From Acidobacteriota bacterium (lineage in GTDB: Bacteria > Acidobacteriota > Blastocatellia > UBA7656): DNA of 64,000 nucleotides. The notes beneath the pieces were generated by a model. It was not told the DNA's origin. It made no database searches and saw nothing but the letters and a program-made list of their open reading frames with translations. Shown piece after piece: positions 1 to 64,000 of the stretch. The position numbers and the translations under genes are program-made. The stretch covers positions 1-64,000 of the forward strand of contig JBFMDH010000037.1 of assembly GCA_040754075.1 (NCBI GenBank), given 5' to 3'. Numbering within the stretch: the stretch's first letter is position 1; every line of letters starts with the position of its first letter.

Positions 1-134
1 GCAGTCACAGCGGTCTTAGCAATCGGCGTCGTCGACGGGGCTGCCGCGCGAGTTCGCATACTCGCAATCGGCAACGCCAACGCTACGGCTGCGATTGCCA
101 CCACCATTATTATTACCGCTCTTTTCATTTTCAT
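1..134 (-). CDS. Secreted protein, N-terminus only (runs off window)
   Basis: The first 44 codons of a minus-strand gene that leaves the window at base 1. An ATG at 134 is preceded by a GGAGAGGG ribosome-binding site seven bases away; a second in-frame ATG lies two codons in (128). The product starts MKMKRAVIIMVVAIAAVALA and continues into a Pro/Ala/Thr-rich stretch, which is a positive n-region plus hydrophobic core and so a signal peptide or N-terminal anchor. Nothing of the mature domain is visible, so no function can be given. Confidence 0.7.
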   Translation of the reverse strand, partial: MKMKRAVIIMVVAIAAVALALPIASMRTRAAAPSTTPIAKTAVT

Positions 135-872
135 CTTTATCCCTCTCCAAAAGTTATTGGGAATTAAAAATTCTTGTAACCGGCTTCACTAAGAAAAGCC
201 AGCATAGATATTCTGAAGACTCTAAAACCAACCTAATGACCACCTCAATTACGCAAATTGAATCCTTCGCAAACGGCAAAAGCAGTTATTTTATTGATTG
301 AAACCCAACCGCTTTGACTCTTGAGGCTTGTCACCCTGCTAAAACTTAGAGGCATATGTCACTGAATGCTGAATTGATGCTACTAAAAATAAAGAGTGCG
401 TATCTTATTTAAGAAGCGTTATAAAAGCAACCTAAATCTCACAAACCTGAGCATCTCTTATTAATTTCAATTTCAATTAAATAGACAAAGGTCTAGGCAA
501 AGCCGACCCCCTCCACTGCACCTGATATGCCATATGCTTTGCCATCATCAACAATTTCTACTTCCAAAACAGTTAATCCTTGAAAAATAAATTGGTTAAT
601 TCGCAAAATCTATCCAACGCTTTTACCGCCCCCTCGCCTATCATGACCTGACGGTGAGAACAAAGTTTACATTTCAATGTCCACACTGTATCCAACCGGT
701 AATCACTATACAGTACATTTTTTCCATTCAAGTATTACTTGAACCCTCTAATTCGCGATGACTCATTGATTTAGGGATAAAATATTTCAAAGAGATTGAC
801 GGGCAATTTCACTATGATGTTTAATAGTTGCGCCTTTCACAGCCCCAAAATTTAAATCCGGAGGCTTCTTGA
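135..872. other. Intergenic region, no gene recognised
   Basis: About 740 bases between two divergent genes. It is AT-rich, with frequent stops in all frames. It should hold promoters for both neighbours, but no convincing -35/-10 pair was found. A GGAGG ribosome-binding site at 860-864 serves the transaminase. No tRNA, riboswitch or terminator-like hairpin was recognised. Confidence 0.5.
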
Positions 873-2183
873 ATGACTGCTCAAATTCCTTCACAACACC
901 TTTCAAATCATGAACTGGTAACTAAGCATAAAAAATATGCCTGGGCTTGCGCAGGAACTTATTATGAAGAACCGATTGCCCTCTCACACGGCGAAGGGAT
1001 GAACATCTGGGACCTGGATGGCAACCGTTATCTCGATTGTTTCGGTGGGGTGTTGACCACCTCCGTCGGTCATGCGCGCCCGGAAGTCGTCAAAGCCGTC
1101 AGCGAACAGATGGCTAAAGTCGCGCATACCTCGACGCTTTACGTCAATGAGCAGACAGTGAATCTTTCAGAAAAGGTGGCGCAAATTACCCCCGGCAATT
1201 TGCAGAAGAGTTTTTTTACCAATAGCGGCACCGAGGCTGATGAAACGGCAATGGTGTTGGCGCGCATCTATACGGGAAACACTGAAATCATCGCCCTGCG
1301 TCACGGCTATCACGGGCGCTCGGTAATGAATATGACTGCCACGGGGCATTCGACCTGGAAACATGGAAAGGTTCTTGCGCCCGGCATCGTTCATGCTCAC
1401 GCGCCTTACTGTTATCGCTGCCCATTCAATTTAAAACCGGAATCCTGCGCCCTCGAATGCGCGAAGGATGTTGAAGAGTTGATTCAAACCGCAACCACCG
1501 GAAGCGTCGCGGCAATTATTGCCGAACCCATTATGGGCGTCGGCGGATTCTTAACGCCGCCGAAAGACTATTTCAAAGTGGTGACCGAAATCGTGCGGCG
1601 TTACGGCGGCATCTTTATTTGCGATGAAGTGCAAACCGGCTGGGGACGCACGGGCGATAAATGGTGTGGCATCGAGCACTGGGAAGTCGAACCGGAAATT
1701 ATGACGTTTGCGAAAGGCATGGCGAACGGTTCGCCGATTGGTTGCACAACCGCTACGCCGGAAGTCGCGGACAAATATCCGGGCTTAACCTTTTCAACTT
1801 TTGGCGGCAACCCCGTGACTTCGGCGGCGGCACTAGCGACGATTCGTGTCATCGAAGAAAACGATTTGCCAACAAACGCTCGCGTGGTTGGCGATTATTT
1901 GCGCGCCAAACTCGACGAGCTAAAAAACAAGTACGCAGTGATCGGCGATGTGCGCGGCATGGGATTGATGCAAGGCATTGAATGCGTCAAAGACCGCGCC
2001 ACCAAAGAACCTCATCCGCAAGCCGTATTGAAAGTTTTTGAAGAGACCAGAAAGCGCGGCGTATTAATCGGCAAAGGCGGCTTATGGGGTAACGTCATTC
2101 GCCTTGGACTGCCGCTCATTGCCTCGAACTCGGATATTGATGAATTAATCACCGCGCTCGACGGCGCTTTTGCGACCTTGTGA
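873..2183 (+). CDS. Class III (PLP) aminotransferase, AGXT2-like
   Basis: A fold-type I PLP transaminase of 436 residues, the usual length for the class III/omega family. Visible motifs are SGTEA (118-122, phosphate-binding loop), the cofactor Asp in ICDEVQTGWGR (Asp251) and the Schiff-base lysine in FAKGMANG (Lys281). The overall pattern resembles alanine-glyoxylate aminotransferase 2 and 3-amino-2-methylpropionate/beta-alanine transaminases. A cysteine-rich insert around 180-195 (CYRCPF...CALEC) is also seen. The dihydropyrimidinase just downstream on the same strand suggests it removes the amino group from beta-alanine or beta-aminoisobutyrate at the end of reductive pyrimidine breakdown. 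Substrate is inferred from the neighbour; a 4-aminobutyrate transaminase is the main alternative. Start ATG has GGAGG nine bases upstream. Confidence 0.88.
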   Translation: MTAQIPSQHLSNHELVTKHKKYAWACAGTYYEEPIALSHGEGMNIWDLDGNRYLDCFGGVLTTSVGHARPEVVKAVSEQMAKVAHTSTLYVNEQTVNLSEKVAQITPGNLQKSFFTNSGTEADETAMVLARIYTGNTEIIALRHGYHGRSVMNMTATGHSTWKHGKVLAPGIVHAHAPYCYRCPFNLKPESCALECAKDVEELIQTATTGSVAAIIAEPIMGVGGFLTPPKDYFKVVTEIVRRYGGIFICDEVQTGWGRTGDKWCGIEHWEVEPEIMTFAKGMANGSPIGCTTATPEVADKYPGLTFSTFGGNPVTSAAALATIRVIEENDLPTNARVVGDYLRAKLDELKNKYAVIGDVRGMGLMQGIECVKDRATKEPHPQAVLKVFEETRKRGVLIGKGGLWGNVIRLGLPLIASNSDIDELITALDGAFATL

Positions 2184-2226
2184 AATGATCTCGCTTTGGC
2201 GCAATAGATTTTGAGAATTTGAGGTA

Positions 2227-2496
2227 ATGAAGCATATGCTTAACGATGAAAGGCTATCAATTCATCGGCAGGGTAAAACTCGCTTCATTATTTTTAATGG
2301 CATTCTCAAAATCGGATTGTTATCCACCGTGCTTTTCACTCTCATTGACTACGGTTTCGAGTATGGACTTACTTTCTCTGATTTGAGTGTTTACCTAAGC
2401 AAGAATGCTTTCTGGATTCCCTTCAGGCGCTTCTTTTTCGGCTACTTTATTGGATTGTTTATGTGGAGAAAGCTAGAAGCCGCCGCTGCAAAATAG
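2227..2496 (+). CDS. Small membrane protein of unknown function
   Basis: An 89-residue product with two hydrophobic segments (about 24-42 and 62-80), separated by a short loop and ending in basic and Ala residues. It fits a small two-span inner-membrane protein. It lies between the transaminase and dihydropyrimidinase genes on the same strand, 43 bases after the first and 9 bases before the second, so it is probably co-transcribed. A GAGGT ribosome-binding site precedes the ATG; a second ATG three codons later is possible. I do not recognise a family. A link to pyrimidine or beta-amino acid metabolism rests only on position. Confidence 0.6.
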   Translation: MKHMLNDERLSIHRQGKTRFIIFNGILKIGLLSTVLFTLIDYGFEYGLTFSDLSVYLSKNAFWIPFRRFFFGYFIGLFMWRKLEAAAAK

Positions 2497-2505
2497 AGGA
2501 ACCTC

Positions 2506-3891
2506 ATGAAAACCTTAATTAAAAACGGCAATGTCATCACGGCTACCGATAATTATTTCGCTGATGTGTTTATCGAAGACGGCAAAGTTTCCGTCATCGG
2601 CGCAACCCTCGACATCGAAGCCGATAAAATTATTGATGCGACGGGCAAATTGGTCATCCCCGGCGGCATTGACCCGCACACCCACATGGAACTGCCTTTC
2701 GGCGGCACTTCTTCATCTGACGATTTCCGCACCGGGACGATTGCCGCAGCGCACGGCGGCACCACCACCATCATTGATTTCGCCGTGCAATCGCACGGTC
2801 AATCTTTGGCTCAAGCCGTTGATAACTGGCACGCCAAAGCCGAAGGCAAAACCGCCATCGACCATGCTTTTCACCTCATCGTCACAGATTTGCCGGATGA
2901 GCGCGTTCCCGAAATTCGCGGACTGATCAACGAAGGCATCACCAGTTTCAAATTGTTCATGGCATATCCCGGCGTGTTTCTTTCGGACGACGCGACCATC
3001 TATCGCGCCATGAAAGCCGCAGGCAACGATGGCGGGTTGATTTGTATGCACGCGGAAAACGGCATCGTCATCAATGAAATTATCAAAAACGCCTTAGCCG
3101 AAGGCAAAACCGCGCCCAAGTATCACGCGCTCACACGTCCAACCAAAGCCGAAGCCGAAGGCGTACATCGCGCCATCGCCATTGCCGAAATGGCGGAAGC
3201 GCCCGTCTACATCGTTCACCTCAGTTGTGCAGATGCGTTGAATGAAGTGCGCGCCGCGCGTGATTTGGGACTGCCGGCTTATGCAGAGACCTGCCCGCAA
3301 TATCTTTTCCTCGATTACAGCTACTACGAACAGGAAGGTTTTGAAGGCGCAAAGTATGTGATGACGCCGCCGCTTCGTGAAAAGTGGAATCAGGAAAAAT
3401 TGTGGACGGGGCTTCGTATGAATGACCTGCAAGTCATCTCGACAGACCATTGTCCGTTTTGTTTCAAAGAGCAAAAAGAACTGGGGCTGAATGACTTCAC
3501 CAAAATTCCCAATGGCGGACCCGGCGTTGAACATCGTATGAGCCTGGTCTTCAATGGCGGCGTTGCAGCGGGGCGCATCAGCCTTAATCGTTTTGTTGAA
3601 CTCACATCCACCACTGCCGCAAAAATTTTCGGACTCTTTCCGCGCAAAGGCACGATTGCAGTTGGCTCGGACGCCGACATCGTCATATTCGATCCCAATG
3701 AAGAGATGACGATTTCATCAACCTCGCATCACATGAACGTTGATTACAGCGCCTACGAAGGGCAGACCGTCAAAGGCGTCACCAAAACCGTTTTATCACG
3801 CGGCGAAGTGATCATCGAAGATGGCAAATTCGTCGGTCGTGACGGCGCGGGCCAGTTCATCAAACGCGGCACCTTCGGCGGATGGTATTAA
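2506..3891 (+). CDS. hydA: Dihydropyrimidinase (D-hydantoinase)
   Basis: A cyclic amidohydrolase of 461 residues, the normal length, opening the ring of 5,6-dihydrouracil/dihydrothymine or hydantoins. The binuclear metal site can be read directly: HTH (His58, His60), the lysine that becomes carboxylated (Lys149 in TSFKLFMAY), His182 (MHAEN), His238 (VYIVHLS) and Asp314 (ISTDHCPF). Tyr154 matches the conserved catalytic tyrosine. The gene follows the transaminase and a small membrane protein and is probably in the same transcript (GAGG ribosome-binding site at 2496-2500). No N-carbamoyl-beta-alanine amidohydrolase (beta-ureidopropionase) or dihydropyrimidine dehydrogenase is in the window, so the full pathway is not shown here. 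Confidence 0.93.
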   Translation: MKTLIKNGNVITATDNYFADVFIEDGKVSVIGATLDIEADKIIDATGKLVIPGGIDPHTHMELPFGGTSSSDDFRTGTIAAAHGGTTTIIDFAVQSHGQSLAQAVDNWHAKAEGKTAIDHAFHLIVTDLPDERVPEIRGLINEGITSFKLFMAYPGVFLSDDATIYRAMKAAGNDGGLICMHAENGIVINEIIKNALAEGKTAPKYHALTRPTKAEAEGVHRAIAIAEMAEAPVYIVHLSCADALNEVRAARDLGLPAYAETCPQYLFLDYSYYEQEGFEGAKYVMTPPLREKWNQEKLWTGLRMNDLQVISTDHCPFCFKEQKELGLNDFTKIPNGGPGVEHRMSLVFNGGVAAGRISLNRFVELTSTTAAKIFGLFPRKGTIAVGSDADIVIFDPNEEMTISSTSHHMNVDYSAYEGQTVKGVTKTVLSRGEVIIEDGKFVGRDGAGQFIKRGTFGGWY

Positions 3892-3893
3892 AA

Positions 3894-4038
3894 GCAGGAT
3901 TCAGGATTCAGGGCAGAAGCACTGATGAAGGCGGAAGGCTGAACGATGAACAGAAAGCATTATGTAGTTGTTCATCGTTCATCGTTCCTACTTCATACTT
4001 TCTTTACCTGAATCCCGAATCCTGTATCCTGTATCCTA
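3894..4038. repeat. Intergenic inverted repeat built of tandem words (GGATTC type)
   Basis: Fills most of the gap after the dihydropyrimidinase gene. The left arm carries CAGGATT(C) twice in tandem (3895-3911). The right arm (4008-4036) carries complementary words (CCTGAATCC, GAATCCTG, TATCCTG). Between them lies a second nested pair: GAACGATGAAC (3941-3951) against GTTCATCGTTCATCGTTC (3970-3987). The transcript could fold into a long imperfect hairpin. Function unknown; see findings for similar elements. Confidence 0.75.
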
Positions 4039-4045
4039 AATTTCT

Positions 4046-4789
4046 ATGGCACTGAAAAAATGTTTCTTTCTCTTGTTACTGGCTTTTTGTTCGCTGGCGC
4101 TCAGGTGCGCGTCGTCTGCGAAACTCGAATCCGCGACGGTCAATCAGGAAGATATTTTTCAGCAGTATTCGATTCGCCGCACTGCGGATTCTCTTGATAT
4201 TCGAGCGCTGTTTCGCCTGCACGACCGCAATGGCGACACGCTGGCGCTCAATGCGCCAAGCCATGTCAGCTTTAATGATAAAGAGATGCCCAGACGTGAT
4301 GGGTTCATGATTGGCGCAACCTATGTCGCCGACGACAAAACTTATCAAGCGACCAACAGCTTTACCTTCACCAACACCAAAGGCAAAACCTACACCAATT
4401 CCATCAGCCTTGAGCCTGTGAAGTTTGCCACGAGTTCATTGCAACTGAAAAAGACTGCGGCAAATGCGATTCCGGTGAGCCGCATCGTCAAAGATGAGGA
4501 TACGCGGGTTGTCCTGACGATTCGTGAACAATCGCAAAAAGACTTCTCTTCCGAAGTACACGGCGGTCGCGGCGTCGTTGGCTTTCGCAGTTCGGTCTAT
4601 TTCGATGAAGCGAAAAAAGCGATTGTCATCGAACCCGATTTTTTGAAAGCGATTGCCGTCGGCAACGTGACGATTTCATTAACCATTCGCAAAGAAAACT
4701 ATACATTGGAGCAAGCGACCGCGCGCGGCGGCGAAATCATCGTTGAATACAACGCCAATCCTATGAGCGCAAAATTGAGCGATAAATGA
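4046..4789 (+). CDS. Exported protein of unknown function
   Basis: A 247-residue product with a hydrophobic N-terminus (residues 5-20, rich in Leu/Phe) ending near CASSA, consistent with a signal peptide. The cysteine at 21 follows ALR, which is a poor lipobox, so a lipoprotein is possible but not supported. The rest is polar with beta-strand-like alternation and no recognised catalytic motif. There is no clear ribosome-binding site before the ATG because the gene starts at the edge of the inverted repeat. Family not recognised. Confidence 0.65.
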   Translation: MALKKCFFLLLLAFCSLALRCASSAKLESATVNQEDIFQQYSIRRTADSLDIRALFRLHDRNGDTLALNAPSHVSFNDKEMPRRDGFMIGATYVADDKTYQATNSFTFTNTKGKTYTNSISLEPVKFATSSLQLKKTAANAIPVSRIVKDEDTRVVLTIREQSQKDFSSEVHGGRGVVGFRSSVYFDEAKKAIVIEPDFLKAIAVGNVTISLTIRKENYTLEQATARGGEIIVEYNANPMSAKLSDK

Positions 4790-4920
4790 TGATTGCGGGT
4801 TGATGAATTTTCATTGAACTTTAAATGTATCTTTACAGATTTCCGATTGTACCTTTATGCCATTGACTGACTAAAGTTTGAGCCTGTAACTTACAGAACT
4901 GTCCATCATCAGGAGGCACT

Positions 4921-7122
4921 GTGAGCAAAGCTCAAGAGAAATCACGCGAAGAAACCATCAACCATCTTGCCAGTCGCATAGATAAATTCGAGAAATATTC
5001 CGGTCAACATTCGCAGGCGATGTCCGAACTTGCCGCGCATCTGGCGCGACGATTCGGGCTTGCTGAAAGCGATATTGAAGCGATTTGTGAAGCCGCTTTG
5101 CTGCACGACATCGGCTTGCAAACCATGATGCCGGTCTACCATGCATCGCCCAACGCCTTGCGCTTTGAAGAGCGCCTTGACCTCTGGCGGCATCCGATTA
5201 TCGGCGAGCAGGAAACTGCCAAACGCGAAGCCTCGCGCCACGCGCAACTGCTGGTGCGCTGGCATCACGAATGGTGGAATGGTTACGGCTACCCGGATAT
5301 GCTCGCCTACGAAGACATTCCGATTGGCGCAAGAATTTTGCGCGCCGTCGAACTCTATAACGCGCTGCTTGGCAAAAGACCCTATCGTTCGGCGCACACC
5401 AAAAAAGAGGCTGTCGAAATATTAAAAGCTTCGGCAGGTATCGAATGCGACCCCTATGTGGTTCACGCGCTGCTGGCTTTGCTTGATGAAATGGGCGAAC
5501 TCCAAGCGCCTGAGCCAATCAGCGAACCGCCACAACCGATGCTTGAAGCCGATGCTCAACCGTCAGCAGAAAATCAAATCGAAGCAACTGCCCAGTCTTT
5601 AGAAAATCAAATTGAAGCAGCAGACCAAATCAACGTAGAAAACCCTGAAACAACTGCTGCGGCGAATGTTCAGCCGCCAGCCAACGAGCAATCACAGGTC
5701 GTCTTTCAACCGACCAACGAAGCTTTCACTAATCAACCGACAGGCAACCAAACCACCGCTTCACCGGTTGAACCGCAGAGTCGTTTTTTCAGCGACCCGA
5801 CAACGCTATCGACGGAATCGGTGTCGCCATCTTCTACAAATGCGCCGAACCCGCCTGCAATTGAATCGCCGACTTCACAACCTGCGCCGCCAACGGTCTG
5901 GCAAAGCCTCAATGAATCGACTCCTCAATCTTTATCACCTGGCGAATTGCCGCAAGCGCCGAGCAATTCGCCGAGCGCGCCGGAAACCGTTAGCAGCGAA
6001 GTCGTGCCGAACTCAGATACGACATCACAAGTCGATGCCTCGACATCCGCTGAAACGCCGCAACCCAACCTTGCATTGCAAGCGGCTTTGTCGAAATATG
6101 AGACCACGCCTTTAATGCCATTTTCGCCGCCGACGATTGCGCCGGTTGAACAAACCACAACTTCGATTATTGAAGTCGATGATTCACCAACGTGGCTCAA
6201 CTGGACGGGCGGCAGCTATAACAAAAAATCGCTGCTCGGTTTTCAAGTGAGCGTGCTTCGCCAGTTTCAATTCGACAGCATCGCCATTCCCTTTTCAGGC
6301 GAAGCCAAACTCGATTGGTATTTGAAACTCTTTCGCAAACGCATTCTTTCAAACGATTCCCGCGCCTGGGCGGCGCTGGCGGCGCGCGCCACCATTGAAT
6401 CAACCGAAGCCTTAACCGAAGACCACATCAATCAATTGCTCGAAGACATCTACATTCCCGGTGCGCGGCTCACCAATAAACAACTGCTCGGTTGGTTTCG
6501 CGAAACCGACGCCTGGTGGTTGGAAAATCTCCATCGCAACATTCAAATACTGGCGGACGAAAAATTGCGGGCGCAGGCATATCTTTTAGGCATGCAGACC
6601 GGCGATTATGCGCTGTCGTTTAACGAAGAGACTTTGGATTACCGGCGACCGCTGGCGACGGTGTTCTGGCGACTGGCGGGGCGTTTGAACATCGGCGCGT
6701 ATCGTCATCCGCAGAATCGTTGTTTCAATCTCGCGCCGCAGGATTTCATCAAACAATCGCAGGTGGATTTGCTCTATCTCGATTTACCGGCAGCGCGTGC
6801 AGAGGTCGCCGGTAACGAAGCGCGTTCCGAATGGCGCGAATGCTGGGTGACCGGCACAAGCGATACGACAGGCGACGCGACCCGCGCCATCACGTCGTTG
6901 CAATCGAAACAGGCATACCTGTTAAAAGTTGAAGAGATGCTCAGCGCCGCCGCGCACATCAAACGCTGGGCTGTGGGTTGTCAGGATATTGGGCTGACAT
7001 CGGCGCGCGAAATCAGCGAACTCATCAAAGCGCATCGCCCGATTCGCGCCACTTATTCAAAAGACGTAGCGGAAGTCGCGGGCGGCTTGCGCAGCTACAT
7101 CATCATCGCCGAAAAAGCGTGA
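4921..7122 (+). CDS. HD-GYP-like domain protein with long low-complexity linker
   Basis: A 733-residue protein with three parts. Residues about 20-190 form an HD-GYP-type metal phosphohydrolase domain: HD at 62-63 (LLHDIG), His91, HHE at 115-117 and GYGYP at 121-125. Family members usually hydrolyse cyclic di-GMP. The DG before GYP reads NG, and the usual late motif with two Asp reads VELYNALL, so some ligands are changed and activity is uncertain. Residues about 195-425 are a Gln/Pro/Thr/Ser-rich linker. Residues about 425-733 are a Trp-rich globular region that I do not recognise. The start is GTG with AGGAGG eight bases upstream. There is no signal peptide or membrane segment, so it should be cytoplasmic. 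Confidence 0.75.
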   Translation: MSKAQEKSREETINHLASRIDKFEKYSGQHSQAMSELAAHLARRFGLAESDIEAICEAALLHDIGLQTMMPVYHASPNALRFEERLDLWRHPIIGEQETAKREASRHAQLLVRWHHEWWNGYGYPDMLAYEDIPIGARILRAVELYNALLGKRPYRSAHTKKEAVEILKASAGIECDPYVVHALLALLDEMGELQAPEPISEPPQPMLEADAQPSAENQIEATAQSLENQIEAADQINVENPETTAAANVQPPANEQSQVVFQPTNEAFTNQPTGNQTTASPVEPQSRFFSDPTTLSTESVSPSSTNAPNPPAIESPTSQPAPPTVWQSLNESTPQSLSPGELPQAPSNSPSAPETVSSEVVPNSDTTSQVDASTSAETPQPNLALQAALSKYETTPLMPFSPPTIAPVEQTTTSIIEVDDSPTWLNWTGGSYNKKSLLGFQVSVLRQFQFDSIAIPFSGEAKLDWYLKLFRKRILSNDSRAWAALAARATIESTEALTEDHINQLLEDIYIPGARLTNKQLLGWFRETDAWWLENLHRNIQILADEKLRAQAYLLGMQTGDYALSFNEETLDYRRPLATVFWRLAGRLNIGAYRHPQNRCFNLAPQDFIKQSQVDLLYLDLPAARAEVAGNEARSEWRECWVTGTSDTTGDATRAITSLQSKQAYLLKVEEMLSAAAHIKRWAVGCQDIGLTSAREISELIKAHRPIRATYSKDVAEVAGGLRSYIIIAEKA

Positions 7123-7261
7123 GAAATTGCAGATTCCAAATTAACAATACTGCAAACACTTTTTGAAAAATAAAGAAATTAATTGCCAAATTAATTGCCA
7201 CGTGTTTTGGCGCGTGGTAATCGATAAAAAACCGTTCAAACCATCGCATTAAACCTGTGTG

Positions 7262-8197
7262 ATGAAAGAAAAGACGCAAGCCTTACTGTTTACTGCTGCG
7301 AGAGTCCTCACTGCCGGGTTGTGGTTCTGGGCAGCGGTGTATCCTTCGTATAATTCGCGATGGTATTTTCAAATTCCGATTTGCGCGGTGGCGGTGTGGG
7401 GCTTTTTTCGGGCGCTTGGTGAAGATGAATTTTCGACGCTCTTCTTTTACCTGCTCGTCGGGCTGTTGTTTTTTCCTCTTTCGACTTTTCTGTTTGCCAG
7501 AACCACCTGGAAAATCGTTGATATAACGATTGGCGTTTTGATGTTGCTGTCGATTTTCATTGTTGACGCTGCGCCATTTCAAGCCTTGATGAAAAAACCT
7601 GCCGCCGGAATTTTCCGCCGGGTGATTCATCTGCTCTTTGCCGCCGGGTGGGTGGTTTTCGGCGGCGCGCTCATCTATTATTCGGGAGCGCGAATCGTCA
7701 ATATCATTAAACTCAAAATGGATGGCAAACAAACCGCCGCGCGAATTACGCGGGTCACGCACGCCATCTACAGCACCACCGACGCCGACCATAACACAGA
7801 GTCTTACGACATTTATAAAACCGAATTCATCTTTGAAACCGAAGACGGGCAAACCGTCAACGGGCTTTCGGAGTTATACGATAATCCGGTGAGCCATTTG
7901 ATTCCTGACGGACTGCTGGCTGAACACCCGCGCGGTTTTGCGGTGAGCGAAAATATGAATGCGCCGCTGACCATTGAGTATGAAAAAAATCATCCGAAAA
8001 ATAATCGCGCGCTCGGTCATCGCGAAGGCTGGTTCAGTACCATTTTCGGCAGCATCTGCCTTGCCCTGCTGAGCCTCATTCCGCTTGCCGGAGGTTTTCT
8101 GTTTGGCGAAGAGCAGGTGCGCCGCCTGTTGCCTGCAAAAAAGCCTCAATCCTCAACCAGAGAAAAACGCGCCGTCAAAAAAGCGAAATCCAAATAA
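7262..8197 (+). CDS. Multi-span membrane protein, DUF3592-like
   Basis: About 311 residues. Hydrophobic segments lie near 10-28, 35-50, 60-80, 85-105 and 125-145, and a last one near 265-290, followed by a Lys/Arg tail. Between spans five and six is a soluble beta-rich loop (about 150-245: RITRVTHAIYSTT, YKTEFIFETEDGQTVNG). That pattern resembles DUF3592 proteins, which put such a domain between membrane helices. The function of that family is not known to me. The ATG at 7262 directly follows a GTG that could also serve. The 136-base gap upstream is AT-rich and suggests its own promoter. Confidence 0.6.
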   Translation: MKEKTQALLFTAARVLTAGLWFWAAVYPSYNSRWYFQIPICAVAVWGFFRALGEDEFSTLFFYLLVGLLFFPLSTFLFARTTWKIVDITIGVLMLLSIFIVDAAPFQALMKKPAAGIFRRVIHLLFAAGWVVFGGALIYYSGARIVNIIKLKMDGKQTAARITRVTHAIYSTTDADHNTESYDIYKTEFIFETEDGQTVNGLSELYDNPVSHLIPDGLLAEHPRGFAVSENMNAPLTIEYEKNHPKNNRALGHREGWFSTIFGSICLALLSLIPLAGGFLFGEEQVRRLLPAKKPQSSTREKRAVKKAKSK

Positions 8198-8276
8198 AGG
8201 CGCTTCTGCCGGAATGGTTTTCTCCAGTGATGATTTTTTAGCATAACGATTGGCAAATGTTTTGCTTATTAAGCAA

Positions 8277-8291
8277 GCGGTCTTTGACCGC
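8277..8291. terminator. Short hairpin between convergent genes
   Basis: GCGGTC and GACCGC flank a three-base TTT loop, a perfect 6-bp stem between the convergent membrane-protein and pssA genes. No long T-run follows on either strand, so it is a weak terminator candidate. The phrase TCTTTGACCGCG recurs at about 25291, after the histidine kinase gene, but there the stem is broken. Confidence 0.35.
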
Positions 8292-8309
8292 GCCTTCGCC
8301 GATTAGAGA

Positions 8310-9242
8310 CTACATCTTTTGTGATGAAGGTTGTTGGCTGAGTTCAATTTCGGCATCGCCGTGTTTCGGTTTAATGAGTGACCAGAGTTTTCCCGCAACT
8401 CCGTGTGAAGCGTAAAGCGAGGCGAGAATCAACAGCGTCACCTGCGACCAGAACCAGATGCACAACCCCACCAGAACAAATCCCAAAATTACCACGCGCG
8501 GATTTTGACCGGAACCGAGTTTATTCAAACTCGAATGGCGAATCGTCGAGACCATTAAAAATGCCAGACAGGTCACCAGTACCAGCAAGCCAATCGCCAA
8601 GCCTCTGGGTTCGACGGTCGCCCCGTTGCCGCCAAACAGCGGGTAATACATGGTCGCTTTTGCCGCCAGCGGATAGGGCGAAAAATGCACGATAGCAGCA
8701 ATCAAATAGGCGCCCGCCGGTATCGGCATCCCGACAAAGGCTTTTTTCTCTTTGGGATTTTTTGGCGGCAGATTGGGATTGGGTTGGCGCGCCTGCACGT
8801 TATAACGCGCCAGTCTCAGCGCCCCGCAAATCAAAAACAGGAATGATGCCGCCCACGCGAATTTATTGAGTTCGGGAATCTGCCCGTAGCCCCACATATA
8901 GGCAAGCACTGCCGGGGCGACGCCAAATGAAATTACATCGGCAATGGAATCGAGTTCGATACCGAATTCCGAAGTCGTATTGGTCATGCGCGCAATGCGC
9001 CCGTCAAGCAAATCAAAGAGCGCGGCAAAGCCAATAGCAATCGCGGCGCGATTGAAATGGTCGGCTGCCGGTTGGAACCCATCAACCGAAAACCACCGGA
9101 TGGCGTTCATCGATTCCATAATCGAATAAAAGCCGCAGAAAATATTGGCAGTGGTGAGCAGACTCGGCAGCACATAAACGCCTTTGCGCCAATTTTGACG
9201 TAAACGATTTTGTCGGCTATTTGGAAATTTTCTACCCGGCAT
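8310..9242 (-). CDS. pssA: CDP-diacylglycerol-serine O-phosphatidyltransferase
   Basis: A membrane enzyme making phosphatidylserine from CDP-diacylglycerol and L-serine. The CDP-alcohol phosphotransferase signature is complete: Asp77-x2-Asp80-Gly81-x2-Ala84-Arg85-x8-Gly94-x3-Asp98-x3-Asp102. About eight hydrophobic segments are spread over 310 residues, within the family range. The start is placed at the ATG at 9242 because AGGAGG lies just upstream; the reading frame is open 11 codons further but without a ribosome-binding site. The phosphatidylserine decarboxylase gene lies upstream on the same strand, so the two probably form a phosphatidylethanolamine operon, although 178 bases with an inverted repeat separate them. 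Confidence 0.93.
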   Translation of the reverse strand: MPGRKFPNSRQNRLRQNWRKGVYVLPSLLTTANIFCGFYSIMESMNAIRWFSVDGFQPAADHFNRAAIAIGFAALFDLLDGRIARMTNTTSEFGIELDSIADVISFGVAPAVLAYMWGYGQIPELNKFAWAASFLFLICGALRLARYNVQARQPNPNLPPKNPKEKKAFVGMPIPAGAYLIAAIVHFSPYPLAAKATMYYPLFGGNGATVEPRGLAIGLLVLVTCLAFLMVSTIRHSSLNKLGSGQNPRVVILGFVLVGLCIWFWSQVTLLILASLYASHGVAGKLWSLIKPKHGDAEIELSQQPSSQKM

Positions 9243-9300
9243 CTTTGACCTCCTGAACTTCAAGGCTTCGCGCAAATTGCTTTGGCGAATCGCGGTTGTT

Positions 9301-9359
9301 CTCTGCGTCCTCTGCGCTTAGGCGACCTCTGCGACAGATTAACCGCAGAGGACGCTGAG
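9301..9359. repeat. Intergenic inverted repeat (CTCTGCG type)
   Basis: Lies between psd and pssA. The arms CTCTGCGTCCTCTGCG (9301-9316) and CGCAGAGGACGCTGAG (9344-9359) pair at 15 of 16 positions. The word CCTCTGCG also occurs in the loop (9326-9333), so each arm is made of repeats of one short word. It would give a strong stem-loop in the psd-pssA transcript and could set relative expression or transcript stability; that role is inferred. Confidence 0.8.
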
Positions 9360-9420
9360 GTTTTCGCAGGCAGAGAAAACTCCGGTTTCCCTTCATTTCA
9401 GCTTATTGCTTCTCAACATT

Positions 9421-10041
9421 TCAAGCTTCGCGCACGCGACCGATGATGGAAATGCCGCCCACCACACGGTCGCCGATGTTTACCAGAATTTCAACTTCAG
9501 GGGGTAAGACCAAATCCATTCGCGAAGAGAATTTCATGAGTCCAACTTTCTCGCCCATCTTTACATAATCGCCTTTCTTCTTCCAAAAAACAACGCGCCG
9601 CGCCAGTAGCCCGGCAATCTGTCGCGCCACCACCGTCACATAACGCCCTTTGATGGTGATGACATTTTGTTCATTTTCAACCGAAGCAATATCTTTGGAA
9701 GCGACATGAAATGCGCCCGGTTTATAAACCAAATCGATAATCTCACCGGCAATCGGTGAACGATTGATATGCACATTGAGCGGCGACAGGAAGATAGCCA
9801 CCTGCACCGGCGAATGGGCATCATTTGCATCAACCGGCGCGAGCATCACCACCCGACCATCGGCAGGCGACAGAATCAATCGTTCATCGGTAAGACACAG
9901 GCGCGCCGGGTCGCGGAAAAAAAAAGCCATAAAGGCGGCTAAGAATAGACAAAGCCCGGCGGCGACCCACCAGGTCAAATAAAGAAAGAGTGCCGCAGGA
10001 ATTAAAAAAATCAGAATGAATGGGATGCCTTCTTTTGCCAT
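9421..10041 (-). CDS. psd: Phosphatidylserine decarboxylase, short (PSD-A) type
   Basis: A 206-residue proenzyme, the usual size for the short class that self-cleaves to make a pyruvoyl cofactor and turns phosphatidylserine into phosphatidylethanolamine. Seen: two N-terminal hydrophobic segments (about 6-40), SPADGRV (58-64), FLSPLNVHINRSP (84-96) and the maturation site GLMKFSSRMDLVLP. In most short PSDs as I remember them the cleavage site reads FGSR; here it reads FSSR (Ser172-Ser173), so the residue before the pyruvoyl-forming serine is Ser, not Gly. All other landmarks look intact, so it is probably active. It heads the probable psd-pssA operon. Confidence 0.9.
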   Translation of the reverse strand: MAKEGIPFILIFLIPAALFLYLTWWVAAGLCLFLAAFMAFFFRDPARLCLTDERLILSPADGRVVMLAPVDANDAHSPVQVAIFLSPLNVHINRSPIAGEIIDLVYKPGAFHVASKDIASVENEQNVITIKGRYVTVVARQIAGLLARRVVFWKKKGDYVKMGEKVGLMKFSSRMDLVLPPEVEILVNIGDRVVGGISIIGRVREA

Positions 10042-10215
10042 TTGGATTTTTCGGGAAAGATGACTTGCAGATTGTTGTTCGTAAAATGAATTTCAGATTT
10101 CGACGGTTTCCGCTTCAATAAATTCTCGTTTGCAAAATACACTGAACCCTATGCCACATCGAGTAGCCGAAATTATCTTGCCGAGATTTTATTCACAATG
10201 GGTTGCCGGACTGTT

Positions 10216-10446
10216 TCAGTGACTCGCCGCTTGTTCTTTATAGCGGCGCATAATCACTTCCATTTGGTCTTTCAGGTGGAGTTTCTTTTTCTTCAGGGTT
10301 GCTTCTTCCATTTGTTCTGCTTCACTCGGATAAGATAATTCGGTCAATTCGCTCAAGCGTTTTTCATATGATTGATGTTCTTGTAAAAGGGTCGCAAACT
10401 GCTCGTCGTTATTGACCAGATATTGTTTCAATGCTTCGGTGTCCAT
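10216..10446 (-). CDS. YdcH/DUF465 family small protein
   Basis: A 76-residue charged helical protein. The pattern LLQEHQSYEKRLSEL (an early His-containing helix), then LKKKKLHLKDQMEVIM, is the DUF465/YdcH hallmark (LKK-x-KL-x-LKD). The start is the ATG at 10446 with AAGGAGAG upstream; the reading frame extends 26 codons further without a ribosome-binding site. Family function is poorly defined. It is a single gene with intergenic DNA on both sides. Confidence 0.8.
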   Translation of the reverse strand: MDTEALKQYLVNNDEQFATLLQEHQSYEKRLSELTELSYPSEAEQMEEATLKKKKLHLKDQMEVIMRRYKEQAASH

Positions 10447-10569
10447 AGGGATTCTCTCCTTAGAGTTAAGAATTTTTTCTGTTCGAGAAAGCCGCTTTCT
10501 TAAAGCGGCAAGATAGTAATTCAAACAACCTCTGATGGCAACGTTGATTTAACCGCTTTCGCAACGCAA

Positions 10570-10603
10570 AAGGGAGAGTAAAAATAGATTTTCACTCTCC
10601 CTT
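10570..10603 (-). terminator. Probable terminator of the propeller gene
   Basis: AAGGGAGAGT (10570-10579) and ACTCTCCCTT (10594-10603) form a perfect 10-bp stem with a 14-base AT-rich loop, 32 bases past the stop codon of the minus-strand PQQ-propeller gene. On the minus strand TTTGCG follows, which is only a short T-run. Confidence 0.55.
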
Positions 10604-10634
10604 CAGCTAATCGATTTTAGGTTTGCACATCTGA

Positions 10635-12146
10635 CTATTTGCCATCTACAGAAAAAGCATACAACTTGTTATTCGGTTTGCCAACGCCCAAAAAAGTGTA
10701 GCCGGAACCGACATACAACGTTCCGTCAACTACCGTGGGACCGCCGCCAACCGCGCCGCCAGTATCATATTGCCAGAGAATTTTGCCGTCTTTGGCATCA
10801 TAGATATAAATGTTGCCTCGCGATGAACCGGCGTAGACCAGTTTATTCGCGCCGCTTCCGGTCACCGTAAGGGGTCCGAAATGCGACCCCTTGTCCTGGC
10901 TTGGCACCTGCCACAAAATTTTTCCGGTCGCCCCATCAAGCGCCGAAACCGTTCCTTGACGGTTGCGGTTTGCAGCATTGGAAATCGCGACATAAACATT
11001 TTCACCATCGGTCGCATTGCCGAATTCGACGCCGCCGAGTTTGCCGCCATCGCCGACTTTCGTGCTCCATACGGTCTTGCCGTCTTTCGGGTCAACTGCC
11101 CAGAAATAGCCGCTCTTTTGCCCTGCGCCAATCAACATCTTGCCATTTGCGCCTTTAAACGACAGCGACATCGCGCCGAAATCGACATCGAGGTCGCTGC
11201 AATCCGGGTCATTTTTGCAATTGAATGTCCAGATGTCTTTGGGGGTCGCCTGATTTGCCCAGATGAGTTTCCCGGTGGCAAGGTCGAGCGCAACAATCGC
11301 ATTCGGATAGGGCGATGCCGGTCCCGTGTACTGATTGCCTGTGGTCACATAGAGGCGATTATCTTTCGGATGAATAGTGATGGTTGACCAGACCGCGCCG
11401 CCCGAAGGTCCTTTGATATTGATGCCGCGTTTATCTACGCCGACAACCTTCGGTTCTTCGGGAATCACATAATACCGCCAGACGGTTTTGCCGGTTTTGG
11501 CATCAACCGCCAGCACGCCGCCGCGAAAGGTGCAGCATTCATACTTGGGATATTTCATCACGCCGCCTTCTTCGTGCGAAGCAACCCCGATGTAGACTTT
11601 GCCGTTGTAGTAAATCGGCGAACTCGTCGCCACCGTGTCTTTGTGGTCGTCAATGCGCACTTTCCAAATCATCTTGCCGGTTTTGGCATCCAGTCCGTAA
11701 AGCCGTCCGGCGAGGTCGCCGAAAAATAGCATCCCGTCGCCATAAGCCGCGCCGCTTCGTGAGGAACTCGCCGGCTTGTCTTCAAATTCCCAAATCTTTT
11801 GTCCGGTCTTGGCATCAAGCGCATACTCTTTGCCGTCCCACGAGCCGAAATAGATCACTCCGCCAACCACTGTCGGTTGACTCGAAACATCCGCGCCCGC
11901 CTCGAACGTCCATTTGAGTTTGAGTTGCGCGGCGGTTTTCGGGGTGATCTTCTTTTCGTGCGGATTGTAGTGCGAGCCTTCGAGGTCGCGCCCGTACATC
12001 GGCCAGTCTGATGCGGCAACCTGTCCGTTTGCGACCGGGTCTTTCGGCGAATCGGCGGCGAGCGTACTGGCTGAATGGTTGATTGCAGAGGCGACAAAAA
12101 TTTGCAGCGTAAACACACAGATAGTAAGTAGAGCTTTACAACGCAT
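10635..12146 (-). CDS. Secreted PQQ-type beta-propeller protein (quinoprotein dehydrogenase-like)
   Basis: A 503-residue exported protein. The start is the ATG at 12146 (MRCKALLTICVFTLQ) because AAGGAAAAGG precedes it and a signal peptide follows; the frame is open 24 codons further upstream. At least seven propeller repeats end in the quinoprotein tryptophan-docking pattern (for example LYGLDAKTGKMIWKV, VLAVDAKTGKTVWRY, YIYDAKDGKILWQY). Adjacent cysteines in ECCTFRGG resemble the vicinal-Cys feature of PQQ alcohol dehydrogenases, especially the polyvinyl-alcohol dehydrogenase type. No heme-binding CXXCH is present. It may be a periplasmic PQQ dehydrogenase or only a structural propeller; the substrate is unknown. 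Confidence 0.78.
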   Translation of the reverse strand: MRCKALLTICVFTLQIFVASAINHSASTLAADSPKDPVANGQVAASDWPMYGRDLEGSHYNPHEKKITPKTAAQLKLKWTFEAGADVSSQPTVVGGVIYFGSWDGKEYALDAKTGQKIWEFEDKPASSSRSGAAYGDGMLFFGDLAGRLYGLDAKTGKMIWKVRIDDHKDTVATSSPIYYNGKVYIGVASHEEGGVMKYPKYECCTFRGGVLAVDAKTGKTVWRYYVIPEEPKVVGVDKRGINIKGPSGGAVWSTITIHPKDNRLYVTTGNQYTGPASPYPNAIVALDLATGKLIWANQATPKDIWTFNCKNDPDCSDLDVDFGAMSLSFKGANGKMLIGAGQKSGYFWAVDPKDGKTVWSTKVGDGGKLGGVEFGNATDGENVYVAISNAANRNRQGTVSALDGATGKILWQVPSQDKGSHFGPLTVTGSGANKLVYAGSSRGNIYIYDAKDGKILWQYDTGGAVGGGPTVVDGTLYVGSGYTFLGVGKPNNKLYAFSVDGK

Positions 12147-12535
12147 TGACCTTTTCCTTTCGATGTCCACTGAATATTTCAGTTGTGATTGAGAGCGCAA
12201 GGATTGTATTGGATACACCCGAACCTTTCAACAGCAAACCATTAACAAACATTGGAATTTGCGCGCAGTGAAGTCAGGAGGCGCTTGGCAACCTACCGGC
12301 GAAGCTTTCAACAAAAAGCCCATCCCCATTTGCCAAAGAATAAAGTTTATCTTCGGATTGAGCAGATGAAACGGATTGAACTGATTAAATTGCTCAGAAA
12401 AATCCGCCCAATCTGCTCAATCCGAAAGATAAACTTTTTCCCTTCAAAAAAGCCTCATCTATTTTAAAAGGCGCTTCTATTTTCAGCGAAGCTGCGCGCA
12501 TTCTCACATTGCCGTTGACTCACCGGAAAAGTAAT
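12147..12535. other. Intergenic region between divergent genes
   Basis: About 390 bases between the propeller gene and the cinA-like gene. It should hold both promoters. The notable content is the long inverted repeat at 12342-12437, listed separately. No further gene was recognised; an open frame at 12252-12467 runs through the repeat and has no homology I can see. Confidence 0.5.
12342..12437. repeat. Long near-perfect intergenic inverted repeat
   Basis: The left arm (12342-12367, AAAGTTTATCTTCGGATTGA then GCAGAT) and right arm (12411-12437) pair over 26 bases with one inserted base. The loop holds related words (ACGGATTGAACTG, TTGCTCAGAAAAATCCG), so the element is again made of one short word repeated. 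A T-run (TTTTTC) follows the right arm. It could be a stable RNA hairpin or a non-autonomous element; no target duplication was seen. Confidence 0.8.
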
Positions 12536-13288
12536 ATGTTTGCTATGCAACAAAAGACTGCGGCAATCATCGTCATCGGCAATGAAATCCTCACCGGCAA
12601 ATCCGAAGACCAGAATGCCACCTACCTGATTAAAGAGCTTTACAAACTCGGCGTTGCCCTGCGCCGCATCGTCATTATCCCTGATGACATGGACGATATT
12701 GTGAAAGCAGTGCGCGAATGCTCGGCGCGTTACGACCATGTGTTCACTTCGGGCGGCATCGGACCCACCCATGACGATTTGACGATTCCCAGCATCGCCC
12801 GCGCCTTTGATTGCGACCTGGTGCGGCATCCCGAACTTGAACGCTTGATTCGCGGCTATTTCGGCGACGACACGGATGAAAAGCGATTGCGCCTGGCGGA
12901 TGTTCCGGCGGGTTCCAATCTGGTGGGCGGGACGCTGACGAGTTGGCCTGTCGTGGCGATGGAAAATGTTTACATTCTGCCGGGGGTGCCGGAATTTTTC
13001 CGCAGAAAATTCGACGCCATACGCGACCGTTTTCAAGCCACGCCGTTTTATGTGCGTACCGTTTTTACTCGCGAAGAAGAGTTGGATATTGCCACGCGAC
13101 TCGATGAAGTCGCCGCCGCGCACAGCGATGTCGAAATCGGTTCCTATCCGGTTTTCGGCGGCGAAGATTATCGCGTCAAAATTACCATTGAAGCCAAAGA
13201 AAAATCGGCAGTTGAACGCGCCCAGAAAGCCCTGCTTGAACAACTCAACCCCGAACAGATTATCAAAACCGAAGCCAACTACGCATAG
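12536..13288 (+). CDS. CinA N-terminal / MoaB-like molybdopterin-binding domain protein
   Basis: About 250 residues matching the N-terminal half of CinA (COG1058 type): IIVIGNEILTGKSEDQN near the start, TSGGIGPTHDD (the MoCF-type binding loop) and ILPGVPEFFR. The C-terminal nicotinamide-nucleotide amidohydrolase domain of full CinA is absent, so this is the stand-alone form. Stand-alone and full CinA proteins act in recycling of damaged pyridine nucleotides or related nucleotide hydrolysis. The start is uncertain: ATG at 12536 or 12545, with an earlier TTG possible. The stop lies three bases from the stop of the convergent antiporter gene. Confidence 0.85.
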   Translation: MFAMQQKTAAIIVIGNEILTGKSEDQNATYLIKELYKLGVALRRIVIIPDDMDDIVKAVRECSARYDHVFTSGGIGPTHDDLTIPSIARAFDCDLVRHPELERLIRGYFGDDTDEKRLRLADVPAGSNLVGGTLTSWPVVAMENVYILPGVPEFFRRKFDAIRDRFQATPFYVRTVFTREEELDIATRLDEVAAAHSDVEIGSYPVFGGEDYRVKITIEAKEKSAVERAQKALLEQLNPEQIIKTEANYA

Positions 13289-13291
13289 CTT

Positions 13292-14407
13292 TTACAATGT
13301 TGCCGGTAAAACTTCGGGCAAGAAGAAAAACGCCATCGCAAAAATAATATAGACTGCCAGCAACAACACGCCTTCCATCCAGTTCGATTCGCCATCCGCA
13401 GCAACCAGGGTCACGATACCGACGCCCAAGCCAACCGTTATCACTTCAAAAGGCGTAAACAATAAATCCATCGGTTTGCCTATCGCATAACTCAGAAAAA
13501 CCAACACCGGCGCGACAAACAATGCGATTTGCATACTTGAACCGACAGCGATGTGATAAGCCAAATCCATCTGATTTTTCATCGCCATCAACACGGCGGT
13601 GCTGTGTTCGGCGGCGTTGCCGATAACCGCGACCACGATGACGCCGATAAATACCTGCGTCATACCCAGAGCGTGCGAGGTTTCTTCAACCGCATGAACC
13701 AGGAGTTCGCTCATCCAGGCGACCAACCCTGTGGCAACCACTAAAACCGTCAAGGCGGTTGCGAGTTTCATCGAAACCGATTCGCGATGCGATTCGCTGG
13801 TTCCGAGATAGAGGTCTTTATGCGTCTTCAAGGCAAAAACCAGACTGAGGATGTAGGTGATAAACAGCACAATGCAAATCTCGACGCTCAGATCATCTTC
13901 GCTTGGCGAGGTGCCGCGTGTAACCCAGTGAAAGACTGCCGGAATCAACAGACCGATGGCACTCAAGGTCATCAGCGTTCCGCTCATCGAAGCGGCTGTG
14001 CGATTGAATTTCTGGTCTTTGAATTTCAAGCCGCCCGCGAGAATGCTGAGTCCCAAAACCAGCAGAATATTGCCGAGTATCGAACCGGTGATCGACGCTT
14101 TGACGACTTCCGTCAGCCCTGCGCGAAGTCCCTGAAAGGCGATAATCATTTCCGCAGCATTGCCAAATGTGGCATTCAACAAGCCGCCGACGCCTGCGCC
14201 AAGGCGTTCGGACAAACTCTCTGTGGCTTTACCCATCCATCCCGCGAGCGGCACAATCGCCAACCCCGAAGCAATGAAGGTCCACAGCGCCGGGCGATGC
14301 GTGTAATGAAAAATGGCTGCGAGCGGGATGAAGATGAGCAGCACATCAAGCCCATGCTCGGTGATAAATTTTTGTACGGGTCCGTTTGTTGTCGAACGCT
14401 TTTTCAT
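13292..14407 (-). CDS. Calcium/proton antiporter, CaCA superfamily (CAX/ChaA type)
   Basis: A 371-residue inner-membrane exchanger with about ten or eleven hydrophobic segments. The two inverted alpha-repeats typical of cation/Ca2+ exchangers are plain: [20 protein letters not shown] (about 77-96) and [20 protein letters not shown] (about 253-272), each with the ion-binding GNAAE motif. An acidic insertion between the halves ([10 protein letters not shown]) is usual in CAX proteins. It probably exports Ca2+ in exchange for H+. An AGAGAA-type ribosome-binding site precedes the ATG. Transcribed convergently to the cinA-like gene. Confidence 0.9.
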
Positions 14408-14568
14408 TTCTCTTTTATTTTCCTCACCTGATTGTCTTTTGAATTGCGCAACTACTTGAATCGTTATTAAAGAAATCCGTCCAATTGTACCAATTGCGCT
14501 TGAAGCATCAAGGCGAAGTCAGGCAATGTAGCAACAAATTAAAAATTCGTTTCAATGAGGAAAAAGCG

Positions 14569-15693
14569 ATGAGTGATGGCAGCGTGTTGCAACCCGGTTA
14601 CGGCAGATTGCTTGATGATTTCACGGTCGGCGAAATTTATCATCACCCGTGGGAAGTTACTTTAGATGATGGACTGCTCAGTTTATGCGCGGCTTCGTTT
14701 CTTGACCCCAACCCACTCTATTCCAGTCGACGTTTTGCGCGTGAACTCGGCTTTCGTGACCGCGTCGCGCATCCGATGACACTGATGAATCTGGCGCTCA
14801 GTTCTTCGGTTCATGATGTATCTGAACAAGCCATCGCCCATCTCGCTTATATCAATCTGCGATTTCCCAATCCGGCTTATGCGGGCGATACGCTGTCAAC
14901 CGCATCGAAAGTGCTGTCGGTTCGTCCATCGCATTCAAAGCCCGATAGAGGCGTCGTGCATGTGCGCACCATCTGTCTCAATCAGGACGGCGTGCCGGTT
15001 GTGACTTTCGAGCGTAAAGCCTTAATCCCCGCAGGGAAGCTTAAAAATCGACATCACGCGGAACCTGCTGAACAAGGGTTTCCCGATTCCCTGTTTGCGG
15101 AAAATATTATTACGCCGCCGGAAGAAAGCGAGTTGATTTTGCCGCGTGAAATCAAAGAACAGATTAAAACGCCTGTGTGGTTTGGTCGCCCGCGTGGGCT
15201 TTTTGAAACGTTCGCGGCAGGCGACATCATTTTGCATGGCAACGGGCGCACGATTGGCGAAAGCGAACATATGCAATTGACGATGCTGACGCGCAATTCG
15301 CATCCCTTGCACTTCGATGAAGTCTATTCGCGTGAACACAGTTTTATGAAGACGCGAGTGGTTTGCGGCCCGCTGGTTTTCGCGTGGATTAATTCGCTGG
15401 CGAGCCGCGACACGACGGCGAATGCTTTGTGGGATTTGGGTTACGATAAAGGCGTGCATCCCGCGCCAGTGCTTGCCGGCGATACCTTGTTTGCGGCATC
15501 ACGAGTTATCGAAAAACGCGAGTTTGACACGCAAACCGGCGTCGTAAAATTTCATTTAGTCGGCATGAAAAATAAAAAGCCTGCTGAATTAATCAGCGCC
15601 GGTTATGATTTGTTCAAAGATACGTTTGCCGAAAAAGTTTTTGCCATCGAACGCGAAGTGTTGTTGCCCAAACAGCGCTATCTGAAAAGTTGA
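14569..15693 (+). CDS. Double-hotdog MaoC-like hydratase (beta-methylmalyl-CoA/mesaconyl-CoA hydratase-like)
   Basis: A 374-residue protein of two MaoC-like hotdog domains (about 10-160 and 205-370). Motifs such as YAGDTLSTASKVLSVR and GVVHVRTICLNQDG in the first half, and GESEHMQLTMLTRNSHPLHF and LAGDTLFAASRVIEKRE in the second, follow the pattern of beta-methylmalyl-CoA dehydratase (mesaconyl-CoA hydratase) of the ethylmalonyl-CoA and 3-hydroxypropionate routes. No partner genes of those pathways are adjacent, so the substrate is not settled; another 3-hydroxyacyl-CoA dehydratase activity is possible. The start is the ATG at 14569 with GAGGAAA upstream; the frame is open 28 codons further. 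Confidence 0.75.
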   Translation: MSDGSVLQPGYGRLLDDFTVGEIYHHPWEVTLDDGLLSLCAASFLDPNPLYSSRRFARELGFRDRVAHPMTLMNLALSSSVHDVSEQAIAHLAYINLRFPNPAYAGDTLSTASKVLSVRPSHSKPDRGVVHVRTICLNQDGVPVVTFERKALIPAGKLKNRHHAEPAEQGFPDSLFAENIITPPEESELILPREIKEQIKTPVWFGRPRGLFETFAAGDIILHGNGRTIGESEHMQLTMLTRNSHPLHFDEVYSREHSFMKTRVVCGPLVFAWINSLASRDTTANALWDLGYDKGVHPAPVLAGDTLFAASRVIEKREFDTQTGVVKFHLVGMKNKKPAELISAGYDLFKDTFAEKVFAIEREVLLPKQRYLKS

Positions 15694-15901
15694 AAAATCA
15701 GCACCGTTGTTGAACTCAAAAATGCAACCTTGTAGTATAGGCATGCCGCATCCCCAAGTTAGCCAAAGTGATTCAAAAATTGATACCACGAAACCAATTG
15801 CGTTTCAGCTTATCAAGGCTTTGGGCTTAACGCCTCTCACAAAATTCAAATCGTCGGTCATTCGGAAAAACCGATAAACCGCGCGCTAAGGAGAAGACAC
15901 T

Positions 15902-16309
15902 ATGTTAAAAGAGTTCAAGGAATTTATTGCCAAAGGCAATATTTTGGATTTGGCAGTTGCGGTGGTTATTGGCGGCGCGTTCGGCAAAATCGTCGCTTCG
16001 TTAGTTGATGATGTGATTATGCCGCCGATTGGTAAATTGCTCGGCAACGCTGATTTCGCCAACCTCTACATTCCGCTTGCAGGACAAACCGCCAAGACCG
16101 TTGAAGAGGCGAAAAAATTGGGAGCCGTGATTGCTTACGGCGCATTTTTAAACACCATCATTCAATTTCTGATCATCGCTTTTGTTATCTTTCTGGTCGT
16201 CAAAGCGGCAAACCGGATGAAGAGAAAACAGGAAGAAGCGCCCGCCGCGCCGTCTGCCCAGGAGGTTTTGCTTGCGGAAATCCGCGACCTGCTCAAAGCG
16301 AAAAATTAA
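15902..16309 (+). CDS. mscL: Large-conductance mechanosensitive channel
   Basis: A 135-residue channel subunit that opens under membrane tension to release solutes in hypo-osmotic shock. The N-terminal amphipathic helix and first membrane span are typical ([33 protein letters not shown]), followed by a periplasmic loop, a second span (about 80-100) and a charged cytoplasmic helix. AAGGAGAAG lies just before the ATG. A GlsB/YeaQ-type gene follows on the same strand, and both would fit an envelope-stress or osmotic response. Confidence 0.95.
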
Positions 16310-16403
16310 TTGCGGAAGTAGCGGTTCGATGGCGTCGCAACTTCTCACCTGCTGGAGACGTAAATTTCTTTGTCATCACAAACTCAACTAGGAGGCTTTC
16401 ATT

Positions 16404-16652
16404 ATGGGAATCGGCTGGTTAATCGGACAATTTATTTCGGGACTTATTATCGGCGCGATTGCGCGATTTCTGTTGCCCGGAAAAGATGAGATGGGTTGTT
16501 TGGCGACTGCCGGGGTAGGCATTGCCGGGTCAGCGGTCGGCACATTCATCGGCTACTATTTCCATCTCGGTAAAGGCGGGTTTATCTCATCGGTTTTATG
16601 CACCATTCTGCTGCTCTGGATTTGGCGCAAGGTACAAAGCCGGGAAGCTTGA
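16404..16652 (+). CDS. GlsB/YeaQ/YmgE family membrane protein
   Basis: An 82-residue protein with three glycine-rich hydrophobic segments (GWLIGQFISGLIIGAIARFL, LATAGVGIAGSAVGTFIGYY, ISSVLCTILLLWIW). GAIARFLLPGKDEMG matches the family signature of small transglycosylase-associated/stress membrane proteins. AGGAGG lies nine bases before the ATG. It is followed at once by a strong terminator, so it ends the mscL transcript or is transcribed alone. Confidence 0.88.
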   Translation: MGIGWLIGQFISGLIIGAIARFLLPGKDEMGCLATAGVGIAGSAVGTFIGYYFHLGKGGFISSVLCTILLLWIWRKVQSREA

Positions 16653-16688
16653 GGCATTTTACTCCACTCACCGTCATCCCTTTTCAAA

Positions 16689-16721
16689 GAAAGGCGAGCC
16701 GAATAGCTCGCCTTTCTTTTT
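16689..16721 (+). terminator. Strong intrinsic terminator
   Basis: GAAAGGCGAGC (16689-16699) and GCTCGCCTTTC (16706-16716) form a perfect 11-bp stem with a six-base loop followed by TTTTT. It lies 36 bases after the stop of the GlsB-like gene. Confidence 0.9.
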
Positions 16722-16863
16722 CGTTTTGCCTGGCACCAGGGTGCTATATCAACCACGCCAATTTGCTAATTCCAATCAATTAAAAATAGGCGTTTGTGAC
16801 TATCGAAAACGGAAGCGCAGAGCGATGTGCAAGGCTTCAGCCTATGGTTTAATCCATCATGTA

Positions 16864-16959
16864 ATGAGGGCACGTAAGCAGTGATGGGGTCTTAGAAGCG
16901 TCCATAAGGGCATCAGGGTTAAGCTCTAACCCATCACTGGGGGATGAACGTGTCCTCAT
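16864..16959. repeat. Structured intergenic inverted repeat, possible small RNA
   Basis: The outer arms are ATGAGGGCACGT (16864-16875) and ACGTGTCCTCAT (16948-16959), with one mismatch. Inside, CAGTGATGGG (16879-16888) pairs perfectly with CCCATCACTG (16930-16939). A competing perfect hairpin, GGGTTA-AGCTC-TAACCC (16916-16932), uses three of the same bases. The result is a long hairpin with an alternative fold. No coding frame is involved. It may be a small RNA, an attenuator or a mobile-element scar. Confidence 0.6.
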
Positions 16960-17011
16960 AATTTAAAAACTATTATTACGTTGGTTATTTAAAAATTTAT
17001 TGAGGATTCAG

Positions 17012-17131
17012 ATGGCAAATTTAAGCACCCGGAGTATGCAATTTTCGATTCAAACATTGAGCGACGAAATTTTTACGGTAGCCCTGAACCCGCAAGCTTG
17101 GAATCAATCGGGTCAGGCTGCAAATGATTAA
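17012..17131 (+). CDS. Candidate 39-residue peptide
   Basis: A 39-codon frame starting MANLSTRSMQFSIQTLSDEI, with TGAGGA seven bases before the ATG. It lies 29 bases before another small gene on the same strand. There is no recognised domain. Support is only the ribosome-binding site and position, so it may be chance. Confidence 0.35.
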   Translation: MANLSTRSMQFSIQTLSDEIFTVALNPQAWNQSGQAAND

Positions 17132-17160
17132 TGATGTGTCTTTGATTCAGGAGGCTTGGA

Positions 17161-17340
17161 ATGAAAGAACATATCGTTACTTTACTGATGAACAAGGTCG
17201 GCTTGACTTATGAAAAAGCCGAACAGGTATTTGAAATTGTTATGACTTATATTCAGGAACATCCACAGCACCTCTCATCTTATATGAGTCGAGCGGGGGT
17301 AGGGAGCGAACAGGGGTATCCGGGTAATTTTTTCAACTAA
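17161..17340 (+). CDS. Small helical protein, 59 residues
   Basis: Begins MKEHIVTLLMNKVGLTYEKA and continues EQVFEIVMTYIQEHP, then a Gly/Ser-rich tail. AGGAGG lies eight bases before the ATG, an ideal site. The first 36 residues look like a two-helix unit (a Gly-Leu turn followed by Glu-Lys-Ala), a pattern seen at the start of several short proteins of unknown function, but I cannot name a family. The last 15 residues differ in base composition from the rest, so the frame may have been cut and extended by the GC-rich stretch that follows. Confidence 0.6.
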   Translation: MKEHIVTLLMNKVGLTYEKAEQVFEIVMTYIQEHPQHLSSYMSRAGVGSEQGYPGNFFN

Positions 17341-17507
17341 ACCTGCGTAAGGTGTGTGGGTTGCGCTGCGTCGGCAAAGCAGTCTCGCGCTGCTTTGAGC
17401 TAGACGGGAGGGGAGCCGAATAGCTGTACCGTACGCAGTTGCACGGCGTGACGGTGACTGGTTCACGGTCACGCCTAAATCATTTTCCCCGAAACGATTT
17501 TTTGAAA
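17341..17507. other. GC-rich stretch with two strong hairpins, candidate structured RNA
   Basis: This stretch is richer in GC than its flanks. It holds CAAAGCAG-TCTCGCG-CTGCTTTG (17375-17397, 8-bp stem) and a long hairpin at about 17448-17478, where GGCGTGAC pairs with GTCACGCC and, past one mismatch, GTGA with TCAC. No T-run follows either. No tRNA, intron or known riboswitch pattern fits. Confidence 0.4.
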
Positions 17508-17867
17508 GTGAGAAAACTTATGTTAGCCGTAGCGTTGTTGACCGCCGCTTTAGCACTGATGCTTTTAATCTTCTCTGCAATAAAATCGGCACGCCCCGCG
17601 CAAAGCCTGACGCCTCGCGATTATTCGTTGATGGTTCCCGTGCAAATCATCTGCGGCGATTGCGCCGGTGAAGCCGATACGCCGCGCCGCACCTGTTTAA
17701 ATGCTGAGGGGCGTTGCGCCAACTGCAACGGCAACAGTTATGTTCTCGCCTCAGAACTTGCCCAACGCGCCGCGCGCGCGCGGCAATTGCGGCAGCGCAG
17801 GAGCAATGACCGAGGGTTTATTCCCTATGTGGTCAGCGCCCCAGCGATGCTTAGAAAAACCGGTTGA
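17508..17867 (+). CDS. Small membrane-anchored protein with a four-cysteine cluster
   Basis: About 119 residues from the GTG at 17508 (or 115 from the ATG at 17520). One N-terminal membrane segment (LAVALLTAALALMLLIFSAI) is followed by a segment with CGDC, then a Cys about 14 residues on, then CANC, a spacing that could bind zinc or a redox metal. The C-terminal part is Arg-rich. No clear ribosome-binding site separates the two starts. The stop is seven bases before the next start. Family not recognised. Confidence 0.5.
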   Translation: MRKLMLAVALLTAALALMLLIFSAIKSARPAQSLTPRDYSLMVPVQIICGDCAGEADTPRRTCLNAEGRCANCNGNSYVLASELAQRAARARQLRQRRSNDRGFIPYVVSAPAMLRKTG

Positions 17868-17874
17868 AAACCGA

Positions 17875-18294
17875 ATGGTTAATAAAAAAACAGAAATTGA
17901 GTGTGTTGTTGAAGGTGAAAAAATGATGGATATGGTTAGTGAGATGACAACTGTTAGTCCGCTTCAAGCGATTGAGTTTGAAGATTTGCGAACCTCGGAA
18001 GAGCTGATCATTGAAACCCAGAATAGCTCTTACCGATTTTCGATCATCGACGTCCATCAACGTCGCGGCTTTTTGTCGGGCGGTTCGCTTGGCGACAAAA
18101 AGACCAAAGCGATTTTGATGGGAGCCATATGCAAAAAGGGAGACGCATACGTTACAGACCCTTGGGGATTGAAAACCGATGCGCGCGCATTTTTTTACCT
18201 GGAGACGGAATCGGGCATGAAACACTTGGTGACGTCCCTGATTACCAGACTCACACACGTAAGAAATGGCGAAGAGCAGAAATACCTGTTTTGA
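17875..18294 (+). CDS. Protein of unknown function
   Basis: A 139-residue soluble protein if it starts at the ATG at 17875; an ATG at 17923 (MMDMVSEM) with a GAAGGTGA site upstream is an equal choice. The core (LIIETQNSSYRFSIIDVHQR, then RGFLSGGSLG) looks like a small beta-barrel. It ends 78 bases before a response regulator on the same strand and may be functionally linked to it. Domain not recognised; a PilZ-like or SH3-like barrel can be imagined but is not shown. Confidence 0.55.
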   Translation: MVNKKTEIECVVEGEKMMDMVSEMTTVSPLQAIEFEDLRTSEELIIETQNSSYRFSIIDVHQRRGFLSGGSLGDKKTKAILMGAICKKGDAYVTDPWGLKTDARAFFYLETESGMKHLVTSLITRLTHVRNGEEQKYLF

Positions 18295-18371
18295 CTTCGC
18301 GCCAACACTTTCACTCCCTGCTTTCAATTGGTCTGTGGTTCGTACCAAGCTTTATGAAAGAAGGGAATTTT

Positions 18372-18806
18372 ATGAACATCCTGTTAGCTGAAGATGATTC
18401 GTCATCGCGCAAGATATTGCATGAAATGCTCGCCGAACTCGGGCATCAGGTCACGGTTTGTGAAGATGGCAAAGCCGCCTGGGAAGCCTTTCAACGCAAT
18501 GATTATCGTTTGGTGGTTTCCGATTATTCGATGCCCCATTTAAACGGCGTCGAGTTATGTCAAAAAATTCGCAGCGCAAATAATCCTCACCATACTTATT
18601 TCATCTTGCAGACTTCCTGCTCGGAAAAAAGCGCGCTGCTCAAGGCGCTCGCTTCCGGGGTTGACGATATTTTGTTAAAACCGGTTGACCTTCATAAACT
18701 GCGAGCCAAATTGGAGGTCGCGGAAAAATTTTTTGAACTCGAACAACAAAGCCCATGTTCGGCGCAGGTTCTCGACGCTATCAAAGAAATGCTGATTAAG
18801 TCCTAA
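18372..18806 (+). CDS. Single-domain response regulator (CheY-like)
   Basis: A 144-residue receiver domain with a short C-terminal tail. Conserved residues are visible: acidic pair EDD (7-9), phospho-acceptor Asp51 in VVSDYSMPHLNG, Thr81 (QTSCSE) and Lys103 (LLKPVD). There is no output domain, so it should act by binding a partner after phosphorylation. The ATG at 18372 has GAAGGGA upstream. The hybrid kinase in the GTPase/OmpA gene set downstream is a candidate phosphodonor, but 246 bases and a probable promoter region separate them. Confidence 0.85.
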   Translation: MNILLAEDDSSSRKILHEMLAELGHQVTVCEDGKAAWEAFQRNDYRLVVSDYSMPHLNGVELCQKIRSANNPHHTYFILQTSCSEKSALLKALASGVDDILLKPVDLHKLRAKLEVAEKFFELEQQSPCSAQVLDAIKEMLIKS

Positions 18807-19052
18807 CCTGACAAGCGACGAGCCGGGTTCGCGTTTCCAGCCTGATGGTAGTTGCAGCGTCAGCTTAGTAGGAAACGTCTTCATCAACTCCCCTTCTCTC
18901 CTCCGCCAACCTTTTTCGCCAAATCACCTGCACAAATTTCCGGCACTTTGATTTTCAAGGGCTGTGTTATATGCTTTTGCTCGCAGAACATCCCCAATTA
19001 ACGCTATGGTTGTTTAACCTGAATTGCTTGCTATAAAACAAGGAGCAACGAG

Positions 19053-19748
19053 GTGTCATCTACAAAGAGCAAACGGCCTGGTACGAAATCGAAAGTAATG
19101 AAAGCGGTTTCTGTGAAACCTGCAAAAAACAAACTACCGCTAAGGAGTAAAGCGAAACCTATGGCTGAGGAAAGAAAGCAAATTGACGGCAAAGCCCCGT
19201 CTGCACAAACCGCAGAAGGCGCGGGCAGTCTCGATAAAGTCCGGGAAATCCTCTTCGGTTCACAAGCGCGCGATTATGAAAAACGCTTTGCCAAACTCGA
19301 AGAGCGATTGATTAAAGAATCCCATGATTTGAAGGACGAAGTGCGCAAACGCTTTGACGCGCTGGAAATTTATATCAAAAAAGAACTCGACAGCCTCTCC
19401 GATAAATTGAAAGCCGAACAGGGCGAACGCAAAGAGACCAATAATCAACTCGCCCGCGACCTCAAGGATTTAACTAAAGCCTTTGAGAAAAAGAGCACCC
19501 AACTCGACGATCAAATCACCAAAAATCAGCGCGATTTGCGCGAACAACTGCTCGACCAGTCGAAGCGACTTTCCGGTGATATTCGCCAGAAACAGCAGGA
19601 GGCATTGGACGCCTTGGAGCGAGAATCGCAGGAATTGCGTTACGAAAAAACTGACCGCGCGGCGCTTGCGGCAATGTTTACCGAACTCGCCATGCGGTTG
19701 AATAATGAATTCGCGATTCCGGGCGCGGAGGATTTAAGCAATGATTGA
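19053..19748 (+). CDS. Coiled-coil protein, first gene of the GTPase/OmpA set
   Basis: A 231-residue protein. Residues 1-45 are Lys-rich and disordered-looking; about 60-205 are a long coiled coil (heptads of Leu/Ile with Glu/Lys, for example LEERLIKESHDLKDEVRKRF); the end is a short helical cap. There is no signal peptide or membrane span, so it is cytoplasmic. The start is GTG at 19053; AAGGAGCAACGAG precedes it. It overlaps the OmpA-domain gene by 8 bases (ATGATTGA), a sign of translational coupling. Probable role: a scaffold or tether for the membrane partner; inferred from position and structure. Confidence 0.75.
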   Translation: MSSTKSKRPGTKSKVMKAVSVKPAKNKLPLRSKAKPMAEERKQIDGKAPSAQTAEGAGSLDKVREILFGSQARDYEKRFAKLEERLIKESHDLKDEVRKRFDALEIYIKKELDSLSDKLKAEQGERKETNNQLARDLKDLTKAFEKKSTQLDDQITKNQRDLREQLLDQSKRLSGDIRQKQQEALDALERESQELRYEKTDRAALAAMFTELAMRLNNEFAIPGAEDLSND

Positions 19749-21468
19749 ACTCTCTCTTCAGGAAAATGACCAACCTGATGAGACAGTTCAGAAACCGGAC
19801 TTGCAAGCCCTTGATGAGTTTGGCGAACTGCGCGAACTGCTGCTTGCGGAAGACCGTGAGCAGTTCGCCAAACTTAAAGCGCGCATCGAAAATCCTCAAC
19901 GTCGCGCCGAAGATTTAAGCAGTGTGCTCCCGGACAGCATCCTGCTCCGGGCGAAAAAAGATAAAGCCTTAACCAAAGCCTTAACCCCGACCGTCGAAGA
20001 ATCCCTCAACGCTTCCGTCAAACGAAATCCCCGCGCCATTGCCGATGCCATCTTTCCAATTATTGGTCCGGCTATCCGCAAAGCCATCTCGAACGCCTTG
20101 CGCGAACTCGTGCAATCGCTCAATCAAGCCCTCGAATACAGCATCTCCATTAAAGGGGTGAAGTGGCGCATCGAAGCCTTGCGCACCGGGAAATCATTTG
20201 CCGAAGTGGTGCTCTCGCACACCCTGCGCTACCGGGTTGAACAGGTCTTTTTAATTCACATTGAAACCGGCTTGTTGTTACAACACGTTTCGGCAACCCA
20301 CACCGTCACGCAAGACGCCGATATGGTTTCGGGAATGCTCACCGCGATTCAGGATTTCGTACACGATTCATTCGGCACGAAAAGCGGCGACGCTCTGGAA
20401 TCTCTGGAAGTCGGCGATTTGCAGGTATGGATTGAACAGGGTCCGAAAGCCTTGCTGGCATCGGTCATTCGCGGCAATGCGCCGCAGGAATATCGAAGAG
20501 TTTTGCAGGACGCGATTGAAACCATTCACCTCGAACAAGCCAATGCGCTTAGTGCGTTTCAAGGCGAGGCTTCGGCATTTGAAGCCAGCCGCCCGACGCT
20601 TGAAGATTGTTTGCAGATGCAACTTCAGGAACAAGCCGATAAAACGCGGCAGCCGGTTTTGCTCTGGGCAATAGTCGGTGTGGTATTAATCGCCGTTGCG
20701 ACCTGGTTATTTTTCTCCTTGAGAAGCCAGTGGCGTTTTGATGACTATGTCAATCGATTGCAAAGTGAACCCGGCATCGTGGTGGTTTCTCAAGAAAGGC
20801 GCGGCGGCAAATTTCACATCACCGGACTGCGCGACCCGCTGGCATCAGACCCGCAAGCGATTTTGCAAACCACCGAGGTGAATCCGCAAACGGTTGTGAG
20901 TCGTTGGGAAACTTATCAATCTTCGCATCCCGATTTTGTTTTGCAACGCGCCAAGGGTTTATTGCAACCGCCCAAAGGTGTGGCGCTGACGCTTGAAAAC
21001 GGCGTGCTGCATGCGAGCGGCAACGCGCCATTACTCTGGGTCGGTGAAGCGGAGCGGTTGGCAAAATTGATTGTCGGAGTCAACGAATTCAAACTTGACC
21101 GGCTTTTCGATGAGCAGACCAGAGCGCGGGTTGAAAAAACGCTTATCCATTTCAATGCCGGTTCCGCCGAAATTTTGCCGACGGAGCGCGAAATCATGGC
21201 TTCGCTGGTCGAAGATTTGCAAGCTCTTGAAAAGCAGTTCATCGCCGCAGGCAAATCCTGGCGCGTCGAAATCAGCGGGCATACAGACCCGACCGGGCCG
21301 GATTCGCTCAATCAGGAACTGCAACAGGAACGCGCTCGCAACGTCATTGCCACATTGATTGCGCAAGGCGTGAGTGCCAATAATCTGGTTGCCGTAAGCA
21401 ATCAGCCGATGAATCAATCGCAGGATTCGGGTCGCCAAGTCACCTTTAAAGTGGTTATCGTAGAATAA
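19741..21468 (+). CDS. Transmembrane protein with C-terminal OmpA-like domain
   Basis: A 575-residue protein. Residues 1-305 form a mostly helical soluble region with no recognised family. One strong membrane span follows at about 306-327 (PVLLWAIVGVVLIAVATWLF). Residues about 460-575 form an OmpA/MotB-type peptidoglycan-binding domain (LIHFNAGSAEILP; GHTDPTGPDSLNQELQQER). This is the layout of an inner-membrane protein with a large cytoplasmic part and a periplasmic cell-wall anchor. It overlaps the coiled-coil gene and is 33 bases from the Ras-like GTPase gene, so the three products probably work together. Confidence 0.82.
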   Translation: MIELSLQENDQPDETVQKPDLQALDEFGELRELLLAEDREQFAKLKARIENPQRRAEDLSSVLPDSILLRAKKDKALTKALTPTVEESLNASVKRNPRAIADAIFPIIGPAIRKAISNALRELVQSLNQALEYSISIKGVKWRIEALRTGKSFAEVVLSHTLRYRVEQVFLIHIETGLLLQHVSATHTVTQDADMVSGMLTAIQDFVHDSFGTKSGDALESLEVGDLQVWIEQGPKALLASVIRGNAPQEYRRVLQDAIETIHLEQANALSAFQGEASAFEASRPTLEDCLQMQLQEQADKTRQPVLLWAIVGVVLIAVATWLFFSLRSQWRFDDYVNRLQSEPGIVVVSQERRGGKFHITGLRDPLASDPQAILQTTEVNPQTVVSRWETYQSSHPDFVLQRAKGLLQPPKGVALTLENGVLHASGNAPLLWVGEAERLAKLIVGVNEFKLDRLFDEQTRARVEKTLIHFNAGSAEILPTEREIMASLVEDLQALEKQFIAAGKSWRVEISGHTDPTGPDSLNQELQQERARNVIATLIAQGVSANNLVAVSNQPMNQSQDSGRQVTFKVVIVE

Positions 21469-21501
21469 ATTTTCGGATACAGGGAAAGTAGTCGGGGTTT
21501 G

Positions 21502-21999
21502 ATGTTACAGAAAAAAATCTGCACGCTTGGAGCTTATGCGGTCGGTAAAACCAGCCTGCTGGCGCGGTTCGTCAAAAGCCTTTTTTCGGAAAAATATCTC
21601 ACCACCATCGGCGTTAAAGTCGATAAAAAAATTGTTCAGATAGACGGACAGGAGGTTATGCTGATGTTGTGGGATTTGGCAGGCGAAGACGAATACCTGC
21701 AACTCAGAACCTCGTATCTGCGCGGCGCGGCGGGTTATCTGCTGGTAGTCGATAGAACGCGCCCGAAAACTTTAGAGATGGCATTGGATTTAAAACAGCG
21801 GGTTGAGGAAGAAATCGGCGAGTTGCCGTTTATTCTGGTATTCAACAAATCGGATTTGCTGGATGAGTTAAAAATTGCCAGGAGCGCCATAGAGCATCTT
21901 GCCGGACAAGGTTTTGAAGTGCTGGAAACCAGTGCTAAAACCGGGCAAGGCGTAGAACAAGCGTTTTTGTCTTTGACGAAAAAAATTCTCAAGCTGTAA
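21502..21999 (+). CDS. Ras/Rab-like small GTPase
   Basis: A 166-residue single-domain GTPase of the Ras-like type, uncommon in bacteria but known in several phyla. G1 is GAYAVGKTS (10-18, Lys16); switch I keeps a Thr (KYLTTIG, Thr34/35); G3 is WDLAGED (Asp58, Gly61); G4 is NKSD; G5 is TSAK. The position of the catalytic Gln of Ras (DTAGQE) is Glu62 here, which suggests slow intrinsic hydrolysis or reliance on a partner. There is no lipidation signal. The ATG at 21502 follows a TTG. It sits between the OmpA-domain gene (33 bases) and the hybrid kinase gene (45 bases). Confidence 0.9.
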   Translation: MLQKKICTLGAYAVGKTSLLARFVKSLFSEKYLTTIGVKVDKKIVQIDGQEVMLMLWDLAGEDEYLQLRTSYLRGAAGYLLVVDRTRPKTLEMALDLKQRVEEEIGELPFILVFNKSDLLDELKIARSAIEHLAGQGFEVLETSAKTGQGVEQAFLSLTKKILKL

Positions 22000-22044
22000 A
22001 CCCGGCGTGCAACCAATCATAATCTCTTATTTTGAACAGCGGTG

Positions 22045-25000
22045 ATGACTCAAGTTTTGTACACAGATATTTTCACGGCGCTTGATGCGGCGGCTTTTGA
22101 GCGCCTTGGTAATGGGGCGTTCAAATTGCTCAACGCGCCGCCCGCCTGGTTTTTAGCGATTTACCCCGAATGTCTTGATGCACCCGAGCCGTTGAACCTC
22201 ACAGAAAAATTTCCCTTCATTGAATATTTTTTACAGGAAGCCGAACCCTTCTGGCAGCAACATCAAATCGGACGACTCAATTCCGGTCCCTGGGCGGATG
22301 AAGACACCGCGGGCAATTTAATTCAACTGGAAGCCTTTGCCATTTCTGCGAGCGGCAAACAGGTTTTAACCATCGAACGCTTGCGCCTTGATTACGAAGA
22401 GATTCAAATCCTGGCGCAAAAAGCCCGCGATAAAAGCCTGGCTTTTGAAAAATTGGAAGAAGCCGAAAAAGCTCTGCGGGAAAGCGAAACCCGTTACCGG
22501 GTGCTGGTTGAAAACAGCCTGGGGTTGATTTGCACACACGACCTTGAAGGCAATTTATTGATGGTCAATCCGGCGGCGGCTCATTCGCTCGGTTATGAAC
22601 CGGCGGATTTAACAGGTAAAAATTTATATGACTTGCTTGCGCCTATCGCCAAATCGTCATTCAAAACCTATCTGGAATTGATTCGCGTCAGACCAACGGT
22701 TACCGGCAACATCGTTTTGCTCAAAAAAAATGGCGAAGAATGCACCTGGCAATATCACAACGTCAAACAGGATAACGGCATCAATGCCCCGTTTATTCTC
22801 GGTCACGCGCAGGATATTACCGAACGCAAACGCGCCGAAGAAGCCTTGAAAGAGAGCGAAGAGCGTTACCGCGAACTGTTTGAAAATGCCAGTGACCTCA
22901 TTCAAAGCGTTGCGCCCGATGGCAGATTTTTATATGTCAATCCGGCGTGGCGACAAACCCTCGGTTACAGTAAAGCGGAAATCGAACGCCTCAATTTATT
23001 CAACATCATTCACCCGGATAGCCTTGAACATTGTCGGGATTTATTTTCAAGGTTGATGCAGGGCGAAAATATCAATTTCGTTGAAGCCAAATTCCTGACG
23101 AAAACCGGACGGGTCATCATTGTCGAAGGCAATGTCAATTGTAGTTTCAAAAACGGCAACCCTTACGCGACGCGCTCGATTTTCCGCGATGTCACCGAAC
23201 GCAAACAACTGGAAAGAGATTTGATTGAAGCCCGCGAAGCGGCTTTGAAAGCCAGTCAGGCAAAATCGGCTTTTTTAGCCAACATGAGCCACGAAATTCG
23301 CACCCCGATGAATGGCATCATCGGCATGACCGGACTTTTATTGAAAACCGCTTTGACCCCCGAACAGCGAAAGATGGCTGACACCGTACAACTGAGCGCC
23401 GATGCTTTGCTTGCCATCATCAATGACATTCTCGATTTTTCAAAAATCGAATCAGGCAAATTGATTCTCGAAAACGTGCAGTTTGAATTGCGAACTCTGG
23501 TTGAAAGCGTCGTTGAACTGCTTGCCGAACCGGCGCAGAAAAAACACCTCGAACTCGCGTCTTTCGTGTATAACGATGTGCCGGACAATTTGCGCGGCGA
23601 CCCTTTGCGACTGCGCCAAATCATCACCAATCTGGTGAGCAACGCCATCAAATTCACAGAAGCCGGCGAAGTCATCGTCAGCGTCACCAAACAACCTCTC
23701 AGCCCATCGCAAATCCGTTTACGGGTTGAAGTCACAGACACCGGCATCGGCATGGAAAAAGCCATTCAGGCAAATCTCTTTCAAGCCTTTTCGCAAGCCG
23801 ACTCTTCGACGACGCGCAGATACGGCGGCACCGGACTTGGACTGGCGATTTCCAAACAACTGGTTGACCTCATGCAAGGTGAAATCGGCGTGGTGAGCCA
23901 ACCCGGTAAAGGTTCGACGTTCTGGTTCACCATTCCTCTGGAAGTGCAAACCGATGAACGGGTCGCGCCGTTGCCGCAAAAATCGGTCATCGAAAAACTG
24001 CGGCTGTTAATCGTTGATGATAACGAAACCAACCGCACGATTCTCAGCCACTATGTCAGTTCGTGGCGGATGCGTTACGCGACAGCCGGAAGCGCCAGAG
24101 AAGCGTTGCAGGTGTTACGCGAGGCAGCCGATGCCGACCCGTTTGGGCTGGCAATTCTCGATATGCAGATGCCTGAGATGGATGGGTTGAAATTGGTTGA
24201 AGCGATTAAAAGCGATGAACGCCTTCACGCAACCCGCCTGGTGATGATGTCTTCGCTTGGTAATATCGGCGACCAGCAAAAAAATCCCGGCATTGAAGCG
24301 TTCATTATCAAACCCGTCAAACAATCGGAACTGTTCGATTGTCTGGCAACCTTGATTGCCGAAACGCCGCATACGCTGAAGACAGCCGGAACAAAGGGTA
24401 ATCGACCGATTGAACGCGCAAGGCTCAATGCCGATTTGCCGGTTGAACATTCACTCAATACCAAAGTCCGCCTGTTGCTTGCCGAAGATAATCCGGTCAA
24501 TCGCGAGGTCGCCGTCTTGCAACTTCAGAGTCTCGGTTATCAGGCGGATACCGTAACCAACGGGCGTGAAGTGATTGAAGCGTTAGCGAAAAATGATTAC
24601 GCGATTATTTTGATGGATTGTCAGATGCCGGTGATGGACGGTTATGAAGCGACGGCAGCGATTCGTCGCACTCAAGGCGACAAACATTCCATCATCATTG
24701 CGCTCACGGCAAATGCTCTGGAAGGCGACGCCGAAAGGTGTCTTGCGGCAGGCATGGACGATTATCTCAGTAAACCGATTGACCCGGAAAAACTGGATGC
24801 GATGATAAAAAAATGGTTGAACAATTCTGCCATCGTTACAGAAATTGCCGAACCAAAACCGGTCGAGAATTTTTCCGAATCTCTGGATAAAAGGGTGCTC
24901 GCGAAATTGCGCGCCGCGCTTGGCGCAAAGCGCAAAGAACTGATTCCAAATTTAATTGATTTATTCTGTTCAGATGCTGCGCCGCGACTTGAATTGATGC

Positions 25001-25227
25001 GCAAAGCTCTTGATGAAAACGATGCCGAATCGCTCAGGCGCGTGGCGCACGCTTTAAAAGGCAGCAGCGCCAATCTCGGCGTTAAACGTATGGCAGGTCT
25101 TTGCGAAATGCTCGAAGCGAAAAGCCGCAAAGGCAACTTAACCGGCGCGGATACGCTTTTGGATTTACTCGCCGGAGAATTTGTCGTTGTGCAAAAATTG
25201 TTGGAAGCGGAAAAGTCGAATGATTGA
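22045..25227 (+). CDS. Hybrid sensor histidine kinase (PAS-PAS-HisKA-HATPase-REC-REC-HPt)
   Basis: A protein of about 1060 residues. In order: an N-terminal region of about 140 residues without a clear family; two PAS domains (about 145-265 and 272-390, each ending DITERK or DVTERK); HisKA with the phospho-acceptor His near 417 ([12 protein letters not shown]); HATPase (N-box [11 protein letters not shown]-boxes DTGIGM and GGTGLGL); two receiver domains (about 655-770 and 812-930, with [10 protein letters not shown] and [10 protein letters not shown]); and a C-terminal HPt domain ([14 protein letters not shown]). No membrane span is seen, so it senses a cytoplasmic signal or one relayed by a partner. 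It is 45 bases after the GTPase gene and probably ends that operon. Confidence 0.93.
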
Positions 25228-25356
25228 AATAGAAACGCGATCAAAAACCGCTTCTTCAACGCAGATAATCATCTATCGAGGTTGAGCAAGCAATCTTTGA
25301 CCGCGTTCGTGTAAACCATAAACACGATTCAACGTGGTTTGATCAGGATTTAATTT

Positions 25357-25527
25357 TTAGGCAGCTTGTTTGAGCGAGGTGGTAAAACAAATCGGGCACC
25401 ATCCATACAGCACACCATTAATCAGGTGATAGGCGATGGTTTCGCTTGCATCAATCATTGAATGACATTCTTTACATTCCCACATACGCTGGTGAATTTC
25501 GTAAACTGGTTGATCGGTTGTCGCCAT
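25357..25527 (-). CDS. Small zinc-ribbon protein, 56 residues
   Basis: A minus-strand frame from the ATG at 25527 to the stop at 25357. The product has CKEC near residue 18 and CPIC near residue 45 (YGWCPICFTTSLKQAA), a compact four-cysteine zinc ribbon. It lies between the kinase and helicase genes and is transcribed away from the kinase. The ribosome-binding site is weak (AACGAAAAA), with AAGGAG too far upstream. The cysteine spacing and clean frame make it likely real. Confidence 0.6.
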   Translation of the reverse strand: MATTDQPVYEIHQRMWECKECHSMIDASETIAYHLINGVLYGWCPICFTTSLKQAA

Positions 25528-25682
25528 TTTTTCGTTGCCAGCCCGAAGGCTCGCTTTCTCCTTCTATTCTTTTCTAGTCTTACAGAGCATCAACCCGGCG
25601 GATTGATACCCTAAAAACGTCATAAACTACTATTTGTTCCAATGAAAATTTCGCTTGAGTAAATGACTCCCGATTCAATGAT

Positions 25683-27737
25683 TCAATTGATTAATTTCGG
25701 TTCATCGGTGGGCGCGAATTCGCGGGTCTCTTCTTCGAGCGACCAGATTTCAAATAGTTCGCGGGAAACTTCCGTAATAAAGCGTGAAGGTTTTTGAATT
25801 ACCGTTTGTCTCGAATAATCGGTCACCACCAACGGATAGCAGACATAGAGTTCATCTTTGGCGCGGGTAATCGCCACATAAAAGAGCCGTCGTTCTTCCT
25901 CTTCCTGTTCGCCATCGCGCAAACTTCTAGCCGAAGGAAATTTGCCATCGGCTGCCCAAATCAAAAAGACAGCGCGCCATTCCAGCCCCTTCGCCTGATG
26001 AATCGAACTGAGAACCAGTTGTTCGTCTTCATCGCCACCCGCTACGACATCTTCGGCAATCGTGCCTTGCGGCGCGGCAAACCGTTCAGTATTAATCAGC
26101 GCAAGTTCGGATAAAAATTCTTCGGTGGTTTCAAAGCGCGCTGCAAAGTTCGCCAGTTGTCGCAAATCCTCTGCGCGCAAATCGGCGTTTTCATAACTGT
26201 TTTCGAGATGGGTTTCGTAACCCGATGACAAAATCAAAGCTATCTGCCGCGCCGGTTGATGCAAAAATTCGGGACTTAGGAGTTGTTCAACGAGTTTCAC
26301 GAACTCCGTCCAGCCTTCACGAAATCGCGGTTGCGCGTCGAAATCGGCGCGACGCACCAAAGCTAAAGGTTCCTCGGCGCTCGCCAGTCGTTCCCAGATG
26401 CGATTGGCGGTCGCGTTGCCGACCTGCGGAATCAATTTCAATACACGTTTCCAGGCAATCTCGTCACGCGGATTGACCAGCAACCGGAGATATGAAATCA
26501 CATCTTTGATATGCGCCTGTTCAAAAAAACGTACGCCTGAACGCACCACGTAAGGAATGCCGCGCCGCGTAAGTTCCAGTTGCAATTCGAGCGCGTGGTA
26601 GTGGCTGCGATAAAGCACGGCGATTTCATCAAGACCGACGCCTTCGTCGCGCAATTCAAGAATGCGGCTGGCGACAAACGCCGCCTGCTGGTCGAGGTCG
26701 TGCGTTGGAATGAGCGCAGGGGCTACGCCTGATGAATGACGAATCGAGCGCAAATTTTTTGGAAATTGTTTGCGATTGTTCTTTATCGAAGCATTGGCAA
26801 GCATGACGATTTCAGGACGCGAACGATAGTTGGCTTCGAGATGAAATTCCTGGGCGTCGGGATAGCGGTCTTTGAATTCATAAATGTTTTGAAAGTGCGC
26901 TCCGCGCCATCCAAAAATTGATTGGGCGTCATCTCCGACCACCGTCACATTGCGATGTTTGACAGCCAGCAAGTCAACGATTTCCGCCTGTATTTTATTG
27001 GTGTCCTGATATTCATCAACCAGTATGTACTCGAATTGTTCTGCCCAATAATCGCTTACTTCCCGGCATTCGATTAACAATTTTTTCCAATTCAGCAGCA
27101 GGTCGTCGTAATCCATCGCGTTGCGTTCGAGTTTGCGCGCCTGATAGAGCCGGTCAACCCGTTCGATTTGCGCGGCGAGCGGTTCAAATTGCGGATAGAG
27201 GCGCACGATGCAATCGCGAATCGGGGTATCCGTGTTGTTGGCAAAACTGATGATGCCCTGCACGACTTCGGCTTTGGGAAAACGCCGGGCTTTGGTGTCG
27301 ATGCCCGCTTCCTGAATCGCCGCGTCAACCATATCTACGGCGTCTTCGCTGTCGAGGATGGTGAAATTCGCCTGATAGTCGAGGGATTCAGCGTGGCGGC
27401 GCAGGATGCGATTGGCGATGGAATGAAACGTCCCGCCCCAGATTTTTCTTACATCGGCTTGCACCAAACCTTCGACGCGATGGAGCATTTCGCGCGCCGC
27501 TTTGTTGGTGAAGGTGACCAGCAGAATGCGCGAAGGGGCAATCCCCGATTCGATCAAACGGGCGACGCGATAGGTGACGGCGCGGGTTTTGCCGGAACCC
27601 GCGCCCGCGATGACGAGCAAGGGTCCCGCGCCCGCCGTGACGACGGCATATTGTTCTTCGTTGAGGTCAGCTTGGTAATTGACGAGATAGCGGCGCGGCA
27701 CCTCGCGTTTAATCACGTATCGCTTGGTCGGCTCCAT
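25683..27737 (-). CDS. UvrD/PcrA-type superfamily 1 DNA helicase
   Basis: A 684-residue 3'-5' DNA helicase of the UvrD/Rep/PcrA group. Seen: Q-motif region LNEEQYAVV, Walker A AGAGSGKT (Lys50), motif Ia TFTNKAAREM, Walker B VDEYQDTN (241-247), motif III GDDAQSIFGWRGA, motif IV EANYRS, motif V SIHQAKGLEWRAVF and motif VI FYVAITRAKDELYV. It is slightly shorter than typical UvrD/PcrA and lacks a long C-terminal tail. Likely roles are repair and removal of proteins from DNA. The window cannot tell whether it is the main PcrA or an accessory paralogue. Confidence 0.92.
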   Translation of the reverse strand: MEPTKRYVIKREVPRRYLVNYQADLNEEQYAVVTAGAGPLLVIAGAGSGKTRAVTYRVARLIESGIAPSRILLVTFTNKAAREMLHRVEGLVQADVRKIWGGTFHSIANRILRRHAESLDYQANFTILDSEDAVDMVDAAIQEAGIDTKARRFPKAEVVQGIISFANNTDTPIRDCIVRLYPQFEPLAAQIERVDRLYQARKLERNAMDYDDLLLNWKKLLIECREVSDYWAEQFEYILVDEYQDTNKIQAEIVDLLAVKHRNVTVVGDDAQSIFGWRGAHFQNIYEFKDRYPDAQEFHLEANYRSRPEIVMLANASIKNNRKQFPKNLRSIRHSSGVAPALIPTHDLDQQAAFVASRILELRDEGVGLDEIAVLYRSHYHALELQLELTRRGIPYVVRSGVRFFEQAHIKDVISYLRLLVNPRDEIAWKRVLKLIPQVGNATANRIWERLASAEEPLALVRRADFDAQPRFREGWTEFVKLVEQLLSPEFLHQPARQIALILSSGYETHLENSYENADLRAEDLRQLANFAARFETTEEFLSELALINTERFAAPQGTIAEDVVAGGDEDEQLVLSSIHQAKGLEWRAVFLIWAADGKFPSARSLRDGEQEEEERRLFYVAITRAKDELYVCYPLVVTDYSRQTVIQKPSRFITEVSRELFEIWSLEEETREFAPTDEPKLIN

Positions 27738-28364
27738 AACGCCAAGGATTATAAATCACCGGGTGGCATTTGGTCGCTTCGCGCACAGCAAGATTTATGG
27801 CAAATAATCAAAACACGAATTATGCGAATTTCCACAAGCATACCTTTTCAATCTCAGTCGTGTTGAAAAGAAATTTACAAACCCAAGCCAACACCCTTGT
27901 TTTTGAGTTTCTAACAGGTTAACTCGCTTGCCAGGATTTGGTCGTTAAGAGCATATCATTTTATTACCGCGAGTTATTAAAATCTTAATCTTTTTTGCCC
28001 CGATTAAATTTATCCTGGTTGACAGAGTATTATATCTTTCTATTAAGTGAAGAGTGTGCGTAATTCGCAAAACGAAAAGCCAGGATTTACTGGGCTTTTT
28101 GAGATTTTTAGCGGATGCGCAAAACTTTAAGCGTCACGAAATCGCTATCCGGCGCTAAAACCCCTATAAATAAAGGGCGGGAATTACGCGCACCCTTCAA
28201 TTAAGATCACTACGATTGCATACCTTGTTGATTTCATAGATTTCATCTTTCATTTTGTGTTGAGTTTTGCGAGCCGTGAAAAAGTTTTTGCTTCTACACG
28301 GCTCCAACACAAGAGGCATTGAGTGAGTGTCTTGGGTTAGTGAACTATCAAAACGTCCTGCATT
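27738..28364. other. AT-rich intergenic region with hairpins
   Basis: About 630 bases between two minus-strand genes, so it holds the helicase promoter and the end of the STN-like gene transcript. A terminator-like stem lies at 28075-28099 (AAAAGCC with GGCTTTT, followed by TTGAGATTTTT on the plus strand; A-rich on the other side). A second hairpin is GAGCCGTG...CACGGCTC (about 28270-28304). No gene was recognised. Confidence 0.45.
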
Positions 28365-29036
28365 CTATTCAACGACAAAATCAATGGAAAACTCGGTCTT
28401 CCCATCGCAGCGTCGTTCTTTATATTCCCATACTGCTCGTCCGTGAAGACCCGCAATCTTATTAAGAGCGTCACGCACTGAAATGTTTTCGTAGATCAAA
28501 GTATACTGCGGAGGGGTTGGATTGACCGGGCCTATCATAATTTTAAGACCCGGCTTTAAATTAAGCCTGGCAATTGCCTCTTTCACTTCCGGCAAGTTAA
28601 TTAGCGCATCTAAAATCGCGCCTATTGACCTCACCTTTTCAACCTTCAGTCTGTTTACTTGGACTTTCAGCAACGAAGGCTCATCCTTAGTAGTCAGAAG
28701 ATTAATCACTCCTTCATCAATCTGCCACCGATATTCCGGGTTTCCAAAGACGATTGCGTCTAAGGTTTCTCTTAATGTTGGTTGTGGCAGCCGAGTTACT
28801 TGCGGGTTTTGAGTATCAGCACAATCTAGGATTGTAATGATACCTCCAGGAACGCGTGCACTAGCTAAAGAAGTTAAAAAGGTCGAGCGAATTGTATGAT
28901 AATCAACATCATTAATTACCACTTGGTGATCAAGGACATCAGAAGTTGCTTTTTGTGCCTGACCATTTTGTCCTGAGAGCATCAGCATAAATATGCTCAC
29001 AAAAATATGTAACGCAAAAAAAATTGATTTTTTCAT
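28365..29036 (-). CDS. Secreted STN-like protein, second paralogue
   Basis: A 223-residue protein with a signal peptide (MKKSIFFALHIFVSIFMLML). It has two copies of a secretin/TonB short N-terminal-like pattern: LRETLDAIVFGNPEYRWQID then GVINLL, and later ISVRDALNKIAGLHGRAVWE. The same layout occurs in the paralogue at 30424-31104, and the two proteins align along their whole length. AGGAG precedes the ATG. Its upstream neighbour is the truncated copy of the Ig/IPT protein, so the pair mirrors the intact pair at 30.4-33.7 kb. Role unknown; STN-like folds usually sit in envelope complexes. Confidence 0.7.
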   Translation of the reverse strand: MKKSIFFALHIFVSIFMLMLSGQNGQAQKATSDVLDHQVVINDVDYHTIRSTFLTSLASARVPGGIITILDCADTQNPQVTRLPQPTLRETLDAIVFGNPEYRWQIDEGVINLLTTKDEPSLLKVQVNRLKVEKVRSIGAILDALINLPEVKEAIARLNLKPGLKIMIGPVNPTPPQYTLIYENISVRDALNKIAGLHGRAVWEYKERRCDGKTEFSIDFVVE

Positions 29037-29058
29037 TTTATCTCCTAAAGCAACGCGA

Positions 29059-30113
29059 CTACTGCACTGCTGTGGTTATTGAAATTGAATATTGCCCTAA
29101 GGATTTCTGACCTTGAAGTCGTTGCTTCGTTGTTAAATCAAAAGATTTGTTGTTAACTGTCACTTTAAATTTTTGCCTCCTATCAAAACCATCGCCATTA
29201 ATTGGGCAGCTACTACCAGTCCCGGCAAATCCCACTAAATCTGAAATTCTGCCATCTGCTCCTATTTGTGCAGATTTTTCAAAAACCGTAGTTTCGGTTT
29301 GATCAGACCACTCAGAGATAAATTCTGTCACTGACCCCTCCGTAGAAATCGCCTGCCCGTTCTGGTCAGCCAGTTGGTAAGTTGCGATTCTATACGCCCC
29401 ACATTTGTTTGGTTGATTATCAATCGTGCAAAGAGTTGGATCGCAAGTAATAAGTTCACCTTGACTTTCAATTGTAATTCGTGAAGGAATTTGAACGAAG
29501 AAATTTACATTATCCGTGCTTGATTGTGTCATTACAGTTACAATGACACGGCGGTTGCCGCCAGAAGCAGTATCAGCGATTGCGAAATCAGCAAAAATTG
29601 ATGTAGCGCCAGCAACCACCACACCACTAACTGTAACTCCTGTATTTGGACTCAAACTTACTGTGGCACCCTGTGCAAACCCTGTCCCTGTAATTTCCAA
29701 GCTGTAAGTGGAACCAACTACACCTTTCGTTACATCAATGCTAGAGACTGTTGGTTTAACTGCTACCGGGCAATTTTCCGATTCGGTGGCTTCGACCATG
29801 CCGCAATCCTCGGCGCTAATCGGCTCCGAATGGTAATAGGTGATCGACATGGTAATCGTCGTGCTCCCGACACTGACAAAGGTTACGCCGCCCGTCGCGT
29901 TGACCGTGGCTATCGCGGTGTTGTTGGAGACATACTGACAGGAGTTGGTCACATCGTAAGGTCCCAAATTATACAGCCCACAATATTGATCCCATTCCAT
30001 CACCGTCATCTGTTGAAAGCCACCGACGCCGCCTTCAAAGGGATTGGGGGTAACCTCAAAGCGTTGCGGTTCCTGACTGCAACAACTGATACAACTGAAA
30101 TTACTCGCGGTGT
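29059..30113 (-). pseudogene. 5'-truncated copy of the Ig/IPT secreted protein
   Basis: Homologous to the C-terminal 350 or so residues of the 867-residue protein at 31124-33727. The first methionine of the open frame (30009) is internal: residues upstream of it still match the paralogue to 30113, then homology stops and an in-frame TGA lies about 50 bases further. No signal peptide, ribosome-binding site or start is left. The frame holds an Ig-like Big_2-type segment (TAIATVNATGGVTFVSVGST) and an IPT/TIG-like segment (ITGTGFAQGATVSLSPNTG). The intact frame over 316 codons shows decay is recent, or that a fragment is still made. It is followed 22 bases later by its STN-like partner gene. Confidence 0.7.
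29747..30113. repeat. 367-bp near-identical block, copy 1
   Basis: Matches 31827-32193 with about six mismatches and no indels (counted by eye), while the coding sequence next to it (29059-29746 against 31124-31826) is much more divergent. Both copies are in the same orientation, about 2.08 kb apart. The sharp edges fit recent gene conversion or a secondary duplication. Confidence 0.85.
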
Positions 30114-30130
30114 GGGCGTGTGCAGGAGTT

Positions 30131-30226
30131 TGATGGTATGAAGCACAAGCATCTCCTCAGCAGTCTTTTTGCCCGCCAGTAGTTTGACGAACTTCGGGAC
30201 GAAAATGGCTGTGCTTCATACCATCA
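30131..30226. repeat. Perfect 17-bp inverted repeat
   Basis: TGATGGTATGAAGCACA (30131-30147) and TGTGCTTCATACCATCA (30210-30226) are exact reverse complements 62 bases apart. The pair begins 18 bases past the point where homology to the paralogue stops. Confidence 0.85.
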
Positions 30227-30278
30227 ATATTTTTATACCCTCTTGTAGTCAGGTATTTTAAAATCACTCTACTGATGC

Positions 30279-30401
30279 GAATCAAGAGTTGAAATCAGAT
30301 ATAAAAAATCAGTGCATTACAAACAACAACTGGGCAAAAGTCTTAAAGCTGAGTTGACAAGCCCTTTGTGTTCAACGATGGAAATTTTCAACTCTTGATT
30401 C
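30279..30401. repeat. Perfect 16-bp inverted repeat
   Basis: GAATCAAGAGTTGAAA (30279-30294) and TTTCAACTCTTGATTC (30386-30401) are exact reverse complements 91 bases apart, ending 22 bases from the stop of the STN-like gene. It may form a terminator-like fold for that gene or mark a small inserted element. Confidence 0.85.
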
Positions 30402-30423
30402 ACATTACTGATAAAGAATCGAA

Positions 30424-31104
30424 CTATTCAATAACAAAATTGACATTGTAAATTGTTTTGTCGTCGCAGCGTTGCTCCTTATATTCCCACGCCGCTCGAC
30501 CGTGAGCGCGCACAATCGCGTTTAACGCCTCACGCACTGTCACGTTCTCACATTCAAGAGAGTATTTCGGACGGCGTTCCGGATCCAATGGGATAGGTCC
30601 TACAATGAATTTCACTCCTGGAGTCAATTGAAGCTTGGCAATGGCTTCCTTCACTTCCGGCAACTCAAATAAATTACTTCGTATTGTTTCGATTGATCGG
30701 GCATCCTTTACCTTTAACTTGCTTATCCGCACGTTCAGCAAGGAAGGCTCATCTTGAACAGGCAAAAGATTAATGACCCCATCATTAATCTGCCAGCGGT
30801 ACTCGGGATTAGCATTCACAATTGTGTTCATCGCCTCTCGCAAGGTGCCGGAAGAAAGAGAGGTGTGCCGTATTGGGAGATTGTTGTCACAATGTAGAAT
30901 TGTGACAATCCCACCTGGAACGCGAGCGCTGAGCAGTGACTCCATAAAGGAAGCAAGGGTTGTTGAGTATTCACTCTGACTAGCTGTTACTGTCCGCTCA
31001 AGTACATCACTACTAGCATTTTGTGCTTGATTGGCTTGGAATGCACCTATTAACACAGGTACGCCCAATAAAATGAACAAACTCCATAAGCTTATTTTTT
31101 TCAT
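30424..31104 (-). CDS. Secreted STN-like protein, first paralogue
   Basis: A 226-residue exported protein starting at the ATG at 31104 (MKKISLWSLFILLGVPVLIG), chosen because GGAGGGTATA lies just upstream. Two short STN-like repeats (LREAMNTIVNANPEYRWQIN then GVINLL; VTVREALNAIVRAHGRAAWE) flank a central region with LPEVKEAIAKLQL. It starts 19 bases after the stop of the large Ig/IPT protein and is surely co-transcribed with it. The same gene order in the duplicated copy argues that the two proteins work together at the cell surface or in the periplasm. Confidence 0.72.
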   Translation of the reverse strand: MKKISLWSLFILLGVPVLIGAFQANQAQNASSDVLERTVTASQSEYSTTLASFMESLLSARVPGGIVTILHCDNNLPIRHTSLSSGTLREAMNTIVNANPEYRWQINDGVINLLPVQDEPSLLNVRISKLKVKDARSIETIRSNLFELPEVKEAIAKLQLTPGVKFIVGPIPLDPERRPKYSLECENVTVREALNAIVRAHGRAAWEYKEQRCDDKTIYNVNFVIE

Positions 31105-31123
31105 TATACCCTCCATAGTCGAA

Positions 31124-33727
31124 CTACGGTGTTGGAGTAGTTAGGGTAATAGTATATACCCCCGATGATTTTTGCATCTGTATCCGACGAACCGTCGACA
31201 AGGCATAGTCAATGCCATTTATATTCACCGAAAACATTTGGCGTAAATCAGCAGTAGCCCCATTACTCGGACAAGAAGAATCGTCAGTCGTCATTGCGAC
31301 TAAATCAGCAAATATGCCATTTCCATTAATGTTCTCCATTTTAGTTACAAAGGGGGAGTTATTAGCCCACTGAGTAACAGTCTCTGTCACAGTACCCTCT
31401 TCTTCAACCGTCTGAGCTGGATTACGTTGATCCCAGATTTGATATGTAAGTGTGCGGTAAGCTCCGCATTTATTAGGTTGACCATTAATTGTGCAATGGG
31501 TGGGGTCACAAGTAGTTATACTGGAAATTGAAGCTTCGGTCACTTTGGTGGGAATCTGAACAAAAAAATAAACATTCTCTGTACTTGATTGAGTACCCAC
31601 TGTCACAATGACTTTCCGATTTCCGCCGCTTGCATTTGCAGCGATAGTAAACGTAGCTGTTAATTTATTGGCGCTTTCTACAAATGCCGTCCCGCTAGAG
31701 ATTCCTGTTGTGTCAAAACCTACGGTAGCGCCTTGTGCGAATCCTGTACCCTCAATTGTAACATCATATGCTGCACCTCTCGGTTTTGCAGAAAGGTTTG
31801 GATTATCCGTAATATAAACTTTGGTTACTGTTGGTTTAACTGCTACCGGGCAATTTTCCGATTCGGTGGCTTCGACCATGCCGCAATCTTCGGCGCTAAT
31901 CGGCTCCGAATGGTAATAGGTGATCGACATGGTAATCGTCGTGCTCCCGACACTGACAAAGCTCACGCCGCCCGTCGCGTTGACCGTGGCTATCGCGGTG
32001 TTGTTGGAGACATACTGACAGGAGTTGGTCACATCGTAAGGTCCCAAATTATACAGCCCACAATATTGATCCCACTCCATTACCGTCATCTGTTGAAAGC
32101 CACCGACGCCGCCTTCAAAGGGATTGGGGGTAACCTCAAAGCGTTGCGGTTCTTGACTGCAACAACTGATACAACTGAAATTACTCGCGGTGTTCGTCGC
32201 CCGGTCAATTCGCGCCACCCGCCCAATCAACGCCTCGCCTTCGTGCGGATGCCAGAACAGTTGTCCTTTGCTCAAATCTTTCGGCAAACTTCGCCCTTGC
32301 ACATCCTTCATTTGCGTATCCCGCCACGCCTGCAAATCAAGCGTCACCGTCTGCCCCGCCGCCACCGGGATTAACTCCGGCGTAAACAGTCCGCCATCGT
32401 GAAAAATGATCACCAAGGCTTTCGTCGGTTTATCGGTGATGTTGGTCAGATACGCCACCGAACGAAACTCATCATCAATTTGGAACGGGTGATTACCGCC
32501 AAGTCCCGAATTCGCCTGGCGATTCACCAACGGCGCGTCCACCATCAAACCGCGCGCTTCATCTATGCTGCAAAGCGAGGCGATGAGCGAACCTGGATTG
32601 CCCGTGTATTCGATAGCAATGCCCGCGCCTTCGACCGCCGTATCACGCAAACCTGAAACGATGCGCGTCAAATCAATCGTCCGCACTTCATGCGGCGCAA
32701 GTCTAACCTTCGGCAACGGTCGCGATTCTGACTTTCCGTTTGCCGGATAGTTGATTTTCACGGTCGCGGTTTGCGCCGCATCCGAAGCGTTTTTCAAGGT
32801 AAGTTTCGGAGTAAAGAAAGCGTTATTCGGTAATGGCGACGTAGCAATCGGGCGTCCGATGAAAACGCCTGTGGCGTCAAGCGTAGAAACTTTTTCGGTT
32901 GCCGGGTCAATGAAATTTAAATTCGAGGCAAAGCGTCTGGCTTTGTTGGTCACCACGCCTGCGGCGATTAACGCCCCCGGCGCTCCGTTATGCGAAATTG
33001 ACAGTCCGCCACGTCCAATGCCTTTTGCTTCAATACGCAAATCCTTCAACAGTTTCTCAATATCCATCACCAGCGTTTGGCGCGAAGACAATGAAACAAC
33101 CATTGCGGGAATCACTGCGCCTTGCCATTCGACATTCAACATCGCATCCAGGCTTTGATTCGTGGTATTGCAAAGCATCACTTGCCCCTCGGTCTTTTCA
33201 TCAAGCGACCACCACAGGCTTTCCAATCTCGAAGACTGAAAATGCATAGGCGATTCCATATCGAAAGACATCCGGCGATTGGCATCCGCAACCGTCAATT
33301 GCGGAGCGATTGCCATACCATCCAAGTTGTTGAAATGCACTTCAAGACTGCCTTCCCGAAAGTGTTCCTTGTCGCTTGAGATGTCAACGAACTCACGCAA
33401 ACGAAGCGTGGCGCTATCGTGCGCCGGGATAGAAACGGCGGGCAACTTCTGCTCTTTGCCGTCAAGCGAGTAAAGCACCGGGCTTGCGCTCACGGTTTCA
33501 TTGGCTGAGTTATTCAAGGTCAACATCGAATCCCAATCACCCTTCAATGAGTAATAAGCGATTGCTGCAACGTGCTCCGGTAAAGTCGGCTGCGCCGCCT
33601 GAGTTTGAAAACTTTGGCGGGCTGCAAACAACAGAGCCGACGAGATGAGCAACAAAACCATTGCCCCAACTTTCAAATTTGCGCTTTTCAATTGCCTGAA
33701 AAGCCCGTGAACTTGTAATCTGTGCAT
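31124..33727 (-). CDS. Large secreted protein with Ig-like (Big_2) and IPT/TIG-like domains
   Basis: An 867-residue protein starting at the ATG at 33727 (MHRLQVHGLFRQ) with AAAGGAGT upstream, then one hydrophobic segment (about 20-35) acting as signal peptide or anchor. Residues about 50-560 form repeated beta-rich units without a name I can give (for example SLWWSLDEKTEGQVMLCNTT). A Cys-rich link (CISCCS) follows, then a Big_2-type Ig domain (TAIATVNATGGVSFVSVGST) and an IPT/TIG-like domain (IEGTGFAQGATVGFDTTG), and a Cys-containing C-terminal region. Extracytoplasmic; possible adhesion or carbohydrate binding is inferred. It is paired with the STN-like gene downstream. Confidence 0.75.
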   Translation of the reverse strand: MHRLQVHGLFRQLKSANLKVGAMVLLLISSALLFAARQSFQTQAAQPTLPEHVAAIAYYSLKGDWDSMLTLNNSANETVSASPVLYSLDGKEQKLPAVSIPAHDSATLRLREFVDISSDKEHFREGSLEVHFNNLDGMAIAPQLTVADANRRMSFDMESPMHFQSSRLESLWWSLDEKTEGQVMLCNTTNQSLDAMLNVEWQGAVIPAMVVSLSSRQTLVMDIEKLLKDLRIEAKGIGRGGLSISHNGAPGALIAAGVVTNKARRFASNLNFIDPATEKVSTLDATGVFIGRPIATSPLPNNAFFTPKLTLKNASDAAQTATVKINYPANGKSESRPLPKVRLAPHEVRTIDLTRIVSGLRDTAVEGAGIAIEYTGNPGSLIASLCSIDEARGLMVDAPLVNRQANSGLGGNHPFQIDDEFRSVAYLTNITDKPTKALVIIFHDGGLFTPELIPVAAGQTVTLDLQAWRDTQMKDVQGRSLPKDLSKGQLFWHPHEGEALIGRVARIDRATNTASNFSCISCCSQEPQRFEVTPNPFEGGVGGFQQMTVMEWDQYCGLYNLGPYDVTNSCQYVSNNTAIATVNATGGVSFVSVGSTTITMSITYYHSEPISAEDCGMVEATESENCPVAVKPTVTKVYITDNPNLSAKPRGAAYDVTIEGTGFAQGATVGFDTTGISSGTAFVESANKLTATFTIAANASGGNRKVIVTVGTQSSTENVYFFVQIPTKVTEASISSITTCDPTHCTINGQPNKCGAYRTLTYQIWDQRNPAQTVEEEGTVTETVTQWANNSPFVTKMENINGNGIFADLVAMTTDDSSCPSNGATADLRQMFSVNINGIDYALSTVRRIQMQKSSGVYTITLTTPTP
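31827..32193. repeat. 367-bp near-identical block, copy 2
   Basis: Partner of 29747-30113. It encodes the Ig-like (Big_2) segment and the Cys-rich link of the intact large protein. Confidence 0.85.
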
Positions 33728-34165
33728 GACACACTCCTTTCTTGGGTTTGTGTTGAGGGCAAGACAGACTTCGCCGTCCAAGCTTGGGACTGTCTTGCCT
33801 GTAATTTTTTAGATTGACGCTGAGCGCATACCGCAAAAGCCCTCTTTGTCCGAATTACTTTGCGAAAAATTTGCGAGGAAATTTATCGTTGCCTTTTAAA
33901 TAAAAGGATAGTTCGCAATATTTTGGTTAGAGATCACGGGACTCAAATCATAACGAATTCAACATCGCTTTATTGCCTGTACTCGTTCTGGTGAAGCGGG
34001 TTCAATTATATGCAAAAAAAAAAAAAAATGGGCAAGAAAATTTTCTGGAAAATTTTAGTACGGTTTTATTCGCAAGCGGAAAAGCAAAAATTTTGTCCAA
34101 TAAAAAAGGCGCGAGCGTGAGACTGGTCTCGCGCTCGCGCCAAAGGTCTGGTTTTTCGCAAAAAG
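33728..34165. other. Intergenic region with poly-A run and terminator
   Basis: About 440 bases between two minus-strand genes. It should contain the promoter of the Ig/IPT-STN unit. A run of about 15 A lies near 34013-34027, a likely slippage site. The strong terminator at 34101-34141 is listed separately. No gene was recognised. Confidence 0.5.
34101..34141 (-). terminator. Strong intrinsic terminator
   Basis: GGCGCGAGCGTGAGA (34108-34122) and TCTCGCGCTCGCGCC (34127-34141) pair at 14 of 15 positions around a CTGG loop. On the minus strand six T residues follow (34107-34102). It lies 24 bases past the stop codon of the exported-protein gene. Confidence 0.92.
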
Positions 34166-35134
34166 TTATTTCAAAAACTGGCTGATGAGTTCCATCGGGA
34201 AAGTGCCGTTGATTTTCACATCCGCATCAATGGTGGTGACGGTCAGGTTTTTCAAGGCGTCACCAAGCGGCGCGAGTTTCGGGTCATTGGAGGCGCTCAG
34301 GAAACCTTTGACCATGCCAACGAGTCCGGTCAACTGGTCTGCCATTGCTTTGGCGTGTTCGGCATTGTCGCTACGCAAGGTTGCATTGATGCCAACGCCA
34401 TTCGTCAGTTCAACGGCTCCGAAAACCAATTTCAGAGTGTCAAAATTCGGAAGCGGCAGGCTGTTATTCGCGAGTCCTTTGGCAGCATTCGCATCCATCT
34501 GCAAAGCGAAACTGATGGGCGCAGTCGGGTTTTGTGAAAGCGCGCCGGTGATTTCAGTATTCTTTGCCAGGCTCGGTCGTTCGCCGCCGCGCGCGTCAAT
34601 CGCTGCGCGCACGCCTGCCAGTGAACTGACGACTGTGGTGTTCGAGTCGAAGAAAACGAACGCCGTACTATTATTGATGTTGACAGCCGCTTTACCATTG
34701 GCGTCGGGCTTGCTGACTTCGGTTACTTTCTGAATGTCGAAGCCTTTGTATTTTTCGCTTTCAACTTTGACATTGGGTTTGTCGCGCAGTTGCGCAAGGA
34801 TGGTGTTTTGATTGAGCGTACCGCTGATGGCAATCGTCGGGTTACTTAAACCGGCGGCGGGAAATGAAATCGCTACGGCATTGAAATCGGAAATATTTAA
34901 ACCAATGTGGGCGATTTCGTTTTGCGCTTTATCAAGCAGGTTTTTCAATTTTTCCTGCGTAAACAGACTGCTGGTTACCACTTTTTGAACATCGATAACC
35001 ACTGCGCCTTTGCCATCGGGCAAGACATTCAGCAGATCAATTCCGGTCTGCGCGGCGGGTTTTGCCGCAAGACTGACGACAGCCACGCTGATGGCAATCA
35101 TCAAAGCCGTCGTCCAAATTGTAATTTTCTTCAT
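34166..35134 (-). CDS. Exported protein of unknown function
   Basis: A 322-residue protein with a clear signal peptide (MKKITIWTTALMIAISVAVV, cleavage probably near AAKPAA). The mature part is alternating beta/alpha with few charged clusters and no cysteine. Repeated elements such as LLNVLPDGKGAVVIDVQKV, FDIQKVTEV and STAFVFFDSNTTVVSSLAGV suggest two related lobes. AGAGGAG precedes the ATG. Family not recognised by name; it looks like a periplasmic or outer-membrane-associated protein. Confidence 0.72.
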   Translation of the reverse strand: MKKITIWTTALMIAISVAVVSLAAKPAAQTGIDLLNVLPDGKGAVVIDVQKVVTSSLFTQEKLKNLLDKAQNEIAHIGLNISDFNAVAISFPAAGLSNPTIAISGTLNQNTILAQLRDKPNVKVESEKYKGFDIQKVTEVSKPDANGKAAVNINNSTAFVFFDSNTTVVSSLAGVRAAIDARGGERPSLAKNTEITGALSQNPTAPISFALQMDANAAKGLANNSLPLPNFDTLKLVFGAVELTNGVGINATLRSDNAEHAKAMADQLTGLVGMVKGFLSASNDPKLAPLGDALKNLTVTTIDADVKINGTFPMELISQFLK

Positions 35135-35458
35135 AAGAAACTCCTCTGAACTAATTAGTAGTTCCTCTCCACCTGACTTTCTGATTATAAGCTTGCAATG
35201 CGCATTGGTGAAATCAATTATTGCGCAAATCTTAGAACGAAGATTATCGGTATTTGGTTTACCGGAAATTTATTTTTTTATTTCCGCAACCTTATGTTTC
35301 TTGCAAACCCAACTCCCAAACACTTGAATACGGCAATTACTTTGCGGCCACTTTGCTTGCGTGGGCTACGACGTGTTGCTTAGAATGACTGTTCAAGAAA
35401 TCAGAATCATTTGTGGTAGTGATAAAAAACATCGCACCATACTGCATTAATAAATCGA
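35135..35458. other. Intergenic region between divergent genes
   Basis: About 320 bases, AT-rich, without a recognised gene, hairpin or promoter pair. It must carry the start signals of the exported-protein gene on one side and the TPR membrane protein on the other. Confidence 0.45.
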
Positions 35459-37414
35459 ATGGCAAAACAATCTGTTTCAAGTAGCAAATCCGCATCTCAC
35501 GCCACTACGCTTCCGGTCACTGAACCGGACGAAACGATGGAAACGCCGGAAGCGGCAAAGCAGCGTTTATTTAAAAAACTGCAACCGGTCAGCGCCCTGT
35601 TGCCGGTGATGCTGGCGCTGGTGTTTTCAATCAACACTTTGTGGTTGGAATTTGTCAGCGATGATTATCAGCAGGTGCTTGGCAATAACGCCATCCGCGA
35701 CATCCGCAATTTACCCAAAGCCCTTTCAACCACCGTCTGGGGATTTATCAATCTGGATATTGCGCCGGTTTCACAACCCTATTACAGACCGCTTTTCAGT
35801 GTCTGGTTTATGGGGGTGTATGCGATTTTCGGAACCAAAGCCTGGGGCTGGCATTTGATGAATGTATTGATTCATGCTCTGGCAACCTGGCTGGTTTTCC
35901 TGGTTCTCAACCAGTTGAGCGGACGCAAACGGCTGGCGCTGATTGCCGCCAGTCTCTTTGCGGTTCATCCTGTGCACACCGAATCTGTCGCCTGGATTTC
36001 CGGCATTACTGACCCGTTGATGGCGATATTTCTGCTCCCGGCATTTTACTTTTATTTAAAACTGCGAGAGAGCGGAAAACCTGTGTGGATGGTAGCGATG
36101 CTGGTCTTTCATTTACTCGCGTTGCTGAATAAAGAGACCGCTTTGGCGTTGCCGGTCATCGTCGCCTATTGTGAGTTGTTCTATTTCAACGAAGCGGAAG
36201 CTTTCAATCTGAAACTTGCAAAAGCCGCCAAATTAATTGGGGCGTTTTTATTGCCAATCGTTATTTTTCTACTGGTTCGCTATTACGCCTTAGGTACTTT
36301 TTCTACGCTTGAAGAATTGCGCTATCCGCTCAGTGCAACGCTTTTGACCATCCCGCTTGCCTTAACGAAATATCTGGTTTTGGTGAGCCTTCCTTACGGT
36401 TACAGTTATCAGCACTACACCGGTTTTATAACCTCCGCGACCAGTCTGAATTTTATTTTGCCGTTGCTTTTAGTGATGGCGCTCGCCGCCGTTTTCATTC
36501 TGGCGAAATCCCGTCTGGTCAAATTCGCGGGAGCCTGGTTTCTGATTTTCCTGCTACCGGCGCTTGCTGCCATCAAAAATTTCGACCAGGAATATTTGGT
36601 GCAGGAGCGTTATCTTTATCTGCCTTCTATGGGTTTTTGTCTTTTACTGGGACTCGGAATTGAATGGCTTGTCGAACGCCAATTTGCCGGACGCCGCTAT
36701 GCTTTAGTGGCGCTTACCTCGGTTATAGTTTTAGGGTTTGGCATTTTGCAAATCAGGCAAAGTCTGTTCTGGCAAGATACCGTAACCGTCTATCAACGAT
36801 GTATCGCCGTGGCACCAACCTCTGCCGAAGCGCACGCTTCTATCGCCAATGTTTATTACACAGCCGGCAAACCGCGTGAAGCCGAGGCAGCCGCCCGCAC
36901 CGCGCTGGAACTCGACCAACAATGCAATAATGCATATTTGACGTTGAGTTATTTCAGCAAACAATCGGGCAATCTCAATCAGGCAATCGATTACCTCGAA
37001 CAGGCAAAAGTCAATGTGTCGGTCACGCCGCTCACCCGTAGCAGCATTGCCACGACCTATTTAAATCTCGGCTTGCTTTACGGACAGAAAAAAGATTTTC
37101 AAAAAGCCGAAGAAAATCTGGAGCAATCGCTGGCGTTGTGGACGCGCGCCAATGGTTTTTATCAAGTTGGGCTGTTTTACAGCCAGCAAAATAAATTGGA
37201 AACGGCATTGTCTTATTATTTAAAAATGCGAGAACTGGTGCCGCCACACAATGCCTTCGTACACGCGACGATGGGCGCAATGTATGAAAAATTGCAACAG
37301 AATGACCAGGCGATTGCTGAATATATTAAGTATATGGAAACCGCAACGGTGAATGCCTCTGACCGCCAGTTCGTTCAAGAACGTCTCAATAATCTACAAA
37401 AACCTAAAAAGTAG
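35459..37414 (+). CDS. Polytopic membrane protein with C-terminal TPRs (TMTC/PMT-like)
   Basis: A 651-residue protein. After a Ser/Thr-rich N-terminus come about ten hydrophobic segments (45-440). FVSDDYQQVLGNNAIRD early, YYRPLFSVWF and FAVHPVHTESVAWISGITD follow the pattern of GT-C glycosyltransferase-like proteins such as eukaryotic TMTC O-mannosyltransferases and their bacterial relatives; the acidic DD would be the catalytic site. Residues about 465-645 are TPR repeats (YYTAGKPREAEAAARTALEL; FQKAEENLEQSLAL). A lipid-linked sugar transferase role is inferred from layout. No close sugar-metabolism neighbours are seen. Confidence 0.78.
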   Translation: MAKQSVSSSKSASHATTLPVTEPDETMETPEAAKQRLFKKLQPVSALLPVMLALVFSINTLWLEFVSDDYQQVLGNNAIRDIRNLPKALSTTVWGFINLDIAPVSQPYYRPLFSVWFMGVYAIFGTKAWGWHLMNVLIHALATWLVFLVLNQLSGRKRLALIAASLFAVHPVHTESVAWISGITDPLMAIFLLPAFYFYLKLRESGKPVWMVAMLVFHLLALLNKETALALPVIVAYCELFYFNEAEAFNLKLAKAAKLIGAFLLPIVIFLLVRYYALGTFSTLEELRYPLSATLLTIPLALTKYLVLVSLPYGYSYQHYTGFITSATSLNFILPLLLVMALAAVFILAKSRLVKFAGAWFLIFLLPALAAIKNFDQEYLVQERYLYLPSMGFCLLLGLGIEWLVERQFAGRRYALVALTSVIVLGFGILQIRQSLFWQDTVTVYQRCIAVAPTSAEAHASIANVYYTAGKPREAEAAARTALELDQQCNNAYLTLSYFSKQSGNLNQAIDYLEQAKVNVSVTPLTRSSIATTYLNLGLLYGQKKDFQKAEENLEQSLALWTRANGFYQVGLFYSQQNKLETALSYYLKMRELVPPHNAFVHATMGAMYEKLQQNDQAIAEYIKYMETATVNASDRQFVQERLNNLQKPKK

Positions 37415-37478
37415 AGCAGCAAGATTATCTATTATCATTTTCGATTTGCGATTATGATAATTTTTTTCGGAGGAAATT

Positions 37479-38324
37479 GTGATTAATAAAATTGGCATTA
37501 TCGGTTCGGGAACTATGGGTAACGGCATTGCGCAAGTTGCCGCGCGCGCCGGTTTCAAGGTTGTGATGCGCGATTTGAAAGCTGAATTCTTACAACGGGC
37601 GCTTGCCACGATTGATAAAAGCCTGCAACGCGATGTTGATAAGGCGCGACTTTCCGCAGACGAAAAGCAAACCATCATTTCACGCATCGACGCGCAAACT
37701 GAAATCGAGGCGCTTGCCGAGGTGGATTTGGTTATCGAAGCGGTTAATGAAGAGTTCGCCATCAAATCAGAAATCTTCAAACAGCTTGACCAATTGGTTC
37801 GCCCGGAAGTGATCTTGGCAAGCAACACCAGTTCGATTTCGATTACCAAACTCGCAGGCATTACCTCGCGCCCGGATAAATTCATCGGCATGCATTTCTT
37901 CAATCCGGTGCCGGTGATGAAGCTTGTGGAAATCGTGCGCGGCATCGCCACCTCAAATGAAACTTTTGCCGTAACGCGCGAGCTTGCCGAACGCCTGGGC
38001 AAAGCCCCTGTCGAGGTCAATGATTCGCCGGGTTTTGTTTCCAATCGCGTATTGTTGCCGATGATTAACGAAGCGGTTTTCGCGCTTTATGAAGGCGTCG
38101 GCTCGGTCGAAGCGATTGATGAAGTGATGAAACTGGGAATGAATCATCCGATGGGTCCGTTACAGCTTGCGGACTTTATTGGTCTGGATGTTTGCCTCGC
38201 CATACTGAATGTGTTATATGATGGATTCAACGACTCAAAATATCGCCCCTGCCCGCTACTGAAGAAATATGTTGATGCGGGCTGGTTGGGTCGCAAGACA
38301 GGAAAAGGATTTTATGAATATTGA
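37479..38324 (+). CDS. 3-hydroxybutyryl-CoA (3-hydroxyacyl-CoA) dehydrogenase
   Basis: A 281-residue NAD-dependent enzyme, the usual length of stand-alone 3-hydroxybutyryl-CoA dehydrogenase. It has the N-terminal dinucleotide-binding loop IGSGTMGNG (8-16), catalytic His139 with Glu151 (GMHFFNPVPVMKLVEIV), and the C-terminal dimer domain ending GRKTGKGFYEY. The start is GTG with GGAGG eight bases upstream. It oxidises 3-hydroxyacyl-CoA in beta-oxidation or works in reverse in butyrate/PHB metabolism; no operon partners of either route are adjacent. Confidence 0.92.
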   Translation: MINKIGIIGSGTMGNGIAQVAARAGFKVVMRDLKAEFLQRALATIDKSLQRDVDKARLSADEKQTIISRIDAQTEIEALAEVDLVIEAVNEEFAIKSEIFKQLDQLVRPEVILASNTSSISITKLAGITSRPDKFIGMHFFNPVPVMKLVEIVRGIATSNETFAVTRELAERLGKAPVEVNDSPGFVSNRVLLPMINEAVFALYEGVGSVEAIDEVMKLGMNHPMGPLQLADFIGLDVCLAILNVLYDGFNDSKYRPCPLLKKYVDAGWLGRKTGKGFYEY

Positions 38325-38409
38325 AAGGTAACCATCGCTTGAACCCGAAACCGGCTACGGTAGCCGGTTTCAAGGCATCAACCCAATCCGAGACGATGGA
38401 CTGAAACGC

Positions 38410-39648
38410 ATGATACTTTGTCAAAATTGCACTCATAATAATCCTTATGACCGTGAAACCTGCATCAAGTGCGGTATGCGTTTGATGATTATCACGGAAT
38501 CGCGTTCGAGCGCGGCATTCGGTGGCGCAGACCTGATGATCCGACCGACTATTGAAGAGCATTTGCTTGAACGCATCAGCGGACTGGAAACCGCGCTACT
38601 CAAAATGCAGGATCGCGTAGACATTCTGCTGGAACTCATTCACCGCCAGGCAACCAGCGGACTCTATGATCACGCGATGATTGATGCGCTGGTCGAACAC
38701 CTTTCCGAACGCGGAGCTGTCGAAGGCGGCAAACTCGAAACCCTCTGGCGCGACCGCGTCGCCGAACATTACGAAGAAGCCAGCGAAAAACAGCGATATG
38801 GTCAATTGGTTGAGTTGATGATTAATGAGTTCAACGGCGATAACATCGACCTGTTTGCGCGGCTTCTGGATACCGGCACCGACCTGTTTCTGGATGGCAA
38901 TGCCCGGCGCGGCATTCGCTATTTTGAAAAAGCTCTGGTGATTGACCCGACCAATTCAGTTTTATCATTTTTTATCGGCGAATATTTTTTCCGCATCAAT
39001 AAACCGGCGCTCTCGCAACTCTATCTTGAACGCGCCATCAACAAAGAGCCGGATAATCACCTGGCAATGCTCATGCTCGGGGTGATTTGCGGCGATAACG
39101 GAGAGTTGGAATCGGCTAAAAATTATTTAAATGATGCGTTGAAACTCAAACAGGATTCGTTCACGGCGCATTACGGATTGGGGCGCATCCTGGCTTGTGA
39201 AGGCAAATTGCGCGAAGCCATTTCGCACCTCAAGCGGGCGCTCAAACTCAAGCCGACTCCGGAAATGTATTATCTTGTCGGTCGCGCTTATCTGGATGAC
39301 GGGCGCGCGGAAATCGCTTTGCGGCATTTGCAGAGATGTGTTGACCTCGACCCCAAATTTGATGCGGCGCTTTACCATCTGGGATTGATTTATCTCAAGC
39401 GCAACGAAGTGAGCCTGGCGCAGGAGCATTTCCTGGCAGCTTATGAAATCAATCCACGAGAGCCACGTTATCGCATCGCTTTAAATGCCCGCAAAGCGGC
39501 GCGGCTTACACCGCTTCCGGCGTTTGGACGCGCTAAAGTTGCCAATCGCAAAGTGGTGACCAGCGGCGATGTCAGACTGGCGGAACTGTTGCGCCGGGAT
39601 TTACTGGATGCGGGCGAAGTTGCCAGCAAAGGTCAAAAACGCAGTTAA
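38410..39648 (+). CDS. Zinc-ribbon and TPR protein
   Basis: A 412-residue soluble protein. An N-terminal zinc ribbon (CQNC at 4-7, CIKC at 18-21) is followed by a helical linker (about 45-140). About six to seven tetratricopeptide repeats come next (about 150-370: YFEKALVIDPTNSVLSFFIG; HLKRALKLKPTPEMYYLVGR; LQRCVDLDPKFDAALYHLGL). There is no export signal. It is probably an adaptor or protein-interaction module. It lies 85 bases after the dehydrogenase gene and ends at a strong terminator. Confidence 0.8.
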   Translation: MILCQNCTHNNPYDRETCIKCGMRLMIITESRSSAAFGGADLMIRPTIEEHLLERISGLETALLKMQDRVDILLELIHRQATSGLYDHAMIDALVEHLSERGAVEGGKLETLWRDRVAEHYEEASEKQRYGQLVELMINEFNGDNIDLFARLLDTGTDLFLDGNARRGIRYFEKALVIDPTNSVLSFFIGEYFFRINKPALSQLYLERAINKEPDNHLAMLMLGVICGDNGELESAKNYLNDALKLKQDSFTAHYGLGRILACEGKLREAISHLKRALKLKPTPEMYYLVGRAYLDDGRAEIALRHLQRCVDLDPKFDAALYHLGLIYLKRNEVSLAQEHFLAAYEINPREPRYRIALNARKAARLTPLPAFGRAKVANRKVVTSGDVRLAELLRRDLLDAGEVASKGQKRS

Positions 39649-39669
39649 TTTTATCCGCATAAAAAATCA

Positions 39670-39709
39670 AAGGCAGAAACGAATTCAGCTTTCGTTTCTG
39701 CCTTCTTGT
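39670..39709. terminator. Strong intrinsic terminator (may work both ways)
   Basis: AAGGCAGAAACGAA (39670-39683) and TTCGTTTCTGCCTT (39691-39704) form a perfect 14-bp stem. CTTGTTT follows on the plus strand and TTTGATTTTTT on the minus strand. It sits between the convergent TPR gene and the small minus-strand gene. Confidence 0.9.
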
Positions 39710-39751
39710 TTCAAGTCACAGATTTTGCGGGTGACCTGTTTAGAAAAACTT

Positions 39752-40012
39752 TTAATGCGTGGTTGCGCTTTCGTGTGAACGGCTGCCACTCGGTAACACC
39801 GAAACGCTACGTGAGGTGGTATCGAAAGCCGTGTTGGTATTTTCGGTCAAACTATAAATGTCAAATCCCAGAGCATCGAGATACATGGCTAAGTCATCAG
39901 TCGAGGAGATATTCAAAATCGGGCGATAGCCATAAAAGTCTTTAATTTCCAACAAGCGTTCGATGACCTCAATCGGCTCAAATGTCAGCGCAGGATCTTT
40001 GAAACTGGCCAT
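39752..40012 (-). CDS. Small protein of unknown function, 86 residues
   Basis: Starts MASFKDPALTFEPIEVIERL and continues with LEIKDFYGYRPILNISSTDD and LAMYLDALGFDIYSLTE, a compact alpha/beta pattern with a Ser/Thr-rich tail. AAAGGGGGTT precedes the ATG at a reasonable distance. It is flanked by terminators on both sides, which supports a separate transcription unit. Family not recognised. Confidence 0.55.
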   Translation of the reverse strand: MASFKDPALTFEPIEVIERLLEIKDFYGYRPILNISSTDDLAMYLDALGFDIYSLTENTNTAFDTTSRSVSVLPSGSRSHESATTH

Positions 40013-40277
40013 GTGTTTAACCCCCTTTCTTCGTGTTTCTACGTTTCTGCTTCTTAATTAGTTTTCTTTTATGCGCCACGTTAAGATGTCAGCGAGCGCA
40101 TCCAAGTTGTCATTATTTTAAATCGCAAATATCGGTTGGCTTATTCCTGCCAAGCTTCGTTCATTTCCAGAACGCCACAAAGTTCAACTACTTGCAATTA
40201 AATAATAACTATCCGGGGGAGACTTGTGAAATGAATCAAACTTGAACGAACCAAGGGGCTTGGTGAACCGTGTTAAA

Positions 40278-40316
40278 AGTGAAGAAATACCCAGTAAATC
40301 CGGGCACTTCTTCACT
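40278..40316 (-). terminator. Probable terminator of the FmdB-type gene
   Basis: AGTGAAGAA (40278-40286) pairs with TTCTTCACT (40308-40316), with an inner CCC/GGG extension. TTTTAACA follows on the minus strand. It starts 8 bases past the stop of the zinc-ribbon gene. Confidence 0.65.
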
Positions 40317-40324
40317 GAAGAATT

Positions 40325-40630
40325 TTATGCGGCAGATGCGGGAGTCGTATCGGAAGATGAGGTTTCTGATTTGCTTTCAGTTTTGCTTTCAGCTTTGGCT
40401 TCGGTTTTCTTTTCCGTTTTGCTCCCGGACTTACCGGATGCAGCAGGCTTTTTCGCGTAGTCGCTAGCGTACCAACCTGAACCTTTCAACTGAAAGCTGG
40501 TGCGCGAAAAAAGCTTTTCCATCTTTCCCTTCCGGCATTTTTCACAACGTTTCGGAGCCGGGTCTCCAACTTTCTGCATCAATTCGATGTGATTCCCGCA
40601 TTTATCACATTGATATTCATATATCGGCAT
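40325..40630 (-). CDS. FmdB-type zinc-ribbon protein
   Basis: A 101-residue protein. The N-terminal half matches the putative regulatory FmdB zinc ribbon: MPIYEYQCDKCGNHIELMQK, with CDKC and CEKC metal ligands, then FSRTSFQLKGSGWYASDY, the usual end of the core. The last 35 residues are a Lys/Ser/Glu/Thr low-complexity tail. Family members are widespread and small; a regulatory role is often assumed but not firmly established. Single gene with its own terminator. Confidence 0.88.
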   Translation of the reverse strand: MPIYEYQCDKCGNHIELMQKVGDPAPKRCEKCRKGKMEKLFSRTSFQLKGSGWYASDYAKKPAASGKSGSKTEKKTEAKAESKTESKSETSSSDTTPASAA

Positions 40631-40782
40631 GTACTTTCAAATCCTCCAATAGTCAATTTCAATCTGTCACCCTAATATTTTTTCAATCATCAATCATAAA
40701 AATATATTTTCAGATTAGCGATTGTTCCCCCATCTATCAAGAGAAATGTCCATAAGGGCGAATGAACCATCTTCCCATCGCT

Positions 40783-41859
40783 TCACAGGTGTTTGCGAAA
40801 ATAGTTCAAAATCAGATAGCCCGCATAATATTTATAGGGCAATTTTCCGAGCGTGTAGTGACCGCAAGGAACTATTGCGCGGTCTAAATTCGCGCCGTGC
40901 CGGTCGCATTCTTCAAATAGCAATTGCGAGAGTTGCGGCGTAAACGATAAATCATATTGCGCCGAAATCAATAAACCGTGCCGCCGGTTTTCAGCTAAAC
41001 GCTTCACGTAGGCGTTGGGACTGATTGCCAGCCAGGCGCGGCGCAACTCTTCGCGATTAATCGCCTGTTCAAGCCCGCGTCTGACATGCGCTGTGGTAAT
41101 CCCTTCCCAAACCACATCGCCGAAAAAACTCGATACATGGTTATACACGCCTGCGCGAATACGCTCTTCATGAATAAAGGTCAAAAATGCGATGCACGAG
41201 CCGAGACTGGTTCCCAGTATGCCGATGCGTTCGTAGCCTTGCGATTGCAACCAGTCAATTGCCGCGCGACAATCCAAAACCGCCTGGCGATTCGATTGCA
41301 GCGTGCGCCCGACATTGGCGCTCACAATATAATCGGCGCGTTCAAACCCCGGAAGCATACGCCTATCGTGATACGGCAAGGTGATTCGCAAAGCCGCTAT
41401 GCCGATGCGGTTGAGCAAACGACAAAGCGCGACGTGTTCATCAATCTTGGCATTCCAATGGGGCAGCACCAGTACGGCGCGGCGTTTGGCGCGGGCTAAC
41501 TGCTCGGCTGGCGAATCGCTTTCCTGTTCAGAACGCGGCAGCACAGGAAAAAATCTCGCGTGAACCTGATTGTTTTCTGCATAAGGCGTTTTGACGGCGC
41601 TGCGAAATGTCAGCCATTCCCCATCGAATGCAAATTCGGTGGTTTTCGGAGCAGAAAAAAACTTATGGCTTTCGGCAATGGCGCGTTCATTGAATTCAAA
41701 CAAAATATCGCGCTCGCTTCTGCCGTTGACGTGCAGGTCTGTATAACCGAAACCGTTGTCGTGCAGATGTTCAAGTCCCCATTCAAAAGGGCGCACGACG
41801 CGGTTGTTATCTCGGCGGGCTAATTTGTGTTCCCACTTGTAAATTAATTTTTTAATCAT
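40783..41859 (-). CDS. Alpha/beta-hydrolase family protein
   Basis: A 358-residue protein with an alpha/beta-hydrolase core. The nucleophile elbow is GTSLGS (Ser about 235); upstream is RAVLVLPHWNAKIDEHVALC, where the oxyanion strand of the fold would be. A late histidine (PCGHYTLGKLPYKYY) is the probable third catalytic residue, and QYDLSF may hold the acid. The layout, with an N-terminal helical region of about 100 residues and LPHWNA, resembles the ABHD18-like group, but this is a tentative match. There is no signal peptide. The substrate is unknown. Confidence 0.72.
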   Translation of the reverse strand: MIKKLIYKWEHKLARRDNNRVVRPFEWGLEHLHDNGFGYTDLHVNGRSERDILFEFNERAIAESHKFFSAPKTTEFAFDGEWLTFRSAVKTPYAENNQVHARFFPVLPRSEQESDSPAEQLARAKRRAVLVLPHWNAKIDEHVALCRLLNRIGIAALRITLPYHDRRMLPGFERADYIVSANVGRTLQSNRQAVLDCRAAIDWLQSQGYERIGILGTSLGSCIAFLTFIHEERIRAGVYNHVSSFFGDVVWEGITTAHVRRGLEQAINREELRRAWLAISPNAYVKRLAENRRHGLLISAQYDLSFTPQLSQLLFEECDRHGANLDRAIVPCGHYTLGKLPYKYYAGYLILNYFRKHL

Positions 41860-41946
41860 TGATGATGGCTGAATTCTTAAAAATCGAAATGCCTATTCTA
41901 AAGAAACCGGCGCAACTAACTCAAGTTCGCAGTTCGATGATTTTCT

Positions 41947-42747
41947 TCAGGCATCAGCGAGCAAGGCTTTTCCGGTTTTGAAAGCTTCGATAAATTCACT
42001 CAAACCGTGCGCCCCGCCATTGACCAGACGCCGCGCTTCATTCAAATCGTTATGTAAAAGCGCCGTTTTGATTGCCGTTTGTTTGTTTTTCAAAAAACTG
42101 GCTAAGAGTTTCGCGGCTATTTTCGGGTCATTCGCGAGTTCCGGGCTTTTCACCAGCTTGTCGCCCAAACCAATGGCTTTTCCATGTTTCAAATAATTGC
42201 TGCGCCCCGTGAGTTGAACGAAACCGCGTCCTTTGAAGCGTTCGCCATCGGGTTTTCCCTGATTGCCCAAATCTTTGCGATTGTCATAGAGGTCAAACGC
42301 CTGACCGTTGGGCGAGGTATTGAATTTCGAGATGAATTCGCTGATTGGCGCAAACCCTGCGGTCTCTGCGCGAATCGTCGAAATCGCCATCAAACAGATA
42401 TTTTTATCGGCAATGCCCGCATCCACGAGAGCTTTCAAAACGATGGCTAAATTGGCTTTGATATTACCGACGGGCGCAGCCGGCAGCATTTTGGAAACCA
42501 CCTGAACCGTGACATCGGAAATATCAAAAACCCCGCCGGTAAATTTCAAATTCATCGCTTCAAGCGTGGCTTTTCCGGCGATGCCATCGGGCAACAATCC
42601 TTCACTCTTTTGAAAAGCTTTTAAAGCCGCATCCGTCCCTGCGCCGAATTGCCCGTCAATAATGCCGGGATTAAAGCCCAATTCGAGCAAGCGTTTTTGC
42701 AATCGTCTGACATCAGGACCGGAGTCGCCTTCCTGCAATATTTTCAT
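41947..42747 (-). CDS. Peptidoglycan-binding domain plus GH19-type lytic domain
   Basis: A 266-residue protein. Residues 1-65 are a PG_binding_1 repeat (GDSGPDVRRLQKRLLELGFN; IDGQFGAGTDAALKAFQKSE). Residues about 75-265 resemble the chitinase-class (GH19) endolysin fold: ETAGFAPISEF with a probable catalytic Glu, and FKGRGFVQLTGRSNYLKHG. It lacks a signal peptide, as do many phage-type endolysins that need a holin or lysis to reach the wall; no holin or other phage gene is near. A cell-wall hydrolase or the cell-wall part of an interbacterial toxin is possible. Confidence 0.8.
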   Translation of the reverse strand: MKILQEGDSGPDVRRLQKRLLELGFNPGIIDGQFGAGTDAALKAFQKSEGLLPDGIAGKATLEAMNLKFTGGVFDISDVTVQVVSKMLPAAPVGNIKANLAIVLKALVDAGIADKNICLMAISTIRAETAGFAPISEFISKFNTSPNGQAFDLYDNRKDLGNQGKPDGERFKGRGFVQLTGRSNYLKHGKAIGLGDKLVKSPELANDPKIAAKLLASFLKNKQTAIKTALLHNDLNEARRLVNGGAHGLSEFIEAFKTGKALLADA

Positions 42748-43054
42748 TCTTTGGTTCTCCCTTTAGACAATTTCTTTCGGCAAAATTTCAATCAATTATC
42801 AAGACGATGTTCAACGCCAAAGTTCTGCAAAAATCTTGAGCTGTCACCAAGGCTCAAAGGACACGAAGATTCACCTAGAGGCTTTGTGTACCTTTATCCC
42901 CTTCGCGTCTTGGTGACAAAAGGTTTCTGGTCACCCGTATTTGAAATCCGCCAGGGATGAAGCCTTTGGGCATTGGTCTTTTAGCCGAAAGCAAAAAAGA
43001 CCCTGCTTTATTTGTGGTGGGCTTGTAGATTCGAGAGAAAATCAGGCGGTGAAC
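42748..43054. other. Intergenic region with an inverted repeat
   Basis: About 310 bases before the lytic-enzyme gene on the minus strand. The main content is the inverted repeat at 42843-42917. No gene was recognised. Confidence 0.5.
42843..42917. repeat. Intergenic inverted repeat (TCACCAAG type)
   Basis: The outer arms GTCACCAAG (42843-42851) and CTTGGTGAC (42909-42917) are exact complements. Inside, AAGGACACGAAG and CCCCTTCGCGTCTTGG repeat related ACGAAG/CTTCG words. It resembles the other word-built hairpins in this window but shares no sequence with them. Confidence 0.75.
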
Positions 43055-43306
43055 TTAAACCTTTTGCGGTTGAATTCGCGCACAGGCGCTTGAACAAAAG
43101 CGCGCGCTGCCGATGGCGATGGCGCTGCCCTGGGTAATAAAAGTCCCGCAGGCAGCGCATCGAATCATCAATGAATCATCTTTTGACTGCGCCGAAGATT
43201 TCGGTTTTGCCGTTGAGCCAACATTCGCTGTTGAAGCTTTGAACAATCGCTTCACAAAGCGGATGACGAAATAGGCAATCACGCTGTAGATGATAAATCG
43301 AATCAA
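43055..43306 (-). CDS. PP0621-like small membrane protein with zinc-finger end
   Basis: About 83 residues from a TTG at 43306, chosen because GAGG lies just upstream; an earlier in-frame TTG exists at 43327 and no ATG is available. One N-terminal hydrophobic segment (IRFIIYSVIAYFVIRFV) is followed by a basic Ser/Ala-rich linker and a C-terminal metal-binding motif (MIRCAACGTFITQGSAI, then ARFCSSACA). This is the layout of the PP0621 family of small proteins of unknown function. It is 31 bases downstream of the TPR gene on the same strand and probably co-transcribed with it. Confidence 0.72.
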   Translation of the reverse strand: MIRFIIYSVIAYFVIRFVKRLFKASTANVGSTAKPKSSAQSKDDSLMIRCAACGTFITQGSAIAIGSARFCSSACARIQPQKV

Positions 43307-43337
43307 TTTTTCGCCTCGTTCCTGCAAATCTTTTCGG

Positions 43338-44051
43338 CTACTCCTTGGGGATAGTCACCGCTTTTCCGGCTTTCAAATCCGCAACCATCGTCTGCAATGA
43401 TGCGATGCGATTATTGGTCGGTTCGGTTTCCTGCAGTTTTTTCAACGCCTCTTCCGCGCCACGCGCATCTTTCTTTAAGGCATACGCTTCAACCAGATGT
43501 CCCAGCGCGTGCCCATTTTTCGCATCCAGTTTTAAGGCTGCCTGTAGATGTTGAACCGCCTTGTCAGGGTCAGCCGGTTCGCGATTCATAAAAATTTTGG
43601 CAAGCATGACTTCGACATCCGGCTCTTTCGGGTTTTCCGCCAGCGCCCGCGTAAACCAGATTTCCGCATCGGCATATTTTTTTTGCTCAAAATAGAATTG
43701 TCCGACATAACCCGAAGCATTGATGTCGGCAAACTGTTTCGGGTCGGCGGCATAAGCTTTTTCCAGGTAGCCGACAGCCTGGTCATCCTGACCGATTTGC
43801 GCATGAACTTTGGCAGCTTCGACCTGGGCGTTGAAATCTTTAGGATTGTTCTTGGCGGCTTCAATGGTTTTGGAAACATCGCCCATCATCGCCTGCTGGC
43901 CTCCCGAACTGCTCATCGGCGCATTCGTTCCAGCACCGGGAGCTGTGGTTCCGGCTGTTAGGTTGTTGTTATTAAAAGCGCGCGTTCCCCAGAAACTGAC
44001 GGCAATACCGATTGCCAATCCAATCAAACCAAATAAATATTTTTTTTGCAT
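43338..44051 (-). CDS. Membrane-anchored TPR protein
   Basis: A 237-residue protein with one N-terminal membrane segment (YLFGLIGLAIGIAVSFW), a Gly/Thr/Ala-rich linker (to about 60) and three to four TPRs (about 65-215: AAKVHAQIGQDDQAVGYLEK; AEIWFTRALAENPKEPDVEV; AVQHLQAALKLDAKNGHALG). The layout resembles the TPR part of cytochrome c maturation factor CcmI/NrfG, but there are no maturation genes nearby, so only a periplasm-facing TPR role is claimed. The start lies 35 bases downstream of the rnpB 3' end. Confidence 0.78.
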   Translation of the reverse strand: MQKKYLFGLIGLAIGIAVSFWGTRAFNNNNLTAGTTAPGAGTNAPMSSSGGQQAMMGDVSKTIEAAKNNPKDFNAQVEAAKVHAQIGQDDQAVGYLEKAYAADPKQFADINASGYVGQFYFEQKKYADAEIWFTRALAENPKEPDVEVMLAKIFMNREPADPDKAVQHLQAALKLDAKNGHALGHLVEAYALKKDARGAEEALKKLQETEPTNNRIASLQTMVADLKAGKAVTIPKE

Positions 44052-44086
44052 ATGAAGGTTCTCGAATGTTTAATTGCGCGGTAACT

Positions 44087-44520
44087 GGAGCGGGTCTGTA
44101 AGCCGAATTTTGTACTCGTTTTTGACTGACTTGCGCCTGAGCGCAAGCCTTATCAAAGTTGAGCGACGGTCATTCATCTAGGCGTTGAATTGCTTCAACG
44201 CTCAAGCGACCTACCCGAAAACGCCGCGCTTTTGCCTGGGCAAAAACGCATTGGACGAGCCGCCCTCTTAGCGTTTCCCTATTTGGTCTTGCACCGCAGA
44301 GAGTTTGCCTAGCCGCAAAGTGTCGCCACCCGCGCTGGTAAGCTCTTACCTCACCGTTTCACCCATCACCCGCACTTTCCTAAGAAAGCCGCTGGCTGGT
44401 CTGTTCTCTGTTGCACTTGTCGTCGGGTCGCCCCGCCCGGCCGTTAGCCGGTCTGCTGCCCTGTGGTGTTCGGACTTTCCTCTCGCTTACAATAAGCCAG
44501 CGACCGTCCGACCCACTCCA
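44087..44520 (-). ncRNA. rnpB: RNase P RNA, bacterial type A
   Basis: Read on the minus strand, the conserved landmarks occur in order: GAGGAAAGTCCGAACACC (P4 5' strand region) near the 5' end, then CAGGGCAG, GGTGAAACGGTGAGGTAAG, AGACCAAATAGGGAAACGC, GGGTAGGTCGCTTGAG, and a 3' end with AAATTCGGCTTACAGACCCG. The ends (GGAGTGGGTCGGACGG at the 5' side and CCCGCTCC at the 3' side) pair to form P1. The length, about 434 bases, is in the range of type A RNAs. It is the RNA subunit that cleaves the 5' leader of pre-tRNAs. End positions are accurate to about five bases. Confidence 0.95.
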
Positions 44521-44533
44521 AATAACCATTGCC

Positions 44534-44539
44534 AGTATA
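44534..44539 (-). promoter_or_regulatory. Candidate -10 box of rnpB
   Basis: TATACT on the minus strand, about 14 bases before the start of the RNase P RNA. The region at the -35 position is T-rich without a good hexamer. Confidence 0.4.
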
Positions 44540-44560
44540 GCACGCTTCAAAAAGAAAAAT

Positions 44561-44584
44561 AAAAAGGCGCGTTGAACTCGCGCC
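44561..44584 (-). terminator. Terminator of the propeller/IPT gene
   Basis: GGCGCG (44566-44571) and CGCGCC (44579-44584) form a 6-bp stem. On the minus strand TTTTTATTTTTC follows. It separates the large secreted-protein gene from rnpB. Confidence 0.75.
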
Positions 44585-44632
44585 TCGATTGAAGAGAGAT
44601 AATGCCCAACAACTTCTTTGAGTTTTTATGGC

Positions 44633-47380
44633 TTATTCATCTTTGCCCGACGCCACCTCGCTATGCTGTACGTCGGCGACTTTCGAGCGAATATCGCCGG
44701 GATTGATGACCCGAATTGAAAAACTGCCGAGCGCAGCAGCTTTGCGAGTTGGCATCACCAGCGAGATTTGACCCGCTTTCACATTGACCGGCGCCTGTTG
44801 TCGGATAACTTCGCCCGCTTTAATAAATTCAATCACCGCGCCTCTGCGGAAATTCGACCCGTCAATCAGCAATCGACTATTGGCTGCATCACCGGTAATC
44901 GGATTCAAGACAACATTCCTGATTAACGGCTCGGAAACCTTGAGCGCGTAAATTTCGGAATCCACGCCGGTCGCGCGATTCGGGTTGACGACCTTAACCT
45001 GCACTTCACCGGGTTTTGCCAGGAAGCGTTTCAACTTGCCGATGAAATTGACGATAATTTGCGTTTTGGAAACGAATTTCACGCGCACACGGTCAACGCG
45101 AATGGTTTGCCCTTTGCCGTCACTCAGAAACACTCGTGCCCCGCGACGGAAGTTTTCACCATTGATTGTAACTTTCGTACCGCGTATACCGGCGGCGATT
45201 TCGTTCGGTGTCGAGGATTTGATTTCCGGGGCGCGGGCTTCCAGATTCAAGGCATTCGACACATCGCCGCCCGTATTGCGAACTGTGACCGCAAGGGTTT
45301 TCGCCTGCTGCGCGAATCTGCCGGGAACGGTTGCGACGATTAATTTGTCGCTGATGCGTTTGGTAAGCGAAACGGGAATGGTTTCGCCATTAATTTCCAC
45401 GCGCGTCGTTGCATTGAAATGCTCGCCGCTGATTTTTAAACTGAAACTGCTGTCGCCCGCGACAATCACATCATTGTAAGGTTTTACCTCGCTGATGCTT
45501 GGACTGACAACGCTCAGAGTTTTGGCATTCGATGCGAGTTCAGGGGTTGCAACATCTCTGACCTCTATAGAAAGTTGCTTGATGGAACGCGCCATTTCTG
45601 CCGTGACCCGCGCCTGCAATTCGCCATCGGCTTTTAAAGCGGTTTCCAATTGTTGCCCTTCAACAAAGATTGCCGAACTCTGGCGGAAATTTTTGCCTTT
45701 CACTTTAATCGTGAAATTCGATGCCGGCGAAGGCACTTCCTGCGGGCTGATGGAATCAATGAGCGGCGCTTGCGGTTTAATCACCCGCAAACTTACGGGC
45801 GGCGAAATCGACTCATCAGCGCGTTTCACCTGCACAGTAATTTCGCCTAAGTTTTTGAATAAGGATTTCGGCAATGCGGCGGCGAGTTGTTTGCCACCGT
45901 TGAACGAATCGGTCGCCACCTCTACCCCGTTCACTAAAAGCGCCGCCCCTTCCGAAAAATTTTCACCATCAACGGCGATGCGCAAGTTGTTATTCAAACC
46001 TTGCTCGACGGCTTCGGGTTTGATGGTCTTGATGGTCGGCAGCAAATCCACCGGCGCGTTGGTTTCCGCTTCTACGGTTTCAAACGAGGTGATGACAATT
46101 TCGTCGCCGCCGGAATTTGAACGCACTGCGGCGACTTTTTTACCGGCGTCGCTTACGACCAACCGGCGCAATTCATTGCCGACCACCTGATAGGATTCGA
46201 GTTCGCCGGTTGCCGTGCTGAAAGCAAAGAGCACGCCGGTTGTTGAAGCGATAAATGCGGTGGTTCCGGCTTCATTGAAAGCAAGGTTATTGGCGGTCGA
46301 AAATTCAATGCCTTCGGGCGGTGTAAACTGGGTCTTGATGGCGAGCTTTTTATCCTGTTTGGCAATAATGGTCGCGCCACCCGATTTCACATTAATCGGG
46401 CGACGAATGCGGGTAACGCCAATGCATTCGAGATCGTTGAGGTCTTTGGCTACGGAAATTCTTTGCGGCGCGTCAACCGAAAGGGTATCAATCAACGAAC
46501 CATCTTCGACATTGACGGCATAAAGTTTGTCGCCATCGCCAGCCGCCATATAAACGCTTGCGCCATCCAGGCTGAATGCAGGATTGTTGGTCTCTTCAAA
46601 CCGCGCGTCCGCAGGCGTGAATTGACCGCTCGAAATCAATTGCCCGTCATCATTCAATTTAATCAATGAGAGGGTATTGGCAGCGGCGCTCGCAATTGCC
46701 AGTTGGCGACGCGCGCCATCATCAAAAAACGCCATTTCCGAAGGTCGCCCGATGAGCGGGAATTGCGAAACCAGTTGCCCGCGTTCAAGGCTGAATGCAT
46801 AGAGCGTCGGTTCGTTGAAACTCGCAGCGATGACGCAGAATTTACCGTCGCGTGAAAGATAGGCTTGGGTTTTTGGGGTGATTTGCGCGTCGTTTGGCAA
46901 AATAAAAATCGAGCGCAATTCCAGTTGTTTGGATTTCGTCGCGTCAATGATGCTGACGGTCGCGGGATTTCCGGCAGTCGGCAAATTCGCCGCCGGCACG
47001 GCAATCAAACGGCGTTCGCTGTTTTCAATCAAGGTGATTGGGCCAACCGATTCGCCCACCACGATGGAAGATAAAATCTTTCCGGTTGAGGTATTAAACG
47101 AAAGCAGCGAGCCATCGGTGATCGAAGAGACAAAGCCGATTTTACCGTTCGCAGAGATAACCGGTTGCGCGTTTTCATCGAGAATCGAGTATGATGGCAA
47201 AACGATTTTGCGCGATTGTCCGAGTTTGACTTTATCGGTTCCGGCTTGAACGGCAATCAGACTGATGATTAAACAATAGAGCAGCGCCTGTGCGAAGGTT
47301 TTCTTAAATTTCACCGATCTAAAACTCCCAGAAAGATTGACTCCACCCGGTGAGGTGGGGGCGACGAAGCTTAGGCTCAC
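44633..47380 (-). CDS. Large secreted beta-propeller plus IPT/TIG-repeat protein
   Basis: Up to 915 residues. The N-terminal half (about 60-450) has repeated propeller blades (for example GKIGFVSSITDGSLLSFNTS and ASVYMAAGDGDKLYAVNVED), like YVTN-type surface propellers. The second half has about five IPT/TIG-type Ig-like domains, each with a GxNF-type turn (IAVDGENFSEGAALLVNG; VKGKNFRQSSAIFVEG; VTINGENFRRGARVFLSD; LIDGSNFRRGAVIEFIKA). A hydrophobic segment (FAQALLYCLIISLIAVQAG) is the signal peptide. The ATG at 47380 has no good ribosome-binding site; a GTG at 47314 just before FKKTFAQ, with GGGAG upstream, is an equal or better start. Probably a surface or extracellular protein. Confidence 0.8.
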   Translation of the reverse strand: MSLSFVAPTSPGGVNLSGSFRSVKFKKTFAQALLYCLIISLIAVQAGTDKVKLGQSRKIVLPSYSILDENAQPVISANGKIGFVSSITDGSLLSFNTSTGKILSSIVVGESVGPITLIENSERRLIAVPAANLPTAGNPATVSIIDATKSKQLELRSIFILPNDAQITPKTQAYLSRDGKFCVIAASFNEPTLYAFSLERGQLVSQFPLIGRPSEMAFFDDGARRQLAIASAAANTLSLIKLNDDGQLISSGQFTPADARFEETNNPAFSLDGASVYMAAGDGDKLYAVNVEDGSLIDTLSVDAPQRISVAKDLNDLECIGVTRIRRPINVKSGGATIIAKQDKKLAIKTQFTPPEGIEFSTANNLAFNEAGTTAFIASTTGVLFAFSTATGELESYQVVGNELRRLVVSDAGKKVAAVRSNSGGDEIVITSFETVEAETNAPVDLLPTIKTIKPEAVEQGLNNNLRIAVDGENFSEGAALLVNGVEVATDSFNGGKQLAAALPKSLFKNLGEITVQVKRADESISPPVSLRVIKPQAPLIDSISPQEVPSPASNFTIKVKGKNFRQSSAIFVEGQQLETALKADGELQARVTAEMARSIKQLSIEVRDVATPELASNAKTLSVVSPSISEVKPYNDVIVAGDSSFSLKISGEHFNATTRVEINGETIPVSLTKRISDKLIVATVPGRFAQQAKTLAVTVRNTGGDVSNALNLEARAPEIKSSTPNEIAAGIRGTKVTINGENFRRGARVFLSDGKGQTIRVDRVRVKFVSKTQIIVNFIGKLKRFLAKPGEVQVKVVNPNRATGVDSEIYALKVSEPLIRNVVLNPITGDAANSRLLIDGSNFRRGAVIEFIKAGEVIRQQAPVNVKAGQISLVMPTRKAAALGSFSIRVINPGDIRSKVADVQHSEVASGKDE

Positions 47381-47536
47381 ATACTAGGACTTTATCAAAC
47401 GCACCGCAAGCCGATATGGTGCAAAAATTTTACTAAAAAATCCCTTTGCCTGACCTGAGATGGGCAATCCTGAGACCATTTTCTGTCTTGTTGAGTAGCA
47501 TTTTAAATAAACCATTTCGTGCTCATCAAAGGAGTA

Positions 47537-47581
47537 GAGCCTGTGCAGAATTTTGATGGCATGATGCACAGGCTCCGTTTT
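47537..47581 (+). terminator. Terminator-like hairpin at the edge of the accessory island
   Basis: GAGCCTGTGC (47537-47546) and GCACAGGCTC (47566-47575) form a perfect 10-bp stem; CGTTTTT follows. No plus-strand gene lies upstream, so it may belong to lost DNA or insulate the cas1 fragment. Confidence 0.6.
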
Positions 47582-47586
47582 TCGGG

Positions 47587-47859
47587 ATGTCTCATCGAAA
47601 TACAACTGAACCTGTGAATGCAATGTTGAACTATGCCTATGCGGCTTTAGAGAGCCAAGTATTAATCGCGACCTTGGCTGCCGGACTCGATCCGACAATT
47701 GGCTATCTGCATTCCTATCGTCCGAACAGAAATTCATTGATTTATGATTTGATGGAACCCTTACGACCTAAAGTGGAGATGCAAATATTATCTGTCATTA
47801 AAACTTATACCTTTAGACAGAGTGATTTTCTCTCTCTGCAAAAGGAATCTGTCACCTAA
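47587..47859 (+). pseudogene. cas1: CRISPR-associated Cas1, C-terminal fragment
   Basis: A 90-residue frame that matches only the catalytic C-terminal domain of Cas1 (normally about 300-340 residues): EPVNAMLNYAYAALES, then AAGLDPTIGYLHSYRPNR and SLIYDLMEPLRPKVE, then a truncated end (FRQSDFLSL). The three metal-ligand positions of Cas1 appear present: Glu in ALES, His in GYLH and Asp in YDLMEP. The N-terminal beta-domain and the last helices are missing. No cas2, other cas gene or repeat array is near. It is best read as a relic of a lost CRISPR or Cas1-containing locus; a functional mini-Cas1 is unlikely. The ATG at 47587 lacks a ribosome-binding site. Confidence 0.75.
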
Positions 47860-47913
47860 ATCAGCAACTCGCAGCATACATGGTTCACTCCATAAAGTTG
47901 GACAAAGACATAG

Positions 47914-48056
47914 CAGCAATTCTCAGTTTGACCTGATCGCATCAGAATCAGAGTGAGTTTGGCGCAAGCGCCCTCGCTTCTTGAGCCTATTTTCAACAAT
48001 TGCAGTCCAATCAATGGGCTGACCGGCAGCGCCATTTTCCAAACTGAGAATTGCTG
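47914..48056. mobile_element. 143-bp MITE with 17-bp terminal inverted repeats and 9-bp target duplication
   Basis: CAGCAATTCTCAGTTTG (47914-47930) and its exact reverse complement (48040-48056) bound a 143-bp non-coding element. The nine bases outside each end are identical, AAGACATAG (47905-47913 and 48057-48065), the signature of a target-site duplication. There is no open frame inside. It is a miniature inverted-repeat element that would need a transposase in trans; a 9-bp duplication is made by several IS families, so the parent is not identified. It sits between the cas1 fragment and the helicase gene. Confidence 0.88.
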
Positions 48057-48125
48057 AAGACATAGAGAATCTGACTGCAAATCTACTCAGTACATCAGCA
48101 TGGTAATTGCTTCATTATTAGATAA

Positions 48126-51125
48126 CTAATGCATTAATGAAGAGTTGCCTTTAAACTCATTTAATAATCTGATTAAATCAGGATCAATTCTGCGGTTATC
48201 GCTGCCTCTAACAAACGCTAATACACTGTCTAGATCTTCTTTAAGAAGCCAACCTATAATATCTGTATCCAAATACGGTTTTCTCTTGTGATACTCTTTA
48301 GCAAGTCTAGTAGCGTCTACACGCTCCATATCCAATCTGACAAGCCGTAATGCATCATAATTTGGAACTCCTGCATCCACTAAGTAGGCTAAGGAAAGAA
48401 TTTCATCACTATAAGAAAATATGTTCCTTCGCTTCAATTCTTCTTCCACGAGGCGGTGAAACGCATATAATCCCCAAGGCAATAAATATTGTATTCTAGA
48501 GTAGATTACTTTTATTAGTTCCTCCAGAGAGTCTTTATATTCTGCTTTTGATTTCACACTTACCAAAGGAACTCCCGAAAGCCACTGTAAAATCACTTCT
48601 GTATATAGTCCTCCTAATTTGGGGCCTTCTAATTCAGCCATTCTTTTGGCTACTGGGCCAACAATATACTTGGCTTGATTAAAGTTAATTTTCCCGCCGA
48701 TCATTACCTTTCTCATTTGTTTAAGTTCCCAATTAGATAAGTTGAGTACATAATCACGTAAGTCAGATAAAGTCTCTATAGATAAACCAAGTTCTGCAAT
48801 CATATCAACCGAAGGTGCGCCAGGTTCAGCTAAAAACTTATCAACTACTTCAGTTTGGGATTGAATCAGCTGAGTTGCAATTTGTATCTCAGCGTCATCT
48901 AAATGTCTTAATGCAAATGAGCCTTCTAGTATTTGTTCTGGGAACATAAACTGTTTAGACGTTTTTGCATGTATTATACCAACGCGAAGTAGATTTATTG
49001 TTCCTCGCACTTTTCTTGTTATATTTTCTGGAAGTGCAACAGTCTCTAAAGTATCTAGCGTGAATTCCTTAGCATCAATGCTCCTTGATATTTCTTTAAT
49101 ATTTTCAGCCAGCGCACTATGCACAGGATCTATTCCTTTCATTGAGGGATCAAGGTAATTCTCAACTACAGCATTTACCTTTTCTGCACCTAGACTTGGC
49201 TCAAAAAGTATGGCTTGCCCTTCTCTATCAAAACCTGGACGACCAGCCCGACCAGCAATGTTCCAAAACGATCTTGGTGTAACCGGATTGTACCTTGCAG
49301 GTTTCCCTTTTTCCGGCGGTTCTCGTAAAGCCAGTGATTGGACAATAACTGATGAAAAAGGGAAGTTCACTCCTTCCGCTAATGTCGTTGTCGCATATAC
49401 ATAGTCAACATAATTCTGACGAATAGCTTCCTCCACAGACTGTCTTACGCGAGGAGGTAAACCAGCATGGTGATAAACTATGCGATTCTTCAGGAGAATA
49501 CGCATCTCTACAGATGCATACATTTCTCGTTCTAGCCTGGAATCTAATCTTTGAATTGTATCTGATTTATTTTCGTCTTCTGTTAATTTCTTCAAAAACC
49601 CATTTTCTTCTAACCAAATGCCTGTTTTCTTAGCCAAACTTTCACAAGTCCCTTTCCCTTTTGCCACAATTAAGACAGGGCCTACTCGACTTACTTTCTC
49701 AGCTAATTGGATTAACTGTTTCTCCTGTGTTTTTTCTAGAGAATCGACAATCCTAATTGAGGTGTTATCGGAGTAGTCGATCCAGCCTCCTTTCGCATTT
49801 TGCTTTTTAACGTGATAGACGCCAGCACGCATGCGTGTTGATCGCCTATCAGCAACAAGACCGCCTGGATTATCCCCTAGCCATTCAGCAAGCTCATCTA
49901 CATTTGGTGCAACTGCGGAAAGAAATACTATTCTCGTTTGTACTTTATATAAATTTCTAATTCTCCATAAATATAACTCAAGCAAAACTCCTCGATTTCC
50001 AGATTCGATATGATGCGCCTCATCTACAATGATCAAAGAAGCATTTGCCATGAAATCTACTCCCAATCGTAATAGTAAATCTGCTTTCTCTGGAGTTAAT
50101 ACCGCAACTGAGCAGGTTGCTATTTCTTTTTCTTCCGTTGTATTAAGCTCAATCATTTGTGGGCTAACTTGCACCACTGAAAAATTGAGAGGGGCAAAAA
50201 CATCGCTTAGCTCTGAGCAGATTTCCTGAACGAGAGCCTTAGAAGGAACAATATAAAGAATCTTTGTCTCAGGGTTATCGAGTAGTGTTTTTGCAATTAA
50301 TAGTCTGGCAAGAAAAGTTTTCCCTGTTCCTGTTGGTGCGGCGAATCCCCAACTATCATAATGATAATTCACAAGTCCTGCTTGAATTGCTTGAACCTGT
50401 GTAGCCCAAAGTTCGGCTGGAAATTTCATTTCCCTAAGATAGGGTAATAAATCGTGTTCAACATTAGATCGAGTTGCATAAGATCGCCGCTTATTAATAA
50501 TTGCAGCGAAAGCATTAATTTCTGTAGTGCTCATACCAATCGAAAGTTCTTTAGCTAGATTGGCAAGTATTTGGGATGCGAATTTATCTGGTGCTTGTTC
50601 TTCTCCTTGCTCATATTCTGCAAGTCGTAAAGCATCATAGGAAAGAACTAGATCTAATTCAGTTACATTCGCTTTAACAGGGGCAGAGCGATATTTTTTC
50701 ATTTCCCCATTAACTCCCAAATTTGAAAAGAAACCTTTTCTAGAAAATAAATCACCAAGTAATCCGGTTAAATCTTGTTCTTTCAAGATAGCAGAACTTA
50801 AGGCTGGTAATTCAGCAAGTTCATAAAGTAAAGCAGACCTTATCCGCATTTTTCTTTGGGTTATTTCTGAAAGGTCTTTATAACTTGAAAGTAATTCTGC
50901 TATTTCACCCGCAATAGAGCACAAATTTAGAGCGTCGTTAGACTTCCAACCAGGAGCACTGGATAGAACACTTTCTACGAAATAAGATAAACGAGCAACA
51001 GATCCATTACCAGATGGAAATTTTTGACCATAGCGATGCATCGCCAGTGATTGTCGAACCCATTGCAGATCACTAATAAAATCATGGTTATTTAAAACAG
51101 ACTTGATTTCGTCTATTACAAACAT
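48126..51125 (-). CDS. HamB-like superfamily 2 helicase (Hachiman-type defence)
   Basis: A 999-residue Ski2/Hel308-like helicase. Seen: an N-terminal helical region (1-230), Walker A APTGTGKT (263-270, Lys269), VPSKALVQE, Walker B DEAHH (368-372), FLSAVAPN (motif III), YHHAGLPPRVRQSVEEAI and YVYATTTLAEGVNFP (IV-V), and RAGRPGFDREGQAI (VI). A long C-terminal helical part (about 640-999) follows. The gene starts 10 bases inside the end of the nuclease-like gene, so the two are translationally coupled. A nuclease plus a large Ski2-type helicase in this order is the layout of the Hachiman anti-phage system (HamA-HamB), where HamB unwinds DNA and controls the HamA nuclease. Low GC compared with the flanks suggests transfer. 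Confidence 0.72.
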   Translation of the reverse strand: MFVIDEIKSVLNNHDFISDLQWVRQSLAMHRYGQKFPSGNGSVARLSYFVESVLSSAPGWKSNDALNLCSIAGEIAELLSSYKDLSEITQRKMRIRSALLYELAELPALSSAILKEQDLTGLLGDLFSRKGFFSNLGVNGEMKKYRSAPVKANVTELDLVLSYDALRLAEYEQGEEQAPDKFASQILANLAKELSIGMSTTEINAFAAIINKRRSYATRSNVEHDLLPYLREMKFPAELWATQVQAIQAGLVNYHYDSWGFAAPTGTGKTFLARLLIAKTLLDNPETKILYIVPSKALVQEICSELSDVFAPLNFSVVQVSPQMIELNTTEEKEIATCSVAVLTPEKADLLLRLGVDFMANASLIIVDEAHHIESGNRGVLLELYLWRIRNLYKVQTRIVFLSAVAPNVDELAEWLGDNPGGLVADRRSTRMRAGVYHVKKQNAKGGWIDYSDNTSIRIVDSLEKTQEKQLIQLAEKVSRVGPVLIVAKGKGTCESLAKKTGIWLEENGFLKKLTEDENKSDTIQRLDSRLEREMYASVEMRILLKNRIVYHHAGLPPRVRQSVEEAIRQNYVDYVYATTTLAEGVNFPFSSVIVQSLALREPPEKGKPARYNPVTPRSFWNIAGRAGRPGFDREGQAILFEPSLGAEKVNAVVENYLDPSMKGIDPVHSALAENIKEISRSIDAKEFTLDTLETVALPENITRKVRGTINLLRVGIIHAKTSKQFMFPEQILEGSFALRHLDDAEIQIATQLIQSQTEVVDKFLAEPGAPSVDMIAELGLSIETLSDLRDYVLNLSNWELKQMRKVMIGGKINFNQAKYIVGPVAKRMAELEGPKLGGLYTEVILQWLSGVPLVSVKSKAEYKDSLEELIKVIYSRIQYLLPWGLYAFHRLVEEELKRRNIFSYSDEILSLAYLVDAGVPNYDALRLVRLDMERVDATRLAKEYHKRKPYLDTDIIGWLLKEDLDSVLAFVRGSDNRRIDPDLIRLLNEFKGNSSLMH

Positions 51126-51937
51126 GATTTCCTCACTTGATCAATTTTGTCATACACGGATTTCGCAAGATCAGGAATTTCTTCTATGCACAGCACATCA
51201 ATTTCAATTTTCTTTTTGTTTTTTCGAGTTGCAAGTATAGATATTTCATCATCTAGTTTAGTTGATAGGTCAATAATTGCGAAACCAACATAATGAATCT
51301 TAGAATTGGAGTACGGTAATAATGCTTTACGTACTCTTGTTCGCTCAGGTTCTGAAAGACCTTCGATTCTATCTTTTGCCGCACCAAGATCAAAATCCCT
51401 GTCCACAGTAGAGTATTCATTGAGTGAGTTGAATATATCAGCAAAACAGGATTTATCATGATTAGCAGGTAGCCCGTCCGCAGAAGTCTTCATACTTGAT
51501 TTCACCTCTACAAATACGAACTCTACTGGATCAGAAAGTGGTTTATAAAGAACTAAATCCATCTTGTTGGCATTACCATTTTGTGTAGTTAAAAGTGATA
51601 ATTTGCTATACAGTTTTTTTAACCCAATTACTTCTTCAGCAAATACGCCAGCAGTTATTTCGCAGAAATGTGATTCTATAAAAGATAGAGCATCGGGTAG
51701 TCGATTAAGAGTGTCAATAATTGGTGTAAAGAATAATTCATCTTCAAAGCTTTTCTGAATTTGTGAAGGCTCTCGATAGAAAAAAGGGATCTTTTCAAAT
51801 AGATATTTATCTAATTTAATACCATTATTATTTCGGATTAATTCTGAAATGTAGACCGCCCGAACCATAGTCTTGGGGCAAGTAAAAGATGTACGGCAGA
51901 CTCTAACAAACTGTCCTAATCCGCTATTGGATAACAT
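51116..51937 (-). CDS. HamA-like (DUF1837-like) nuclease of a Hachiman-type system
   Basis: A 273-residue protein. The middle carries a PD-(D/E)XK-type nuclease signature: a helix with Glu101/Glu102, then KMDLVLYKP (Asp127) and VFVEVKSS (Glu144, Lys146). This matches the order and spacing I recall for HamA/DUF1837 proteins (acidic helix, Asp strand, E-x-K strand). A Ser/Asn-rich segment and a beta strand (YVGFAIIDLSTKL) follow. The start is the ATG at 51937; a second ATG at 51868 is possible. Assignment as HamA rests on this motif and on the coupled helicase gene; other nuclease-helicase defence pairs cannot be excluded without a profile search. Confidence 0.6.
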   Translation of the reverse strand: MLSNSGLGQFVRVCRTSFTCPKTMVRAVYISELIRNNNGIKLDKYLFEKIPFFYREPSQIQKSFEDELFFTPIIDTLNRLPDALSFIESHFCEITAGVFAEEVIGLKKLYSKLSLLTTQNGNANKMDLVLYKPLSDPVEFVFVEVKSSMKTSADGLPANHDKSCFADIFNSLNEYSTVDRDFDLGAAKDRIEGLSEPERTRVRKALLPYSNSKIHYVGFAIIDLSTKLDDEISILATRKNKKKIEIDVLCIEEIPDLAKSVYDKIDQVRKSCL

Positions 51938-52291
51938 TATTGCTCTGACTCCACGTAGCTAACAGTAATCAAAATCCCTCAAATTTTGTTTCATTCAGGC
52001 ATTACTTAGTTTAGAACTGACTGGGTTTTAGGTGGCTATGAGCTTGTAGATGATTAATCTATTCTCACCCCTAAAGTGATTAACAAAATAATCTAAAACT
52101 AGGCAGAATTAATATGCCAATATTAAATCAAACTTTCTGCCAATTTTATAAAACCAAGACATTGGTATTACGATGGTAGGGTTTTACTATTTATTAGGTT
52201 CGATGTCAATGTATCTTTCCGTCATAATTTTGCAATAACTTTAAACACAATTAAATATGCAGAACCATAATTACTAAAACGGAGTTTGAGA
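51938..52291. other. AT-rich region upstream of the defence pair
   Basis: About 350 bases, strongly AT-rich, without a recognised gene. It should contain the promoter of the nuclease-helicase pair, but no convincing hexamer pair was picked out. It borders the IS3 remnant. Confidence 0.45.
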
Positions 52292-52464
52292 TGGTCCTAA
52301 TTTGACGGACACCAGTATTGCTTAAACAATGAAAGATTATGAAAACACAAAAAGCAAAACTGGCTCGTCGAAAATATGATGAGGAGTTCAAACTCCAGTC
52401 CCTCAAGATGATTGACAATGGGCAGTCGGTTCGCTCAACGGCTCAAATTCAAGTTTCCATTTAA
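52292..52464 (+). mobile_element. IS3-family remnant: left end and truncated OrfA
   Basis: Begins with TGGTCCTAATTTGACGGACA at 52292, which looks like an IS3-type left terminal repeat. Then a 41-codon frame (52339-52464) encodes RRKYDEEFKLQSLKMIDNG, then QSVRSTAQIQ: the helix-turn-helix start of an IS3 OrfA transposase (S-x-EFK-x-x-x-L pattern). The frame ends early and no OrfB or right end follows. It is an inactive scar at the right edge of the accessory island. Confidence 0.7.
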
Positions 52465-52549
52465 GAGGATTAGAGTCCTAGAATATTCACGCCATTTAGA
52501 AAGTGTAGACATTTTTCGAGTATATCTATATCCCCTTTGAAACTTTTAA

Positions 52550-52579
52550 TTGACAGTGAGCGGTTTCGCAACGTATAAG
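52550..52579 (+). promoter_or_regulatory. Sigma-70-type promoter of the nadA transcript
   Basis: TTGACA (52550-52555) and TATAAG (52574-52579) with an 18-base spacer, 35 bases before the start of the small DNA-binding-type gene that leads nadA. Two TTTATATAA words follow just downstream, a possible operator. Confidence 0.7.
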
Positions 52580-52613
52580 ATTTATATAAATTTTATATAA
52601 TGAGTTTTTTGCT

Positions 52614-52808
52614 ATGCAAAAGAACAAAGTGAGAACCTATTCGGCGGCAGATCGCGATGTAGCAATGCTTGAAGCCGTCGCCCGCTATCACGGGTTGAAC
52701 AAAAGCGTTATGATTGTCAGTCTGATTCGCAAAGAATTCTGGCGAATCTTTCCCGCCGGCACGGATAAAATCAAAACCGACCGCGGGGCGAAAGTGGAGG
52801 AAAAATGA
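52614..52808 (+). CDS. Small ribbon-helix-helix-like protein leading nadA
   Basis: A 64-residue protein starting MQKNKVRTYSAADRDVAMLE. One short strand (VRTYS) followed by two helices (DVAMLEAVARYHG and KSVMIVSLIRKEFWRI) fits the Arc/CopG ribbon-helix-helix fold, a DNA-binding dimer. It overlaps nadA by four bases (ATGA), showing translational coupling. It may be a local regulator of quinolinate synthesis that binds the AT-rich words downstream of the promoter; this is inferred. The ribosome-binding site is weak. Confidence 0.65.
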   Translation: MQKNKVRTYSAADRDVAMLEAVARYHGLNKSVMIVSLIRKEFWRIFPAGTDKIKTDRGAKVEEK

Positions 52809-53791
52809 GCACACAATTTGTCAATCTCGAATCAACGCAGTCGCCGGTAATCGACGCCCCTCATCAACTTTTAATGGAAGAGATTCGTGAACTTGCCAGG
52901 CGTCGTAATGCCATCATACTGGCGCACAATTATCAGGTCGGCGAAGTGCAGGACATTGCCGATGTCGTGGGCGACAGTCTCGGACTTGCCCTCGAAGCGC
53001 AAAAGACCGATGCCGATTTAATTGTTTTTTGCGGGGTTCATTTCATGGCAGAATCGGCAAAAATTTTGAATCCGCAAAAGAAGGTACTACTTCCCAATCT
53101 CTCGGCTGGTTGTTCGCTTGCCGATTCCATCACGCCCGAAAGTTTGCAGGAATGGAAGAATCGCTACCCAGGCTACACAGTCATCACCTATGTGAATTCA
53201 ACCGCGGACGTAAAAGCCATGAGCGATATTTGCTGCACCTCTGCAAACGCCGTAGCGGTCGCCCGCAGTTTGAACACCGACAAAATTTTATTCACTCCAG
53301 ATCGCAACCTCGGCAGTTGGGTCAAAAAGCAATTACCCGAAAAAGAGGTAGTCGTCTATGACGGCGCTTGCCCGACGCACGACGTGCTGCGTGGCGCGAA
53401 TGTCGAAAAGACCAAATCAGCATTTCCAGATGCCGTGGTCATTGCGCATCCCGAATGCCGCGAAGACATCATCGCGATTGCCGATGAAGTCTGCTCGACC
53501 ACGGCGATGCTTGGGCGCATTGCCAAATACCCGGATGTGAAAACCTTCATCGTCGCCACCGAAAACGGCATCATTCATCAAATGAAAAAACGCTATCCGG
53601 GCAAGGAATTTGTGATGGCTGACGGCTGCATCGGCTGTCGTCTGCATTGCCCTTATATGAAGATGATTAGCCTCGAAGATGTGAAGCGTTCGCTCATTGA
53701 GGACAAATTCGAGATTGAAGTCGAAGCGGATATTATGGAAGGCGCGCGCCTTGCGCTTGAGCGCATGCTTGCCGTGCCCAGAGATAATTAA
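52805..53791 (+). CDS. nadA: Quinolinate synthase
   Basis: A 328-residue [4Fe-4S] enzyme joining iminoaspartate and dihydroxyacetone phosphate to give quinolinate in de novo NAD synthesis. The family pattern is clear: ILAHNYQVGEVQDIADVVGD near the start, and three cluster cysteines at 103 (SAGCSLAD), 189 (GACPTH) and 282 (HCPYMKM). Extra cysteines at 275 and 278 give a CxxCxxxC group at the end. An aspartate oxidase (nadB) or nadC gene is not in the window. It is co-transcribed with the upstream small protein; a GTGGAGG ribosome-binding site lies inside that gene. Confidence 0.95.
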   Translation: MSTQFVNLESTQSPVIDAPHQLLMEEIRELARRRNAIILAHNYQVGEVQDIADVVGDSLGLALEAQKTDADLIVFCGVHFMAESAKILNPQKKVLLPNLSAGCSLADSITPESLQEWKNRYPGYTVITYVNSTADVKAMSDICCTSANAVAVARSLNTDKILFTPDRNLGSWVKKQLPEKEVVVYDGACPTHDVLRGANVEKTKSAFPDAVVIAHPECREDIIAIADEVCSTTAMLGRIAKYPDVKTFIVATENGIIHQMKKRYPGKEFVMADGCIGCRLHCPYMKMISLEDVKRSLIEDKFEIEVEADIMEGARLALERMLAVPRDN

Positions 53792-53993
53792 TTCAAGACT
53801 TTGGAGAAATTCAAAGTTTGCCGAAAGCAGTCCCGACCAGGGTCGTTGACCTTGAACAATGGATTATTCCGGCAGATGAGATTGACGAAGGAAGGGAGCA
53901 AGGAAGCGAGAAAAGAGAAGCGGCCGCGCCAAGCTTAGAAGTTTCGAGCGTTCAGACCTTGCGGCTTTTTGAATCTTGGGACAGGTATCTCTT

Positions 53994-56654
53994 ATGTCTG
54001 CGCAGATCTTAGCTACTAAACTTTACATCCCGTTGCCTCGCCCTAAAGTCGTCTTACGCCCGCGCCTGATCGAACGTTTGGAGGAGGGCTTACACCATAA
54101 GCTGACCCTCATCTCCGCCCCCGCCGGCTTTGGCAAAACGACACTGCTCAGTGAATGGGTTGCCGGTTGTGAACGGCGGGTGGCTTGGCTTTCCCTGGAC
54201 GAAGGGGATAACGACCGCAGACGCTTCCTGGCTTACCTCGTCGCCGCCTTGCAGACCGTCGCATCAAGTATCGGGAATGGCGTCCTGGGAATGCTCCAAT
54301 TGCCGCAGCTGCCGCCGACAGAATCGCTTTTGACGGTCTTGCTCAATGAGGTCACCGCCACCGCCGAAAGTTTCATCCTCGTCCTTGACGACTACCACGT
54401 TATCGATACCGAACCGATTGACCACATCCTCACCTTTCTGGTGGAGCACCTGCCACCGCAGGCGCATCTGGTCATTGCCACCCGTGAGGACCCGCCGCTC
54501 CCGCTGGCCCGGTTACGCGCCCGCGGCCAGTTGACCGAACTGCGCGTCTCCGACTTGCGGTTTATCCCTGCCGAAGCGGCTGAGTTTCTCAATCAGACCA
54601 TGAGTCTCAAGCTCTCGGCAGAAGACGTTGCCGCTTTGGAAGCGCGCACCGAAGGCTGGATCGTCGGGCTGCAACTGGCCGCGGTTTCACTGCAAGGGCG
54701 TAAAGACGCCGCCGACTTCATCAAGTCTTTCACCGGCAGCCACTATTTCGTGCTGGATTATCTGGTTGAAGAAGTCCTACAGCGGCAGCCCGAAAGCATC
54801 CAGACCTTCCTGTTGCGCACCTCCATCCTCGACCGTCTGTGCGGCACCTTGTGTGATGCCATTCTGCTTGAACGACCCGGTTCCGGGCAGCAAACCCTGG
54901 CATACCTTGAACGCTCCAACCTGTTCATCGTCCCTCTGGACAACGAGCGGCGCTGGTATCGCTATCACCACCTCTTCGCCGACTCGCTGCGGCAGAGGCT
55001 GCTGCACCAGAACATCGCCCTATCACCAGATGATGCGCGGGCACGGATGAACGAGTTGCACACCCGTGCCAGCCAGTGGTTTGAAGATCATGGCTTGGCG
55101 GTTGAAGCGTTTCGCCATGCTGCCGCCGCAGGTGATGTCGAGCGCGCTCAGAGACTCATCGCAGGAGACCGGATTCCCCAGCACCTTCGCGGCGCAGTAG
55201 CCCCTATCTTGGACTGGCTGGGGTCGCTGCCCAGGAAAGTCCTGGACGCCAGACCCTGGTTATGGTGGAGGCATGCCTCATTGTTGCTGATTCATGGACA
55301 GACGACCGGCGTGGAAGAGAAACTCCAGTCCGCTGAAGATGCCTTGCAAAGCCGCTGGGCGGAAGACCATGACCGAAACCTTGTCGGGCTGATTGCCGCG
55401 GCCCGCGCGGTGCTGGCGCTCACCCGGTACGATGTAGAAACCATGCTTGCCCAATCGCGCCGCGCCCTGGAGTATCTGCACCCCGACAGCATGATTACCC
55501 GCGCTACCGCCTATTGGACGATGGGGGCTGCTCACTTCTTCTCGCAAGATCGGGGGGCGGCCCGCCGAGCCTTTACCGAAGCGATATCGCTCAGCCAGGA
55601 ATCTGGAGATATCTTCACTGCCATCCTGGCGACAGTTGGTCTGGGCAATGTGGAGGCAGCAGAAAACCGGCTCGATGAGGCCGCCGCCACCTACCGGCGG
55701 GTGCTGCAAATGGCGAGTGAGCAGCCGCTTCAGATTGTCCACGAAGCGCACCTTGGCTTGGCCCGCGTACTCTACGAATGGAACGATCTCGATGCCGCTG
55801 AACAACACGCGCGACAGGGTCTCGACCTGGCGAAGCAGTATGATCGGGTGATTGACCGATTTATTATCTGTGAGGTGTTTCTTGCCCGCCTGAAGCTTGC
55901 GCGGGGAGACGTAGCCGGCGCGGCTTCTGTTCTAGCTAAGGCTGACCAATCCGTGCGCCGGCATCATTTCGCGCACCGGGCGGCTGAGGTCGCTGCCGCA
56001 CAAGTGGTTACTTTCCTTCACCAGGGCAATCTGGCGGCAGCCGAGCGGCTGGCCAAAACGCGCCAACTCCCTCTCAGTCAGTCCCGGGTACACCTTGCCA
56101 GGGAAGACGCTTCGGCAGCATTGGCGGTACTGGAGCCATTGCGCCGACAGGCGGAGGCAAAAGGTTGGCAGGATGAACGGCTCAAGGTAATGGTGCTACA
56201 GTCTGTCGCTCACCATGCGCATGGCGAAAAGGACAAAGCGTTGCAACTGCTGAGTGAAGCGTTGGCGCTGGCAGAGCCGGGCGGCTTCGTCCGCCTCTTT
56301 GTCGATGAAGGTAAGCCGATGGCTCACCTATTGTCCGAGGCGGCAGCACATGGAATGATGCCAGACTACGTCGCTAAACTGCTGGCTGCATTTGCAACAG
56401 AGACGCCGAAGCGTAATGACACATCTTCTCTGCCTCCGGTCACACCTGTCCCGTCCCTGATCGAAGGGTTGAGTCAGCGCGAGTTAGAAGTGCTGCGGCT
56501 CATCGCCCAGGGACTCTCCAATCGAGAGATCAGCGAACAGCTCTTCCTCGCGCTGGTAACCGTGAAAGGGCACAATCAGAGAATCTTCGGCAAGTTACAG
56601 GTAAAAAATCGCACCGAAGCCGTAGCCCGTGCCCGCGAGTTGGGTCTGTTATAG
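53994..56654 (+). CDS. MalT-type LuxR-family regulator (STAND ATPase)
   Basis: An 886-residue regulator from the ATG at 53994 (MSAQILATKLYIPLPRPKVV). It has an N-terminal NTPase with Walker A SAPAGFGKTTL (Lys48) and FILVLDDYHVID (Walker B), a winged-helix region, a long TPR-like helical array (about 400-780), and a C-terminal LuxR helix-turn-helix (LSQRELEVLRLIAQGLSNRE, then KLQVKNRTEAVARARELGLL). The architecture is that of ligand-sensing MalT-type activators. Base composition is clearly higher in GC than the flanking chromosome, and such genes are abundant in Chloroflexi, so transfer is likely. No ribosome-binding site is clear. Confidence 0.9.
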   Translation: MSAQILATKLYIPLPRPKVVLRPRLIERLEEGLHHKLTLISAPAGFGKTTLLSEWVAGCERRVAWLSLDEGDNDRRRFLAYLVAALQTVASSIGNGVLGMLQLPQLPPTESLLTVLLNEVTATAESFILVLDDYHVIDTEPIDHILTFLVEHLPPQAHLVIATREDPPLPLARLRARGQLTELRVSDLRFIPAEAAEFLNQTMSLKLSAEDVAALEARTEGWIVGLQLAAVSLQGRKDAADFIKSFTGSHYFVLDYLVEEVLQRQPESIQTFLLRTSILDRLCGTLCDAILLERPGSGQQTLAYLERSNLFIVPLDNERRWYRYHHLFADSLRQRLLHQNIALSPDDARARMNELHTRASQWFEDHGLAVEAFRHAAAAGDVERAQRLIAGDRIPQHLRGAVAPILDWLGSLPRKVLDARPWLWWRHASLLLIHGQTTGVEEKLQSAEDALQSRWAEDHDRNLVGLIAAARAVLALTRYDVETMLAQSRRALEYLHPDSMITRATAYWTMGAAHFFSQDRGAARRAFTEAISLSQESGDIFTAILATVGLGNVEAAENRLDEAAATYRRVLQMASEQPLQIVHEAHLGLARVLYEWNDLDAAEQHARQGLDLAKQYDRVIDRFIICEVFLARLKLARGDVAGAASVLAKADQSVRRHHFAHRAAEVAAAQVVTFLHQGNLAAAERLAKTRQLPLSQSRVHLAREDASAALAVLEPLRRQAEAKGWQDERLKVMVLQSVAHHAHGEKDKALQLLSEALALAEPGGFVRLFVDEGKPMAHLLSEAAAHGMMPDYVAKLLAAFATETPKRNDTSSLPPVTPVPSLIEGLSQRELEVLRLIAQGLSNREISEQLFLALVTVKGHNQRIFGKLQVKNRTEAVARARELGLL

Positions 56655-56767
56655 CCAAGCAATCCAAAACCATACCCCAAAACCATACTTTAGTATCTAT
56701 GCGCCACTACCCCATTGAGGATATTGTAGCGCAGACCTTTGCGGTCAGTCGCAAAAGGTGCAAGACA

Positions 56768-57010
56768 ATGGCAGAAGCACTTAATCGAACCGCTGATACT
56801 AATCAGCCGACAATCTATCAAATCCGGGTCAAAGGTCATCTGGGCTCTCAATGGGAGGACTGGTTTGGGGGACTGACCGTCACGCTGGAGGATAATGGCG
56901 AAACGCTCTTAACCGGCACGGTGGCCGATCAGTCCGCGCTGCATGGGTTGCTAAGGAAAGTGCGTGATTTAGGAATATCACTGGTCTCAGTCACTCGTGT
57001 AGATCAGTGA
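56768..57010 (+). CDS. 80-residue partner protein often found after MalT-type regulators
   Basis: Starts at the ATG at 56768 (MAEALNRTADTNQPTIYQIR), chosen for the AAAAGGTG upstream; the frame is open 23 codons further. The core IRVKGHLGSQWEDWFGGLTV, then ETLLTGTVADQSALHGLLRK, is a pattern I recall from small proteins in Chloroflexi and Actinobacteria, often near such regulators. The function is unknown. Position 113 bases after the regulator and similar base composition suggest they moved together. Confidence 0.72.
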   Translation: MAEALNRTADTNQPTIYQIRVKGHLGSQWEDWFGGLTVTLEDNGETLLTGTVADQSALHGLLRKVRDLGISLVSVTRVDQ

Positions 57011-57044
57011 TACCCGTTCATATCATTCAAAAAGGGAAAAAATT

Positions 57045-57674
57045 ATGCAATACACCGTCGACGTTACTCACAAAGATTCGGAGGGCAGAATCTCTCACGG
57101 GACTGTCCACTGTCCTGGCGCGCGACCTGTCAAGCGTTTCGGAGAACTAAGACCGAAAGGCTTGGCGGCACTTCTGGTCTGTCTTCTTGCACTAGCTTCC
57201 GTCGCTCTGGCTCAAGGGTCACAGAAAACTGCCGCCGCGCAGTCGGACGCGCAGAAGGCGTTCGAGAAAATGAAAACCCTGACGGGGTCGTGGCAAGGTA
57301 CGATCATGGGCATATCAATCAACTTCACAATTCGCGCCGCATCCAGCGGCACTGCAATTCTACATGAGGGGAATACAAACGGAGGGGGTCCCCCAAACCA
57401 TGAGATCACGATGTTCTACCTGGACGGGGATCGTTTGCTCGCGACCCATTATTGTGACGCCGGAAATCGGTCTCGCTTGGAGGGGAAGATGTCGCCGGAT
57501 GGAAAGGCAATCGAGTTCAGTTTTCTCGATGTCACCGGAAGCACGCGGGGAGGATACCTGAAGGGTATGGTGTTCACAATGATCGACGCGATCCATCATA
57601 CCGTAGAGGGGACTTTCGTTATGCCAGACGGTAAGCCGATTCCGTTGCGCGGCGAATTTCAACGGGACAAATAA
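57045..57674 (+). CDS. Exported protein of unknown function with an unusual N-terminus
   Basis: A 209-residue product from the ATG at 57045, which has AAAAAGGGA upstream. Residues 1-38 are polar and not signal-like; a typical signal peptide begins only at about 36 (RPKGLAALLVCLLALASVAL). The mature part is a beta-rich domain (LTGSWQGTIMGISINFTIRA; MFYLDGDRLLATHYCDAGN; GTFVMPDGKPIPLRGEFQ) resembling DUF1579-like lipocalin-style proteins. Either the true start is a downstream non-ATG codon or the N-terminus was added by fusion. It continues the GC-rich block. Confidence 0.65.
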   Translation: MQYTVDVTHKDSEGRISHGTVHCPGARPVKRFGELRPKGLAALLVCLLALASVALAQGSQKTAAAQSDAQKAFEKMKTLTGSWQGTIMGISINFTIRAASSGTAILHEGNTNGGGPPNHEITMFYLDGDRLLATHYCDAGNRSRLEGKMSPDGKAIEFSFLDVTGSTRGGYLKGMVFTMIDAIHHTVEGTFVMPDGKPIPLRGEFQRDK

Positions 57675-57837
57675 CTGAAGCCTGGGCGTAATTCAGAGCC
57701 TTTATTCATGCGGGTTTGGTGAGCTTGACACGCATTTCGTGAGGCTTAAACTTTTTCTTGGTGTGAAAAAGATCAAAAAAAGTCTTGAATTTCGTGTTTT
57801 TCACTTTCCGATTTACGCACAGGCTTCAATTAATAAG

Positions 57838-57876
57838 GAAGGCAAAAGTAGAAGGCAAAAGTTAAAAGGCAAAATA
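57838..57876. repeat. Tandem AAGGCAAAAGT words
   Basis: Three copies of a 10-11 base word (AAGGCAAAAGT, AAGGCAAAAGT, AAGGCAAAA) lie in tandem with short spacers. A partly complementary stretch (TTGGCTTTTACCTTTTTTGC) lies about 110 bases further at 57985-58004, so a long-range hairpin is possible. Confidence 0.65.
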
Positions 57877-57892
57877 GGTTAAAGATAAAGTA

Positions 57893-57936
57893 GCAGGGCG
57901 CGAAGTCGGAGTTTAAATTTCGCGCCCTGCGTTATT
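57893..57936 (+). terminator. Strong hairpin, probable terminator
   Basis: GCAGGGCGCGAA (57893-57904) and TTCGCGCCCTGC (57919-57930) form a perfect 12-bp stem, followed by GTTATTGTTG, a poor T-run. Confidence 0.65.
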
Positions 57937-58093
57937 GTTGTGGCATTTATTTACAGGCATTTATAGATTCGTCATCCGTTCACATTTGGCTTTTACCTTT
58001 TTTGCTTACGCAGTTAAGATTTATTCAAACTTTGTGGCTTACGGGTTCGTCAAAATGCTTGAGGCGGTAATCGGTTCAAGATGGGAGTGCGCC

Positions 58094-58822
58094 ATGAGAA
58101 GAATTTTCATAAAAACCTATATTTTTGCCCTAATCATATCGGCATTTCTAAGTCAGGTTAGTGCCTTCGGGCAGGCGAATAACCGTAGAATCCTCAAACA
58201 AGAGCAACGGCAACAAAAAATTCAACAGCGAATGGAAGGGCAACAACGCAATGTTCCGCCGCGATTCGGACGACCGGGAGCGAAAAATATTCCAGGCATC
58301 AAACCGGATGTAATGAATCCCAATCGTCCGCCCAACCTCATTCAAAGGCAAATCAAAGCCCAGTTGATGGAAGCCCTGGCGCTCACGCCGCAACAGCGAA
58401 TGCGTATCGGTGAAATCAACCGTTTTCACGAAGACGAAGCGATTGCTGTCGGGCGTCGTTTGCGACAATCGCGGCAGGCGCTTGACCGGGCGTTGATGAA
58501 TGAAAATTTCGATGAAGGGTTGATCAAACAACTCACCGATGAGGTCGTCGCCGCCCAAACTGCACAAATCCGCTTGCAATCGCGACGCGGCGCAGAAATC
58601 CGCAGCGTCATCACTCCCGAACAGGTCAGACGATTCCGCCAGAAAGAACGCGAAATTCGTCAACGGATAAAAGAGCAGCAACTCCTCAATGAGCAACAGG
58701 ACGCCCCACCGGTTAATCAACCGAAAAAACCGGATGGCAGTGAGGATTTGTTAAATAACATTTTTTTATTTGCAGACGGGCAATGGGATGACGAGTTTTT
58801 GCTCGAGGTGATTTTGAAATAA
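58094..58822 (+). CDS. CpxP/Spy-like periplasmic protein
   Basis: A 242-residue exported protein starting at the ATG at 58094 (MRRIFIKTYIFALIISAFLS) with GGGAG upstream; the frame is open 53 codons further but without support. After a Gln/Arg-rich segment (about 30-75) comes a helical domain with the LTxxQ-type feature ALALTPQQRMRIGEI and a second related element SVITPEQVRRFRQKE, the pattern of Spy/CpxP/ZraP-like envelope-stress chaperones. An unrelated helical periplasmic protein is the alternative. Confidence 0.7.
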   Translation: MRRIFIKTYIFALIISAFLSQVSAFGQANNRRILKQEQRQQKIQQRMEGQQRNVPPRFGRPGAKNIPGIKPDVMNPNRPPNLIQRQIKAQLMEALALTPQQRMRIGEINRFHEDEAIAVGRRLRQSRQALDRALMNENFDEGLIKQLTDEVVAAQTAQIRLQSRRGAEIRSVITPEQVRRFRQKEREIRQRIKEQQLLNEQQDAPPVNQPKKPDGSEDLLNNIFLFADGQWDDEFLLEVILK

Positions 58823-58896
58823 TCAAGGCGCTGGACATGACTTGCCGCTGGCGATTAAAATGACGCCAGCACTTATGCTGAAATTTCAGGAGGATT

Positions 58897-59079
58897 ATGG
58901 AAGAAAACGAGATTACTTATCATGCAGTAGAAAAAGACGGGCAGGTCACGGCAATTTGGGAAATGCAGGGCAGAAAGCATCTTCGCACCATTGACCCGCG
59001 CAGCGCCGAAGGTCATGCAATACTTGGCACCCATACGACCGAAGAACCGCAAGCCCAGGCTCAGTCTTCGCCGCAATAG
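58897..59079 (+). CDS. Small protein of unknown function, 60 residues
   Basis: Starts MEENEITYHAVEKDGQVTAI and ends in a Gln/Ala/Ser tail. AGGAGG lies seven bases before the ATG, an ideal site. The central part (TAIWEMQGRKHLRTIDPRSA) is a short strand-rich segment without a named family. It follows the CpxP/Spy-like gene by 74 bases on the same strand. Confidence 0.65.
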   Translation: MEENEITYHAVEKDGQVTAIWEMQGRKHLRTIDPRSAEGHAILGTHTTEEPQAQAQSSPQ

Positions 59080-59100
59080 TTCATTGAGCCGCTCGAATTA

Positions 59101-59156
59101 TGGTTTCTAGTTGCAGGCTTGATTCCGCTCAAAGACTAGCCGAAAACTAGAAACCA
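59101..59156. repeat. Perfect 12-bp intergenic inverted repeat (TTTCTAG type)
   Basis: TGGTTTCTAGTT (59101-59112) and AACTAGAAACCA (59145-59156) are exact complements with a 32-base loop that itself contains GACTAG. It is another short-word hairpin. A separate small hairpin, GCAGTC-TTTA-GACTGC, lies at 59237-59252. Confidence 0.75.
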
Positions 59157-59315
59157 ACCATCCTTTTAAATTCACTCGCCGCATTTAATCAATTCAAAAA
59201 ATATTAATCCGTTGCAGTTTCTCGCGCTGCCAAGTTGCAGTCTTTAGACTGCTTCTTAACCTCATCATCTCTTTACGACCTGTTGAAGGTTGCTCTCCGA
59301 TTGACAGTAGTTCGA

Positions 59316-60110
59316 CTACAAAAACTCTACCTTTCGCGCTTCATCAATCAATCCCTGTTCTGCTGCCAACCGGTAATAAAGATTCAAGCCCTGCAAACTC
59401 TCTTCATCAAGGTCGTAACAGATATTTTCTGTCATATAAGCGACGAGTTCATCATGCGGCAAGCCGAGACTTTCGCAGTACATCGCCGCAAGTTTTTCTT
59501 TATTCGCTAAGCCTTCGCGTTTTGCGGCAACAAAATCTACGTCGCCAAGTCCGACTTCAGAATCTTTGCGCAGTGCCCAAAAGGCAAAGACAAACGGCAA
59601 GCCTGTGTGTTTGCGCCATTCAGCGGCGAGGTCATAGACGTTCAATTGCGCGCGGTCAATGAGCATTGCCGGGTCACCAATAATCAACGCCGCATCATCG
59701 GTTTCAAGCATCTCGGCAATGCGCGGCGGCGCGGTGCGATAGGCGGGCTGGAGTCCGTAAAACCGCTTCAGGATGATTTGAATCAACGTCGCAGAGGTTC
59801 GCGAAGAGGTATCAAGCGCAACTGAGCGCACCGCTTCAATCGGTACACGTGAAGCCAGCACCACGCTTCGCACCTTATTTTTTGAAGCGACGCAGACCTC
59901 ACGCACCGCCAGCAAATCGGGGATGCGTTGATATTCAATCGCGGGAATCATCGCCGCGTCAGCGCGTTTGCTTTTCAGCATATCGGAACAGACGGCGGGC
60001 GCCGCGTCCGAAAGAAATTCGCAGCGGTCTTGTTGTGAGCCATAGATAAATGAATAACAAAGCGGGGCGGTGTTCAGATAACTCGATGCAGCAACGTAAG
60101 GCTTGGTCAT
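59316..60110 (-). CDS. mqnA: Chorismate dehydratase, menaquinone synthesis
   Basis: A 264-residue member of the MqnA/MqnD family with a periplasmic-binding-protein-like fold. It begins with the family start VAASSYLNTAPLCYSFIYG; DAAMIPAIEYQRI and SVALDTSSRTSATLIQIIL, and DAALIIGDPAMLI in the middle, are characteristic. It converts chorismate to 3-enolpyruvylbenzoate in the futalosine pathway. MqnA is favoured over MqnD by the N-terminal pattern. No other mqn gene is in the window. Confidence 0.88.
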   Translation of the reverse strand: MTKPYVAASSYLNTAPLCYSFIYGSQQDRCEFLSDAAPAVCSDMLKSKRADAAMIPAIEYQRIPDLLAVREVCVASKNKVRSVVLASRVPIEAVRSVALDTSSRTSATLIQIILKRFYGLQPAYRTAPPRIAEMLETDDAALIIGDPAMLIDRAQLNVYDLAAEWRKHTGLPFVFAFWALRKDSEVGLGDVDFVAAKREGLANKEKLAAMYCESLGLPHDELVAYMTENICYDLDEESLQGLNLYYRLAAEQGLIDEARKVEFL

Positions 60111-60120
60111 AGAAGAAAAA

Positions 60121-60241
60121 GTCTAGCGAGTCCAGCGCCGTCTAGCCAGTCCAGCGAGTCATCGAATTTGATACGTATTAAAACCGCCACAGTCATTCAT
60201 ATTCACTTTCGACTCGCAAGACTTGCCAGACTCACCAGACT
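60121..60241. repeat. Intergenic inverted repeat of AGTC/GACT words
   Basis: The left part has tandem words (GTCTAGCGAGTCCAGCGCCG, then TCTAGCCAGTCCAGCGAGTC). The right part (60211-60241) has the complementary kind (GACTCGCAAGACTTGCCAGA, then CTCACCAGACT). The arms pair imperfectly over about 30 bases. It lies between the zinc-ribbon gene and mqnA, both minus strand. Confidence 0.65.
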
Positions 60242-60907
60242 CTACCGCAAAGGCATTTTTACACCGCATTCGGGACAGAATTTCGGTGTGCCTTCGGGTT
60301 GAAAGCCGCAACCGGTGCAGGTGAGTTTGATTTGAATGGGCGAGCCGCATTCGGGGCAGAATTTGCTGCCGGTGGTTTTTGCGCCGCATGACGGGCAACT
60401 GATGGCGGTTTGCGGGGTGCTGGTTCCCGCGCGCATATCGACGCTTGATGCGTAATCCGTCTGCTGGGCTTTTTCGTGCAACTGATTGCGCGCCGCGTCT
60501 ACCATTGCCTGTGCGCGGTTCGCAGTAAAATGTTCTTCAAAATCGGGCGCGCAATCTTCGCAAAGTCCCGCTTTGGGGTTCCAGCAAACTTCCGGGCAAA
60601 CCCATTTGCCGCAACGTGTGCATTGTTTGAAATAGCCTTTTGCCTCTTCGACAGCCGCCGCGAAAGCGTCATCGTGCGCTTTGCCGCCGATGGAGCGTTG
60701 AATTTCATAGGCGCTGTTTCCGGCGCTTGAAAAGACGCCGCCGAACAGGTCGCCAGCGGCTCGTAAAAACCCTCCCGCCATTCCGGTTATCGAAGGTTGA
60801 AACCGCGTCATATGCCCGTTGCCGCATTTGTCGCAGAAAAATTTGAACTGATAGCCCTTGTCCGTAGACAGGTCTTCATGATTCGCTGTAAAAGAAATCA
60901 AAGCCAT
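60242..60907 (-). CDS. Multi-zinc-ribbon protein
   Basis: A 221-residue protein starting at the ATG at 60907 (MALISFTANHEDL) with AGGAAAGG upstream. It has metal-binding CDKC near 25, CTRC near 95, CPEVC and CEDC near 105-120, then a C-terminal double ribbon of the zinc-ribbon_2/DZR kind (CPSC, CPEC, CTGC, CPEC between about 170 and 215). The Gly/Phe-rich stretch at about 40-55 may be flexible. It is a probable adaptor or metal-dependent interaction protein with no known reaction. Confidence 0.75.
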   Translation of the reverse strand: MALISFTANHEDLSTDKGYQFKFFCDKCGNGHMTRFQPSITGMAGGFLRAAGDLFGGVFSSAGNSAYEIQRSIGGKAHDDAFAAAVEEAKGYFKQCTRCGKWVCPEVCWNPKAGLCEDCAPDFEEHFTANRAQAMVDAARNQLHEKAQQTDYASSVDMRAGTSTPQTAISCPSCGAKTTGSKFCPECGSPIQIKLTCTGCGFQPEGTPKFCPECGVKMPLR

Positions 60908-61221
60908 AAAACCTTTCCTCACTCCACCGCCAAAAGCTAAAAGTTTTCCACAGAGCTTGTGGAAAACCCTGTGAAAAACCTGCCCGGCAAAAATGCAAAT
61001 TTTGAGATTTGGGGACTTTCAGCACTTTGCACAGATTTTGTTCAAATTCTGTTTACTTAAAAAACCATAATTATTTCAACAATTAAAGCGACGACTCGCA
61101 ATTTTACAGGCTTTTTCGCCGAATTGTTAAACCAGGACGTGCCGTTTATCCTGAGCCTGTGCAAAACTTTCCTCAAGTTTGCTCAAGATGAATCGTAAAA
61201 CCGTTGCTTCAAGCCTGATGC
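60908..61221. other. Intergenic region with DnaA-box cluster and AT-rich stretch
   Basis: About 310 bases between the zinc-ribbon gene and ftsK, both minus strand. The three DnaA-box matches at 60944-60978 are followed by an AT-rich stretch (about 60990-61090). No gene was recognised. Confidence 0.5.
60944..60978. promoter_or_regulatory. Cluster of three DnaA-box consensus matches
   Basis: TTTTCCACA (60944-60952, plus), TGTGGAAAA (60958-60966, minus-strand box) and TGTGAAAAA (60970-60978, minus-strand box) all fit TTWTNCACA exactly. Three matches in 35 bases is more than chance would give. It may bind DnaA as a regulatory or titration site, or be part of an origin. Confidence 0.5.
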
Positions 61222-63981
61222 TTAATCGAAATCCTCTTCCTGCATCTCGGAAAGGCGGTCACGAAATTCATAAGCCGCGCTTAACACTTTGCGGGGTTTC
61301 GAGCCTTCCGCAGGCCCGATGAAGCCTTCGCGTTCCATCATATCCAAAATTTTCGCAGCGCGTCCGTAACCAATCGACAACCGCCGCTGCAACACAGAGG
61401 TCGAAGCGCGTCCCATATCGATGACAATCATCAACGCTTCATCGTAAAGTTCATCGCGCTCACCCAACTCGCCCGTCACCCCTTCGGCTTCCTGTTCAGT
61501 CATAGTCACCAGTTCGTTGAAATTCGGCTCCGCCTGTTTGCGCGCATGGTCGGAAATCGCTTTGACTTCGGCTTCGTTGACAAACGAGCCATGTACACGA
61601 ATGATGCGCGAGGTTCGCGGCGGCAAAAAAAGCATATCGCCCTGTCCAAGCAACGCCTCTGCGCCATTGGTGTCAATAATCGTGCGCGAGTCAACTTTCG
61701 AGGAAACCCGAAACGCGATGCGCGAAGGAATGTTGGCTTTGATGACGCCGGTGATGATGTCAACTGAAGGTCTTTGCGTCGCCAGCACCAGGTGGATGCC
61801 GACGGCGCGCGCCATCTGCGCAAGTCTGGCAATCGAAGTTTCAACTTCGCTGCGCGCCACCATCATCAAATCCGCCAGTTCATCAATCGCAATGACGATA
61901 TAAGGCAAATGTTTCGGCGCGTTCGGATCATCTGCCGAAAGCGTCGGGTGGGTCAATTCTTCAACCTGTTTATTATATTGCTCGATGTTGCGCACGCCGT
62001 ATTTCGCCAGTTCTTTGTAGCGATTTTCCATTTCATTCACCGCCCATTTCAAGGCATTGGCAGCGCGTTTCGGGTCGGTGACAATGGGCGTCAGCAAGTG
62101 CGGAATGTTTTCATAAAGCCCAAGTTCGACGCGCTTGGGGTCAACCATGATGAACTTCACTTCATCGGGCGAGGCTTTATAGAGAATCGAACAAATCAGC
62201 GCATTCATGGTGACCGATTTACCAGCGCCGGTCGCGCCCGCAATCAACAGGTGTGGCATATCCGCGAGGTCTGTGATGTACTCTTCGCCGTTGATGGTCT
62301 TGCCGAGCGCCACGGTGAGTTTCGATTTCGAGTTTTGAAAGCGCGGCGATTCAATGACTTCGCGCAATAAAATTTTTTCGCGATGCAGATTGGGCGCTTC
62401 GATACCGACGGTGGATTTGCCCGGTATGCGGTCGATGCGAATGGATTCGGCTTTGAGCGCCAGACACAAATCATCTGCAAGACCAACGACGCGGGCGTAT
62501 TTGATGCCGGGGTCGGGTTTGAATTCAAAGGTTGTGACTACAGGTCCCGGGTTGATGCGATGGATATGTCCGACGACGCCGAACTCTTTGCATTTTTCGG
62601 CAAGAATCGTCGCCCGTTCGCGCAATTCCCCCTCAGCCTGTTCGTTGTGTCCAATCGGCACTTCGAGCAAACCAATCGACGGCATTTCATAATGCGCTTT
62701 TTGGACAACGACTTTGCGCCTGGAGGTTTCCTCTTTTTCGGGTTTGGCGGTGCCGAGCGGCTTGGTCGGAACGGTGCGTTCAATGTAAGCCGTCGAGGTC
62801 ATCTCGACAACATCCGGGTCCATGGTGATTTCGCTTGCCAAATCGCGACCGGCTTTTAACTGCTCGGTCTTTGTCGTATAAGCGCGATAAGCGGCTGCCG
62901 CATGGGTGCGGGCATTCGGCGCAGGCGTTGCCGGGTCTGTCGCTTCGCTTGCAGCAGGAGTTGTCGCCTGCCCGTTTGTAGCAGTGGTTTGCGTGGTTTG
63001 CGCCGTTGCAACCAGCCGTTGCGGCTCTTTCAATTCGTCTTTTGCTGACTCGATTTTCGGATTGCCGTTTTGCGCGGCTTCTGTGCGAACGGGTTTTGCA
63101 ACCACTGGTGTAATAATCGGTTCCGGCTTAACTTCCGAAGCTTCCTCTTTCTTTAAAGCATCTGCCAGTACCGCAGCAACCGGCTTTTCTTCTTTGACAC
63201 GTTTTTCGCGATTCTCTTCGCTCAGTTTTTTGCGCCGCGTTTCAGCCTGAGTTTCGCGTTCACGAGCTAAATTTTCCGCTTCCTCAAGCCTCAGTTGTTC
63301 AGCTTCAAATTGACGGCGTTCCTCTGCGGCAATCCGGCGACGTTCACGATGTTCTGCCCACCAGCCTCGTAAACGCTCTGTAAAACCAAGCCCCGATTTG
63401 TTGGTAATCACGCCGCTCTGTTTTACAGAGCGCACCCACGCAGCGATGTGGCTCACGGATAATTCCAGCGTCAGCATCAACAAAACCGCCATTGCGAAGG
63501 TTAGTACAATTGCCGCGCCAATCGTATTCAACACGCCCGCGAAGGCGCCTTCGACGATGTAGCCGACCATGCCGCCATTGCTCGACGAGTGTTCAAGCAT
63601 GGCGAGTCCCATTTTCGGAAAGAGCGCCAAAAATCCTGAGAGCGCAATGAGCAGAAAAGTTGAGCTGATACCTTTGCGCAAAGGCACGCTGAGCGATTCG
63701 TTGAAAAACATTCGCCAACCGATAAACGCCAGCAAAAGCGGAATCGCCAGCGCCGCAATGCCGAACCATTCGAGCAGCAGATTGCCCGCATAAGCGCCGA
63801 ATGCGCCGATGAAATTCGTAGGTTTTTGTTGGGGTCCGACCGAATGCCAGCTTGGGTCTTTCGGGTCGTAGGTAACAAGGCTTAGCAAAAGCAGGATGGC
63901 AATCAATGCCAGAACTATTGCTAAAATTTCATTGGCAAGCGAACGTTTGTTCGCTTTTTTAACCCGTGGTTTACTGCTCAT
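61222..63981 (-). CDS. ftsK: DNA translocase FtsK/SpoIIIE
   Basis: A 919-residue septal DNA pump moving chromosome ends into daughter cells. Four to five N-terminal membrane segments (about 20-170) anchor it; about 195-410 is a charged Ala/Glu/Thr-rich linker; the motor follows with Walker A LIAGATGAGKSVT (Lys588) and Walker B YIVIAIDELADLMM (about 690-700). The C-terminal gamma winged helix (about 840-919: LQRRLSIGYGRAAKILDMME) reads DNA polarity signals. Start ATG at 63981, with GGGGGCGAG upstream, 19 bases from the window end. Gene complete. Confidence 0.96.
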   Translation of the reverse strand: MSSKPRVKKANKRSLANEILAIVLALIAILLLLSLVTYDPKDPSWHSVGPQQKPTNFIGAFGAYAGNLLLEWFGIAALAIPLLLAFIGWRMFFNESLSVPLRKGISSTFLLIALSGFLALFPKMGLAMLEHSSSNGGMVGYIVEGAFAGVLNTIGAAIVLTFAMAVLLMLTLELSVSHIAAWVRSVKQSGVITNKSGLGFTERLRGWWAEHRERRRIAAEERRQFEAEQLRLEEAENLARERETQAETRRKKLSEENREKRVKEEKPVAAVLADALKKEEASEVKPEPIITPVVAKPVRTEAAQNGNPKIESAKDELKEPQRLVATAQTTQTTATNGQATTPAASEATDPATPAPNARTHAAAAYRAYTTKTEQLKAGRDLASEITMDPDVVEMTSTAYIERTVPTKPLGTAKPEKEETSRRKVVVQKAHYEMPSIGLLEVPIGHNEQAEGELRERATILAEKCKEFGVVGHIHRINPGPVVTTFEFKPDPGIKYARVVGLADDLCLALKAESIRIDRIPGKSTVGIEAPNLHREKILLREVIESPRFQNSKSKLTVALGKTINGEEYITDLADMPHLLIAGATGAGKSVTMNALICSILYKASPDEVKFIMVDPKRVELGLYENIPHLLTPIVTDPKRAANALKWAVNEMENRYKELAKYGVRNIEQYNKQVEELTHPTLSADDPNAPKHLPYIVIAIDELADLMMVARSEVETSIARLAQMARAVGIHLVLATQRPSVDIITGVIKANIPSRIAFRVSSKVDSRTIIDTNGAEALLGQGDMLFLPPRTSRIIRVHGSFVNEAEVKAISDHARKQAEPNFNELVTMTEQEAEGVTGELGERDELYDEALMIVIDMGRASTSVLQRRLSIGYGRAAKILDMMEREGFIGPAEGSKPRKVLSAAYEFRDRLSEMQEEDFD

Positions 63982-64000
63982 GAACTCGCCCCCATTTTCT

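What the first reader, a model, noticed from the sequence alone, without database searches (positions are those of the whole stretch)
48126..51937. Hachiman-like nuclease-helicase pair in an AT-rich island
Two coupled minus-strand genes (10-base overlap): a 273-residue protein with Asp127, Glu144 and Lys146 in a PD-(D/E)XK arrangement, and a 999-residue Ski2/Hel308-like helicase. Gene order and sizes match HamA-HamB, but the nuclease is divergent enough by eye that it could be a new variant or a sister system.
Basis: partly seen in the sequence, partly recalled or inferred. Interest (0 to 1): 0.75.

Follow-up and report, generated by a model that had tools for sequence, protein, structure and literature searches.

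The report
Divergent Hachiman phage-defence gene pair
Two overlapping bacterial genes encode a DNA-cutting enzyme and a partner helicase that belong to the known Hachiman anti-phage system, as a rare and sequence-divergent lineage that one defence-system model library (PADLOC) only half recognises.

Summary
Two minus-strand genes overlap by 10 nt in an AT-rich patch: a 273-aa protein with E93, D127, E144 and K146, and a 999-aa SF2 helicase with intact motifs. The small protein passes Pfam's HamA model (PF08878, 49 bits against a cut-off of 25). Its residues align with the catalytic D-(G)EXK motif of E. coli HamA (E138/K140), and its low-confidence AlphaFold model matches solved E. coli HamA best (Foldseek 2.5e-5; Z 10.8). 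The helicase matches PADLOC HamB models (6e-72), and a tree puts it with HamA-linked helicases, apart from Hel308 and other bacterial helicases (100/99). It is divergent: no PADLOC or NCBIfam HamA hit, about 15% identity to other HamAs, and the only close relative found is a frameshifted copy in a distant genome of the phylum (43-49%). It may lack the C-terminal OB-like domain of E. coli HamB. It sits among housekeeping genes beside a MITE, a cas1 fragment and a transposase remnant, consistent with horizontal acquisition. Expected mechanism: HamB senses abnormal DNA and releases HamA, which destroys cellular DNA; inferred from homology, not shown here.

The parts
51116..51937 (-). hamA-like gene: 273-aa PD-(D/E)XK effector nuclease (E93, D127, E144, K146)
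   Evidence: Pfam PF08878 49.4 bits, cut-off 25; catalytic columns; profile match to other HamAs; fold match to E. coli HamA
48126..51125 (-). hamB-like gene: 999-aa SF2 (Ski2/Brr2-type) helicase with motifs PTGTGKT 264, DEAH 368, TTTLAEGVN 579, GRAGRPG 625
   Evidence: PADLOC HamB E 5.8e-72; tree; fold match 8vxa_A E 4e-21; motifs
51116..51125 (-). 10-nt overlap of hamA end and hamB start
   Evidence: ORF coordinates; similar overlaps in other HamAB loci
51130..51134 (-). Shine-Dalgarno-like GAGGA before hamB ATG
   Evidence: sequence

Best explanation
A two-gene Hachiman (HamAB) anti-phage defence system of a rare, divergent lineage. HamB, a Ski2/Brr2-like DNA helicase, is expected to bind HamA through its N-terminal helical region and hold it inactive while scanning intact DNA. 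On meeting single-stranded or damaged DNA made during phage replication, ATP-driven movement of HamB should free HamA. HamA is a metal-dependent PD-(D/E)XK nuclease and should then degrade phage and host DNA, aborting the infection. Shown here: gene pair, family membership, intact catalytic and helicase motifs, sporadic occurrence. Inferred from the E. coli system (PMC12278908): complex formation, DNA sensing, activation, defence.
For: PF08878 HamA E 7e-13, over its cut-off. E93/D127/K146 invariant and E144 nearly so across 11 HamAs, matching the D-E(X)K motif whose E138A,K140A mutation abolishes E. coli defence. Profile-profile match to seven other HamAs: prob 95%, E 2.6e-8. The HamA model's two best PDB matches are E. 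coli HamA: Foldseek 2.5e-5 and 2.1e-4, Z 10.8 over 203-222 residues. Helicase: PADLOC HamB 241 bits. In the tree all HamA-linked helicases are split from Hel308 and other bacterial helicases with 100/99 support. HamB model: best Foldseek match 8vxa_A HamB, 4e-21. Gene order, size and overlap equal those of annotated HamAB loci. G290 carries both genes in the same order: HamA 43% identical, HamB 48-49%.
Against: No PADLOC HamA or NCBIfam HamA hit for the nuclease. The two-sequence profile alone finds no PDB HamA and does not match the L073/L078 HamA subfamily. By pairwise sequence the helicase core is closer to eukaryotic ASCC3/Brr2 chains than to E. coli HamB, and these were not in the tree. 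By VIA the HamB model ties with Hel308 and Brr2. Models are low confidence: pLDDT 53 (HamA) and 60 (HamB). The HamA model was built with HamA relatives in its alignment. Defence itself is untested.
Confidence: 0.9

Rival explanations
1. It is a member of, or sister to, the PADLOC candidate system PDC-M23 (a HamA-like nuclease plus HamB-like helicase) and not of Hachiman proper.
For: PDC-M23A is the only PADLOC hit for the nuclease, E 0.03; PDC-M23B hits the helicase at 3e-64; like L042/L074 the nuclease keeps extra residues after the EVK strand.
Against: The HamB hit is stronger (6e-72); the M23B helicases form their own clade (100/99) without the window protein; profile match to M23A is weak (47%) compared with HamA (95%); the M23A proteins tested fail the Pfam HamA cut-off, the window protein passes it.
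Confidence: 0.05
2. A helicase-nuclease pair for housekeeping DNA repair and not for defence.
For: The helicase core resembles Hel308/Brr2.
Against: Found in only 1 of 58 genomes, itself included, among the nearest relatives; distinct GC and codon-position composition; NCBIfam Hel308 scores are far below cut-off, 180 against 887 bits and 144 against 1200; the partner is a HamA; no repair gene next to it.
Confidence: 0.03
3. A decayed, non-functional Hachiman remnant.
For: It lies beside a cas1 fragment, a MITE and a transposase remnant; the G290 relative is frameshifted and truncated.
Against: Both window reading frames are full length with all catalytic and helicase motifs and a translational overlap.
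Confidence: 0.07

Closest known systems
Hachiman (HamA-HamB) of E. coli, PDB 8VX9/8VXA/8VXY (PMC12278908)
   Same: Gene order; DUF1837/HamA nuclease with D-E(X)K; Ski2/Brr2-type helicase; best structural match for HamA and first in the Foldseek ranking for HamB
   Different: HamA about 9-13% identical in structural alignments; HamB 999 aa against 1174; the model aligns only to HamB residue 1090 and has no strands after residue 640, so the C-terminal OB-like domain may be absent; motif reads VEVK where the canonical one is GEXK
Frameshifted HamAB copy in genome G290 (L009), same phylum, other family
   Same: Same two genes in order; HamA 43% and HamB 48-49% identical; same catalytic residues
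   Different: hamB is split by a frame break and truncated near residue 740; hamA stop directly abuts the hamB ATG with no overlap
PADLOC candidate PDC-M23 (A and B)
   Same: HamA-like nuclease followed by HamB-like helicase; PDC-M23B models score highly
   Different: Separate helicase clade; the M23A proteins tested do not pass the Pfam HamA cut-off

Membership tests
Hachiman (HamAB) | HamA/DUF1837 protein (PF08878) above the curated cut-off | tested here: met
   49.4 bits, cut-off 25, residues 41-263
Hachiman (HamAB) | Catalytic D-(G)EXK nuclease motif in HamA | tested here: met
   D127, E144, K146 align with the conserved HamA columns; the G position is V here and G in the G290 relative
Hachiman (HamAB) | Adjacent HamB helicase of the HamA-associated clade | tested here: met
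   PADLOC HamB 5.8e-72; tree split 100/99 from Hel308 and other bacterial helicases
Hachiman (HamAB) | Intact SF2 helicase motifs including DEAD/DEAH box | tested here: met
   PTGTGKT, DEAH, LSAV, TTTLAEGVN, GRAGRPG
Hachiman (HamAB) | HamB N-terminal helical region (NAH) that binds HamA | tested here: inconclusive
   Residues 1-248 predicted all helical but at low confidence, block means 33-59
Hachiman (HamAB) | C-terminal OB-like domain, as in E. coli HamB (not shown to be universal among HamBs) | tested here: inconclusive
   No strands after residue 640 in the model, which aligns up to HamB residue 1090 of 1174
Hachiman (HamAB) | Phage defence through DNA degradation on DNA damage | not testable with these tools
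   Needs experiment
PDC-M23 | PDC-M23A and M23B models both hit | tested here: not met
   M23A E 0.03 over 26 residues only; helicase outside the M23B clade
Hel308 | NCBIfam Hel308 equivalog score above cut-off | tested here: not met
   144 bits against cut-off 1200; 180 against 887 for PRK02362

The most novel reading that the evidence does not exclude
A deep-branching Hachiman sub-type whose HamB lacks the C-terminal OB-like domain and whose HamA differs enough that sensing or nuclease control works differently from the E. coli system.
Probability: 0.15. Interest if true: 0.4.

Novelty: new member of a known kind. Interest (0 to 1): 0.25.

Why it matters
It shows that Hachiman extends to lineages that a defence-finding model library only half detects: the nuclease gets no HamA call from PADLOC, so the system can be missed or filed as a helicase only. 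The pair adds a distant data point for which HamA and HamB features are essential (E93, D127, E144, K146) and which may be dispensable (the C-terminal OB-like domain). The general biology is already known.

Tried and rejected
PADLOC HamA models: no hit to the nuclease up to E 1; read as limited coverage of that library, since the Pfam HamA cut-off is passed. Collection scans with the HamA protein and with a two-row HamA profile found no relatives in genome contigs or viral contigs; patterns chosen from so divergent a protein are insensitive, so this is not proof of absence. tblastn of HamA against plasmids found nothing. Phmmer of HamA against PDB found nothing, nor did the two-row profile; only the wider profile hit 8vx9_A, driven by the other HamAs in it. 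An empty insertion site could not be shown: nadA and the TIG-domain gene that flank the pair lie on different contigs in family relatives. Hel308 and Lhr-like identity was rejected by score and tree. The first quick tree tied the window helicase to L073 on a long branch; with more rows the window pair is its own branch. Literature: no paper in the held library names PDC-M23.

Full report
Observation. The two ORFs are exactly where stated: 51116-51937 (-, 273 aa) and 48126-51125 (-, 999 aa), sharing bases 51116-51125. The helicase ATG is preceded by GAGGA. The patch is AT-rich: GC 0.39 and 0.37 in 48-52 kb; hamA 0.349 and hamB 0.386 with GC3 0.26-0.27, against 0.51 and GC3 0.57 for the flanking nadA and TIG-domain genes.

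Nuclease. Pfam HamA (PF08878) matches residues 41-263 with 49.4 bits, cut-off 25. PADLOC gives no HamA hit, only PDC-M23A at E 0.03, and NCBIfam gives none. An alignment of 11 HamAs from this window, plasmids and whole genomes has E93, D127 and K146 invariant and E144 nearly so. The E. coli HamA motif that aligns there is the one whose E138A,K140A mutant loses defence (PMC12278908). A later paper describes the motif as D-GEXK (PMC12799240); the G is V in this protein and G in the G290 relative. The profile of the window and G290 proteins matches seven other HamAs with 95% probability, E 2.6e-8, but PDC-M23A only with 47% and one HamA subfamily not at all. An HMM from the seven other HamAs gives 16.3 bits; the best of 2000 shuffles gives 7.2. 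The AlphaFold model is poor overall (pLDDT 53, pTM 0.60), but its best PDB matches are the two E. coli HamA chains: Foldseek 2.5e-5 and 2.1e-4, Z 10.8 over 203 and 222 residues. A third Hachiman chain follows at Z 8.5, and the next chain from another family at Z 8.0.

Helicase. PADLOC HamB E 5.8e-72; Hel308 models score 120-180 bits, far under their cut-offs. All SF2 motifs are intact. A tree of 39 helicase cores separates the HamA-linked helicases, PDC-M23B included, from Hel308 and other bacterial helicases with 100/99 support; an earlier quick tree with Lhr-like and ligase-associated rows agreed. The window and G290 form their own branch (100/100), apart from the M23B clade (100/99); the grouping with the L073/L078 HamB type (91/85) is weaker. 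ASCC3 and Brr2, the nearest PDB chains by pairwise sequence, were not in the tree. The HamB model (pLDDT 60) has E. coli HamB 8vxa_A as best Foldseek match, 4e-21. By VIA it ties with Hel308 and Brr2 but aligns over more residues to HamB, 710 against 599. The alignment ends at HamB residue 1090 of 1174 and the model has no strands after residue 640, which suggests that the C-terminal OB-like domain described for E. coli HamB is absent. The N-terminal 248 residues are predicted helical, as in the HamA-binding NAH region, at low confidence.

Distribution. HamA above Pfam's cut-off occurs in 5 of 396 genomes sampled across the phylum, and the window's own type in 1 of 58 genomes of the nearest relatives, the window's genome itself. 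A search of 162 genomes of the class found only the window and one distant HamA next to a helicase. In 300 genomes of G290's family only G290 has it. G290's hamB is broken into frames and truncated. The spread and the composition fit horizontal transfer; this is inference, since no empty site could be shown.

Surroundings. Neighbours are ordinary: NadA, a LuxR/MalT-type regulator, menaquinone biosynthesis, TPR and TIG-domain proteins. No other defence gene was seen next to the pair. Downstream lie a 143-bp MITE-like element (47914-48056) with 17-bp perfect inverted repeats, a 9-bp target duplication and two near-identical copies elsewhere, each with its own 9-bp duplication, and a cas1 C-terminal fragment. 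Upstream is a truncated transposase start.

Verdict. This is a Hachiman system, divergent in sequence, new as a member but not as a kind. The mechanism (HamB senses abnormal DNA and releases HamA to degrade DNA) is taken from the characterised E. coli system and was not tested here.

Noticed in passing
window 47914-48056: 143-bp MITE-like element with 17-bp perfect terminal inverted repeats and a 9-bp target duplication (AAGACATAG); near-identical copies at C8:173901 and C7:111246 of the same genome each have their own 9-bp duplication, and a 77% copy lies at C14:31164. No autonomous partner was identified.
   Followed up: partly
window 47587-47859: C-terminal fragment of a cas1 gene (PF01867 positions 181-262), only 31% identical to the genome's intact cas1 at C43:49907, so probably a remnant of a different CRISPR adaptation module.
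   Followed up: partly
window 52339-52464: Truncated start of a transposase orfA (HTH_Tnp_1, E 0.0026, below cut-off), 41 codons.
   Followed up: no
L043 (Nostoc sp. plasmid pn3) 1432-5661: A single 1409-aa protein annotated HamA that contains both a HamA and a HamB-type helicase part, a natural fusion.
   Followed up: no
L075, L077, L079, L082 (IMG/VR contigs): PDC-M23A/B pairs whose nuclease aligns with the HamA catalytic columns and whose helicases fall beside HamB: PDC-M23 looks like a Hachiman relative.
   Followed up: partly
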